Assembly (NCBI RefSeq): GCF_037975245.1
Contig: NC_092577.1
Coordinates: 6,849,001 to 6,913,000, forward strand
Origin: Apostichopus japonicus
Lineage: Eukaryota; Echinodermata; Holothuroidea; Aspidochirotida; Stichopodidae
Length of the DNA: 64,000 nt
Direction: 5' to 3'
This document shows, in pieces, positions 1 through 64,000 of the stretch (its first letter is position 1; every line of letters starts with the position of its first letter). A program made the position numbers and the translations under genes. The notes under the pieces were generated by a model, which was not told the origin of the DNA, made no database searches, and was given only the letters and a program-made list of their open reading frames with translations.

Positions 1-792
1 TGTTAGCAACGCTTTCTTCGTCTTCCCCGGTAACAGCCTTGCGAATGTACTGGTCGCGTGCTGTTTCGTCAAAACCAACTAACCTAACATATTTTGTGTT
101 TGATTTGTCATAGTCCTTCGGAAGATATCTGGTGGTCAGCGTGACGTCAATATCCCCAAACAGATTTCTCGTAATGATACGTCCTACGTCACTTCCGGTG
201 GCGCCATCCCTATCAGGAAACTCATCATACCCGTCCAGGAGTACCTTAACAGAAGAACAGCTTTCAATGATATTTTTAATATCAGAAGATTTGATTCGGG
301 GATCGTTTGGTGCTAAGAACAGTTTAATTGCTTGATAGATAGATATCTTGCTGTTCAGCTGTCTCAACCGGAGAAGAATTAGAATCTCTACGTCTTTAAA
401 AGGTGAATCCTTTACACCATTGCACCAATCATAGGCGAGCTGTAGGGTCACTGTTGACTTACCATACCCGGCTTCTGCTTCTATGATGCGCCGTTTGGCT
501 TTCATTCGAGGGTCTGTGAAGATATCTTTGTACGAGTCCACACGTTCCCATGGTCCTTCTTTCTCCTTCGTTGCTCCTTCAACAATGTAGATCTCTGTAC
601 CGCCCTCAACAAATACCTTGTCAACACAATATAGTCTGTCCTTGATGTACGGTATGGGCTGGATTGCGTCATATTGTAGTTTATACCTTCTCTTCAGAGA
701 ATTGATGAGTATGGACTTCTTGTCTTTAATGAGAACAAAATGTTGATTTGTATACGTTATTCTTAGGTCAATAAAATTTGTGCGTTTCAGTG
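1..792 (-). CDS. NACHT-domain (NLR-type) exon, partial
   Basis: The minus strand is open without a stop from 792 to the window edge, giving about 264 residues. NACHT proteins are STAND-class NTPases that oligomerise on sensing infection or stress. An N-terminal linker (PIPYIKDRLYCVDKVFVEGG) precedes a Walker A region reading AEAGYGKST at about 452-478 and a Walker B region VLLDGYDEFPD at about 216-245. Both motifs and their spacing are typical of NACHT. The first P-loop position is Ala where most family members have Gly; GxGKST itself is intact. A segment LTTRYLPKDYDK fits sensor 1. The exon appears to start at 792 after TATATAAG on the minus strand, because an in-frame TAA lies just upstream and the acceptor avoids it. 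N-terminal adaptor domain and C-terminal repeats are not seen; the rest of the gene lies beyond the left edge, with possible 5' exons at higher coordinates. Confidence 0.88.
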
Positions 793-3700
793 CTTATATA
801 TAAACTGGAAACAAGCTGTGGCAGGCAATCTGTTTGATGTCACTGTTAACGACATAATTACACAAGTTCAATCGGAGTAATGTGCAAATTTATATCTCCT
901 TATATGCGCTCATATCTTATATAATCATTCAAATTGATTTGGTCAACTTAATAAGGTAGATGTCGATTTCAACTAGTATAATTCATTTCGAAAGTTCAGA
1001 AGATGTTGAATTTATTGGACCTTTGTGAATTAAGTTATTAATGACATTATAATATTTCAATTACTTTGCTCTCGATCTGATACAGGTGGCCTACCTTCTT
1101 TGGAACAAACTTAAACATTTTATGGCTGAACTCATTCCTGCCTAGCAGTCCAGGAGTTAAAAGTACGACATGTTTTTGGTGCATTTGATTACATCTACAT
1201 CAAGTGATTTTAATACATATCACATATCACATATCACACAATGTCACAGAAGTCAATCAATCAGTTTGATAACACCAATCTAGCTTTTTATTTAAAAAAA
1301 ATATAATAATTAAATCATGTTGACTATCGATCATACACTGTAAGATTAACTACAATGCTGAGGCTTAAGTCATTATCAATGTTTATTTTAACACCAGCCT
1401 TCCTATGCTAAGTTACTAATACAAAACTATGTAATTACAACAAACCTTGCACTGTAAGGCGCTCCATCGATTATGACGTCACAATAACTTTCGCGGGATA
1501 AACTTGGGTCTTCACTTTTCTTTTCCTTTGAGTGGTATTATCCATGATTATCTTTCAAAGCGATGATCTGTTGAATATATAGATACAGCATGCATGGATA
1601 AAACTAACTGAATAAAATTATCATAAATCAATGTATAATTATATAAGTCAACAGAACCAGTCACTTTACCAACAGATATCTGGCTCGACAAAGATTACAT
1701 CAAGGTGAATCTCTCCTTATCTCTTATTTACTGTTTATTGTTTACACAAAACATCGACCTTTGAAGTAATAAAATGTCAACCCACCCTGAAATATTAAAC
1801 TTTCTGTTTTGCTATTAATATTCACGATATCCTTTTATATTGTCAGCTACAGCTCATCATTTTAGATAGCGGGCTTCACAATCATTGCTAGGTTCTCTCT
1901 TAATTGTTGATACAACGTTTATTCATTTGCATGCTAAAGAATCTGTTTGAGTTAATTGTTATTATTCTATCGATGACATCAGATAAAACTGTAGTCAATG
2001 TTCATTGCAAAAAGTTCGGTAAAAATCTGTTTTCTTTTTTAAACATTTTCCAATTGGTCTTTAATGTGTGTTATGCAGCAAAACAAAGCGCACACGCGTG
2101 ACGCAATTTTTAACGTTGAGGATCGAATCAAATTTGTTAATTATTCCCTCAGTAACCTTTATTTGATTAAATTAAAGAGAAAGATGACACACTGTTATCA
2201 ATACACATACTTGTGTATAGTATTAGCCTACCAGGGTAAACTTGTGAGCCTAAGTTAAACTGCTGCTTCAAGCGCTACGACTGAATTTCGGGCAGAGGAA
2301 ATTAATTGTTGCGGTTCCTTGATTAGCCAATTAGGTTTAATCTCAAATTATTTATATTTGTCCACTAATTTCAGAAAAATAACATTTACGATGTTTTGTT
2401 CTGGTCACTAGGATAAAGCAAAATACATCAGTCACATGATTGCTTGCATACAAAGACAAAAATCCATAAATATAAGTTATATTTAATAAACTTAACCTTT
2501 TCATTCTATTGTTCTAATATTAATATTCTTCCGGATTATTAGGAAATTTATTGAATTGAAACATACAGTAATGTTTCACAGTGGTTTTACTGAGCTGATA
2601 GAACCACATTCCCACCGGGTAAGCATATTCTAACTTATTCAATGTTCTCTTTACTTCCCACATATATGCCTAACTTATACCATGTTCTATGAACTTCCCA
2701 CTAGATTTATTTTAGAAAAACTTATTCAATTGTCCATATATTTCATAAATCATGTATACCATGTTCCATACGGATAGAAAGTGAGACAACTGCATCTCTC
2801 TCAGGAATTTAGTTGCAAGCTCAAAATAAGCCTGTTTTTTGAGGAATCTTCTAAATTATTTCGATATCCGATTCATTCATTTAATTTAGACCTAAGCCCA
2901 AAGGCGTAACTCCTGCTATGAAAGTATTACAATTCTAAATGTCTGTTTCGAACAGCCTCACTGTTAGTATATTTATGATCTGGTCTGACAGCAATAACGT
3001 GAAAGGATAGCACATGTTCTGATTGGAAGAGACATGTTGTAGCTGCATGAATGACCTATCAAATAACCAGGATTTACATAATAAGAGTTTGACTAACATG
3101 AGCTTAACATTATTCCCTTCAAATGAATGAAATATTACAATCGACATGGAAATATGATCATACAGACATGGAAAATAATTCTTATAAATTGAAAATACCT
3201 TGAAGACGCAATGTTTATATAGTAATCTGTTGTAATAAATTTAACTTAGCCTGTGTAATTTATGACGTGTTTAGTATATAAGTACATATATAGCTTCACA
3301 TCATTACTGTCTCACGTACGTTACTTACCAGTACGACCATCGATTTCTGGGTTTATCATCCAGAGTAGAATTTAGGTATAGAACCCTTTAATCCTTAAAT
3401 GCCAGATGAAAACCACGAAAAAAAAAGAACGTACGGAAACAGGAATGAAGAACATCTAATTAACAAGATGGCGTCGTGTAGTTCATGTGACGTGCTAACA
3501 TACGGCCATGGACGCTAACTAGATATCGGTAGGAATCATTGTATAGATTTAACTGTTCATGTTTTATAGTTTACACAATCAAAGACTTTATTTGATATCT
3601 GAAATTTATGCCTTGCTGTGTTTATTCTGTCATATCAGCCTTTTTAAAGTACCTGCTGTACGTATATGCATTGCTCTCAGTTACGTCTGTTAATACAAAC

Positions 3701-4250
3701 CATTGTAAGTTTCCGATATATTTTGTCCTATGTGCGTAATATGCCTGTAAAGTACGAAAACTGTTTAGATGAAACTACAAGCGGTGATGGCCAACTCTGT
3801 ATATGTCTTGACAAGAAATCTACATGTTGGTTTACGAAAATTAAAACAACGTAAAACCACTGTTTATGACACAAATATAAAAGAAAGAAAGAAATTATAC
3901 ATAATTTGACAAAAGAGAGTGTAGATATAATGAGCTACAGCGGGATTCTAACAAGTAAGATTAAGATTGCAAGAGTCCGTGATAAGAGTCCCGTTGTAAA
4001 AACAGATAATATTTTGTTCTGTTCAAATTGATCGTCCTGGTCAGTTCTCCTTTGTCGATTAACTTCAGTAAGGCAGGATTTCAATGAACGGAAGAACTCA
4101 GTTATAGTTTAAGTCATCAACAATGCCTTTTTTGTATAAACAAGTTCGATGTTTACAAATTATAGAATCATGTTAGAAAACTGAGAAGAAAATTTCTTTT
4201 TTTCATTTAAAGAACTTTATATGCTTCAGTTAGGCAACAATATGGTCCAG
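793..4250. other. AT-rich non-coding stretch
   Basis: No coding similarity or splice-bounded frame could be supported here. The sequence is AT-rich with short simple runs only. It lies upstream of the minus-strand NACHT exon and may be intronic to that gene. A loose duplication of a motif around 'aacttattcaatgttct' and 'cttcccac' is visible near 2620-2710. Confidence 0.4.
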
Positions 4251-4669
4251 TAGTGCAATGTCGTTCACAGGATATCAAAGGTCTGGGAGGAGAGGTGTAG
4301 AGGGAGGGGGGGGGGAGCTGGGTATCAGTTACTCTCTACTGTTTAAGGTATTGGAGCCTGAACTTTTGTGCTATGTCCAGAGGCGGATGAAGGACCTCAT
4401 AGAGTAGGGGGACTGAGCTGGATTATTGAAACAGGCTGCTATATGAGATGGGAGTCTGGAGATCCTGCCCTGGGGATATAAATAAAAATTTAGACATAAA
4501 ATTATGCACTATGCATATTTAGACTATAAAGCAGATCCATATAAGTAATTCTCAACGCAATGTTTACTTATGAATGATACCATAAGAAAGGGTGATGATA
4601 CAACCGTATCAAGGGTCAAATTCTCATCAGGATGATTGCAACAATCCACCGAGAAAACCATTTCAGAAC

Positions 4670-4835
4670 CACTGACGATCGGAGACGTGACCATGACCCA
4701 CATGAACTACCCTACACCCTTGCGCCCCGACTGACGATCCGAGATGGGGCCACGGCCTACATCCCCTGACTGACGATCCGAGATAGGGCCATGGCCCACG
4801 TGCCCTCCTCCACCCCTTGCGCCCTGCACTGTAGG
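4670..4835. repeat. Degenerate GC-rich tandem repeat, about 3 copies
   Basis: The phrase 'actgacgatc(c/g)gaga' recurs at about 4672, 4730 and 4770. The second and third copies continue with 'gggccacggcc' or 'gggccatggcc'. Units are roughly 40-58 bp and imperfect. Open frames on both strands across it are by-products of the repeat. Confidence 0.6.
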
Positions 4836-5059
4836 AGCGTCGAATGCCAGGTCCGGTCCCGAGGACAATGCCCGGCCCCCTCTTTTCACTGACACATTTC
4901 ACATATTTTTTTTTATATCCCCTCCATACTTCTCCCGGGCGCAATATGATTGCGAGGCCCTCAGACTGCAAAATGATGCTATCATTATATCACGTCAACT
5001 CCAATTTATACGGCTATGCTTGCGTGTTTTATAAAACTCATCAACTTTCCACATTATTT

Positions 5060-5150
5060 AGGGGAGGGGAAGAGAGAAGAGGGAAAGGAGATGAGGGGGA
5101 GTGGAGGGGGAGGTAGAAGCAAGGGAGGGGTAGGGGAAGGGCGGGGGCAC
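5060..5150. repeat. Polypurine (G/A) low-complexity tract
   Basis: About 90 bases are almost purely G and A on the plus strand, with many GGGG and GGGA runs. This gives false Gly/Arg/Glu-rich frames. Triplex or G-quadruplex formation is possible in principle. Confidence 0.8.
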
Positions 5151-5159
5151 GTGTTCCCA

Positions 5160-6430
5160 TTTACCCAGTGGCTACGGTACTTTATATATTTACTGTACAC
5201 AATAGTACGTATACAGGCAGGCATACGCAGGTATCCATATATCAGTGAATCGAATGAGATGTTGTTTATAATAGAGACGACACGCCGGTACCACTTTGTC
5301 AAGAAGAGTCAATTACTGAATCAAAGTTAACTGTTCAGAGAAATCTCGTGCTATGCTAAGCATGGCTAATGAGGGAAAACTTGACCAAAGGCAGATCACG
5401 CCGTACTATAAACACAAGAAGCCTATCTAGTAACAATATAACTATAATTCTGGTTTAATACCCACTCATATCACCGGAAATGGCACTTCTCGGGCTTGAA
5501 AATAACCAGCCAGATGTAAAACTTTACCTGAGAACCATTTTTTCCCCTCCATCCATAACCTTTTCGAAGATTGTCAAACATCATGTTCGACCTCATTGCA
5601 TCCCCTGTGGATCATTGCTATTGTAGGTGATTCTACGTCGCGGCCCACGATACCCGTCAGCCCTACTTTCAAGGTTTTAAGCCCATTATTTTTTCAGAAT
5701 TTAAAAATTCACATTTCTCCTGGAATAGATATAATTCAAAACATACCCATATTGTTGCAAAAAAAATCATCTTTGGACAACCAGTACAGAAAAACCTCCT
5801 TCAAACCCTAAGAGACCGGTCAAAATTGCACGAGTAGAGGTAAGTATGATGAAGAATGTTGGTCAGGGAATTTTCGAAAATCCAGGCAGAGCTAGTTTAT
5901 TGGTGTATAAATATTAAAACCTCTTATGACAGCTACTATAAAACTTCGTTTCGTTGAAGGAAATGAAAATGAAACAGATATTTCCGAAACAAACCAAACA
6001 CTACACACATAGACAGTTTGGAGGCTATTTATCCTGGGACGCCATTTTTATGCTCACTGATATGATGTGATATATGTTGTTTGCTTAACAAATTTGAATA
6101 ATTCATGTGAGACTGAAATAAGTAACTGTTATCTGTTTATTGTGCAATGCCCTACGTTCTTTTCATTTCGAAAGACGCACATGCAGTTTCAAGTTCATGG
6201 CACACTGAAGGCTTCCCTTCTCTATGTGCCTCCACTTAAGGGAAGATCTCGGGATTTTCATCCCTAGATATCGCTAGATATTGATAGATATCCATACAGT
6301 TCAGTGTCCTTAGGATATCTTGGGATTTTCGGGGCCTGATCTTGGGAAATTGCAACGTCGGGAGTGGTCACACTCACTAATGCACAATCCAAGCACTTCG
6401 TCCTCGTTCTGGCGTAGTGACGAATGTTCA
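5160..6430. other. Non-coding stretch
   Basis: I see no supported gene. Short frames here lack similarity to any family I recognise and lack paired splice sites. Confidence 0.4.
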
Positions 6431-6439
6431 AAATAGAAC

Positions 6440-6845
6440 AAAATAGAATTTGCATGGGTTATACGTAGGTATCAACATACGTGTTTTAGTATTTTTTTCT
6501 TTGAGTGCATGAATGGGGTCGGATATGATGAGGGGAGGTGGTAAAGAGGGCAAGGAGAGCCGGCTGTTGAAAGGGGTGGTATATTGGTCTTATTCATTTT
6601 TTAAAAAGAACGCCCAAAATTTGATGCAATGTACAACATAGACAGGGATTTTGCATGAGTTATGGGCGGATATAAGTGTTTCAGTATGTTTTTCTTGGGT
6701 AAAATGGATGGTATCGGATAGATGGATGTTGAGGTAGGGAGGGCAAGGAGAGCCGGCTGCTGAAAGGGTGGCATAATGGTCCTATTTATTTTAAAAGGAC
6801 CCCCACCATTTTCTAAAATGTATAACATAGACAAGGGATATGATG
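6440..6845. repeat. Tandem duplication, about 200-bp unit, two copies
   Basis: Two adjacent copies share 'gcaaggagagccggctg(t/c)tgaaagg' (about 6550 and 6745), a preceding 'tgcatg(g/a)gttat' and a following 'acatagaca(g)ggga'. The copies differ by substitutions and small gaps, so the duplication is not recent. Confidence 0.8.
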
Positions 6846-7057
6846 AAATGTTTACACATGCATTTGCAACAATAATAGTTCCAGTGGCGTAATCTGTTAA
6901 GTTGGAACTATTATGAAGCACACAGACTACGGAAAAGTGTGTGCAATTCTTCATTTTTCAAGTTAGTGTATTACGTGAATTGTCTCTGACAGTAGTTTCT
7001 TAGTATCCTTCAAAAGTTTGGGAAGCTTTTTCACTATACGGAATGTGAAATTTTTCA

Positions 7058-7370
7058 TACGCTCCAAGGCATATTCATAATATCCAACCCAACCTCGTGT
7101 GAATCCTCAGATTTAAAGAAGGAAACAAATGTACCATTGTTCAAGTGTTTTCAAGTTGTACTATAGTATGTTGTTCCTTCTTTATATTTCCTTCCAGTAT
7201 ACATATAAAAAACTTCTTACGCTCACAGGCACATTCATAATATCCAACCCAACCTCGTGTGAATCCTCATATTTAAAGAAGGAAACAACTGTGCCATTGT
7301 TCAAGTTTTTTCAAGTTGTACTGTAGTATGCTGTTCCTTCTTTTTATTTCCTTCCAGTATGCATATAAAA
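7058..7370. repeat. Tandem duplication, about 158-bp unit, two copies
   Basis: Both copies run from 'cgctc(c)a(a/c)aggca' through 'ttcataatatccaacccaac', 'tttaaagaaggaaacaa', 'caagttgtact' and 'ttccttccagta'. They are about 90 percent alike by eye. No conserved frame is shared. Confidence 0.88.
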
Positions 7371-7521
7371 TTTATAGAGAGGAGTCATATTATACCTCAA
7401 CAAGAAGAATAACTAATATAATTTTGTTTTTTTTAAGATGATAGGATACCGAACAGTCCAAGAATAACTAATATAAAAGGGGAGAAAAAGTCAAGATGAT
7501 AGGATATCATATAAAATACAT

Positions 7522-8640
7522 CTACACATACAAAAGTAAATACATAAAACGATATAACAAACAAACTACAACAAACATTTCAAGTGCTTGAATGGAATGT
7601 ATTAAGCAGCACGGTAAATAAATGAGTTTCTGTAAACTTACGTTCGGTATTTTGTGGGGATTCCTTATATTTCTGCTCGATTTGTGCAGGAGACTTTTTA
7701 GTACAGTATACAAAGGGTGCTTCTGATCACTGTAAATCCTATTAGCAATTCTTGTAAACTCAGGTCTTGCAGCAGCATTTACTTTTTCTAAAAGTATAGG
7801 CAATCTAAATTAAATATAGCCGATATGTATTTAAGAAACTTCATTCTTCTTTCTTTGCTTTTTTGCAATATAAATGGTACCAAACAGGCACTGTATAGAT
7901 CACATGTGCCAGGTTGAATAACAGTATTGAAAACATTTTCCTTAGCATTTTCGTTAAAGAAAGACACAACGTAAGCCACACTAGATACTTTGTAATATAC
8001 TTTTTTTAATACCTTGATGTTTTGCAAGAAAAGGTCAAACTGTCGTCGATGTATACTCCCAGTACTCAGTTTTGGAGGTTCTAGCCACCTCAGCTCCCTC
8101 AATAATAATACGTTGCGATCTTGATAGAATGAGACTTTCATTTTTTATGGTTTTATTTTCGAAAACAAATTTCCTTTATTTTTGGGGTTACACAATAAAG
8201 TCTTGCGGTCACATGTTGGAACTATGTCATTTACAGAACACTGAAAATTTCATTGGTCAGTTTCAACAACGCTCTTAGGACTTGTGCATGATATAGCAGT
8301 ATCATCGGCATATTTTGTAACAGAAATGTGTGAGTTTAACCTAATTTCATAAGTATATATAGTAAATAGAATTGCATATAATGGACCCCTACCCCCAAGG
8401 CACACCAACCTTTATTTCCGATATTTGCGATAACCCTTTATCCAACTTTACTTGTCTGGACCATCCTTGAAAAAAATGTGTCAGCCAATAAAAAGACATG
8501 TTACTTTGATACTTTGATTACTTTGAAGATCCTTCATTAATTGATTTGGCAAGACAGTATTAAACGCGCTTGAAAAGACCCCGCCTTTGTTATAATTCTT
8601 TCCTTACAAACTTAATGAGACACAATATCATGGATTAATC
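7522..8640 (-). mobile_element. Decayed non-LTR retrotransposon (LINE) reverse transcriptase
   Basis: Read on the minus strand, the segment contains the RT catalytic box KYADDTAI (near 8285-8320), an upstream SAFNTVLP-like block (near 8550-8590) and a LYAILFTIYT-like block. Downstream comes a C-terminal part with ARPEFTRIANRIYSDQ (7700-7790), typical of the tail of CR1/Rex-like LINE proteins. The frame is broken by stops and frameshifts, including one between the YADD region and the 117- and 93-codon open pieces at 8141-7788 and 7803-7522. No endonuclease domain is visible, so this is a 5'-truncated dead copy. Exact clade is inference. Confidence 0.8.
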
Positions 8641-9225
8641 AAACGTTTGATATGGATATGGATGCTTTGAGTGGCTTGCAACTTCCGTTTTGGAACAGCA
8701 AGTGACCTCTCCTTTCTTATGTCAAGCAACCTTATGGGTTAACAATCCCAATGTATGGAAACCAGGGCTGAGGGTGTATCAGTTTGGTGATGTTCATTTG
8801 GTTTTAATCCATATTCTGACTTGGTTTATTTTTCCAATAGGTCTGGTATAACTTCCCCATGATCCCGAACTTCTTAGCCTGTGGACGAAAACATCCAAGG
8901 TTCTGTCAAATCTGAAGGTTGCTATACACATTTTCTAGTAACTTGGTCTAAAAGCCCCACCTCCTTCCCCTCGTCCTTTTAGCAAAATAACTACTTATTG
9001 TATAAACTATGCTAGTACCTTCCAAAGTTTCATGTAAAAGTATGTGACCTTCAAATATGTCACTAGGTATTACTCAGCCAGATAAAGGTAGTTTTAAGTT
9101 AGGCTAGAGTAATGCTCGTGAGGAGCAAAGCCGCCAACAGCTAAGAGAAATTAAGGGTAATTGCTATTGTAAGAGTAATAGCAACTTCTTTTTCTTTTCT
9201 TTTTTCCTTTTTCTTTCTTTTTACC
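8640..9225. other. Non-coding stretch
   Basis: Nothing was found that codes. The end (about 9185-9230) is a T/C-rich tract leading into the SINE. Confidence 0.35.
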
Positions 9226-9508
9226 TTTTACCAAGGCACTTTATCTCCGTTGCCTCTCTTCACGCAGGTGTATAAAATGAGACTTGCGAGTTAACTTGTG
9301 GATATAGTTGCGTGCACTGGTTTGCGGCTGCACCCTATGGAAAGTCGCCCGGGGGAACCCATGCTTGTGGTGCACTGTGCTGCCCCAGGAGAAATTGATC
9401 AAATCGTGCACACTTTGGTGTGTAGGTGTGACAAGTTACCAATGACCAGGGCTAAGTTGTACACGCTGTGGTACACTCTTTTTGGTGTGAATAGCGTTCT
9501 AAATGTTG

Positions 9509-9511
<3 letters not shown>
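9226..9511 (+). mobile_element. SINE body, headless copy
   Basis: The segment shares 'aaggcactt.atctccgttgcct', 'cttcac.caggtgtat', 'gtgcacactttggtgtgtag' and 'accaatgaccagg' with the copy at 17571-17870, which keeps its tRNA-like head. Here the head is missing or replaced by a pyrimidine tract. A (TAA)n tail follows at once. Any open frame across it is incidental. Confidence 0.82.

Positions 9512-9570
<59 letters not shown>
9511..9570 (+). repeat. (TAA)n microsatellite, SINE tail
   Basis: About 19 units of TAA run directly from the SINE end. The poly-Asn and poly-Ile frames across it are artefacts. Confidence 0.95.
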
Positions 9571-9573
<3 letters not shown>

Positions 9574-10380
9574 TAACCAGTCCTTGGATATTGTTTGGAC
9601 GTTTCGATGTTTTGGTCGGTATCCGACAGCCTCTTTTCCCTCCATCCGTCGATGGACCGTTTACGGCGATGGACCGTTTACGTGAGTTACTAGTAATGGC
9701 TATGACAATCAGTATTATTATCATACTGCTGGAATGGAATGGCCTTTTCGAAACTGACCATTTAATGTTGCCTGCTATTAGACCAGCGACAGGTGTCGTT
9801 TGATTATACAATACAACGGAGAACGCACAAAGTGGCTACAGAAAGGTGAGCCATTTTCATGAAATTAATATGAAAACGTCAGTCAGAGTAAAACTCTTGT
9901 TAGCATAATTCAGAGCTCACCTCACTGTGATACCAAAAGGTGGCACTATTAATCGAGCATGAGAATACAATAACGTGACTGTTTAACTTTGCGCCTATTC
10001 AACAGATCGAGGTGTAACTGAGGCGTGATTTCTATTCTGTTCAAGAACAAAAAACCTCATTGCCATTTAGCACGTAATATGTGGGTCGATGGTAGTTACA
10101 TTCTGCATGTCAATGAATTGCTGTTATCATTGAGCGCCTAAACAGTCCTAACTCGGTCAAAAAGCTCCATTCCATTGATTTATGAGGACAACAGGGCAAA
10201 TCTCCAAATTTGGTTATATGAATACTATGATGCGTGTCGTACTGTCGATGGAAGTCGTCACACACTAACTTAGAATAGTTATTTTGCTTTTAACTTTTTA
10301 TCTTTATTAATCTTATTACGTCGCATATGTTATATGTTGTGTTCTGATCCTAATAGTTTCAATGAAGCCATAATTTTGAC
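9570..10380. other. Non-coding stretch
   Basis: No gene was recognised. A short direct repeat, 'cgatggaccgtttacg' twice in a row, is at about 9650-9682. Confidence 0.4.
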
Positions 10381-10384
10381 TAGA

Positions 10385-12060
10385 AGTTTAATGTTGAAAG
10401 TCCCATTCCTCAGTGAACTTCTCAAATACCTTACGTTTCAACTGGCGAGTATTATCACTAAATAGAATCTCTGTGATACCATGTCGACCAAAAATGCTCT
10501 TGAGTTTGGCTACAACCGCACTTCTAGAGGTTGTTGTCAGACTGATAACCTCTGGGTAGTATGAATGATATTCAGACACTAGTAGATATTCTTTGCCTTC
10601 CCAAGTAAACTAACTTGCACCAACGTTTTGCCACGGTCTCTCTGTGACTTCATGTAGCAAAAGTGGTTCTACTTTTTGTTTGTTTCTGAATCACTGGCGT
10701 GTGTCACATTTCCTTTCCATTGAAGCTATTTGTCTTGGCCCATGCCAGGCCAATACAGGGTTTCACGTGCTCGAGACCTGCATTTCTCGATGTCCTGGCT
10801 TGCAAAATATTAATTTACGGAGTGATTTAGGAACAACGATTCTTTTGCCATTGAATAATACCCAGCTTACATGCCATACGTTCATCTCTTACATTCCAAA
10901 ATAGCTCTTTTGAAAAGATCGGAATCAATGCTTTATGATCCGTCCAACACTGACCTTTGGACCACATACAAATTAGTGAAAACGTTCACAAGCATACGTC
11001 ATAGCCAGGAACCCTTTTTATTTACTTTTATTTGAGCGTATATTTCGTTTCAGCTACTGTCATTGCTCTAAATGCATATGTGTGTATATGTATGCATATA
11101 AGATCCTCCTGCAAGCAGGAACTCGCGAAGAAGCCTAATTGGCTTATCAAAGCCGCAAGCTGACCGAAGTCAGTTTCTCACATTCATATTTAACGTCCAT
11201 GATTATGAATTGTCAATTGTCAACAACTCTGTAACTGGACGACGTACATTAATCTGGGAGTGACACGAACCGGGACCTTATGATTGAAAGGCACCGGTGT
11301 TAACCACTGAGCTAACACTCCAGTAATATTTATGCGGTAACACTGCCCATAACCATGAAATGATGCGTCAGCAGAGATGCTTACTTATTTGTAAGGGTCA
11401 TTTAACTTTAGTACAGGATCTGTTGAAAGAAGCCCGTTGAACCTTGGGGCAGGGTAAATAAACCCTTTTAGTTTTTACAGTGTACTGTCGTGCTCTTTTT
11501 TTGTCGAGCCCCATACGATTACGTCATCCATGAACGTATTGACACCACTAAATGAATTTTCTAGTGAATTTGTCTTTTGTTATGACATACCTCAGGAGCT
11601 GACACAATTCCAAATGGTAACTTGAGAAATCTGCACCTCCCAAATGGGGTTAAAAATGTACAAATCGTTGAGCTGTCGTCATCAAGACAAATTTGCCAAA
11701 ATCCTGACGATGCTTAAATTTACTGACAAATTTAGTATTTGCAAATTCGGCCATAATCTCCTCCCATGAGGGTAACTTGTAGTGTAACCTCTCTATGTGC
11801 TTAATTAAGGTTCAAGGGGTCTAGGCATACCATGATTTGGACATTCTCCTTACCCACAACCACTAAGGAACTCACCCACTCTGTTGGTTCATCAACCCTT
11901 TTTATAGTCTTGGCCAAGTCATTTGTCATACTCTTTTCCTTGCGTGCAAACTGTACATACCTCAGAGTCCGTTTATGCCTATCACGAATGTGCTTGCCCA
12001 CTGTATTTAACATGCCCGAGGATCTGTCCGATACAAACATCTAGCATCATTTGAAAGCGT
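10385..12060 (-). mobile_element. Ty3/Gypsy-type LTR retrotransposon remnant (RT and integrase)
   Basis: Minus-strand reading gives RT near 12040-11800 (EPTEWVSSLVVV and VCLDPLNLN), then RFLKLPFGIVSAPEV (about 11640-11590) and FMDDVIVWGSTKKEHD (about 11560-11500), the YxDD box with Phe for Tyr. After the SINE inserted at 11095-11330, integrase appears: a zinc-binding-domain-like piece (GLEHVKPCIGLAWA, about 10780-10735), WEGKEYLLVSEYHSYYPEV and AVVAKLKSIFGRHGITEILF (about 10610-10450). The order RT then integrase fits Ty3/Gypsy. RNase H is missing, frames are broken and no LTRs were seen, so it is inactive. Confidence 0.88.
11095..11330 (-). mobile_element. tRNA-derived SINE inserted in Gypsy remnant
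   Basis: On the minus strand the head (about 11324-11258) begins GGAGTGTTAGCTCAGTGG, an A-box-like sequence, and has a B-box-like GGTTCGTGTCACTCC about 30 bases further on, with a CTTTCAA anticodon-loop-like stretch between. The body ends in a GC-rich part with 'ctgcttgcagg', a short self-complementary hairpin near 11105-11125. It splits the Gypsy remains, so it is younger. Confidence 0.75.
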
Positions 12061-13128
12061 TACCGGGGGCGTTCTTTGGGCAGCACAGCATAGATACAAT
12101 AGATTTTGTGTTCTGATCCGTGAAAGTTAAGGACATGTCAGCTGTGATGATGGGGATGATAACTGTCGTTAATTAATTGCCATGTCAAGGGCGGTCTGCC
12201 GAATGGATGTACCTCACATTTATAACAATGATTACATAACGTTAACATATGACGGTCGTGTGTGCTCTCAAGCCTGCTGATTTGTAGCGAGCGCAACAAC
12301 AACAATACGGCAACCAATGAAGAAACATTATCAGTGGTATGTACAACGTGGAGGGGGGAGGAATAGGAAAAGGGGGTACTCACCTTCATCGCTAGTTGGG
12401 TAAAATATTACAGTCAGTTTTTTTTTCTTCAAAGTTTGAAATACATCGGCCATACGATTAAGGAAGAGTTCACGACAAACGTTGTTTGCACAAATTTGGT
12501 CAAGTTTGACTATTGACCTTTCTTGATCACGAAATGTTTACGTGTTTACATTAATTTAGTCGCTGAAAACTTGAAGTGTCATATATCCTATATCATTTTG
12601 GTTTTTGACCACCTGAAGTTTTGGGTTATTTGACCTGTGATCTTTGATTCTATTACGTCATTAGTCACGGAGGTAATACATCTTATGTTCTTGCATAGAC
12701 CTACTATATTTGAAGTCCATTGCCTTACAGTTATGAGACTTTCCGAAACACATTTTCAAGCACTTCCGCACATACACACAGAGAAAAAAGAACGAAAACC
12801 TTTCCTCACCCGACACATAAATAGAAGCCCCTATCGGCCCGTTTCCTACATGGGAATGATGGACAACCTGGTACCTGTACATTTGCCACGCCATGCATTT
12901 CCATGGCAACCATAAGAGCAATAATATGCAGTAACAGCCAACTGACTACAATAAATCATTCATATATTACGTTGATAGGGATGCGATAAAACCGTGAGCA
13001 CTCCGTGCGATTGCGCATTAAAGAAAACCTGTTACGCTTTACAAATCCACGCATTTCATGCTTTATTTCCATGCTTTGCTTACATCCATCCATGCACATC
13101 CATGCTTTACTTCCAATCACTGAACAAA
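12061..13128. other. Upstream region of the NXPE-like gene
   Basis: No coding frame can be supported. Short frames near 12637-12921 on both strands overlap and resemble nothing known to me. The NXPE promoter should lie here or further upstream, but no clear TATA element stands out. Confidence 0.35.
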
Positions 13129-13247
13129 ATGCACCTATGGAGATCCAGCTTTTCTCTAATTGCAGTATTCTTCGGACTTATTTTATTGCTGTACACACAC
13201 GGTATACTGAACCAGCAATTTAATCGTAGGACGAAAGCCAAAGTAGT
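13129..13247 (+). CDS. NXPE-like gene, putative exon 1 (signal anchor)
   Basis: The ATG at 13129 opens MHLWRSSFSLIAVFFGLILL, a short basic N-terminus followed by about 20 hydrophobic residues and then NQQFNRRTKAK. This is a type II signal anchor, as expected for Golgi or secretory NXPE proteins. A phase-2 donor at 13248 (GTCAGT) would join the exon at 13304 in frame, but that makes an intron of only 56 bp. The true first intron could use a different donor or a different upstream exon. The frame otherwise stops at 13261-13263. Confidence 0.45.
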
Positions 13248-13303
13248 GTCAGTTTACACCTGACGTCAAAATTGTTTATATCATCTTTACTGATTTCCGA
13301 CAG

Positions 13304-13772
13304 TGTACATCCATGCACTCCGCCGTGGCGCTCCAGCGATAACTGTACCCATCAGCAAGTTCTTGGAGGAGATGTGGACAAGCAAGTTCTACCTAATATC
13401 AAGTTTGATCAAACGACGAGCCCTTACTTTACCACTGTTAATGTTATGGAAAGGAAAACTGTTTATCACATAAACGACAAACTCGTGATCAAAATACAGG
13501 CAAGAGAGTTTAAGATATTCAGTATGAATCCTTACTCGGCTTCAAGAGAAGATGAAATGACCGATTATCAGAATGGGACATACTTTGTATATTTCACTCT
13601 GCGGTGGAGTGGTAAGGTCAACGTTTCTGTAACACTCATTCATCCTGTTGAACTACTTCCGCAGATGACTCTCACTTTGTCTGGGAAGGTCGGATTGAAC
13701 GTTACCTTTGTAGGCCAGTTCGTAGCAGGAAATGTAACTGAAGAGGTTATCTGTATGTACGCAGAACTTGAG
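13304..13772 (+). CDS. NXPE-like gene, neurexophilin-like exon
   Basis: The exon lies between the acceptor TTCCGACAG at 13303 and a strong donor GAG|GTAAGT at 13773. It carries the NXPE N-terminal (neurexophilin-related, Ig-like) domain, with the hallmark block NGTYFVYFTLRWSGKVNVSV and LIHPVE following. Several N-glycosylation sequons are present (NGT, NVS, NVT twice), consistent with lumenal or extracellular exposure. The exon ends on a codon boundary, matching the next exon. Confidence 0.85.
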
Positions 13773-14720
13773 GTAAGTCGTCGTGTTTTTTTTTTACTAT
13801 CTACAGTAAGTGGCTTTCGCAAAGGGCTCCGGAGACACGACCCACTAGGTAAATTAGTGGGAGGAAAATGGCCAATTGTGTTGTTTTAAAGCTCCTAAGA
13901 AAATACGAGCAAACGTTAAGATCAAATTATAGCCATATTTCTAGTGTAAAAATGGCTCTAAATGTTTTTTATCCCCTGAAGATGATCAACCGGCGAATCC
14001 CTAAGTTAGTTAGCTTCAACGAATTTAGGACCACGTCTACTTTATCATTAACTCATTGAGCTGCCCCTGTCCCATTCTTGCAGGTTTCTATTCTTATTTG
14101 AACCGGTCTCTCCACCACCCCCCCCCCCCCACACACCCAATCTAGCTTTCTACCATCTTAGTAAAATTGTGCACATGGCTTTTTGCAGTGATAATTATAC
14201 AGTTGTAATTGAAGTAAAAAAAAACAAGCGAAATGTACATCTTCATCTAAAACAACATAAAGTCAACTTTGATTGGATGGTAGTATATGACAAAGTATAT
14301 GAAAACTAAATTATATCCATATATCCATATATATATTTCATGAATATTGATGTATACTGACTGCAGCTTTGTCTTGGGGTTTGAATTGAGCGTTGTTCTG
14401 ACGTTCAGTTTCCAAACTTGGTCATATGGAATCAAACCTGTAGGACTGTTTGGCTCCCCTCTGTACAATCATCACGTGTACAATAACCTAAGAGTACACA
14501 ATACACGAGTATTGTGCCCCTTTAAGAATTCTTGGTTCCTACCTGTACATTCTTTGTGCGCTCTCCAACTCAGAATTGTTTGCTGCAGATCTGCATTGGT
14601 TTAGCATTTAGGAGTTATTTGGACATCAACATAGCTACTATATTCTTGGAAAAGCTTTATTAAATGAGTTTTCTTTTCAATAAGTTGACCTTGTGTAATA
14701 TTTATCTTTTTCTTTCACAG

Positions 14721-14890
14721 TGGCCATTTTGCATCTTAAGTAACCCTCGAACCCATGGACCATGGTACTGTCAGAAACCTAAGGACCCTAGACTGAAATG
14801 CAAAGATTGGAAGTACCATAAAATGTACAAAGGTTCTTTCTTAAAATTAGAGGAAAACTTATCACCGCTTTCTAAGTCGCTTTTAATGAA
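14721..14890 (+). CDS. NXPE-like gene, middle exon
   Basis: A polypyrimidine acceptor (TTTTTCTTTCACAG, ending 14720) and donor GAA|GTAAGT (14891) bound this exon. It reads WPFCILSNPRTHGPWYCQKP then CKDWKYHKMYKG and ends KSLLMK. Cys positions and the Lys/Trp-rich linker match the segment between the neurexophilin-like and PC-esterase domains of NXPE proteins. It enters in phase 0 and leaves in phase 2. Confidence 0.82.
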
Positions 14891-15718
14891 GTAAGTGCAT
14901 TTTCATTCACAACACTACCTTAAATAAGATTTTTAAAGGCAGTGGGTGTGGGGGGACAAACCATTTATTTTGTTTGAACGTTCAACTTCCACGGTTGTGT
15001 TCTTGTTCGATTGTTTTTTAATTCTTGTTCACGAGAAAGCATCACATGTAAAGAAATCCTCGGTGTCTATAGTTCATCTTAAATGAACTACACGATTCTT
15101 TTATTTTATCTGAATCTCTTTCCTTTTGATTTTACTTCAAATGGTCGCATTTTTTTAATGGTATTGTTATTATTTTTTACAAATTATGTTAATCTTTTAA
15201 CTTAACTTACTTGACATATCAATGGAAAGGTAATTACATTCGGCGAAGAAGATCTACGTGAAGTCGTTAACCGTTTGATCAAAATAGACTGACAAGAAAA
15301 CCCAAAAGAAGACTTTACTTAAAACTCATTTTAACGTTTATAATTAAAATTTGATAACGGCTATTAAGTCCTTATATATCGTGTCTTTTTTGGGAATGCT
15401 GATTAACTGCTACTAAAAACTCAAATAATCAAGAATATTGGAACCTGAAATATTTGATCACGTCGACAAATCCTAATCCCAAATGATGTTATAAACAAAT
15501 ATGAATTGGCAATTGCATCTAGGGTCGAATACAACTCAATCCAATATTTGTTTGGAAGGGTGTACCAGAATAACAAAGAAACGGTGGAAAAAATTAAAAC
15601 TTGAGCTGACTTGTGGACAGATTACCATTTAAAAACAATTATACTGGAAGGATAAGAAGACATTCAAATCGTTATAGGGTGACTAAATTTATGTAAAGTT
15701 ATCTGTTTGATTCATCAG

Positions 15719-16589
15719 ATCCCATATGGTTAAAATTCCCGCAAATCTGTCGGTGCTTGTTGAATATACCTTGTAGCGAAACCTACCCATAGAAGATATA
15801 CGCCGAATGGAGTTATCCTACTGTGAAATGAATGGTAAACCTGCTGGAATGCACACGAGTGGCCATTTCTTTCAGAATAAATGGTATCCTAACGATTGTA
15901 GAGTGGTCGATTTTTCAGTCGATACAGGGATGAAATGTCTTTCACATAAAACTATAGTCTTTCTTGGTGATTTTACCATTAGACAGGTCTTTGAGTATGT
16001 CAAAGACTATTACAAAAGATACTTGGTTCAACTTCCATTACCGGAAGGTGCCATTAAAGAACATGGACCTGTGGAATTGAAGAATGTTAAAGATAAGATT
16101 ATAATCAAATATCACTTCCATGGCCTACCTAGCTCCGGGACCGGTCTAGTTTTAAGAACAGATTACATAGAATACATAGTAGATCGAATCAATTCTAGGA
16201 AGGATGGTTGTGAGGTCGTCTACGTGTTGTCACTGTGGGCTCATTTCATAGCCACTGGTAAGATATTCTACGTTCGAAGATTATTAGCGATAAAGCAAGC
16301 AGTGACTGAGTTTCTTGATCGTTGTCCTAGGTCAAAGGTCATCATTAAAGGCGCTAACACGAAAGACCATCCCACCGTATGGATTGCTATTGTTTCTAGC
16401 GAATGGAATATAGTTCAACATGAGCTAGAATTGAGGAAGATATTTCGAGACGAGAAGAGAGTTGGTTTTATCGATGCTTTCGACATAACTAGAGTACAGC
16501 CTTTCAAGGATCAAGTTCATCCAGACAGAAAGATTGTGAAAGAGATTTTGAACAGAATTTTAACTTATATATGCAAAACAAATCAATGA
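15719..16589 (+). pseudogene. NXPE-like gene, PC-esterase exon with in-frame stop and lost catalytic Ser
   Basis: From the acceptor TTCATCAG (ending 15718) the frame joins the previous exon exactly, but meets TAG at 15774-15776. Beyond it the frame is open for 260+ codons and is clearly the NXPE C-terminal GDSL/SGNH-like PC-esterase domain. It has VFLGDFTIRQVFEY where the family has GDSxxRQ, so the nucleophile Ser is Phe (TTT at 15972-15974). It keeps the Asp-x-x-His block DQVHP (16509-16523) and ends in the family-typical ILTYIC. NXPE proteins are Golgi or secreted proteins of poorly known enzymology. The two defects suggest a decaying or non-catalytic copy. An alternative internal start at 15807 would make a domain-only protein without a signal sequence. 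No alternative AG between the TAG and 15807 restores the frame. Confidence 0.8.
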
Positions 16590-17570
16590 AACAGCCCAAC
16601 TCTTTGACGTGTATAGACGAAACGTAGCTACGTTTATCTAGATTTTGTTAAAGCTGCATCTGGTGTGAGCAGGGGATGAGGTGGAAGCCATGAGGACAGA
16701 CTCATACGACCCTTTGTTCCAAAAGCATTGTCGGGAAAGTATAATGCAACTCCTCGAGCCAAAGGACGTCATACGGTGGCAACCCAGGGGGTGAACGGGT
16801 TGACAAACCAACTTGACACAAAACTTCAGCGAAACTCTGTTTTTTACTTATAGTTATATACCTAGTTCAATCGTAATAAGGTTCACGTTTTTAAAAGTTC
16901 AATACTGTTATTGTTATTCTGAGGGAGGATTCTAGAACCCTCAACCCCCCCCCCCCCCCTCATACCCACTATCCCATCAAACCCCTCCCCATATATCATA
17001 TCCGGCTTCAAACACCCTAGGACCACACAAGCACATTTATAAATCCTAGATTCACCTCTGGTTCCTCCATAAAGGTCCATGTTCTTACTTTAATTAGTGG
17101 GTGGATTAAGGTCCATGCCCTTACTTAATCAGTGAGTGGATAAATTTACATGGTCTTACTTAATCAGTGGGTGGAAATCCTGTGCACGTCACTGAAGTTA
17201 TCTTTCCAGCCTAAATATGTATTGTAGGGAATAAAGAGCTGATACGGGAATTTATAAATAAGAATGTGCGGCCCTCGGGATCTATGAAGCCTGCTAACAT
17301 GTCGGGGAGTGCATGTGGAGAACCTGCAACTAGAAAAAGTGGGTGGGTAAAACTTGTCAAAAGGGACTTTCTGGGGCTTTTAGACTAGAAATAGGTCTAA
17401 ACGCAAATGATATGTTAATAAATACTTTTTTTTTCTATCTCTCTTCTTTTATTGCAGTGAGGTTGGAAAGTAGTGAAAGATTGGAGGGTATGTGGTGTAA
17501 TAGACACCGTCACACGCGTTCGATCCACATCTTCATAGTTTGTTATTGTCAGATTCACTTACGGAATTAC
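16590..17570. other. Non-coding stretch with poly-C tract
   Basis: No gene is seen. A run of about 15 C at 16947-16961 is followed by 'ccccatatatcatatccggctt', which resembles 'ccccatatatgatgtcggcttt' after the poly-C at 62437-62449. The two are probably copies of one dispersed repeat. A thrice-repeated 'cttacttaatcagtg(a/g)gtgga'-like phrase is at about 17085-17180. Confidence 0.5.
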
Positions 17571-17870
17571 GAGAGCGTTGTGGTCAAGTGGTTAAGGCAG
17601 TGGACTTGTAATCTAAGAATTGCAGGTTCGTGTCCTGGCAAAGATCATCGCGTTGTGTCCTTGGGTAAGGCACTTAATCTCCTTGCCTTTCTTCACCCAG
17701 GTGTATTTAAATGGGGAATTGCTAGATAACATGCACTTCTCCAGGGGACACGTAGATGTGGTGCACTGTTTTTTTCCAATAGGGATTCTTTGATTTGTGC
17801 ACACTTTGGTGTGTAGTTTTGACAAGATACCAATGACCAGGGGTTAACTTATAAAGTCGTGTGAGGGGGT
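17571..17870 (+). mobile_element. tRNA-derived SINE, complete head
   Basis: The head contains A-box-like TGGTCAAGTGGTTAAGGC (17581-17598), an anticodon-loop-like CTTGTAA, and B-box-like GGTTCGTGTCC (17625-17635), spaced as in a tRNA. The body (aaggcacttaatctccttgcc, cttcacccaggtgta, gtgcacactttggtgtgtag, accaatgaccagg) matches the headless copy at 9226-9511. It should be transcribed by RNA polymerase III if active; no poly(A) or TAA tail remains here. Confidence 0.85.
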
Positions 17871-18479
17871 CTTCGCCTAAAACAAAACTGTTAACCTTCG
17901 ACTTTCAACTTGCTTTACGTAAGCGTATAGTTATAGGATGTCTACAATGTCTTAAAATGAATATTACATAATTATGCAACGATTGATGAGAGAAACTCTC
18001 TATAACTTGAAATAGGCCTATCATTCATTTTATTACCGTAAACCCCAGGTGTAGATAGATCGATCTGTCCCTAGTGTATTATGTGTGAACGCAACATGTT
18101 TTTATCTAACATGATTAAATGTAAAAACCATTAAAACATTTTATAACCGATCCCGTCATTTCATCATTATCGCATATTACTCTTTGTATATGCCATCATT
18201 CCCTTTCTAAAGCTCTTCTGAAATATATGTACTTTTCATATTGTTTGGCTTTTCTTTGTTCCAATGATGTTTAACAAAGGTTATGCTTCAACACAAAAGC
18301 GAAACTAATTATTTGCCCGATTCAGCATATGATCAGATTCTATATCAGAGCTTCATAACTGAATCTGTTTGATGTATGACTGTGGTCCTATATTACACAG
18401 TACTGCAGTTTAGTCGTGTATATTAAATAGTCATTATCTGACTGATAATATCAGATATTAACATACGCGCTAGGTGTTT

Positions 18480-18800
18480 ACAGACACTCCTTAGTCAGTG
18501 GAACATTTTAAATAGTGATGTGTGGGCGCGTGTGTATAGAAGCTGGAAAGATTCCGTCAGTTTAGAAAACGGGTACGGGTTTCATACACCTCATCTTAGA
18601 AACCAATCGGCTTTTAAATTTCATGCAAAAAGTTGCTTCCCCGCTCAGTACATTTTGCAATGTTGAAGAGGAAACTATTGAATATTTATTCTGGTCCTGT
18701 CATGTGACGTCTAATTTCCTTTGGATTGCGAGCAGAACATTGTTGGTAGACAGTTTATCTGCTCAAAAAAAGATGTTTTCTTCAGTAAGCTGGAAACAGG
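18480..18800 (+). mobile_element. LINE C-terminal remnant with zf-RVT-like motif
   Basis: The frame includes PLSTFCNVEEETIEYLFWSC (about 18638-18697) and then HVTSNFLWIASRTLL. The CxxC-like start (here FCN) and HLFWxC pattern is the zinc-binding stretch found after the RT of many non-LTR retrotransposons. The frame breaks upstream and no RT core is left. Confidence 0.78.
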
Positions 18801-19590
18801 TTACGACCCATTGAATTTGTTTATCCTTCATATCAAATACTTTATGTTCAATTGTAAAAAAACAATGTTAAGCCTGACTGCTATAATGTCTTCTATAAAA
18901 TGAAATCCATTCTTAACGTTGAAAAGCACATGGCTTCGAAGCGAAACTCTACTAGCTCTGCTCGTAGAAAAAAAAAATGGCATTAAGGACTTGTTTTTCT
19001 CATTCAATTAATGAATATTGAGACTCTTATTACTGTTATATTTATGTAGTAGCATAGGCAATCTCTGATGTTTTTCGTTGTTTTATTATTCACTGTGCAT
19101 TGCTATACATGTGTGTGGGTGTTTATATACGTACGTTCGTGTTTGTAGGCATATGTGTCTATGTATTTGTATGTGTATGTACATTTTTGGGTGTGTGTAC
19201 GCCTGAGTTTTGTATTCATTGTGTTACGAGGGCCCATTGTAGCGTAACGCTAGTCACTGTTAGTGAGAAACCTAATGTTATAATATAGGAAGTATTTGAA
19301 ATGGCCTACGTGACGAATCAATATTTGAGAAATTAGGTCGGGTTGCCGTGTCAGACTGTTATTTATGTAATGAGCAATACACGATTGTTCTGGTATATTC
19401 CTTATGATGACACGCTGGTCTTGGTTTCCCGTCGGTTTACGTGTAATCCCGTTGTACGCTGTGCTCGCATCTTCGTGGTTTCTCTGGAATGTTTGCGAGA
19501 TATGCAAAGGACTTCCGGGAACGGAGAAACTGGGTCGAAATGTTACTCAGGTGTATCGAGAAAGATCTAGATGATTCTTGACATGGCGAA
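18800..19590. other. Non-coding stretch
   Basis: No gene was recognised. A (TG)-rich tract at about 19097-19200 gives Val/Cys-rich chance frames. Confidence 0.4.
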
Positions 19591-19593
19591 TCG

Positions 19594-19631
19594 TATAAAA
19601 ACCGGCCCCAGATCGAAAAGTCTCTCAGTTT
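19594..19631 (+). promoter_or_regulatory. TATA-box core promoter
   Basis: TATAAAAA at 19594 is followed 31-33 bases later by an initiator-like TCAGTTT (19625-19631). The spacing is right for an RNA polymerase II start. GC content rises just downstream. It is placed to drive the LsmAD gene below, but an LTR promoter is an alternative. Confidence 0.6.
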
Positions 19632-20140
19632 CTGAACGAATGCAAGCGACGACACATATTATACCATTCTACTATATATCGTCAGTGCTCAACTGCCAGT
19701 AGTTTCTGAGGGATTGAGATATCGATAACAAGATTGATTCTGCACTTCCATTCAGAAGTTTGAAGAGGACTTTGCTGTGAAACTACAGTTTTCCTGTCTT
19801 TATTTCGGAGAAGGTGAAGAATTTCTGTCTCCGTTGAGGAAGTTCGTTACGCCAGGAGTTGGTGGCTATAAAGCTGATTTTGGACTGACTCTGGTAATAT
19901 TTAGTCTGCGAAAAGTTCGACTTGTGCTTCACTCGATTGTGGCTGGAAGTCCGTCTTCTATTTTGGAGCATCGCCGGAAAGAAGGTGACTGCTGTTTCTG
20001 GGATCGCGAGAAACTTCGTCGAGGACCAGTGAATTTCGCAGTACAACGGACCGAGAATCGTCGTCATCAAGGTCGTGGCCGCTGAGGGATATCGCCGTTG
20101 GAAGAGACAAGCGTGTTTTAAAGTGCATCCTATCTTGTTA
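19627..20140 (+). other. Putative 5' untranslated exon of the LsmAD gene
   Basis: This stretch is more GC-rich than its surroundings, starts at the TATA/initiator and ends at a GTAAGT donor near 20141. A frame without ATG (19777-20085) and an overlapping minus-strand frame (19783-20199) match nothing I recognise. I infer a non-coding first exon joined to the exon at about 21208. A solo LTR is a competing reading. Confidence 0.35.
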
Positions 20141-21253
20141 AGTTTGTAAGTTTGTGAGTAATTTTCTATATCGGCTAATGTCCGATTTGTGGCTATCAAT
20201 ATGCATGGGCACCAAGATATATAAAGAAGTCACAATCTCGTTCCTAAACGTGGCTTTTCCCTCGAATGTCATAGCTACATATTGCATGATTTGCATGCGA
20301 GTACAAATAGACACAGACCTTTTGAAAGCTATATAATTACTATTATTAACAATATCACTAATCGATATGGCCTGCCGTATATGGTGATAACCTACTTTTA
20401 TTCCGGATGAATATGTATATAGGTCGATACGTGAGATGTTATCTATTATCTCTAGCGGCTAGCTTTTAATTAACAGCTCAATTCCGTTTCGAAGGAGATA
20501 ATAAAGAAAGATGATAATAAAGATGGCAAAGGCGAAGGCGATGGCGATGGTTTCGCCTGCCCCAAACACCCCCCCCCCTTACCGGATCCCTTCCTCCTTC
20601 ATCAAATTGAATACCCTTAACATTTAAATGTAGGACCTACTCTGCGATGTAACGTCTGTAGCGCACCCAGTACGTAAATAGACGTAATGAAATACCGCAT
20701 ATAGGTTATGCTCATTTATGACGTTACCGAGTCCTGGAAATTTGATCAGAAGCCAGCGTGAATGTCATCTTTGTAGAATGCATGCATCTAACGCTACGCA
20801 ATATTTCTGTAACTAATAAATCATTATCTTTGTCAGCAACAGTGTAGAATACGAACCAAAGTGATAAGGTCACAACGCGGTATTCCTTGTTAACATACAT
20901 ACACATGTGAAAAAAAAAAAACGCGCATTACGCGCACTTTCCAAGCATAGTACTATGCAAGGGAAAACATGGATAAATTATGATCTTTGTGCGCAACCTT
21001 AGAACAAAAAAACATTTGATAGTGCTACAGTGCGGTATTCGACGCAGTAGCGTATCCCTGTTTACCAAAACATACACGTATGAACAAATGCGCGCGTGCT
21101 CTCCACTACAGGCTAATTATAACTTTATTGCGTCACAGATTAAACCATAAGTTTTGTGCACAAAGATGCACATACAGAAGATGATCGCTTCAGAGTGTCA
21201 CATGCAGCGGTCTGGTTGTATTTCTGCATCTCGAAGTCTAGAAAGTTAAAACC

Positions 21254-21354
21254 ATGATACTGCTTTATGATCTATTAGTCATAGCCTTGCCTTTGCTCTA
21301 TGCTTTCGTTGAAGATGCTATCTTCAGCATTCCGAGAATAACAAAATGGAGTCG
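21254..21354 (+). CDS. LsmAD gene, putative signal-peptide exon
   Basis: ATG at 21254 (context AAACCATGA) opens MILLYDLLVIALPLLYAF followed by a more polar stretch ending ITKWSR. It looks like a cleavable signal peptide or signal anchor. The donor is CG|GTGAGT at 21355 (phase 2). The acceptor of this exon could be CAG at 21205-21207. A secretory signal fits oddly with a LsmAD domain and basic tail, so this exon may belong to another transcript. Confidence 0.45.
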
Positions 21355-24300
21355 GTGAGTATGATGGTATAATTTATACAATAAGAGGTTAAAAGATAGA
21401 TTATCATGTAAGATCTGCTCGAAACTCTGAGGTCTCCTTAGTTACGATATTGACGATGCTTGGTTGGTTGCCCCATCTCTAAAAAAAACTTCTCTCTGTA
21501 AATATTGCAGGCATGTATGAGTTTAACGCAACTATTTTAAATGAGTTTATGTCGTTTGGACAGTACGGGGATCCCATGTTGGTACGATGGTCTGTTTCAA
21601 GGTCCCATCGCCACATGTTGGACAAGTCGGCCGGTACCGATATTAAACATGTTAACATTTGAATGGCTACGTCCTGTCGTAATTATTTATATTATTTAAT
21701 TCCCTTTCGACCTTCTCTGCAACATGACATATTTCACCGTCACGTCAATACTTCTAATTTTGTTAATGGTTTATTTCAATAATGTTCAGCTGGAAAGAAC
21801 AACCGACTGTCGCCCTTGAACTGAGCACACCCTAAGAAGGATACGATGAGAAACAAGAAAAAGCAGATATCCACGGTAACTATAATATGATCGTGTCTTG
21901 TACATGTGAAACACATGTAAATAGTATAATTTTAGCTCACTGTGATAATAGGCTGAAAGACCAATCTTAGTCATGTTATGTTTTCTCCCTCGCATGCAGC
22001 AACCTTCCTGTACGATGAGAAACGCGAAGAAGCAGATATTCCTGGTATATATAAAATGATCGTGTGTTTTTGTATCACACATGTAGATATTATTTGTTTG
22101 CCTCACTGTGAAGATAGGTTATGAACCATTCTTATAGTCATGTTATGTTTTTTTTTCACACATGCAGCAACCTTCCTGTACAATGAGAAACACGAAGAAG
22201 CAGATATTCACGGTAACTATAATATGATCGTGTGTTTTTGTATACATGTATCACACATGTAAATATCATACGTTTATCTCACTGGGATAATAGTCTGAGA
22301 GACCATTGTTAGTCAAGTTATGTTTTTTTCCCTCACACGCAGCAACTTTCCTGTACGATGAGAAACGCGAAGAAGCAGATATTGGCGGTAACTATAATAT
22401 TATAGTGTCTTGTACATGTATAACACATGTAAATTGTATACGTTTATCTCACTGGGACAATAGGCTGGAAGACCATTCTTATAGTCGTGTTATGTGTTTC
22501 CCTCACATGCAGCAACCTCCCTATTCAATGAGAAACGCGGAGAAGCAGTTACTCGTGGTAACTATAATATTGTCTTGATTATAATGTATAACACTTATAG
22601 AAATGTTACCTGATACATAAAAATTTCTCCGAATTACAGTGGTGTTATTGGTAGTCGTGAGCAGTGGGCTTTGATGTGTGTTGGGTGGGACTTTATGGCC
22701 AATGACCAAGTTAATAACCTATTAACATGATCAAATAAGGCTTCCATTACTGTGCACCGTGAAGCCGACCAATGACAGCTACTTTACGGGACTCCGCACG
22801 CAATTATCCACATTTCGCTAGCAAAATTTAATAGGTAATTACCTTGTTCGCGAGGAACATATTTGAAATAAATGTGTTTCCTTTGTTCATGAAAGTACAT
22901 CTTCCTTAGGATATATACCTTTTAATTATACAGGGCTGGTGCTATCGTTAGGCCAGCGCGGGTGCAGTACTTATCGTTGAAAAACATAATAAAAGGAAAC
23001 ATAGGCTAATAGTTCATTCAATTGGCACTGTCGAAACTATACACCCATGTAAAAGTGTAGTTCGAACGAAACTGTCGTTGAGTAACAAGGGGGCCAGTTG
23101 TACGCATGTACATGATCATTATGTCTACATACGGTTCTGGCATGTACTTATGAATAGTGGTAGGCACGTAGTTTCATGCATATGAACTTTTATCGAAGCG
23201 TATACATTCGTATTTGGAGAATTAATGATCTTGTTGTCTTCAATACACTTCATCTTATTATCACTACAGTCCCAACAAAGTGTTAGTTACTGGTTAATTG
23301 ACTTCAATGGTGTTCCAAAAATCAGATTTAGGCTTGTTAAAACAATGGAATTGAACTCGGTGTTATGATTAGGCCTAACGCATTATATATTGCCCTAATG
23401 TATGGTACATAAAGCCCTGCGCAGGGTAATGCAAAAATGAATCATACAAGTTTTGCCCGATCAGAGATACAACATTCATGAAGGGCGCCACTATTTTCAA
23501 ACGTTTGTAATTCAGGGGATTCCCCGGTGCTCAATGTCCACTCCTTTTTTTTCCTTTTTTTTTTTTTTTTTTGCTTTTCATTGTTTCTACAAAACATTTT
23601 TTCTTTGAAAATCTAGGTCCGATTTTTTTTTTTTTGGGGGGGGGAGGGGTGCAAGAAGTTGGTTTTGTCTATGGTGTAAAATACCACACTCAGTTATATC
23701 CTTCAGGTATATCTCACCATAATAATAAATTGACCATTCTTAGTTATGGTATATATTTTGTCGTCACATGCAGCCGCGTTCCTGTACGATGAAGACTTTG
23801 CCAAGCGGCCATTCCTGGAACCAATGAGACCGCGATACCTTGTCAAGTGGGAGGAGCTTAGTGACATAACTGACCACTGTCTAAATTTAGATCAGGTACA
23901 CAGACATAGTTACATATAAGCAAAATAGGAAGCCCGTGAATACGATTGTTTGTTTCTTCTAACCGTTTTGCATTCTGGAGAATTTGAACTTCCATTGTTT
24001 TAATTTCTAATTTTCAAGTTTGTAGGTTTAATTTATCCACTCTCAAACTTTAATAAACTGGTTCTCGAAACCAAATAGTCGGATTTGTCACAGTCCGATA
24101 TGGGCCACAGTAACATCTAACTTTTTATAAAGACCACAGACACCACATGTTTGTTTTTTGTTTGTTCATCTCACTTCAGGTTCGATTGCTTCCTACGCCA
24201 CTGAAATGGTTTGAGAGTAAACCAAGTTATTTGCTTTTCGTGCTCATGCAGGCTCAATCTTGGGTGACAGTCATTTCTTAAAAGATAAATTTAAGCACCA

Positions 24301-25140
24301 ACTTAATTTGGAAATGATGTAAAACTTGTCAAGGAATATTTGCTCTCAGTATATGTTGTATTTGTGAAGCACATTGAACATTTCGACAAACGACCTACTA
24401 AACGATTAAGGTTCATCGATCAAAGTGACTGGATTATGTAGTTTAATACACAGACCATTAGGAGATCATATACATTTCCCGCCTCATACGTACGATATAT
24501 TTTACGATTTAGCAGACTGACGATAAAGATTTTGGACTATAACATATCAGGACTCAACCTTCTGCCCAGAAAAAAACCTTAAAACATACGTTTTTTATTT
24601 TATAAGTCCCAAACAGAATGAAGGCTGGGAAGTCAACGAAATGTTTGATACTAACGCGATTAACTTTGGTTACAAATCAACCTTTGACAAGACTATGCCC
24701 GAGTACACGTGAGTTAAATTGAGAACTAAAGCTATAAGGTGATTATAATCAGTTCAGTCTGTGGTAAAAAACCATTACTGTACATTGTACTTATTTAATT
24801 ATATCCAATTTTGAATGCATCACTTAACACTTTATCAAATTCCTTCACAATTCCGTTGAACGATTCTTTCATGAAATGTAGGAAATGATTGCCAATGAGT
24901 ATGCGCATTATTGTCCTCCTTATTTATGGCAAGTACATTACTGTGTATTGCTCATCTTCATTAGGACCATACTGGAGAGGGAACATAAAACAGAGTACAA
25001 AATACGATGGGAGAGGGCCTGTCGTCTTGCGGATGAGATCGAAGCGAAAAAGAGAGCCGATCAAGCTTTCCAGGCCAGTCAACCAAAAAAGCGAAAAAGG
25101 AAGCCTCGTCGTTCAATCAAACGGGAAGAAAACCCTTATT
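21254..25140 (+). CDS. LsmAD (ataxin-2-type) gene with microexon array, exon model
   Basis: Proposed coding exons: 21254-21354, 21790-21875, 22000-22044, 22168-22212, 22343-22387, 22513-22557, 23774-23895, 24617-24708, 24965-25140. All junctions are GT-AG and every phase agrees in one reading frame. The frame is broken only by a TAA at 21833-21835. The C-terminus is a LsmAD domain, known from ataxin-2/Pbp1, RNA-binding proteins of stress granules and translation control. No LSm fold, PAM2 motif or polyglutamine is visible; the protein instead ends in a basic tail. The function of this short form is not inferable. It may be a live gene with a polymorphic stop, one started internally, or a pseudogene. 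Confidence 0.6.
21790..21875 (+). CDS. LsmAD gene, phase-adapter exon with premature TAA
   Basis: Acceptor TTCAATAATGTTCAG ends at 21789; donor ACG|GTAACT is at 21876. In the frame set by the previous exon it reads WKEQPTVALELSTP, a TAA stop at 21833-21835, then EGYDEKQEKADIH. The last part is homologous to the 15-residue microexon repeat. The exon turns phase 2 into phase 1, which is what the following microexons need. Its repeat half (21831-21875) lies exactly one unit upstream of the first microexon but has no acceptor of its own. Confidence 0.5.
22000..22044 (+). CDS. 45-bp microexon 1 of tandem array
   Basis: The acceptor is CGCATGCAG (ending 21999) and the donor G|GTATAT (22045). In phase 1 it encodes ATFLYDEKREEADIP. 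The length of 45 preserves the frame whether it is included or skipped. Confidence 0.6.
22168..22212 (+). CDS. 45-bp microexon 2 of tandem array
   Basis: The acceptor is TTTTTTTTCACACATGCAG (ending 22167) and the donor G|GTAACT (22213). It encodes ATFLYNEKHEEADIH in the shared frame. It has the best polypyrimidine tract of the set. Confidence 0.6.
22343..22387 (+). CDS. 45-bp microexon 3 of tandem array
   Basis: The acceptor is TTTTCCCTCACACGCAG (ending 22342) and the donor G|GTAACT (22388). It encodes ATFLYDEKREEADIG. Confidence 0.6.
22513..22557 (+). CDS. 45-bp microexon 4 of tandem array
   Basis: The acceptor is TTTCCCTCACATGCAG (ending 22512) and the donor G|GTAACT (22558). It encodes ATSLFNEKRGEAVTR, the most diverged unit, yet still open and with intact splice sites. 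Confidence 0.58.
22580..23770 (+). other. Intron-like stretch before the main LsmAD exons
   Basis: No further 45-bp unit is complete here. Just before 23770 the intron end again contains 'tatctcaccataataa', 'gaccattcttagttatg' and 'cacatgcag', the same acceptor block as in the array. Poly-T and poly-G runs lie at about 23555-23575 and 23625-23650. Confidence 0.6.
23774..23895 (+). CDS. LsmAD gene, long exon homologous to the microexons
   Basis: The acceptor is GTCACATGCAG (ending 23773) and the donor CAG|GTACAC (23896). It begins AAFLYDEDFAKRPFLEP, whose start aligns with the microexon peptide ATFLYDEKREEADI, and continues RPRYLVKWEELSDITDHCLN. This exon is the likely ancestor of the array: its first part plus acceptor was copied. 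It enters in phase 1 and ends on a codon boundary. Confidence 0.72.
24617..24708 (+). CDS. LsmAD gene, LsmAD domain exon 1
   Basis: The acceptor is CCCAAACAG (ending 24616) and the donor AC|GTGAGT (24709). It reads EGWEVNEMFDTNAINFGYKS then TFDKTMPEYT. The pattern GW-x3-EMF-x2-N-x3-FGxKSTxD-x4-YT is the N-terminal half of the LsmAD domain of ataxin-2 proteins. Confidence 0.82.
24965..25140 (+). CDS. LsmAD gene, last exon with basic tail
   Basis: The acceptor is CATCTTCATTAG (ending 24964). It continues TILEREHKTEYKIRWERACR and LADEIEAKK, the second half of LsmAD. After about 15 residues comes PKKRKRKPRRS, a classic monopartite nuclear-localisation-type cluster, then a stop at 25138-25140. 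Typical ataxin-2 proteins continue for hundreds of residues, so this is a sharply shortened form. Confidence 0.82.
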
Positions 25141-25264
25141 AATGCAATTAAAATATTAATACCCGCCAAAAGACTATTTACAGAATGCAAGGAAAACATT
25201 TTCAAAAAATTGTCACTTGATCAATGTATACATATATGTATTGTTTATTGAATGTTCTACTAAA

Positions 25265-25270
25265 AATAAA
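25265..25270 (+). terminator. Poly(A) signal AATAAA of the LsmAD gene
   Basis: AATAAA lies 125 bases after the stop codon and is followed by a GT-rich 'ttctctttgtgacgtgt' at about 25288-25305, as expected for a cleavage and polyadenylation site. Confidence 0.6.
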
Positions 25271-25511
25271 TCTTATCATGGGTGTAATTTCTCTTTGTGA
25301 CGTGTATTCCTGGGTGTTAAATGAAAATACTCGAAAAATTAGGCACCTTCGATTGGGTTGAACGTCTACATTACCACTATAACCTATAGCAGCTTTAACT
25401 GACTTTCACCGTGTTTCTGATGAATATCGTGTGTAGTTTCGATGTCTTCGGGAAGTTTATGTTAATGATAGCAAACGCATAGCAATCACTCACACAACGT
25501 AAGAAAAGGAA

Positions 25512-25805
25512 GCTTGCAACTGCCGACAAAAGGACACTTACCCACTAAATGGACACTGCCAGGCATCAAACATCATATACAAGGCCGAAGTGAAAAACAC
25601 CGACAACTGCAAGACTTACATAGGTCTAACAGAACCCCCTTTCAAGCTTAGATATGACAACCACAAGATGTCATTCGACCACCAAAAACACCAAAACGCA
25701 ACGGAGCTCCCGAAGCATATCTGGCAGCTGGAGCAGGACAACAAGCCATTCACCATCAATTGGTGAATCATTACAGTCAAATGTTCTCGAACAAAACTAA
25801 CTATA
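25512..25805 (+). mobile_element. Penelope-like element C-terminal (GIY-YIG) remnant
   Basis: The frame from 25512 reads ACNCRQKDTYPLNGHC, then IIYKAEVK, TYIGLTEPPFKLRYDNH, SF, TELPKHIWQLE and INW followed by a stop at 25764. The order Cys-rich knot, IYKAxV, YIGLT, FKxRxxNH, LSKHIW-like block and IxW is the GIY-YIG endonuclease of Penelope-like retroelements. Only the 3' end is present; no RT was found upstream. Confidence 0.82.
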
Positions 25806-26870
25806 CTCCCCATCGTACAAATGGAGAAAAGCTTACGTTCTTTTAACTTTGATGTGTGTTCTGTTTTATTTGTTTCTTAATTCAATGATTATTATCAGTA
25901 GTTAAACACTTTACTATTATTATACTTTATTATGATTACACCTAATTATTATTACCGATTATTATCACTATTCAAACACTCAAACACTCAACAAGTTAAT
26001 TGATGAAGAATCATAACCCCATTATTGAACTTTTAATCAATCTACCATACATCTCTTGCTTGGGATGCTGTTAACGAGACGATATATCTCTTTTACTGCA
26101 GACCACACAACAGGTTTACAAACAAAAACTCTATCATAGGTCACTTGAATGCAAGAGGGGAACAAGCTTTTATCAAACTGGGTCCATTTCTTGAAAGGTT
26201 GTTATTCGAAACAATTTTACCGGGTTATGTTAACAAAATAAGCTAGGTTGATTGTACATTGAAATGTCGAAACTGTAACATATTGTCCTTTCGTACTGGT
26301 CATAATTAACATCCAAATCAAGTTAACAAATATACAAATTCATCTGGTTAGAGTTTGAGGGAATATGACGTTGAAGATGACCTCAACCATCTCAATTGTT
26401 ACATCACATATTAGTGTGCTTGCATTTACATGGAACGCCAAACAATCCGGAGTGCTCATGGAAGTATGTATATAGGGCCATAGAATATAAATGTTATGCA
26501 TCCTCAAATCAGGGATCTTCAGTTTCATGAAACAAATACCGAGGATAAAACTTAGGAAATAATCGCAAGAACCTGCTCCACGTAACCATATTGAAGACAC
26601 CTGGCTACAAAGACATTGACGTTTGTGTATAGACTTAACAGAACCTTCAGGATAACTCCAAGCTTGGGAAAAAAGATATTGGTTGCCATTACAAATATTT
26701 TAGATTACATCTTTAAGTTAGTACATGTGCTAAGATTAACACTGCAGTAGACTATAGTCAGCAGACGAAGAAAGGAAACGGACCACAGAACCTTTGATCT
26801 TTTTTATTTTGTTTATTTTAGTCGATATCGCGATTCCAATGCGGTTCTGAAGGGACAAACAAGTTATAGA
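25806..26870. other. Non-coding stretch
   Basis: AT-rich; no supported gene. A minus-strand frame at 26600-26340 has no recognisable similarity. Confidence 0.35.
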
Positions 26871-26874
26871 CTCA

Positions 26875-28560
26875 CTGCTTTAGTATATAACACGACATTC
26901 AAACACTTTGATATATATTGTCAAGGTGTTATATGAGTATGAGTCTAAATTAACGTAGTTTTGACATTTCTTTTATTCAAGATTGTACAGGTTAGCGTGA
27001 CTTATCAACTCGACAAAGTCATATGTTTGATGTGTTGTCAAGTTTATTGCAAAGCAACATCTCCACAATTTCCTGAACATCTGAAACTCGAAAAGAATAT
27101 ATAATATTTATTCTGAATTCGTGCTGTACTGACACAGTAGGTCTGCATCTTGGTCTTTCAAACCACCAAACAATTCATACAATAAAAAATGAGAGTAAAA
27201 ATTGTCAAATCAAACTTATCTCTGATGGTTTTTGTAGTCACAAGTTACATATGAATTTGGTACAATTAAGTTACAAAATGTAGACCAGACTGCAACAAAC
27301 TAAATATGGGTGTATTCATTTTTGAAAAAAAAAAACGAGGACATGTTGTAATGTATGCCAGGTACAATGTAAGGTGTTTTGAAACGAAAACAACGAAACA
27401 TAATGAAAGGTCCGTGTAAATACTCTATAGTAGGATGACGGAACGATTAGCAAAAATTGACTTTTACAAGTTAATCACGCAAAACAGCTGATCGAATATG
27501 AACTGTATGGCTAACCAACTATATTCTTTCATATAACCTTTGTTCATTATACAAACAGATCTCTCATTACCTTTGTTTAATCACACTAATGGTAAATACG
27601 GTAAAAGAAAGCAAAAAAAAAAAACGAAAAGGCAAAAGAATGAAAAGGGAATAGAAATTCACAAAATATGAAAACATTTACCGGATATGATATCTAAAAA
27701 TTTAAACAACTAATCATGAAGGGCGATTTAAAGTTAATTTAAAATGTTCCTTTCTTAGCAATTTGCTAGCGGAAGATAATTCCAGAAATGGTTACAATAA
27801 TATGTGCACAACGAGGGGATAACATGAAAGGACATGTTTGTTTGCTTGTAAGAGTCTTAAAGCTTGGGCAATTAACGCCAAACATAATAAACTGCAAAGA
27901 CATTGCAACAAGAAAATACAGATATTTTCATGAAATTCTTACATTGTCTAAAAAATTCTAAAAAAGAAACCTATGATCAAATGTTTCCAGTGAACTGCTG
28001 AACTACTATTGGTCCCAGCCATGATTAAAATACAAGACCTACCATATATAGAAGTACGATGATTGATTTCAAGCTTCAGTACACAAAATGTTCAGATTGT
28101 CCTTATCTTGTTCGAATTATAATTGAATAACGTAACAAACTCGTCACTGGATTGTCTTTGATCGGCTGTAATGGAACTTAATGAAAGATACATAACTAAA
28201 GTATACATGAATATAAATGTCTAGCTTGCGTAGTGATAAGATAAAGGAAATTACGTAGAAAGCCAATCATAATAAATTAATAAACTGATTATATACCAAC
28301 TATTAATGTTATGTAATTATCATTATATTACGTAATATACACGTCATCATAAACTATACCACATATTTTGTGTACAGTGGGCTTTAAAATCCATAGATAA
28401 CAGATTGAACAATGAAAATAAACTAAGGCAATACCTGAAAAAAAAGCCCAAAGCACTCCCCCCCCCCTCCACCCCAGCAAATACAAATAAAAACAAATCA
28501 AATATTGAAATTAAAACTGGTAGCTGTAAGTGAATGTAAATGATGTATAAACTGGCATTA
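26875..28560. repeat. Segmental tandem duplication, copy A
   Basis: Blocks shared with copy B, in the same order: 'acacgacattcaaaca', 'tctaaattaacgtagtttt', 'gacttatcaact', 'ctgacacagtaggtc', 'tttcaaaccacca', 'agattcagatattttcatgaaat'-like, 'taatgttatgtaat', 'attacgtaatatacacg' and 'acagtgggctttaaaatc'. No coding content was seen. Confidence 0.8.
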
Positions 28561-28589
28561 CTTGTAGCAACAATCTGTTACTGTTTTAG

Positions 28590-29400
28590 TATATATATAA
28601 CACGACATTCAAACAATTTGATAATCTTTGCCAAGGTGTCATGTGAGTGTTAGTCTAAATTAACGTAGTTTTTGACATTTCTTTATTCAAGATTTAACAG
28701 GTAAGAGTGACTTATCAACTTATTGACTTATTGCAAAGCAACAACTCGACAACGTCCTGAAGTCTGAAACTCAAAAACAATATACAATATTGTTTTCTGA
28801 TGTCTTGCTGTACTGACACAGTAGGTCAACATCTTGGCCTTTCAAACCACCATACAATTCATAAAATAAAAAAAATTGGAGTAAAAATTGTCAAATTAAA
28901 CTTTTCTCTGATGGTTTTTTGTAGTCACAAGCAAGTTACATATGCATTTGGTACAATTAAGTTTACAAAATGGATTCCAGACTGCAACACACTAAATATG
29001 TTTTTTTTTCAGAGTTTAACTTGGTTTGAATGACATAAGAAACTGCAAAGACGTGTGTTAACAACAAAATAACGATATTTTCATGAAATACATTGTGTAA
29101 AATATTCTAAAATAATTTATAAATTAACTGATTAAGTAAAAAATATTAATGTTATGTAATGATCATGATATTACGTAATATACACGCCATCGTAAATCAT
29201 ACCACGTATTATATTTACAGTGGGCTTTAAAATCTATAGATTACAGAACGAACCATGAAAAAAAAACAAAGACAAAAGCCCCCCAAAAAAGACGCAAAAC
29301 ACCCCTACTCCCCCCGAAAAAAAAAATTTAACAAATTAAAAATTAAGTGAATGTAAATGATGCATAAACTGTTATTACTTGTAACAAAAAACTGTTATAG
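28590..29400. repeat. Segmental tandem duplication, copy B (internally deleted)
   Basis: It repeats the copy A blocks in order but is about half as long. The region matching 27320-27880 of copy A is missing. Poly-A and poly-C runs differ between copies. Confidence 0.8.
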
Positions 29401-30430
29401 GAAATATTTAAGCTAAAAAATAAGAAAAAAAAAACAAGTAAATGACGAAAATGTCGAAATACAAAAGTAAGCATTGAAGGTTAAACCATTTGACTTAGAA
29501 GTTATATTGTTAGATTATGCAAACAGCTTTACAATTGGCTATTCTCTGTCAAAGATATACAATTGATATCACATTGATCTGAATACACATCAATCCCCAC
29601 CCATCCTCCCTCCCACCCCAAGGTTCACGAATTTCAAAGTGATTATTCTGATCCGTCTTGGACGCTGAAAACGTTAGATAAAAATATGACAAATGGGTTT
29701 CCTAACTTTAAGTTAGTTAGGTGGGACCAATCGGCTCTGGCTCTGGCGAGGGGTACGAGGCCTTTTAGGATACAGCACAGTCACCGGGTGGACTCTAAAT
29801 TAGGTTGATTCTACCTGGGAGGGATCCTAGGTCTTGGGCGGAGGTCAAGCTCTCTACAGTCTCATATTTTTTCTGTTTTGTTTCTTGATTTTTTTCTGCT
29901 TCGAAACGTTGAAGGTAACTGTTTGTACTTATGCCTACCGTATTAAATTGTATCCACTTTTATATATTTTACGGTTCCTCCCACATTTTTTCTACCTGCA
30001 GGGCTACATTCCGTCCATCTCGAACAGGATTACATCCCCTACCTATATTATATTTAGTATTTTCACATAAAATCGGAAATGAACGACATAGAAGAAAAGC
30101 AAAGTATCTCGAGATAGCCTAACAAGACAGAAAAAAGAGCAAAACATGAACTGATAATATATGTTAAATAAGTAAAGATATAAGAATGAATAATTAATGA
30201 TACTAATACATAATCAAATTTAAAACAAAATTGTCACGTACATTTGATTTGACCACAAATTTGTGTATTTTGGGTCAACTTGTAATTTCCAGAATCTTGG
30301 GACAACTTGACATTTCTATTATCTGGTGGTAGCGTAAAGAGTAGTTTAACGATTGACTTTACATGTATCTAAAAACAAAACTATTAACGAACTGAGACAA
30401 GAATAACACTCATTGCCTCTGATTTCAGAA
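29400..30430. other. Non-coding stretch with one unassigned frame
   Basis: A frame on the plus strand at about 29650-29812 (including FKLVRWDQSALALARG) is unusually GC-rich and protein-like but has no start, no splice sites I trust and no match I recognise. A possible transposon coding fragment is an inference only. Confidence 0.3.
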
Positions 30431-30436
30431 CTATTT

Positions 30437-30760
30437 GGTATTACCATTACGTAACATCAGTATTGTATTACAATTAAGTAACATCAGTATGGTTGTACCA
30501 TTAAGTAACATCAGTATGGTATTACCATTTAATAACATCAGTAAGGTTGTACCATTACGTAACGTCAGTATGGTATTACCATTACGTAACACCAGTATGG
30601 TATTACCATTAAGTAACATCAGTATGGTTGTATCATTACGTAACATCAGTATGTTATTACCATTATGTAACATCAGTATGGTATTACCATTACGAAACAT
30701 CAGTCTGGTATAACCATTACGTAACATCAATATGGAATTACCATGACATTACATCAGTTG
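30437..30760. repeat. 27-bp minisatellite, about 12 copies
   Basis: The unit is about 'gtattaccattacgtaacat' plus 'cagtatg', repeated roughly 12 times with point changes. Because 27 is a multiple of three, both strands stay open and give nine-residue protein repeats (NISMVLPLR on plus, NGNTILMLR on minus). No other sign of coding is present. Confidence 0.93.
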
Positions 30761-31585
30761 AACTCTTACTACGTAGTATATTCTGAGAAAATGCAGCAAA
30801 AAAAAAATCATAAATTACATTACAACGTTACATTTAATACTCCGTTTAGTGCAGCATGCGAGTACAATTACACATTATCACTTGTTAATCCATTTAATGT
30901 AACAAGGAATTATACATTCATTATAGTATGTATCAGTAGTTGATCCGTCTAATATAACAAGGAATGACACATTCGATATATTATTTAGCTTTAGTTAATC
31001 ATTGCATGTTCATAACTTGATTATAACCTACATTCACTATGATATTACGCAATGACATTTAATCTATATGATAAAGAACATTATAACACATGTTCTATGT
31101 CTATATAACAGCAGTAAATCCGTTCCATATGTCACATGAATGAACAATCGTTATATGAAGAAGTAGCAGTTAATGCGTTCTATACGTCACGTGTCTACAA
31201 CAACAAAAAGAGTTCAGCAGAAATGGAAGGCAAGGTTCTCTCAAGATTTATTTTAATGTTATTTGAAACGAAAAGACGAGCATCGTTGATAATTAATATC
31301 TACTTCTAAAATATGATAAGTAATCAGAAAGTGAAACACGGTTAACCAATGATAAATGATGAATTGAACACAAAGATTGCGGGACGTTGGTTGTTCTCAT
31401 GCGCGTTAGATCGACAACTTAACCAAATGGCCCGGTCGTTCTGCAAACCACCTGATTGAAGATGGCAGACGTTGGATTAATATTATTAAGTATTGTGAAC
31501 CTCATAATGTGTAGAATCTTGGAGGAGGTCATCGGGCCAACATGGCTTAGACTATTGATTGGTTAACTAAATAAAACAGTCTGCT
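30760..31585. other. Non-coding stretch
   Basis: AT-rich, with loosely repeated 'ttaatccgtt(c/t)' and 'ataacaaggaat' motifs. No gene was identified. Confidence 0.35.
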
Positions 31586-31631
31586 ATGGAATCTCCAGAG
31601 ACATTACTGAGAAGAATGTCAGTCTATCTGC

Positions 31632-31720
31632 TCTCTCTGTCTTTCCACCCCCCTCCCCTCTCTCCCTTTCTTTGTCTAACTGTCTCTCCACCTCTCTGTC
31701 TCCCTCTCTCTGGAGAGTAC
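31632..31720 (+). repeat. Pyrimidine-rich (CT)n-like tract
   Basis: Nearly 90 bases of C and T on the plus strand. It sits inside a 205-codon open frame (31586-32203) and produces a Leu/Ser/Pro-rich low-complexity stretch. Confidence 0.8.
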
Positions 31721-31861
31721 ACGTTAGACGGTCTGCTGTTCCTCCTGGAGATAACTCTAGTTCAAATATGTAACCTAGAAAGAAACAAATTATTACTGTT
31801 CAAAGTGTTGTCACCTCGACAAACTGTTGCAGTTAATGAAGGGTTGACACAAAACAACATA

Positions 31862-32095
31862 TATCACCTGCTACACATACTAACGGAGATCCCTGCAACA
31901 CATAATAACAGGCATCACCTGCTACACATACTAACGGAGATCTATGCTACACATAATAACAGGCATCACCTGCTACATAGACTGAATGAGATCCATGCTA
32001 CACATAGTAACAGGCATCACCTGCTACACATACTAACGGAGATCCCTGCAACACATAATAACAGGCATCACCTGCTACATAGACTGGAAGCCACT
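31862..32095 (+). repeat. 51-bp minisatellite, 4.5 copies, in an open frame
   Basis: Copies start at 31862, 31913, 31964, 32015 and 32066, exactly 51 apart. Each encodes about HHLLHILTEIPATHNNR in a frame open from 31586 to 32203. Copies 1 and 4 share 'acggagatccctgcaac', suggesting higher-order duplication. Whether the frame is expressed is unknown; no family was recognised. Confidence 0.9.
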
Positions 32096-32209
32096 CAGCG
32101 GTGTTATGTTGTTCATATCAAATTAAAAGTAACAGTAACATTTAGGACTGCACAGAGGAGTCATCATGAATTTAGCATCAAAGGGAACATTCCAGAAATG
32201 TAGCTTATT

Positions 32210-33212
32210 ATAAAGGTGAATTTACAGAAAACATGATTAGCTATGGAAGGAGAACTACAACCCAATTTGTTTTATTTGACTTTAACAAATTACACAATAC
32301 TTCTGCCTAATGTCACCATTTAATTCATTCTCACACTTAATCTTATCTACTCAAATACTCTTCCATATAGCGGCAAAATAATACTAGTGATTTAGTATTA
32401 CTAAATCTATTATAGTCTATTATACAATATAGTAGAATCAGATTAGTCGAATGTTTGAAGGAAACATATTATTTTAGCCTCTTGTTAATTTATCAGTTAC
32501 AGCTTTTTGTTCTTTTAAGTCATATTAAGGCGTCATTACAAAATGCGATGGATACGGTCCAGACAGAGACAAACATCAAATAAAATGATAGCATTATTCA
32601 TCATCGGATTACGCTCGATCGCTAGACTATCATGACATTAGTGTTTAAATGCATAAATTAGCTCCTTTTATCTACTAGTTCCCCGCTAAATATAATGATC
32701 AAATAAAACACCATTATTCTTGCTATCAGTCAATTACTGTTAAGAAAAATTGCCAAAGTATTTGAACAGTTACTCAGGTTGCACAGTTTAAGATTCGTGA
32801 TAAGATCATTAAAATTGTTATTGTTTCTTTTATTCTAAGCTCGATATTATAAGCAATATACAAACATCAGCTTGTTTGCAATTCAAGAGGCAAGCGACCC
32901 GTGAGACAAGAACATTCCATTTACTCAACAGACATAGGCTGACATGTTGTTATATACATATAAGGAGGAACATTTGATAGTAAATTATCAGGAATTAACA
33001 CTAACTCTTAGACAATTTTATTTTTAGATATATTGTTTATTTACGTTGATCTTAAAGATTGGACTAGCTTTGTTGTCTTCTGCCCTCCATAGTTGAACTT
33101 CTTATTCATGTTGTATATGATTAAGTGTAAGGCTGTCTCACCAAGATAAGCTCTTGTTTACTTATGGAATATAACGTAGTATTACTGAAAATGAAATATT
33201 CGATATTCTTAC
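32210..33212. other. Non-coding stretch
   Basis: AT-rich without supported features. Confidence 0.35.
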
Positions 33213-33257
33213 TTCTTCATCCGTATCATAACCAGATGAACTCTAGGCTCTGTAACC
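33213..33257 (-). CDS. Putative 45-bp microexon, minus strand
   Basis: On the minus strand, TTTCTCCTTCTTGCAG precedes the segment and GTAAGA follows it. Read in phase 0 it gives GYRA, a TAG stop, then SSSGYDTDEE. In phase 2 it is open (VTEPRVHLVMIRMKK) and joins the 36-bp exon at 34951-34986 in frame. Which frame is used is unclear. The gene is not identified; it could belong to the NACHT gene further along the minus strand. Confidence 0.35.
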
Positions 33258-34950
33258 CTGCAAGAAGGAGAAACAAATAAGCATACATAACTTAATAAAA
33301 CAAAGGTCATCCTTATTACAGTGCGCTTTATCCCTTAGCCAGTCCTCCACGTACATAAAAAAAACTGAAAACAAAACTATAGAGACTCGAATATTTATTT
33401 GGAGGAGCATTGAACACCCATTTAGAACTCACTTCCAACATTATATAGTTACAAACAATTACAAGATTGGAACAAATTCATGTATTGCGAGTTTCCGTTT
33501 CCTCCAAATACAACTAACCAAATGAGTAAAGTTGCAGACATGCGATAACTTCTTCAAAAACGTCAATCATATTTAACGCACGGTAAAGTAATCTCAAATT
33601 GATGGGAATGTTAGATATAAACAGGGCCTTCTTATTGTTAATTTTTGTTAGAATTTTGCAAGTCATGGCAGTTACTTTTGTTTTTGCTGGATATAAATTT
33701 ACAAAAAGGTTATCACATCACTGGTTACTTCCGGTTAACAATCAATTATGCGACCAGAAAAGTAAGGTCATATAGCAGGCTAGTGGCAGTGCCTAACCCA
33801 AAGTAAACTTTAAATTATACTTATATGTATGTTGTAAATATCCATGGGAGAAGGACGGAGATTACACATTGCCATAAATATGCAAGTACAGTAGCGAAAA
33901 TGGGTAAACAGATGGAATAATGAGAGGTTTGACGTACTTTTGCTTGAAACTAGATCGCACATTGTAAAACATATGAAACTGGAGCAGGTTAAGTGTCACG
34001 TGTTGCAAATTAGTTGACAGATATAGTTGTTTTAACTGCTTATTTTCGCCCTATTGTTTTTACTTTAAAATTTACATGAATCTAACTTTCCCCATATGAG
34101 TTGCAGAAATAAAGTAAAACGATGAAATGTTTGTGTATTTATATTATCATATCTCTATTCTGAAAAAAAATGAATGAATGTCTCGTTAAATACAAATTAC
34201 CTATTTTATTTTATTGCCTAATATATAGTTAGTTTCTCTGTACAGTAACAGTATAGAGATTATTAATTAATAACGATGTAAATTCGGACGTTGAAGGGTG
34301 AAAATGGCAGCTGTATATGACAATATTTTATACGTTGTTGACGGTGTAATGTTCGACATCCAATAGTAATTGCTTCCTTTATCCATAAACATGAAAATAG
34401 CTACAGATCTATAGGTAATTAATCAATATTGTTCCTGCATCGCCGTGGTTACACCTTACGGTTATGTCTAAGATGTCTATATACGCAATATATCAAGATG
34501 TATTACAACTATTAAACGATGAGTGACTTCTTCAACTCCACGAAGAAAGTTTGTGGACCAAAGACGTCTATGCAGAGGGATGGGCTAATTTAAATTTATA
34601 TCCAACTTTGGGTAACATAGTCTAGATTTAGACGTTTTTTAAATATATTTTTAGACAATCTACCTAAACCTTGTAGTATTTAGAAGTCTATCCGTTTCTT
34701 TATATAGCAATTCTTTGACTGTGTGTGCGGAGGGAAGATTATTTAGGCAGCATCTAAACTTAACATTGAGAACAGTGCTATCAGCATTACGTGATATAAA
34801 TTCCCTGTTCGATGCACATCAGTTATAAATCATTCCTGCCTGATGAGAATCAAAGTATAATACTATTTGGTCTTATTTCTTTTTTCCACATTAATTGACA
34901 CCTCCTGCCCGTTACTAATTAACAGGAACATGAACATATGTCTCTCTTAC
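33258..34950. other. Non-coding stretch between candidate microexons
   Basis: AT-rich; nothing else could be supported. Confidence 0.35.
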
Positions 34951-34986
34951 CTCTTCTCCTGGTAGATTGCCATTAAGGTCACAACG
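34951..34986 (-). CDS. Putative 36-bp microexon, minus strand
   Basis: Bounded on the minus strand by CTTCCTTTCAG and GAG|GTAAGAG. Phase 0 reads RCDLNGNLPGEE; phase 2 reads VVTLMAIYQEK. Both splice signals are close to consensus, which is the main evidence. Confidence 0.4.
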
Positions 34987-37900
34987 CTGAAAGGAAGAGA
35001 AAGTTTATTATCTTGAGATTTTGAAATTGTTTTTAGGAAAATATGAAAAGACTAAGCAAAAAATGTATAAGTTAGAATGATATATGTTCACAAATATCAC
35101 AGTAAACTATCCCTGACAGATAAACGCACATCTGCATTAAGCACACTAAAGTCAATGTAGCAGACAGACTCGTCACTGTAAGATGTACGGACTTAATAAC
35201 ATGAATACACACATCAGCTTTATAGGGAAGACAATATTAAATTTAAACCCGTTATCAATCACTGAGTAACGCCATTGAATATTGAGTGACGTCATAATGA
35301 TGAACTTCTTACTGAGATGATCAGATGTATACCATGGGCGAGAGGATGAGGGCAGTATTCAAAGATAGAACTATTTATACGATCCTCGTGGTTGAATCGA
35401 TGGAATGTACAAACAAAGTATCATCTTGAATATCCCATGAAGCAGTATTTTGGTCACTCTCCCTACCCCCCCCCACCCCCACTCCATCTTACATAATCTG
35501 TTGCTATCGTATATCGTTGGCAATCTTTTAATGATATCTATGAAAGTTTGGGAGATGCAGTTGAAAGATAAAATCTCGAAGAGTAGTAACAAGGAAAGAT
35601 AACGATAGTTCAAATAGATTAGGGATCTGTGTTGATCTGTTATTGTTGACAAATTTCATGAAATATTGTGGAATTATATTAACCCTGCAATAGTTTATGT
35701 ATTCCATATTTGTCATGTCACGTGCGTATTTGATATTTGAAGTTTGTAAATAATTATTTCATGAATAAATATTTCCATCCTTACTTTGATCCTTTAGTCA
35801 TTGCAGTGTTAATTAACACAGTACATATTGCAATTATTTCTTCAAAACATACATATACATTATACCCATAACATTATACATGTATCAACAGGAGAACGCA
35901 TTGTCAAGTGGTAAACGTATGTTATTTCATATAAGGCTATTTAAACTTTGCCTCACTCTATGTTCCATCATAGGTAAGTTTAGACCAGTAAGGGCCGACT
36001 GTTTGTTACTTTTGAAATTAGCAGTTTGTTATAGTAACCAATACGCTCTGTATATTTCTCAGACCAGTGAGCTCTGCCTTGCATTATCTCTATGTACTGA
36101 CTGGACTCGGACTTGGTTTGGTTTGCTCATATACTCTATAGAACTGTTCGGACTCGAGAGTACCATACTTTGACCAGATAGTCTCGGACTCGGCTCGGAA
36201 TCAGGAAAGTTGGCTCAACTACATCAGAGTGTCTCTTATACTATAAGCTACATACATATTGAATAGTTCTGATGGAAAGAGTACTTATAATGATAAAAAC
36301 CATGAGAGGATACAAGGCCATGATGTTGCATTATAGTATCGTCAGCGCTTAAATATAATTATGGATATACAATAGTTAATTTACCGGGTGGTAATTGTTT
36401 AAAACTCAACCGCATTACAAGTTACTTTGAACACCACACCCCTCCCCCTATCTGGCCCAGGCTCCTTCAAGAATCTATTTTAATACACAGTAGTTATTCA
36501 ATAGACGAAAGAAATAATGGTAATATTTTGAACCATTATTACTTCATATTCACCGTTGCCATTTGTTGTATCATATTGCTGCTGCTTATTCATAGTACTG
36601 TACATATAGATGATGGTACAAAAAGACGTTTCTTGAAAGCTAAATATAAACCTTACATTTAATATTTTAGTTATTCTTTAAGTAGTCATCTTTCCTCATT
36701 TTTCTAGTATGTTAAAGTACATCAAATTCATGCAACCTACCTCAAAAACCAAACGTGTTTCTTTGTTTCAAGTTAAAACCAGATCTGCCCTCTTATATAT
36801 AATCCTACTGGGACCACACATTTATGTCAGTCACGTATATATATATATATACATTTATCTAAATAAATAATGAAATATAATCAATAAGGATCCCTCAAAT
36901 CCCATTACAACTGAAACTATTAGAACCGAGTAACATTTACTAACTGTTGTATTGCTGCGTGCAGTGACGTCAGACGTAAAGATTCTAGAGATGAAAAGTA
37001 TGCATCGATATTTTCACCTATAATTTTATTTTACTGAGACGGTGTGGAAGAGAGACACTGTAAGCATGATAGATTTATTTCGCTTTATGTGTTTTCATCT
37101 GTCTGAATATTCTCTATTTTAAAATTGAGAATGTTCATTGACTCACAAGGCAATTACTTCTATAAGGAGGACATATGGGGGGGGGGGGGGGTTACATACA
37201 GAGAAATAAGAAGAACAACAATTAGGAAATAGGACGAAAGTGCTAGAGTACGAGCGTGGAAGGGAGACTTCATTTATTGTTGTGTAATGACCGCCTCCCC
37301 CCCCCCCCCATCTTATTTTATATGTACCATACCTCGCCACAAGGGTTTGTACGATTTACATCCTAAACAAATACCTCCTCATCATTGGACAAATGAACAT
37401 TTATCTTTAAATATAATTATCGTTACTTCAGTATGGGGACCTAGCCCCTCCCGTCCCCCCACGCCACATTATAATCTCTAAGGAAGTTTTTGTAATCTTT
37501 GATATGATAATTTCAAATAACGAATCAAACCAGAGAAAGTATGCTATAACGATAATTAAGCAATACATATATTTTTATGACCGATTGTGTTTAATTGAGT
37601 TCAAGGTTTCTGAATAAGAATAATGTCTAAAGTGCGACGTGTGATATAACATGAACTAACACTTCATTAATGCGCACACATCTGTCTAAACATTTATGGT
37701 TGTATAGGGTTTCGTTTCATGTTAAATAAATAATATAATACAACAACGGATATGGCTGATTTAGGAACACATGAATATGATTCAATATTAGATGAAAGGG
37801 TGTTGAAAGAGAAGAGTAGGGACAGTTTATAGTAAAATATTAAAAGTAGTTTTCTAGCCGCAACAGAAAGTTGAACAAAATAGAAAGCTTAGGACGATGA

Positions 37901-40270
37901 AATGGTGATGAAACTTCGTAATATCGTCACAGGGGGTTATAACGTAAACAGTGAGTCTGACAGGAAGGAGACACTTGACAACATGTAACATTGCGCCCAT
38001 TTCATGTCAATTTTTATATCTTAAAGTTAGAAAATCACCAAGACTAGTTTGAAGTCTATATAGCTTTTCATACTGTAACATTTCATTCATGTAACCACAC
38101 ATGCCTTATATCCATAGCGACTACAATAGAATACCTATAACAATATACTATATTACAATGTGTTGTCTCTTATACCAGACAGTCGTATCGGTAAATCAGC
38201 TTAGTCTGTATTTAAGACAAATCCCTCGTCAAAGGTGATATTTCAGTTATAGCATTGCTTATACTATTTTGGTCGCGAGGGATAATTCTTTCATCGATAA
38301 AGGTGTATCAAAAAGATATAACTAGATTAAAACTCCTCAAAATTATAATCTGTAACATTTACAGCTCTTCCTTTAACAAAGTATTCCTTTAAGCGTTTGA
38401 TTGGACAATTCCTATTGTGTTAAGAAGACATTAACTATTCATATGGAACACCCACCATCCTGCACCTAAGGGTATTTTAGTTAAAGCCAATAGAAATGTA
38501 CACAATCCTAATATCTTGTCGAAAAATGGAATAAAGCCATTCAGAAATAAGTTTCTTTGTTTTGCTGTAAAGTTTATTCAAACAGAGTGACTTGAACCCT
38601 TTTTTTTTAGATTATTTTTAGTAACATCGGTTTTCAAGTATTTATTAAACTTTTACTTTTCTTTTCTTACATATTTTGTATTTCGTATTCTTTGGTTCTC
38701 ATGTTTGATTATTTGATATGTATACTGGAGGTGATAACGGTAATGAAATGAAAAATATATCGGGCGTTTGTGATAAATTCGAGCTAAATATTTCTTACGG
38801 AAGCTCTTAGTGTACATGTTATTTTACAACCGGATAGCAATAATATAGTGAACTCTGAATCTGACCGCTTGTAATTAGCATCAGCAGGTGATGAGAATAG
38901 AAACAACTTCAGCCCCAATTCTTACATGTATAAGAAGGTGAAGCTAGTATGTACATAGGTTATGACATACATTTAATAGGTCTGATTTAAGTTCCAAACA
39001 TCGGTAATGATTTACTCCACAGAGCATATCTGGTGCCACTACAAATATATATTTGCAGGATCTTTTTCTACAGTTTATTCTAAATCACGAATATAGCATT
39101 TTCACAATTTACAAAATAGTCTTCAATTTATTCATTTTATTAATAGACGTTTCACATCTTCCTTCATCTATATCAATCGCCAAAATGTCCAGCATATGCA
39201 TTCTGGAAAACGGTGAGTCTGATGTACATAGGCAATTTCGTTTATATATGCACTCCAAACACAAATGATAGGTAATGAAACCAGTTTCTGATATAATTTT
39301 AAAACCATGCAAAGAACAAAGTTACATCGCGCTGCTTTGCATCGGTCACCATCCGTTACATTACCAGTTCATCCTCATTTCTGACCTACAAAGTATAGGT
39401 ATAAATGTCTTATATGCATTAGTGTAGGTGGAACCGTCGCATAAACACTTATCTTGATAACTTTGAGTTAATAATTGAGTAAGATTGAACTTAGAAGAAA
39501 GCGTAGCAAAAGTGGACTTTTACAATTTCTATACTTTGTGTTGTTTTTGCTACAATCTGCTGGTATGTTAACTTGATTATGAAAGGAATGAGAAGTACTT
39601 GAAAACATAATGTTACTTCAGTCCCCCAGGGAAGATTAAAGTAAGATTTGTTAACAAACAAATATCTTCGACACAAAATTTGTGGGACACAAATTGTCTA
39701 AAGCTAGATAAACGACAAATATTTCACTGATTAGGAGCAATCATGTGATTGTGACAACATATCTAGATATCGTAGTAAGTTTCAGGGAATCCAATAATTC
39801 TGCAAATATTTCACGGTTCGGTCAATTTACAACCTATGACGTGATAGGCAGCTTTAGTTAATGGAAGACCAACTTCTCCTTACACCAGAAAAAAAACAAG
39901 AAAATGACCATAACCAGTGAATACCAGGGAGCCTGCTACAAAGACCAATATGCAAGGGCAGCTACAGTAAGCTACAGCATCGGCTAAACGGACTGTTGTT
40001 ACGACTGTTGTATGTGTCATGATGAGCATTTGCCCCGAAATTAAATGATCATAAACAAGAACGGTATAGCATGATTGACAACATTCTACGTTTGTCTGCC
40101 GTTCTTGCTGCAGCACAAGTAGGTAAACACAGTGTAGTACAGCTGTACGTACACCGCGTATATACTGTTCATGGAAGCCTACGATTGTTCTTGCTTGTTG
40201 TTTCTTCACTCCTTTCTCTTCATTTAATGTTTTTAAACAGTAAATCTGTTGAAATTTATGTATATTTTAG
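34987..40270. other. Long non-coding stretch with simple repeats
   Basis: Contains poly-C near 35466-35476, a G run at 37169-37182 facing a C run at 37297-37310, and (TA)n at 36837-36850. Frames at 35880-36173 and 39053-39312 resemble nothing known to me. Parts near 36775-36870 and 39530-39800 are related to 42440-42530 and 42635-42920. Confidence 0.45.
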
Positions 40271-40429
40271 TATGGCTGACGGTAAAAAGCCATGGGATTT
40301 TGAACCTGTGCGTAGGAGAACGGACATGACATTGGCTGGGAGTTTTTTTGATGTTATGTTGCCTACATTCAGCAAATTGCAATTTAAACTCTCATCCATT
40401 GTTGAAAGTTTTAGTTGCATTTGCCGCAT
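40271..40429 (+). CDS. MYND-like gene, exon 1
   Basis: The acceptor-like TATATTTTAG ends at 40270 and the donor CAT|GTAAGT is at 40430. An ATG at 40272 opens MADGKKPWDFEPVRRRTDMT followed by LAGSFFDVMLPTFSKLQFKL, ending in phase 2. The start, strong donor and in-frame joining to the next exon support a real coding exon. If the AG is a true acceptor, a 5' untranslated exon lies upstream. Confidence 0.5.
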
Positions 40430-40931
40430 GTAAGTTGAATGTAGATTTTTGGTTACAGGATATAGATACCACAGGGACTCTTCACCAAATTCCTATACAC
40501 CAATCGGTACTTATATAGCCCGAATGCCACAATCCCTTTTCATACATGATGAATATATTGATATCTTTGTCTCTCCGGTTCGTTAACACCAGTCAAACCG
40601 ACATTTGTGGTTATTTTCTGTTGTTGGAAGGGTCATAATTTAATAGACATACATTAATTCGATACAATTCCAAATAAATAAATGCACAGAGATTCTAAGG
40701 CTTATCATGTGTACTAATGCATGCCTACTACAGGCTTCACGGTATGTTGTAACTTTTACCTGTAACGTTACAACACAGCTGACCTCAACATCCATTGTGT
40801 ATCGCAACGTTATTACTAGACCTAGGCCTACGCTACACTATATGCACATACGAGTATACGAGGCGACTTTTTAGCATTGGAATGTCATAATAATATCGTT
40901 AATATTCTAATCTGTCAAACTCCTCGGAAAG

Positions 40932-41160
40932 TCTTTCACTATTTGGACGTGAACCTGAAGGTTTTCCTATGCGCAAACATTGTTGGAATTGCGGTAGGTC
41001 TCAACCTCTTTCAACCCTTACGCTGCAGACATGTCCGTCTCAAAACAAGATTGTGCAAAATGCTCCTCACTTGGAACTTGAATTTGTCCATTCTGATGTT
41101 ATGTATCCACGCACGACATCTTTCTGGGTGGCAAAAACATTAATTCCGAAGAATTTGTAG
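40932..41160 (+). CDS. MYND-like gene, exon 2 (truncated zinc finger)
   Basis: After an AG at 40930-40931 the frame continues from exon 1 as LSLFGREPEGFPMRKHCWNC, then GRSQPLSTLTLQTCPSQNK, and stops at 41158-41160. HCWNCG plus a spaced TLQTCPS resembles the first half of a MYND zinc finger (CxxCG, then LxxCxxC), but the second Cys pair and the later Cys/His residues are missing. Without them the finger could not fold normally, so this is either a truncated or decayed gene. The MYND assignment is inference. Confidence 0.45.
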
Positions 41161-43225
41161 GCTAATTAGAACAGCCGAAAGCTTGAAACATAGGCATTTT
41201 GACTACTACTATAATCACTAGCGTTGTTTTGTGTTTTGTGTACAAATAGCAAAGTGAGGATTTGACGTCACACGGTCAGGGGTCAATATGTTAATTATGC
41301 CAGTCTCGTACATAGGATTCATACTTTTGGCTTGTATTTCACGATTTTTCTCGATGCTGGTATAGTAAAACAAGCTGCAAATGACAGGACACTCTTTATG
41401 AATATTTTCTTTAGAAAAACAATTGTTTTGGGTGCCACCTGAACCAATCTTTTAAGATATTTGTTAATGTTATTCATTTTTAATACAGCTAAGTTTTGTT
41501 TCAGAAGAATAATACCAATGTTTCACGAGGATGTATAGTGGTTTGTCGGAAACATTAAGCAGCGTCGGTTATGTTAATCATGTTGTTTCAAAGTCATACA
41601 CGCTACTAATTTTCTACTAAATGTTGAAATGATATGTTCGGTTGTTAATTACTACACCAATGCTCATGAATTACTTGCAGAATGTTATTAAAAAATATAT
41701 TTTAAAGGTATGTATTTCTGTTCACTTCCAGATTTTTATCAGTTTGTTTCTACCTTTGGAATAACGTGGTACAAATGTTTACGTGAGTTGTTCCTGTTTT
41801 ATTTGGCGCCCTCAACTCTTCACCCAATCCTAGACACTAATGATAAGCATTGAATGAGTCTGAAAGGTCCAGTTGTGGCAATATAATATCCTTAAAAGTT
41901 GAAGATAATTATCAAGATACAATAACCGATGATAAATGATGAGTATTTAAATCAGATTACCAGTTACCGAGTATACCGTAGTTGGAACGACTCCACTACA
42001 ACACCCCCCCCCCCTTTCCTCCCACTCCATATCCTGACTCCTTCAAAATCGTGTAATTTATATATGTTTGTGTCTGTTCAAACACGATGGAAATAATACG
42101 AATATGTGTCTTATATTCATATTTTGTAAAGTGATTGCATATGTTTTGGTTACCATGGTATCCGTACAACAGAACAACAAAGCGGGTTAGTAGAGCTGGA
42201 CATACTACTACAGTTTCTTTCTATTTTATAATTTATTCCCATTTAACACGAATGCAATAATCACCATCTCCTCAAACCCCCCTTCCCCTCTAAAAAGAAA
42301 AGAAAAAAAGAGCATTAGTTCGGAATACTTGCAATGTCATTAATGAAAATAGCTCCTCTTCGGCCTTCATATATACACATCACGAAGATCATGGCAAGCA
42401 TTACCATTCAGAAGAATATACTAGAGTTTATTGGTTTCACATAAAAACCAGACCCGTGCTTTCATTATATCTAAGTCTGCTGGACCCATACACTTATGTC
42501 AGTCACGTATACACTAATATGGATAAATAAGAATTTAAGCAAATGATCCTTCAAATCCCCTGCAGAATTTTAAGGAACAAAGATTATTTATGAGACAGAT
42601 TTAATTACAAAGGAAGAATACCATCATGGATATTTGTGTTGTTTCTTCTACAATCTGCTGGTAGCAAACTTGGCCGTTAAGGGAAAGATAAGGACCATGG
42701 AAACAAAATTTTACTTTATTTCACCAAAATCACACCAGGTTAGATGAGAGTAGGCATGGATTTTAATGGCTTGGAAATAAACAAATAAAACATGGCAATC
42801 AATTTGTTGGACACAATATTGTCTGAATTTGATTAAACGATAAATAACTCACTAGTAAGTAGCAGCCATTGTTCGTAACAACATATCTACATATCTAAAT
42901 TAGTTGCAGGGCTATCCAGTTATGTGTGTACATTATTTTGATTGTTCAAAGTTAAAACCTATTAACTAACATGAAGCTTTATTTAATTTTATTAAAACGT
43001 CTACCCAGTGACTTAATTATCAACTTTATTTGAGTTGAACATTACGAAGGTCAATGAACCAAGTTAACGTTCTGTGCATTTGACCACTGGCAAAATGCCA
43101 TAGTAATAGTTAAATTTAATTTGATTAGCCTATTACTTGATCAAGACCAAAAATTTAAAGTAATATATATAAATGAAAATCGTAATGAGTTGGAAAATCA
43201 AGAACAGTGAAAAAAACTTTCATAT
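41161..43225. other. Non-coding stretch with diverged duplicate blocks
   Basis: 42440-42530 shares 'aaaaccaga', 'ctgctggacc', 'acttatgtcagtcacgtata' and 'aaataa' with 36775-36870. 42635-42920 shares 'ctacaatctgctgg', 'ttggacacaatattgtct', 'ttaaacgataaata' and 'caacatatctacatatc' with 39530-39800. A poly-C run is at 42005-42016. Confidence 0.5.
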
Positions 43226-43226
43226 T

Positions 43227-43502
<276 letters not shown>

Positions 43503-43739
43503 TAATATTCTGCGTAGCACTGAGAATTCTAGTGAAAAAATTGCAAAAATTGCAAGTGCTAATAAAGAAAAGAAACACAACGTTTCGGGTATAAACCCTT
43601 TAAAATCCAAAAATAGACTTCTTTTCGGACTTGGCACCTTATCCCCTTATGGTTTAAACTCCAAATTCGATTTGGTGTAAGTCCTTTTACTCTGCTACTA
43701 TTCGCTTCTTTCATGTGTGTGCATTGGACCATTTTATCT

Positions 43740-43864
<125 letters not shown>

Positions 43865-43984
43865 TGTTACGTCTCACACCAACAAAGAAAACTAAAAACA
43901 TATGTCCATGTCAATTTAAAAACAGTGAGCTGGTCCGGTAAGATACAGGGTCAATTAAACGGTATGTTACAACATAAATCAGGA

Positions 43985-44175
43985 GTATGGCTGTAAACGA
44001 AACAGTACGTAGTACGTAATAATACGCAACAGTACGTAGTACGTAATAATACTACATACGTACGTGATATTATTACGTGCGGAAGTAGTATTATTACGTA
44101 CGTACGTAGTAATGATCACGTATATACGTAAAACATACCACGTACGTACGTAATAAATATCACGTACGTAATAAG
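43985..44175. repeat. Palindromic ACGT/TACG-rich repeat block
   Basis: Many copies of 'acgtacgta' and 'agtacgtaataat' in both orientations, including inverted arms 'gtaataatac' and 'gtattattac'. Each motif is near-palindromic, so the block can fold extensively. (ACGT)n recurs at 52495-52520. Confidence 0.85.
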
Positions 44176-44347
44176 AGACACACGGGGTGACATTCAGGTG
44201 GAAAAGGGAACAATAATAAAAGAAATCTGACCAACGTTTGGAAGCAGGAGCAAGAAGATGTCTGTAAATTTATGTTGTGTTACGTTCTTTCTATTTATCA
44301 CAATCTCAAATGCTGCCATCAACTAAGTGCATTTTACCGATTATGTT
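44171..44347 (+). repeat. Direct repeat, copy 1 (5' flank of CXC frame)
   Basis: This 177-bp block from 'gacacacggggtgacattca' through 'gcattttaccgattatgtt' recurs at 55645-55822 in the same orientation with few changes. It ends just inside the CXC frame. Confidence 0.9.
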
Positions 44348-45022
44348 GCATCTGCACTTGTTGGGTTCCATCCATTTACTTTTTGTGATTCTGTCAGTGG
44401 ATTTTTTGGAAAAGACAAGACTCGACCATTCAAGTTGATGGTCAAAGATCAACAGTATATACAATTATTCCAACAGCTTGGTGTATCTTTTCCTCCATCA
44501 GATCAGCTTATTTCAAATTTGGACAAATTTGTGTGCCATATGTATGGCCAACAGAAAGCAACAGATGTGAATGCCGCCCGATATAGGATGTTCCGCCTTG
44601 GTACTTTTGCTGAAGAGTCACTTCCTCCAAATAAAGACTCCCTCATTAAGCATATCATGCGTGCAAATTATCAGGCACATATATTTCGTCGATGCCTAGA
44701 ACAGATCCCAGAGATACCCTCTCCAGCTGGAATGGGATGGAAAGTAGAAGAAATAGACGGGGTAAAAGACATTCAGATTGATTGGTGCAGTCTTCCAGCA
44801 GCTCCAGATGATATCCTTGAACTCACTTATTGTAGCTGTAAGAAGGGAAACTGCAAACTTAAGCCAAACTCAGATGTTCAACTTCCAGCGCAAGTAACCT
44901 GCTGCAGTGAAATTGGGATGATGTGCACGGAACTTTGCAAATGCTCCGGTTGTCAAAACTGCCACAATGAAGATTCTAATATCTCTGAGGAGGAAGGCCT
45001 AGATTCTGATGATGAGGACTAA
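44327..45022 (+). CDS. CXC-domain protein fragment, probably transposon-derived
   Basis: The frame is open for 231 codons; the first codon is GTG after a stop, so a proper N-terminus is missing. It has HPFTFCDSVSGFFGKDK, matching a 'TGCDSVSxFxGKGK' block common in invertebrate repeat-encoded proteins, here with the Gly changed to Phe. Mid-part VNAARYRMF, LPPNKDSLIKHIMRANYQAH and IPSPAGMGW follow the same family. The C-terminus has LTYCSCKKGNC, CTELCKCSGCQNC, a tesmin/TSO1-like CXC Cys cluster, and an acidic end. The family is widespread in invertebrate genomes and behaves like a mobile element; its enzymology is not clear to me. Confidence 0.7.
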   Translation: MHFTDYVASALVGFHPFTFCDSVSGFFGKDKTRPFKLMVKDQQYIQLFQQLGVSFPPSDQLISNLDKFVCHMYGQQKATDVNAARYRMFRLGTFAEESLPPNKDSLIKHIMRANYQAHIFRRCLEQIPEIPSPAGMGWKVEEIDGVKDIQIDWCSLPAAPDDILELTYCSCKKGNCKLKPNSDVQLPAQVTCCSEIGMMCTELCKCSGCQNCHNEDSNISEEEGLDSDDED

Positions 45023-45079
45023 TAACTTAACATTTTTCAACTTGACAAGTTGTTGGAAGCTACCTGGTGGTTTTTTTTT

Positions 45080-46860
45080 TGGGGGGGGAGGGGCATTTAG
45101 CTCAAAAGATTCAAAAATTTTCAAAAACAGCTTGATCTAAAGTTTAATTTATTTTCACAAAAAGCAATTTCAAGCTTTACGGTTCAGGACAATGAAACCA
45201 TGCTCAAATTGAGCAAAATAACAAATTTTACCATCAAAATCAAGTTACAACTGACTACCCTAAAGCTGTTTTCTCTTGTTATTAAGGTGTTAATATGAAA
45301 GTGCCTGAGAGACAATGTCAACATTTTAACTGAAATTTAGGGGAAAATAGAAATGCATAAAAACTTTTGAGCAATTTTCTTTCCATTGAAATTTAGCATG
45401 TCAAAATATGTGCAAACATTAATCAGCCACACTCTTAAAAAGGAACTTGTCAAAAAATTGAACGATTTTTTTTAAAGAAAGAATCATTCTTGGAAAAATG
45501 GTACTTTGGAAAATTAATTCTAAATTGGGCCATTATTTGCACAGTTTAGGGGTGGGCATATCTTCTGTAAATTAATAGTGCATATTTGATTTGGGATGAT
45601 GTAGCATAGCAGAAATGCTGGGCACTTAACTGGAATGGACTGGTGTCCTTTCCTGGGTCGGTATTATGTTAAAGTGATAGGAAAAGAATTGCAGAAAAAA
45701 TATGAGCAGTTTTTCTTTCCACTGAAATTTTGTATGTCAAAAATATGCACACATTGATCAGCCACACTCTAAAAGAGGATTGTGTCAAGAAATTTAATGA
45801 TCATCCTTGTTAAGTGAGAAAGAAACATGTTTGGTTGAAAGGTGCGTGAGAAAATTTATCTGAAATTGGGCCATTATTTGCTCATGGTTAGAGGTGGGTA
45901 CTTTGCTGTAAATTAATAGTGCATCCTGGATTTTGGATGTAGCATAGCATGCTTTAGGGCCATGGAGGAAATGAATGCAGGGGAGACAGGATGGACTGGT
46001 GTCCTGTCCTGGGGAGGTATTATTACATATTGGGAAGGAAAATAATTGCATTTTTGAAATTTGAATAGCTTTTCTTTCCATTATAAGTTTGCATGTCAAA
46101 ACATGCTCAAATATAGTTCAACCAGGGAATTGGTTCAACAGCGCTTTAAAAAATGAAAGTGTCCAAAAATTTAAAAGCTTGATAAAATGAAATAAATCGT
46201 GGGCCATTATTTGCTCATGCTTAGTGGTGACAACTTTTTCTTGATTTCAGTTTATGAAGCATGCTGTTATGGCTATTGATGAATGCTGGGGAGTAAATCA
46301 GGAATGGATTATTGTCCTCTCCAGGGGAGGTGTTAACCCACATCTTTTTGCTTCACAGAAAGAAAGGATATAAGCATCAGCCTTTGCAGTCATCAGGATG
46401 GGAAGGGATTTAATTTTTTCCAAATGAACGAAATGATCAGAGATTGGTGTTTTTTTTTGTGTGTAAATTACTAGAAAAAAATTGTATTTGGGATGATGTG
46501 GCCATATTTCAGGAAAATTGAATATTTTATTTGGAGTGCTATAAAATTCTTTCATCAGTCCCCACCAGGAGTTTTTTTTTTATTGTATTTAATAGTGAAT
46601 ATTGTATTTGGAAGGATGTAATCATTCTTTCAGGAAAATTGATGAAAGGGAGTCTTATTTTAGCAATGCGAGGAGGTTTTATCTCTCATATTCTTGCCCC
46701 TCAATAGAGTGGATAAGCATCTGTCTTTTGAGTCATCAGGCTTGGAAAAGTATTTTACTTTTGAATGAACAAATTGCTCATAGTTTGAGTTGTAGCAGTA
46801 AAATTTGGTTTGGGAGGGAATATAATTCTTTCAAGACAATTGAGAAAGGGGTGGTGTAAT
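45080..46860. repeat. Imperfect tandem repeats of about 335-340 bp
   Basis: The phrase 'gggccattatttgc' occurs at 45527, 45868 and 46201. Around it recur 'gtaaattaatagtgcat', 'ggatg(atg)tagcatagca', 'ggactggtgtcc', 'tttctttcca.tgaaattt' and 'gatcagccacactct'. Three units and a decayed fourth (46400-46650) are visible. The array starts right after the CXC frame, so it may be the non-coding part of the same element. Confidence 0.82.
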
Positions 46861-46869
46861 GTTAGCCAT

Positions 46870-47895
46870 CTTCACTATGAATCTCACTTTAGCCAGAAGG
46901 CAGCTTAAAAACAATTGTTAAGATCCCTTTGTCTTAATTATGTGTCTAAGTGAACTGCCTTAACTATGTGTCTAAGTGAACTTGTTTAATTCAGTTGAAA
47001 AAGAGCAAATCTACCATTATTTTTTTTTGTATGAATAAAACCTGCTTATACATGGTATTTTATTGTTAGTGAACTTGCAAAGTTTTGCATCTGCTTAAAT
47101 GATTAAACAAGCCTTCAAATAACATTAATTTAACATGAGAGAGTAACCAAATGAAACAAATCTTATAAACTTCATGTATTCATAATTTATTTATGTAAGC
47201 ACCAAATAAATTACATCAAAGCATTTTGAAAATCTTTATTCAAAGGAAGTCCATGTTACAACCTGCTCAGTCAAAATCTTTAAAAACAAAGATGTGGATG
47301 AAGTATTGAAGATTATTTGAAATTTCCTTCCTTTTTGTTCTCTACCATATTTACCCAATCCTTCAACTGACTAAAATGGCCTTAATTAAGTATATAATAG
47401 GATTTTTAATCATTAATGCTTTTTAGATTTAACCAGTTAACAATGTTTTTTGACTAACTAACCTAATTAACCAATTAATTAATTAGCTAACATATTTTAG
47501 CAGTCATAATTCATTTATGATTTCATTCAAGGTCTGAAATAAAATAAAAATTGAGTGAACTCCCATGAAACTAACAGTGTTAGTGTACTTTCTCACTTCA
47601 GTAAAACAGTAGTAGTGGAACTGGTATATGGGTTTTAAGTGTGGCAATTTAACTCCCTTTTTTATGAATTTTCTTCTCGGTTAACCACAACCATGCGTGG
47701 GGATAAAGCAATTTGTGATTAGCAACTCCTATTTCATCATTCTGTGATAAATTTATCCCCTCCCTCCATCAGTTGCACGGAAATTGAAAACAGAGCACAT
47801 AAATGCCCTATGTACCATGGCCTATACGTTGCATCTTTACAAACTGAAACTACTAGAATTTAGTATCCTTCACTCATTGCTGTATGTTTACACGC
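46870..47895. other. Non-coding stretch
   Basis: AT-rich, without supported genes. Includes a twice-repeated 'aactatgtgtctaagtgaact' near 46935-46985. Confidence 0.4.
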
Positions 47896-47898
47896 AGT

Positions 47899-47972
47899 GA
47901 CGGCTGGCGAGATTTTTTTCCCAGCGCGGTAAAAGCCATCATTTGCATACCTCGCTTCTCATTGGCTGGGTC
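47899..47972. repeat. Outer inverted repeat, left copy
   Basis: Its reverse complement matches 54921-54993: shared blocks are 'ccagccaatg', 'gcgaggtatgc', 'ggcttttaccgcgctggga' and 'gacggctg'. It carries an inverted CCAAT box and ATGCAAAT octamer on the minus strand. The two copies flank the fold-back element. Confidence 0.82.
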
Positions 47973-48807
47973 TTGCACTTTTGATGCTGAATTGGGAAGT
48001 TCTTGCTTACGCTATACGTGTGTGTATGTATATTAACATACACGTGCACGCAGTGGATCGTGATTCGCATACACGTACTGTATGAACTGGCACCTGTCTT
48101 GAAACAACTTGTTAAAAAATGTGTTTAAATGTTTTTCTTGCTTTTGCGCGGACTTGTTTGTGTACATTTACATCCATAAGTTCGTAAAACATGATACTGC
48201 GACCATGGATTGTGAGTGTACACGTCTCATTGTAGATGACTGTGCTTCTTTGAAGGTAATGATTACTTAGGTTGATGATCCAAACCTGAAAAGCCAATAA
48301 ATCGAATAAGTTAGTTTTGACAAGGGTGAAGCTTCGAAGTGATGGTGGAACTTGTTGTACAGAGTACTGCGATGGCAATGTACGCATATAAGTACCAGGC
48401 GTTTGCTTGCTTCAAAACTGCTTTAAAACATTGGACAGCTTGACCGTTTATGGTTGACTATTTACTTGAGATGCTTTTAAACTTTAAACTGATAGACTCT
48501 TAGTTTTGAGCATAGACATTGACTTGATTTTCACACTTTTGAACCCTTGGAACGGTTTATTATGACCCTTTGTCACGGTTTTCAGATAATATAATACGAA
48601 AGATATCGGCCTAGTATTTAGTCATGCATGTCAGCCTGTACCACTGCCACTGTGAATTATAGTTATTGAACACAGAAATTGTCTTACGTTCATATTATAT
48701 GGTGATTTTTTGTATCATCTTCAAACTGTTTCGGTTTGATTTAACTTCTTTAAATTTACAGCAACAGAGTTGTGCGATACATAACCACAGACCCTCTACA
48801 CCCGTGA
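47973..48807. other. Non-coding stretch left of the fold-back element
   Basis: No supported gene. It contains inverted short blocks around 'catacacgt' near 48020-48075. Confidence 0.35.
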
Positions 48808-48817
48808 CATAACACAC
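48808..48817 (+). repeat. Target-site duplication, left (CATAACACAC)
   Basis: The ten bases are identical to 54749-54758 and directly abut the inverted ends GGCCAGGTCG and CGACCTGGCC. Confidence 0.88.
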
Positions 48818-49545
48818 GGCCAGGTCGATAACGCGGAAACCGCGGAAATCGATAAACCGGGTTCGGTAATAGAGATACCGGGTTCGATATCAACGGTTTC
48901 CGAGGTTTCCGCGTTATCGACCTTGCTATATAGCAAGGTCGAAAACGCGGAAACCCCGGAAACGAGAGGAATTTGTCAAGGGAGGGTGACAAAGTCTTTT
49001 GGGCGCATTTCAGCCTATATTCGCCAAAAAGGGGTGCGGGTTTAAAGCTATTTCAGTAAATGTAGGTCGAAAACGCGGAAATCGTACTTTTACAATGGAC
49101 GAGTTAGAATACTTTGTCAAGGGAGGATGAAGAAGTTTTTCGAGCGCATTTCAGCCAATATTCGCCAGGAGGGGTGGGAAAGGGCTAAGGTTTTTTTTTA
49201 TACTAAATGCAGGTCGAAAACGCGGAAATGTTTTTGTACACAATGAATGGCGAAAGAAGAGGATTTGTCAAGGCGGAGGGTGAAGAGTTTTCGGCGCATT
49301 TCAGTCAATATGCGCCAGGAAGGTGATGGAGTTGTAGGCTTTTTCCCTAAATGCAGGTCGAAAACGCGGAAATGTTTTTAACAAAGGCGGAACTAGAGGA
49401 GTTTGCCAAGGGAGGGAAATGAAGTGTTTTTTGGCCGGCGCATTTAAGCCAATATGCGCCAGCAAAGGTCTGGGGAGGTGGGTTGAGGCTGTTACACTAA
49501 ATACAGGTCGAAAACGCGGAAATGTTTGTTAACAATGGTGAAACT
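48818..49545 (+). repeat. Fold-back element, left arm
   Basis: AGGTCG(A/T)(A)AACGCGGAAA occurs at about 48822, 48944, 49065, 49212, 49354 and 49505, plus one inverted copy ending near 48924. Spacers contain 'tttgtcaagggaggg' and the dyad GCGCATTTCAG-CCAATATGCGCC. Confidence 0.88.
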
Positions 49546-49814
49546 AGAGGATTTTGTGGTGGTTATTCCAGACATTAATCAAAGAAAATGGGACGTAGGC
49601 TATTAATATCAGAGCTTAAGTATTTCGTCATGGCATAAGTCTCAGCATACCGGTTCTTAAGCTAATATTTGAGTAGAGCTTGATAAGTACTTCATACCCG
49701 ACGAATCTAAGTGTTTTCTACATAACGATATCTCAAATAACATACTTAAAAGAAAGAAAGGTACAATGGAAATTTTCTGATATAAACACGTATAGAAGTA
49801 AAACATTAAGCTTT

Positions 49815-50510
49815 TTTCAAGGTCCCGTTACACTCATTAAAGAAGTAATGATTTAGTGGTCATTTTAATTGGTCAAGCACTCTTTGGACCGGGCAAGACG
49901 CATTATAGTACCCTTCTACAATGTCTTTGGAGTTCATATGACTCATTGGTTGGATGGTCCAAGGCGTGCTGGTCTTGATTAGGACCCAAATGTTTTTCAT
50001 TCGTTGTCCCGTACCACTATTTTAATAATTGATTATTTAGTTGTCATTTTAATTGGTCAAGCACTCTTTGGACCGGGCAAGACGCATTATTGTACCCTTC
50101 TATAATGTCTTTAGAGTTCATATGACCCATTGGTTAGGTGGTCCAAGCCGTGCTGGTTTTGATTAGGGCCTTAAGGTGTTTTTCAGGTCCCGTTACTTTC
50201 ATTTAAGAAGTGATTATGCAGGGGTCATTTTAATTGGTCAAGCACTCTTTGGACCGGGCAAGACGCATTATGGTACTGTTCTAAATTGTCATTAAAGTTC
50301 ATATGACCCATTAGGTAGGTGGTCCAAGGCGTGCTAGTCTTGATTAAGGCCTAAAGTGATTTTTCGTCAGGTCCCGTTTCCGTTACATTAATTTAAGAAC
50401 CGATGATGTAGTGGTCATTTTAGTTGGTCAAGAACTCTTTGGACCGGGCAAGATGCACTATGGTACCCATTTACATTGTCATTAGAGTTCAAATGACCTA
50501 GATAAACCTC
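49815..50510 (+). repeat. 181-bp tandem repeat, about four copies
   Basis: The phrase 'caagcactctttggaccggg' begins at about 49873, 50056 and 50237, with a variant 'caagaactc' at about 50428. Each unit also has 'agttcatatgac(t/c)cattgg' and 'ggtggtccaa(g)gcgtgct'. It lies inside the fold-back element and has no open frame. Confidence 0.9.
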
Positions 50511-51229
50511 TTTTCCACGACCAATGTTGAACATCTTGTAAGAATGCATTCGTCTGGCCATAAGTGTTACGTCGATACCATTGTCGAATAAGTAACTGAA
50601 TACCAGTTACTCATTCGCGAACGTCGAACGAGGAACGAGGAATAAGTATCTAACTTCACACCGGTATTCCAATACTGGGGAAGATGGCAGGGTTGCCAGT
50701 TTTATTGTAACGCAATCGGTCAAATAATTGTAAATGTGACTGTGTCTTACTTCTAATAGTTCGCAACTACAAGTTCATTCACTTCCTCCGAATCGTCCCC
50801 CAAAACATAGGTTTTATGTATTCTTTTCATAAACGAGCAAAAGCTCCTTTGCCGTCCCCTAGCTGTGAAAATTCTCTAGTTCCGCTATTGCACATACGCA
50901 CCTTTATATATACCGACAGGGTGGCCCCAGAGGGGGAGGGAGAAGCGGGGTAACAGTCCCCTTCCCCTAGTCGGGGAGGGCTAGCCCCCTGGTAGGGGAA
51001 ATTATGATTTCGTCAGGGAGCAATGAAGAACAAAATATATTATTGTGCATTTCTTATCATCATAATGATCATTCTATGATAAAGATAAATGTAGGAAAAT
51101 CAGTCCCAGACAGGTGTCAGCCACACCGACATACGGGCTTCAAACTTCTCTCATATACCAATAAAGACACCACAAATTACCGCGCGCTTCGGCAATATTA
51201 GATCTATATATATACATATACATAGCAGT

Positions 51230-51930
51230 GGCGGATCCAGGATTTCGCCGAAGGGGGGGCCCAGATGGGAAATGCCTAATCGTCGTCCTGGGGGAGGGGT
51301 CTAAAGGGGAGTGGGTGCCCCCCTCCCCTTTGGGAAAATTTCACAAAATATGGAGGTCCTTGGTGCAATCTGGTGCTACTTTTCGTGAAAGTTTGGAGTA
51401 AAATTTATTTCCAATAAATCATGTATTCATGGTTTGCCGGGCATATATTTGCAATTTCGAGCAATGAGCTGGGATTTACGTCTTTGGGGAGTAGGTGGTG
51501 ATGCAAACTACTTTTTACCATGCTACTCCAGGCCATTTCATCTTGGATGCCCCCTTCCAGATGGAGACTATTGATGCAGTCAGAGTGCCCCTCTCACCTT
51601 CACTTTATCAGAATGATGGTGTACTCTTTTTGCAAATTTATTTTACAAAAAATTACACGCACAGTGGCGTAGCTAGGATTTTTTGAGTGGGGGGGCCATG
51701 GGGGCTGTTCTTTCTTGTGGGGGGCGGAGTTGACTATCTAAGCGGAGCGCCACCTTGGTTGGCGCGGAGCGTACAGAGAAAATTTGAGATTTCAGCACCC
51801 CCCAGATCGCAGGAGATGGCACCTGTGAGGCAAAATAGCAACCAAAAAGATGTGCAACTTTGGTGACAGAAATGCAAAAAAAGTTTTTTCTCTTTCATGC
51901 TGACTGGCCTTGCCAACTCAGCCAGACTTT
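51230..51930. mobile_element. Small non-autonomous elements (GGCGGATCCAGG / GGCGTAGCTAGG family)
   Basis: Two units begin 'gtggcggatccaggattt' (51231) and 'gtggcgtagctaggatttt' (51664), each followed by a G run. The second contains 'gactatctaagcggagcgcc' and 'ggttggcgcggagcgtaca' (51730-51775), a hairpin-forming pair found again at 52815-52860. They appear nested in the fold-back element. The superfamily is not clear. Confidence 0.65.
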
Positions 51931-52246
51931 TAACTTGAGGGAAGTTGGCATCATTTGTCGTTTCAAGCTGTCAAGGCCTTTCTCCCAACTCAAACCCCTG
52001 TGGGCTACCGGTAGATTTGCAGGATATGCCCACATGTGGACTTAAATAGCATTAAAGGAAGGGGGTGGAAGACTAACACGCATCGATGTTTCGGTAATGG
52101 TCCACATTGATGGCTCGGTGCTTATTAGGCCATTTATTGGGTTTCTTGAGGCAGCTGTCATCAGAATCTGGCTTTTTGTGCCAATCGATGACCGATAACA
52201 TGTATTGGTATGTAAATTTCTTCTTCATATATCTAGCAACACTCTA

Positions 52247-52470
52247 AAAACAAATGAGTGGATTTCATTCCATTGGAGTGATCACTCGACGCACTTCAAA
52301 TTAAGAGTAAAATTTAACTCTATTGGAGTTAACCCTCACTCCTAATATGAGTGAATATAACTCTATTAGGAGTTAAGATTTACTCCAATGGAGTGGAAAT
52401 TCACTCTTATACCGGAATGTGCTCAGTGATCACTCCCATGGAGTGAAATTCACCTATGTTTTTATCAGTA
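52247..52470. mobile_element. MITE-like palindromic element with about 50-bp inverted ends
   Basis: The left end 'actctaaaaacaaatgagtg' and further 'ccattggagtgatcactc' are the inverse of the right end 'gtgatcactcccatggagtg' and 'cacctatgttttt'. The centre is made of further inverted ACTCC/GGAGT words. It has no coding capacity. Confidence 0.72.
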
Positions 52471-52747
52471 CAGTACAGTGCATATCATCATAGACGTACG
52501 TACGTACGTACTACGTACGTTCGTATATCAGACGCACTCGATACCCACGATACGATACGGTCCTGGAGAAACTATTTCCACTCATCATTTTTTAAGGCGA
52601 TACAGTAGTGAGTATTGAACAGGCACAGCCGCATGTTTGCAGGAAATTCAGAATTCCCAATATTTTATATCTCTACCAGTAGTGAAAATCATGTTTCGAC
52701 AGTTTCGTGGACATAAAAAGTTGTTTTGTGGAATATTCAATGACATA

Positions 52748-53106
52748 TCAGGGGCGGATGCAGGATTTGTGACAGGGGGGGGGGTCTGACTGGTCCAGCC
52801 GCGCCTGAACGTAAGACTATCTAAGCGGAGCGCCATCATCGGTTGGCGCGGAGCGTACAAGAAAATTTTTGGCGTTACAAACCCCCCAGATGGCCGGAAA
52901 CGGCACTTCCCGAGTATTCTAAGCAGCATGTACCTAGCCTGAAAATATGGATCTCATGTCTGCAATTTCAGGCCCCCCGTAGCTACGCCACTGATCACGC
53001 ATGGGGCACTTTCCCTCGAACGCGGTAAAAAAAAAAAAAAAAAAAAAATCAGGATTTTCCAAAAGGGGGGGCCCGGGCCCCCCGGACCCCCCTGGATCCG
53101 CCCCTG
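52748..53106. mobile_element. MITE-like element with CAGGGGCGGAT ends
   Basis: Left end CAGGGGCGGATGCAGG (52748) matches the inverse of CCTGGATCCGCCCCTG at 53091-53106. Inside are the 'agactatctaagcggagcgcc' block shared with 51730, a 'cgtagctacgccactg' block (inverse of 51664) and a poly-A run at 53028-53048. No clear target duplication was seen. Confidence 0.68.
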
Positions 53107-53109
53107 CAT

Positions 53110-53154
53110 AGATATGTATGTGTAAATATATATACATATATATGTATGTGTAAG

Positions 53155-53197
<43 letters not shown>

Positions 53198-53220
53198 TTA
53201 CACATACATATACATATATA
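53110..53220. repeat. (TA)n and TATG/CATA palindromic tract
   Basis: 'tatgtatgtgtaa...' on one side and 'cttacacatacata' on the other flank about 38 bp of (TA)n, forming one large inverted repeat. Confidence 0.85.
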
Positions 53221-53394
53221 GCTCCCGTGTCGGAGAAATCCTGGAACCATCCCTGCATACGAAATGGACGTTAACAAACATTACTGAGTTTTCTGCCTGT
53301 ATTTAGTGAAAAAAAGCTTCAAACCCAAACCCCTCTTGGCGCATGTTGGCTGAAATGCGCCCAAAACATTTTTTTTTTTTACTTTTCTGCATGC

Positions 53395-54748
53395 ATTTAG
53401 AGAATTTCCGTCATTGGTAAAAACAAAATCGCGTTTTCGACATGCTTTTAGTGAAAAGACCTCAACCTCACCCCTCCTGGCGCCTATTGGCTAAAATGCG
53501 CCCAAAACACCTTTTCACCCTGTCTTAACAAAATCATCTAGTTGTGAAAAATGTTGTGAAAAAAAATCCTCGTTTTCGACCTACACTAACTGAAAAAAGT
53601 CTCATACCCCACTCCATCCTTGCACATATCGGCAAACACTTTTTTTCCGCGTTTTCGACCTGCATTTTGTGATAAAAATCTCAACCCCCTCCCCTCACGC
53701 CTTCCTGGCGCATTTTGGCTGAAATGCGCAGGTCAAAAACATTTCTTTTCCCTCTCTTAGCAAATTCCTCTAGTTCCGGCTTTTCTTGAAAACATTTCCG
53801 CGTTTTCGACCTGCATTTTGTATAAAAAAAATTCCCCCCCTCCCGCACCCCTTCCTGGCGCATATTGGCTGAAATGCGCCCAAAACACTTTTTCACCCTC
53901 TCTTGACAAAATCATCTAGTTTCGCCATTGTAAAAAAAAAACAATTCGCGTTTTCGACCTACACTAACTGAAAAAAATCTCATACCCCTACTCCATCCTT
54001 GCGCATATTGGCAAACACTTTTTTCCGCGTTTTCGACCTGCATTAAGTGAAAAAGCCTCAACATCCTTCCTCACCCCCTTCCTGGCATTTTGGCTGAAAT
54101 GCGCCGGCCAAAACCGTTCTGTTCCCTCCCTTAGCAAACGAGTTCCGCCTTTGCTAAAAACATTTCCGCGTTTTCGACCTCCATTTAGTAAAAAAAAAAA
54201 CAGCCCACAACCCTCACCTTCCTGGCGCATATTGACTGAAATGCGCCGAAAACTCTTAACCCTCCCTGGACAAAATCGTTTCGCAATTTAAAAAAAAAAA
54301 CATTTCCGCGCTTTCGACCTGCATTTAGTGAAACAAAATCTTCTATCCCCACCCCTCCTGGCGCATACTGGCTGAAATGCGCTCAAAAAACTTGTTCACC
54401 CTTTCTTGACAAAATCATCTAGTTTCGCCATTGTAAAAAAAAAACATTTCCGCGTTTTCGACCTACACTACCCTCCCTTGACAAAATAATCCAACTCATC
54501 CATTGTAAAGTACGTTTTCGACCTACATTTAGTGACATAGCTTGAAACCCGCACCCCTTTTTGGCGAATATAGGCTGAAATGCGCCCAAAAGACTTCGTC
54601 ACCCTCCCTTGACAAATTCCTCTCGTTTCCAAGGTTTCCGCGTTTTCGACCTTACTATATAGAAAGGTCGATAACGCGGAAACCGCGGAAACCGTTGATA
54701 TCGAACCCGGTCCCCGATTTCCGCGGTTTCCGCGTTATCGACCTGGCC
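53395..54748 (-). repeat. Fold-back element, right arm
   Basis: The reverse-complement motif CGCGTTTTCGACCT recurs about 11-12 times (for example 53650, 53803, 53948, 54031, 54168, 54453, 54640, 54730), some slightly mutated (CGCTTTCGACCT near 54308). It has about twice as many subunits as the left arm, so the arms expanded unequally. Confidence 0.88.
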
Positions 54749-54758
54749 CATAACACAC
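54749..54758 (+). repeat. Target-site duplication, right (CATAACACAC)
   Basis: Identical to 48808-48817 in direct orientation. Confidence 0.88.
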
Positions 54759-55640
54759 CGACAAATAAATAACTCTACTCAAACGCGTACCATTGTACAT
54801 TCTGCTGCTAGACTGTTTTCTTTTTTGAGTGTAGCAAAGTGGCCTTGTGAAATGTGGTATGTGATGAGCGAGTCAGTGCATCAGCTGCTAGTTGATTTTG
54901 TAATGAATCTTATGTATACGGACCCCAGCCAATGGGAGCGAGGTATGCTAATCTTGGCTTTTACCGCGCTGGGAAGAAAAATCGCTGACGGCTGTCTCGA
55001 AATGAGTTTTATAAAACACAATACGAGTGATTTTGTCCATATACTTTAATCTTACTGTGAACTATTCGAATATTCTCTATTATTGTATAAGGATACAAAT
55101 ATTGTACGAAGTGTATATTATTTCAGAACGAGGATAATATGAAGAAGAGGTGTTTCCAATTGAAGACCTGAAGTTGTTTTATTTAACGTTAGTTTCGTTG
55201 TCCAATTACGTAATATTTTAATATCTTATTAATGTTAAAAAATGACCTTGTTGCCTTTATTCAAAGTTGATTTGACAGTGGTAGAAGAAACTAGAGAAAA
55301 GTTAACCCCTATTACATAAGTCTTTCATAAAAGATGATATTTGAACGCGTTGAGGGTCACATGGACACCACCTAACTAACGCTAAAACTGTGGTATCCTT
55401 CAACAATCGAGTATTCTGTAAATAATTTCATTGTTTTATCTTTTTAGTGGATATATCGTAGATAAATATTCATAAATATTCACTATTTTCTAATGAAGAA
55501 GGCTTTCTTCTTCAATTTTAGAAACAAAAATCCTGATTTAAAGAAAACATAGCATGTGTGTCTCGCTTCTGCTAGCCAGTATTGTGTCTTTATATATACA
55601 TGTGAGAGAATATCTTGAATAATACAACAAATTTCTTGTT
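54759..55640. other. Flank of fold-back element, including outer inverted repeat right copy
   Basis: 54921-54993 is the inverse of 47899-47972 (CCAGCCAATG, GCGAGGTATGC, GGCTTTTACCGCGCTGGGA). The rest is AT-rich without a supported gene; an open frame at 54825-55049 spans the inverted repeat and is not otherwise supported. Confidence 0.6.
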
Positions 55641-55644
55641 GGGT

Positions 55645-55822
55645 AATAAGGGACACACGGGGTGACATTCAGGTAGTAAAGGCAACAATAATAAAATAAA
55701 CCAACGTTTGGGAGCAGAAGCAAGAAGATGTCTGTAAATTGATGTTGTTTTAAGTTATTTTCTGTTTATCACAATCTAATTCAAATGCTACCATCAACTA
55801 AGTGCATTTTACCGATTATGTT
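55645..55822 (+). repeat. Direct repeat, copy 2
   Basis: Matches 44171-44347 closely from 'gacacacggggtgacattca' to 'gcattttaccgattatgtt', then diverges abruptly. It looks like a 5' fragment of the CXC-encoding repeat without the coding part. Confidence 0.88.
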
Positions 55823-55937
55823 TACTATTATTTATTTTATATTTACTGGTATTTAATACAGAGGGCAGCTTAGCTCAAATAAGCTGACCAGAATACATTA
55901 TGAACAATAGCTGTACCAAAGGTGCACAATCTCTTAC

Positions 55938-55990
55938 CTGCCATAGACCGGTCCGTAGATTCAGGCGACGATCACGATAATGGTCCCATA
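55938..55990 (-). CDS. Putative 53-bp exon, minus strand
   Basis: Minus-strand acceptor TTTTATTCATCAG and donor CAG|GTAAGAG bound the segment. Only one frame is open: WDHYRDRRLNLRTGLWQ, entering in phase 1 and leaving in phase 0. It would join the 36-bp exon (RCDLNGNLPGEE) in frame. No family recognised. Confidence 0.4.
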
Positions 55991-56159
55991 CTGATGAATA
56001 AAATGAACAAAATTGATGAAAATGCAAGTGCAATTTAAATCTCTCTTTTTTTTGTTGGGGGATGGGGGGGTGGCTTGAATGAAATATTAAACGTTATATT
56101 CACCGAATTTATGTTGACCATCGATGATACCGTCATATCAGCTGAGAAATCAATCCGGT

Positions 56160-56360
56160 TGATTCCTTAAGTTTAATCTTATCAGTTAACTATCATTATC
56201 ATCTTTTCTGATCAGTTTACAATCCTTATATCTCAGTAAGATTACCGATCAGTTTACAATCATTATCATCTCGGTTTTATACCTGATCAGTTAACAACCA
56301 ATATCCTATTATTAACATAACCAACCATGTTAGAATTTTTGCCATCTCATTAGCATAACT
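56160..56360. repeat. Degenerate repeat of 'gatcagttaacaatcattatc'-like words
   Basis: '(g)atcagtt(t/a)acaatcattatcatct' and variants recur about four to five times at 56178, 56210, 56250, 56283 and 56342 with irregular spacing. Confidence 0.6.
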
Positions 56361-57250
56361 GATCAGTTGTACACTTATCCTACATAACACATGTGAAACA
56401 ACTCAAATAGGAGTGAATATTGAATAAAATTAAGAAAAAAAATCATGATAGTCGAGTATTCGATGTTCAGATCAAGCATAATCATCCATGAGACGATGAA
56501 CTGATCAGAGAACACTCAACATCAGTGACGTCATAACAGATCATGAGAGTCAATAATTAGTACTTGGATTTATGGAGCTACAAGTCTAGACAAATCATCC
56601 TCATAATCACGTGATCACATTTCCATTGTCCTGCATGAGAGTATGTCTGTTGTGTAAACTAAGGTTTATATTTCTTGTTTCCAGTCACTTTCTTAGGTAT
56701 GTTTGTTTTCAACTGTGTTAAGACTAAATACATCAATCTCTCTACTAGTACCTTATATGGAGAAGGAAGGTATGTATAATCTAACATCGTGTTATTATGA
56801 CTTGATATGCACAATTGTAACATTGAACAATAACGCTGTCCAAATTTCTGTGAAGTTTGAAGAAACCTACATTAAAGTCTTTTATTAACAGAAATGTAAA
56901 TGGAGACAAACAACACTTACGTGAAAACACATATTAATGAAGATACAATATCAATATAAATTATGTTTTGTGTCGTGGTTTGTCTTTCAGATCATCAATA
57001 AGGCCGTGACAAAACTACAACACGAACTAAATAGAATAATCAGCAGCAATTGTATAACAATTACTATAATTGCTATTAAGTTGAAATAGGACAGACCATT
57101 GTAACGTCTCTTTGTTTCTGTTTGTTTACTTCTTCTGATTACTGAATTTGAATGCGAGCCTAGGCTATCGCAACCGATCTTACACAGATATCATAATTGC
57201 AGTGCGCACTCTGTTAATAACCGACCGTTTACCTGTCAAGAACTACCCAC
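56361..57250. other. Non-coding stretch
   Basis: No supported gene; AT-rich. Confidence 0.35.
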
Positions 57251-57254
57251 CTGC

Positions 57255-57360
57255 TATAAATAAAAGCAGGTACCTAGTTTTACGGTTATGATTCAGTAAC
57301 AATTCTGAGGACGATATGGCAAATGCTCATTTCCACTTAACTCAGGAAACACGTATCTAG
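57255..57360 (+). promoter_or_regulatory. Candidate TATA promoter and short leader frame
   Basis: TATAAATA (57255-57262) is followed about 38-40 bases later by ATTCAGTAAC, initiator-like, and then ATG at 57316 opening MANAHFHLTQETRI and a stop (57358-57360). A GTATCT donor-like site overlaps the end of this short frame, so it could be a first coding exon. No downstream exon was identified. Confidence 0.35.
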
Positions 57361-58034
57361 TTTGAATAACAACGATAACTTCTTTTCCATAATAGACTAA
57401 CATGGCCTGCAGCATAGGTGCATCCATGGCAGTTTACTTGATCCAAGCGAAGGATGGATACTTTCTCTTGAGCATAATATTTATTTAATGAGTAAGAACA
57501 TTGAACATTCAATAAAAAAACATAATTGATATTTTGGGGGAATTTACTCGTTGACCGATGAAGAAGACTAATAGAATTGTATCTACTCTGAATTGCTCTC
57601 TTAACTACTACTTGCAAGGTCAATGGATACTCTTAGAAACACAGTAAGCTGCCTTACTCAAACATATTGAATCTTTTTAGGACATTTTATCATCTCAGCG
57701 AAATTCAAAGAAAATGTTAAGATCAAACTGCGACAGATACTATACGTGTTATAGGGAGTAAAGATATATACATCGTTACCTCATCAAGTATATAATACCG
57801 ATGTAAAACTGTATCGAATCGATAAACAGTATGTATATTGATAGTGTAACGTCACTTCCCTGTATGGTGGGGCAGTCTTTATTGATGGGGTTGGCGAAAG
57901 AGAATTTCGACAAAAAGATGACAATGGAGAAGATGCTAAAGTGCTCGTGGCACAGTGGTATCGTTTATTCAGACTTCCGTCTCCTTACTATAGGTTCATT
58001 AAATGTTCTTACACTTATCCTTGATAACGCTGAA

Positions 58035-58300
58035 CGTAACTGTTAACGCAATTCCCCAATGCGGCGTCTAAACGCATAGTAGAACACGGCACTAAACGCA
58101 ACGCCCAACGAAACGTCCAACGCGGCGTCACACGCAGCGTATAACGCAACGTACAACGATGCGCCCAACGCAGCGCAGAACGTAACGTATAACGCGGCGC
58201 TAAGCGCAACGCCAAACGCAACGTCCAACGCGGCGCCACACGCAGCGTATAACGCAAAGTATAACGCGGCGATAAACGGAACGCCAAACACAGCGTCCAA
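58035..58300. repeat. 10-bp-period GC-rich satellite (AACGCNNCGY units)
   Basis: About 25 consecutive decamers of the type 'aacgcaacgc', 'ccaacgcggc', 'gcagcgtata' form the tract, with a higher-order repeat of about 120 bp ('cacgcagcgtataacgca' occurs at about 58130 and 58241). Two minus-strand frames stay open and give Arg/Leu/Thr-rich and Ala/Leu-rich repeats. CpG density is far above that of the surroundings. Confidence 0.92.
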
Positions 58301-59790
58301 ATATGAAAACAGATTCGAAGCTACAGATTTAACTTAACGGTGTCTGCAATGCCGTTAATCGATGTAAATATACTAAGAACCAATCGATGGGCTAAATGGC
58401 AGCAGTGTATCTTTCTGATAGCTGACCTAGGCTATTCACTAATGTTCCTACTTACGGACTAACTGAAATATATCCAATCACAGCAGAACACTGATCTCTA
58501 CTAAAGTAAACACATTGTCACAAAGTTCTGAGCGCTACTAAATAACGTAAAATGATAACAGTCGGTCAATAACGTTACTTCTAAACAACTGGGCGTAATC
58601 TCCTTCAGTGCAATAGCGCAGTTTGCTAACAATATTCATACAACTCACAAATGTATTCAATAATATTCTGAGCGCTTACAATATCTACGAACAGTTATAC
58701 ACGGTGCCGTGGTATTAGAAACCTACCAACTTGGATAATAGTAAATGATATGATAACGCTCCATACGTAGATGTCTTGAGAGATTTCGTCAAAGATTCCC
58801 ACGCTGCACGTACCATCAGTTTCGTGTATACTAGCCTGACCAATGGCTTAAGTTTACGCGCACGAGAATGTTCTACTTCAAAGTACACCGCCTCAGAGTT
58901 GCGGTCACCAGTCTTCCGGGGACCGAAAGGCCACAATTGCTTACGTCATAGTAAACAAGTTAGGAGGATAACGGGGATTTCCCGGCAAAGAATTATAACA
59001 TTACTTAAACAGTTAATACAGCTTAAAGAATAGCTTTCAAAGTTTCAATACTACGCAAGTTCGGTTACAATAGCTTGAAAATGTAACTAATACTTATCAG
59101 ATCCAAAATAAAGCCTTTTATATGCATTTCGCTTTGCAGATTTACAGACCAAAAAATGTAAATTAGATATTTTTCTGTGATTGTTTAATGTTATCAAAGG
59201 GTGCGATGCGAAATCCCCAGAAGCTGCAGAATTTTGAGAAATAGTTGTCAGGAAGAAGCTTAACCTCAACTTTTATACAGAACGTTTCTCAGAGCCCGGA
59301 AGCGGGTCGAGGGGGTAACGCCCAGTGAAAAAGCAGCATTTCTAATATTTCTTGTTCTCTTATAGCGAGTCCAACCACAACAACTACGTGTACATAAGAT
59401 AGAGGAATTAAATTTCTCTGGAAAATATTTGAAGCACTGGTTGGTTCCACGAGGGGAAGCGCCTCGAAGACCACATGTTATAAATGAATGATATTTCTCT
59501 AGAATGTATTCCAATCAGGCTGGTGGGGATCCGTTGGACTAACGCAGCAGCGTTTTGCAGATATATTGAAGTAATTGTGAAACACTGAAATATATTTATG
59601 AGAAGTGCTCAATTTTCAGCGGATTGAAGTGCAAGGCCCTGGTGAAGGAGTAGGGTCAAGCACCAGGAATCTGCTGCATATTATTTACCTTATATTATCC
59701 AAATTTGGGGAAATATAGACGTAAGGGAGTAACAGACAAACCGATTCTGTCTTCCTTTCTTCGTTTTTGTATTATAACTCTTACTTTCTT
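58301..59790. other. Non-coding stretch with a CpG-richer part at 58770-58990
   Basis: The minus-strand frame from 58936 (MWPFGPRKTGDRNSEAVYFE) is the most protein-like in this stretch, and a GTACGT donor-like site follows LMV near 58810. It matches nothing I recognise. A 5' exon or promoter region is possible. Confidence 0.3.
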
Positions 59791-60695
59791 AAGTGTGCGA
59801 CCATGATAAATTTATCTTCAATTTGTCAACCGACTTTCAATTTGAGACCGAGCGGTGTGACACCCATACCACTGTTTGTATACCTATGGGATCGCGTTCT
59901 CGAATGATAATAGTGAAATTCTATTTTCCTGTTTCCAAGTACAGCATTAGTGTAAGCAAAGAACTCTTTCAGTGTCATATTAGTCTCACTAGACGTTCAC
60001 TCTTAACTTTACGATTTACAAAAGATGTTCATATGATAAGGAAAATATAGAATTAAATGTCTACTGATAATTTAACTCAGTTTCTGCTTGGTTACCATGA
60101 CAACTATGTGAAACAAAAGAAATAGGTGCCCGTTCTGGAACAGTTAATGAGTGACACAAAATTGCATACCTCAGTACTTAAATTTCTCTATAGAATATGG
60201 TTTTAAATTCACATATAATTCTAAATGCTTTCCTTCATATCATTACCCACTTTTATTTATACTAAAATGTATTTAGGCAAATCATGTATGGATGTTAGTT
60301 TCCCCAATACATATAAATTTTACTCTTGTCAAGCGCACATCGCGGAGGTGATGGAATGTCTCCCCCGACCCCCCCCCCCCCCCAATAAAAAGGAATAACA
60401 CCACCACGCATTTCAAACTAACTCAGAGTAGTTATAGCACATTGTTGTGATTCGACCCTGATAAATTTGTCTTCAATTTGTCGACCGACTTGGCATTAAT
60501 TTGAGACCGACTTTTAATTTATCTGGGTGCGGTGTGACACCCCACACCCCCGTTGGTGTACTTATGAGGTCGCGTTCTCAAATAATAATAGTGAAATTTA
60601 TTTTCCGGTTTCTTTTTGTACAGCATTAGTGCAAGCAAAGAACTCTTTCAGTACGCATTTCAAACTAACTCAGAGTAGTTATAGCATAATGTTGT
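59790..60695. repeat. Duplicated blocks, two overlapping pairs
   Basis: 59803-59975 and 60456-60650 share 'gataaattt(a/g)tcttcaatttg', 'gaccgactt', 'gcggtgtgacaccc', 'cgcgttctc(g/a)aat(g/a)ataatag' and 'gcaaagaactctttcagt'. Separately, 'acgcatttcaaactaactca' through 'gtagttatagca' occurs at 60408 and 60654, 246 bp apart, so the second block arose by tandem duplication. Poly-C at 60366-60382. Confidence 0.85.
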
Positions 60696-60976
60696 GATTC
60701 TTCTTAGATATTAGACATAATATAAGACTGTCACGCCTGCATTGTATTTTAGCATTCCTTGTGGGTGGAAATTTCCACCGGGCAGCCTAGGCCTTTGCAA
60801 ATTGTTCATTTCTGCTTTCGAGTAATGTATGCAAATTCCAGGAGGTGAACAATGGGGAGACGGGTTCTTCTCGGGTAATGTATGTAGATCCGAGCAAGTG
60901 CATAATGGGATACGGGTCCATCGGAATTCGTAGATTGTGCTTTGGCGGGTAAGAGCTGGGGTCAACTTAAGGTCGC

Positions 60977-62240
60977 TATATAAGGATTGGGGTGTGGTTG
61001 GATGAGGCATTCTGTGTGAGTCTCACCACCGTCCGGTCTTCGCCGTCTTATTCCTCGGCTTCTATGTGTTAGCCGTTATCCAGGCTTCTTTGTATGAGCC
61101 TAGGCTTCTTTGTATGAGCCTAAAGACTGGGAACGTTGATATTTTGTGGCGTTGCGTTTTAGCCTAAGCCATATCAGCGTATCCTGAGGATTACTGTGTG
61201 TATCCGTTCTTGTCTTATTCGACGAAATCATTTTGGACACATTTCTGTGTATATGTACACCGCAAAGGGCCGTTTTACTGTGTGTTACGTCCCTGGCCGT
61301 TTGACCAAGTTAATCCGGGATTTACTAATAGGACGATCCCGTAAGCTGATTTTTTTGTCCGTATTACGCATTTAATTGGTATGTGTATTGTTGATCGCAC
61401 AGTAGGGTTTGTGGAGAAATTAATGTATTGTATTTTAAAGAGTCCTCGATCTATGGCTCGCAATTCAGTCAGTTTTTTAAAATGTTTGTCCATGCTTAGG
61501 CATACGAATTTGTCATTGTTTAGGGTCAAATGCGTTTAAAGCATTTAAGGTATTTTTAGGTCTTATAAGTGTGTACGAATTATAAGTTCGCCTTAGTGCC
61601 TTTGGTTGGGTTGATTGATTTTGTATATTATCATATGTAGTGGAACGGGTAGCTATCGCCAATTTGAGGGCGTTCTAACCATGTTCTGTTTCCAAACATC
61701 AGGCTGCCGCCATTTTGTTATTGTGATATCTAGTATCGAGTAGCTATTATGTGTTTCATGGTAAGGGTTGACCCGGAGGTTCTTGGTATTATTTGGTAAA
61801 TAGTGACACCATATTGGTTGTGTGTGGCTTGCTGACTTTACGTCAGATAGGGGCTATTGACGTCATAGTTTGACAATATTCGTTGGTATAGATATAAGTA
61901 TAGCCATGTGTTTGCCATTTGGCGCATGCCTGTGAGTAGTTTTGTTGTGTTTTTGTCATATAGGGTTGCAGTGTTGGGGCCCGACGGCTACGCTGGTGTG
62001 AGGGGCTCGCCGTACCGTCTGGAGCTTCCTGCAGGGTACCAGCCGGAAGAAATCTAAGCGATAGAGAAGAAATCTAAGCGAAAGGGAAGAATTAAGCGAT
62101 AGGGTAGATCATTAGTAGAGTTATTTGGAAGGGTTGGTCGGGTTAGCGAATGCTAACCGACGTGTGTATTTTTGTGTTGGGTATTTATATGTTTCTTTTG
62201 TCGAGACCAAAAAGTCATTGGTCGAGTTGTAAATAAATTA
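60977..62240 (+). other. TATA-to-AATAAA unit without coding frame (non-coding transcript or LTR)
   Basis: TATATAAG (60977-60984) is followed about 30 bases later by 'attctgtgtgag', and AATAAA lies at 62232-62237 with a GT-rich stretch after it. Between them no frame over about 85 codons exists. Short repeats lie inside: 'aggcttctttgtatgagcct' twice (61081-61121) and 'gaagaaatctaagcgatag'-like three times (62047-62105). The unit is GT-rich on the plus strand. A solo LTR or a non-coding RNA gene are both possible. Confidence 0.35.
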
Positions 62241-62399
62241 TATGTTTCATTTCGCAAAATTCTTGGTGGTCTGTCATTTATTTATGTCATTCGTCTCGGG
62301 TGTCGAACGCTAAGCAGATTGAGACGTGTCCAGGTGGGGGATTACTCCTTTACTTGTGACAAAGACAAACTTTATGCCTAAGATTTATCGTTTGAAATG

Positions 62400-63267
62400 T
62401 AAACTTCCCCATTTTTCCTGGGGAAGCACCACAGACCCCCCCCCCCCAACCACCCATCCTCCCCATATATGATGTCGGCTTTGACGACCCTCTGTTCCGT
62501 TACAACACTACATAACGAGTGTCTTTGCCTTTATGAAGTATTTATGGTAATGTTACCCATCAGAATATTTTGAGTACGGTAAATTCTGGTACCAACATGT
62601 TTGGTCTCTGTTTTGTTTTCATTTATGTTTTAATACACTTTGCATCCATTTCAGAGAAACAAAACTTCGTTTGCAGAACTTGCAAATGAATTAAGTTACA
62701 CTTTGCGGCGTTATTCTGCAATTCAGATTGTAAGAATGGCTTTAAGTGGAGGGGTGGATTTGTTTAAATGTGTGTGTTTGTCGGGGGGGGGGGGGCAGTG
62801 GGTGTAGGGGGTTGACAAACTCCGAGGCGCACAACATTACTTCAATACGTTACAAAATATTTGTCGCAGAGTAATTAAGTTTCCCAAGGTGTATGATACC
62901 ATTACTTTTCGGAAAGAGATTTATAGCATCAGTTGATTTGATTGTTACTTTCAAAATCATCTTATAGGGCAGTGATCTCGAAAGAGCAAAATGTAAGAAA
63001 TATGACTTATCTCTTAAATCAACCAAGCTTAGCAATATTAAGTGTTGTTACATTTCTATTATCCGATTTGTTGTTTACTATCACAAGACTCTGTTTTGGG
63101 TGTCTTCTTCATTTAAAATGGCAATTATGTGTTGCTGATCCATTACTCTCTTGTATATGAATCAAAATAAATTCACAAAGTTGGCTCCATGGTTGGTAAA
63201 ATCTTTAAATATATGTAAGAAATTTGAAATGTGTCAATTATGACGTCATTTTCACAATACCTTTCAC
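62400..63267. other. Non-coding stretch with poly-C and poly-G runs
   Basis: Poly-C at 62437-62449 and poly-G at 62784-62796 stand out. No gene was supported. Confidence 0.4.
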
Positions 63268-63337
63268 CTTTCTTGATTTCAAGGATGATGGAATAGATCC
63301 AACCGGAATAGTGCCTGGCAGATAGTATAACTCAAAC
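63268..63337 (-). CDS. Putative 70-bp exon, minus strand
   Basis: On the minus strand, TCTCCATAG precedes and AAG|GTGAAAG follows. The frame reads FELYYLPGTIPVGSIPSSLK then SRK, leaving in phase 0. The peptide looks like structured coding sequence but I do not recognise the family. It could be an upstream exon of the same minus-strand gene as the pieces at 55938, 34951 and 33213. Confidence 0.4.
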
Positions 63338-64000
63338 CTATGGAGAGAAGTAGAGTAATCATCGTGTAAGATGTAGACGACGTAGAGGAATGTCCTCCTT
63401 GTCAAGTTTATTATCAAATCAATGAAGATAAACAAAGTAAACAACAAATAAATCACATTTGATTGATCATTCTGATTATAATTAATTATAATCACAAGTC
63501 TTGTGTTTCAATGATCCCACGTGAAATAAATTAGAATGGACCATAGAATTGAAGTTGGGAAGATGACGTCATGCGACATATACTGTCGCCACCCATCCTA
63601 CTGATGGCGCTTCGCTTGTACGGCAAGAAAGTACCGACGCGTATTACAAACACTATCGTCTTGGACATAACTAAAGTGATACAGTTGACATAATAATGAA
63701 ACTTACAGCTAAATAATTATTTCTTAATCTCAAAATAGTTTTAAGATGCTACAAATTACATTTTTCAATGTAATGGCGGGATGACAAACCTGCAAATACT
63801 TGTACTGAAACGGAGGAAGAATGGAATGGAGAGGGGTAGGAGGGTGGAGGACATAGCAACATTCTTTACTGGGCAAAACAACTGATCCTCCCGGGTGATC
63901 TCAGTGAAAAGGTAAACACAAATGTTGAAATTACATGAACAAGGCAGATATACCAATATTCCTTATTGTTTACGTATGTATTCATTATAACCCTTCAATT
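63338..64000. other. Non-coding end of window
   Basis: Nothing else could be supported. A minus-strand TATTTGCAG acceptor-like site near 63790-63797 has no matching donor in view. Confidence 0.3.

Follow-up and report, generated by a model that had tools for sequence, protein, structure and literature searches.

A tandem array of 45-nt hybrid exons that probably forms an in-frame spacer in short LsmAD genes of Apostichopus japonicus

A 64,000-nucleotide stretch of the Apostichopus japonicus genome (RefSeq assembly GCF_037975245.1, contig NC_092577.1; hereafter the window, with positions counted from its first letter on the forward strand) contains an LsmAD gene in which a very short exon and its intron are repeated in tandem. 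Are these units exons, how did they arise, and what would they do to the protein? The initial annotation had described a tandem array with four complete 45-bp phase-1 units at about 170-bp spacing, and this was borne out by Tandem Repeats Finder, by a repeat finder and by reading of the splice sites (Table 1). The repeat finder spaced the copies at 168, 175, and 170 nt, and a fifth, partial copy ends at 23792. As exon 2, the units and exon 3 all meet in phase 1, the frame is kept with any number of units. The frame logic behind the proposed protein with zero to four repeats was therefore sound, but the window copy as sequenced cannot encode it because of an in-frame TAA in exon 2.

Table 1. 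Features of the array-bearing LsmAD gene in the window (NC_092577.1).
Feature	Position	Strand	Donor phase	Description
Exon 1, first coding	21254..21354	+	2	101 nt; ATG; MILLYDLLVIALPLLYAFVEDAIFSIPRITKWSR; hydrophobic N-terminus; donor GT at 21355
Exon 2 (exon A)	21790..21875	+	1	86 nt; tail from TACGATGA is a half-unit; donor GTAACT
In-frame TAA in exon 2, window copy	21833..21835	+		CAA in five of six other copies, CAT in one
170-bp tandem array, exon + intron units	21842..22570	+		Tandem Repeats Finder: period 170, 4.3 copies, 79% matches
Unit 1, 45-nt micro-exon	22000..22044	+	1	ATFLYDEKREEADIP; AG before, GT after
Unit 2, 45-nt micro-exon	22168..22212	+	1	ATFLYNEKHEEADIH; AG before, GT after
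Unit 3, 45-nt micro-exon	22343..22387	+	1	ATFLYDEKREEADIG; AG before, GT after
Unit 4, 45-nt micro-exon	22513..22557	+	1	ATSLFNEKRGEAVTR; AG before, GT after
Exon 3 (exon B)	23774..23895	+	0	AAFLYDEDFAKRPFL...; second parent of the units through its acceptor and head
Exon 4 (exon C)	24617..24708	+	2	LsmAD part 1
Exon 5 (exon D)	24965..25142	+		LsmAD part 2, basic tail; stop at 25140-25142

Exon 2 had been taken for the start exon, which was ruled out by an alignment of seven copies of the gene; this revealed a further open exon upstream (exon 1) with a phase-2 donor that joins in frame to exon 2. Exon 1 is open in six of the seven aligned copies (the exception, L010, has a 1-nt deletion; L016 has no exon 1), and exon 2 has its AG and GT flanks and a length of 86 nt in all seven copies that possess it. 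The half-unit reported at the tail of exon 2 is indeed present, but exon 2 is not open in the window copy, where the TAA falls in the frame that yields GYDEKQEKADIH. Nor would the frame survive skipping of exon 2, since the phase-2 donor of exon 1 would then meet a phase-1 acceptor. Because of the TAA and this loss of frame on skipping, the gene copy in the window has probably lost its function, unless the TAA reflects a polymorphism or an error in the assembly. The first 19 residues of the predicted protein are strongly hydrophobic, with a 19-residue hydropathy maximum of 2.35 for window exon 1 and of 2.35-2.60 in four sequences, values that express hydropathy only. The assignment to LsmAD (PF06741) held, as the joined window exons 3-5 scored 32.5 bits against a Pfam cut-off of 25, and exon 3 opens, as had been stated, with AAFLYDEDF in the same phase as the units. 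Further upstream in the window, matches to Neurexophilin (35.4 bits) and to NXPE4 C-terminal (174.8 bits) at 13230-16586 mark an NXPE-type gene.

The genome was searched in a 671.6-Mb assembly of 35 contigs, in which the window is C17:6849001-6913000. The array DNA matched at least 15 stretches in at least eight places, all of them on C17 between 5.96 and 9.28 Mb, and eight array copies were compared, namely the window copy and seven other C17 loci (L010-L016). The same arrangement at seven other loci of the same chromosome makes the array more than chance, and since it is kept in eight gene copies it looks like a real exon array. The number of units per copy varies from 2 to 7. Two of the eight copies are open: the joined sequence of L014 is open from end to end over 237 residues with 3 units, and L011 is open from end to end with four of its five units, leaving out one unit with a TT donor. 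The other six copies carry a lesion, which indicates that much of the array-bearing subfamily is decaying. Besides the TAA of the window copy and the deletion in exon 1 of L010, which also has a GC donor at exon 4, these are the loss of 4 nt from the end of exon 3 and a gain of 5 nt within exon 5 (L012), a 1-nt deletion in exon 3 (L015), loss of the acceptor and the start of exon 5 (L013), and a stop in the first unit together with the absence of exons 1 and 2 from the stretch read (L016).

The homology of the copies far exceeds the gene; in comparisons of stretches cut at 10 kb it could be followed from about 20179 as far as about 24900-29000, depending on the copy. A transposon may carry the gene, as the copies share a start of the long homology near 20179, but the homology resumes further upstream in several copies, which fits segmental duplication. 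Inside the duplicated segment, at 25503-25766, lies an open frame (EKEACNCRQKDTYPLNGHC...) that had no Pfam match; it resembles the GIY-YIG-type segment of a Penelope-like element. Within the arrays, units 4-7 of L013 (C17:7041001-7051000) are four nearly identical units in a row, which suggests recent growth of this array, and the tree of L012 pairs units 2 and 4 and units 3 and 5, as after a two-unit duplication. Exon 2 of L014 carries the unit version CGCGAAGAAG, which looks like a case of gene conversion.

The origin of the units was traced by anchoring all 34 units of the eight copies on the starts of exon 3 (eight copies) and the ends of exon 2 (seven copies). Identity to exon 3 was 0.85-0.98 over the last 10 intron bases, only 0.35 at the first five exon bases (offsets 0-4), 0.96 at offsets 5-9, and no more than about 0.2-0.3 from offset 20 on. 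For exon 2 the identity was 0.03 at offsets 5-9 and 0.97 at offsets 15-19, lay between 0.45 and 0.92 beyond offset 19 to the exon end, and was 0.94 at the donor. The units thus switch parents between offsets 12 and 19, with bases 6-12 still matching exon 3, and at the switch both exons share TACGATGA, which reads Y-D-E in each. Judged by these identities, each 45-nt unit is a chimera that takes its acceptor and head from exon 3 and its tail and donor from exon 2. One tandem duplication between the two TACGATGA points would have created the first hybrid exon. Since Y-D-E is read in both parents at the switch, such a duplication would keep the frame without any selection, and it would explain why the units are 45 nt long and symmetric; unequal exchange may then have altered their number in each copy. 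In internal exon duplication, a tandem copy that runs from an exon tail through an intron into an exon head produces an additional internal exon, whose splice sites come with it. The mechanism proposed here is the same, with the product multiplied to two to seven units and found in eight paralogs. Relatives of the gene on C15 and C21 have an exon 2 that ends in ...EK...SHG and an exon 3 that starts with AFLFDED or AFLYDDD, and no units were detected between these exons in the one C15 and the one C21 gene read upstream. Because these relatives have both exons and no detected array, the parent exons appear to be older than the array.

Do the units behave as exons? The set comprised 34 units in the eight loci; heads and cores were scanned separately, and every head had a core at the same offset. 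All 34 units are 45 nt long, in phase 1 and preceded by an AG acceptor; the donor is GT in 32 and GC in one, and 33 of the 34 are free of stops. No indel was found inside any of the 34 exons, while the flanking introns show 7 distinct gap patterns in one stretch of about 42 bases and 12 in another of about 55, both outside the T-tract; given these patterns, the Poisson probability of zero indels in the units is about 1.5e-4. The four AG/GT bases of the units underwent 2 changes against 7-11 expected (P 0.03 to 0.001), and 64 substitutions in the units compare with 104 expected at the intron rate (a ratio of 0.62). Neither the long inter-unit gaps nor the last introns contained decayed units, blastn detecting only unit flanks there; together with the separate scan of heads and cores this means that the count was not made by the choice of units. 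Few indels were also seen in the other exons of the gene, so that resistance to indels is not special to the units.

The residues of the units gave a different picture. Their dN/dS was about 1.17, close to what neutral change would give (49.5 replacement and 13.5 silent changes, binomial p 0.66), and the single stop compares with about 3.3 expected, a shortfall that is not significant (p 0.15); these rates were obtained by parsimony on one tree, which ignores gene conversion. Selection on the amino acids of the units is hence not shown. Equal synonymous and nonsynonymous change accompanied by many stops had been named beforehand as evidence against the array; the former was observed and the latter was not, with a stop in one of 34 units. 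Codon position 3 is the least variable in the units (5.1% non-modal bases vs 10.0% at position 1 and 8.2% at position 2), whereas ordinary protein constraint would leave position 3 the most variable. Exon 2 resembled the units with a pooled pN/pS of 1.04 (seven of eight copies), while lower values were obtained for exon 1 (0.53), exon 3 (0.49), and exons 4-5 (0.59), each from six of the eight copies; copies with a frameshift, without the exon, or with the exon beyond the stretch read were left out. Across subfamilies, omega was 0.12-0.24 in exons 4-5, indicating purifying selection; against the C15 and C21 genes it was 0.13-0.24 there and 0.11-0.25 in exon 3. The linker formed by exon 2 and the units therefore seems to be free in its residues but not in its frame.

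Within the units, change per site was 1.0 at offsets 18-35 (the GAA-rich core), 2.6 at offsets 36-43, and 1.1 at offsets 0-11 (the head). The GAA-rich core presumably resembles a purine-rich splicing enhancer; the head changes equally slowly. A spliced retrocopy junction was seen in none of 25 genome matches of the joined exon 2-unit-unit-exon 3 peptide, 24 of which were confined to exon 3, while the remaining one covered one unit and four residues past it. We consider inclusion of the units in mRNA likely.

The splice sites of the units have features in common with a known class of micro-exons. The acceptor is TGCAG in 31 of the 34 units, and none of the 34 donors has a G at +5; the exon 2 donors of the C15 and C21 genes are GTAAG in all three seen. 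Introns between exon 2 and unit 1 and most of those between units measure 123-134 nt, with two longer ones of 430 and 448 nt; the last intron measures 1.0-2.4 kb, and the AG-free stretch ahead of the 34 units is only 23-36 nt. Features named for fly eMIC exons include weak 5' splice sites, UGC motifs, short flanking introns, long polypyrimidine tracts, and long AG exclusion zones (PMC8797185). The units are like eMIC (Srrm3/4) micro-exons in having UGC near the 3' splice site, a weak donor, short introns and a T-rich tract, but their short AG-free stretch is no long AG exclusion zone. As exon 3 likewise has a TGCAG acceptor, the UGC of the units may be mere descent.

The gene belongs to a larger family. 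An LsmAD query returned 97 matches in 37 clusters (5-kb linkage) on C17, C21, C15, C19, C12, C9, C13, and C3; among the clusters is the ataxin-2 of this genome, and two single matches, the weakest (E 0.09 and 0.13), may be due to chance. LsmAD scores were 29.7 bits for the L014 protein, 36.6 for a C15 protein and 29.4 for a C21 protein. The C15 and C21 genes are 52-75% identical to the window in exon 3, 67-73% in exon 4, and 62-67% in exon 5. Exon 2 is far less alike, with 36-39% identity between C21 and the window, and that of C15 was recognised using the C21 one. A relative of exon 1 was found for the C15 gene; for the C21 gene none was found in the 7 kb read. A Chromo domain on exon 3 was discarded, as it scored 19 bits against a cut-off of 25.1 over 16 residues, 14.3 bits in L014, and was not among the matches given for the C15 and C21 pieces. 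The C15 gene (L047, C15:6521001-6531000, reverse strand), in which no unit was detected, instead has the pair of exons 2 and 3 twice, 2.86 kb apart and 92% alike; their phases bar joining both pairs in series, so that they would be alternatives. Four exon 3-like matches of equal score on C9 (4527387, 4533440, 4539505, and 4545545) lie about 6.05 kb apart and may represent additional relatives in a recently formed tandem cluster. Elsewhere in the assembly, COX1-like pieces with TGA codons were noted at C29:14745-16086 and 30842-31219, with the main COX1 copy on C35. Translated with genetic code 9 (AAA Asn, ATA Ile), this mitochondrial copy on C35 yields a conventional COX1, whereas code 5 would place Lys and Met at these positions, as expected of an echinoderm.

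How does this family relate to ataxin-2? Both LsmAD intron positions are common to the family and the genome's own ataxin-2, phase 0 before GW and phase 2 after EY; at the latter, GAATACAC precedes the donor GTGAGT in ataxin-2 and GAGTACAC precedes GTGAGT in the window. SM-ATX (PF14438) gave no match up to E 1 in the joined L014 protein, to which further 5' exons may belong, and one match only in the whole genome, at C15:17600172 and by the genome's own ataxin-2, in an exon-by-exon search of the kind that missed the family's LsmAD. No PAM2 family was among the Pfam matches up to E 1 for L014, although a motif this short is easily missed. Ataxin-2 has a single ortholog in surveyed species except vertebrates and land plants, according to a published survey (PMC4105795). 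Compared with ataxin-2 (LSm, LsmAD, and PAM2), the window family shares an LsmAD above the Pfam cut-off and both intron positions with their phases, but it is short and multi-copy, has a hydrophobic N-terminus, and gave no SM-ATX match. By its domain content it does not look like full ataxin-2.

Taken as a whole, these data are best explained by a lineage-specific array of hybrid exons that serves as an in-frame spacer in short LsmAD genes, a reading we consider probable. The array genes would constitute a multi-copy family of short, ataxin-2-related proteins with a hydrophobic N-terminus, a charged linker, LsmAD, and a basic tail. Working copies would include the units in their mRNA as in-frame micro-exons; LsmAD would then be set apart from the hydrophobic N-terminal segment by a longer charged spacer, which is probably disordered, and the frame and splice competence of the units would outweigh their exact residues. 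The array might instead be a decaying intronic minisatellite, whose units are splice-competent by construction and unused and whose open frame is inherited, not selected. A unit dN/dS near 1, the breakage of six of the eight copies, the failure to find a spliced retrocopy among the 25 genome matches, and the presence of other tandem repeats in the window (e.g., 49812-50498, period 184) all agree with this account; we nevertheless regard it as rather unlikely, since the 34 exons are free of the indels that are frequent in the introns, the splice dinucleotides are retained, and exon substitutions reach 0.62 of the number expected from introns.

Two further readings were weighed. If the units were mutually exclusive, with one per transcript, they would offer a choice of sequence and no change of length, which would suit the concentration of replacements at unit codons 6, 13, and 15 and the near constancy of codons 7, 8, and 11, a pattern suggestive of variation at set positions. 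Yet the unit junctions share their phase, so that the frame forces no exclusion, and introns of 123-134 nt between most units are by themselves no bar to joining them; we judge this very unlikely. Most improbable of all is the reverse order of events, in which a longer array came first, opened mid-way, and left the tail of exon 2 and the head of exon 3 behind. A half-unit and a downstream exon do flank the array as end-remnants would, but the C15 and C21 genes have such a tail and head with no array detected, one gene of each having been read upstream. Beyond the hybrid-exon array itself, we may imagine membrane-anchored or secreted LsmAD proteins of the echinoderm lineage in which hybrid exons, whose acceptors are of the UGC type and whose donors are weak, form a regulated ladder; cell types would include different numbers of the 15-residue charged units, unequal exchange would also set the number, and the spacer would be tuned by both DNA copy number and splicing. 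This extension is speculative and quite unlikely to hold in full.

Tandem 81-base exon repeats were reportedly described in a paper of 1988. Gene families built of in-frame micro-exons are already known, as the Schistosoma MEGs show: these are multi-copy families with a conserved N-terminal signal peptide and short internal exons of 6-81 bp, mostly 15 bp and mostly multiples of three (PMC10526429). By description, the array genes are like MEGs in forming a multi-copy family with several same-phase internal exons divisible by three; they differ in that their exons are 45-bp near-identical hybrids of two neighbouring exons and lie in an LsmAD gene. Among the titles listed for ataxin-2 and microexons none concerned such an array, although it may still have been published.

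Read in this way, the array is a clear sequence record of a frame-preserving exon that would have been born in one step and then multiplied, with the parents, the switch point, and array-free relatives of the hybrid exon all in one genome. It also draws attention to an LsmAD-only family (37 clusters including one ordinary ataxin-2) that goes unmentioned in the accessible text of the ataxin-2 survey (PMC4105795). If the units are variably spliced, the copies with 2-7 units would provide a natural series for the effect of spacer length on an LsmAD protein.
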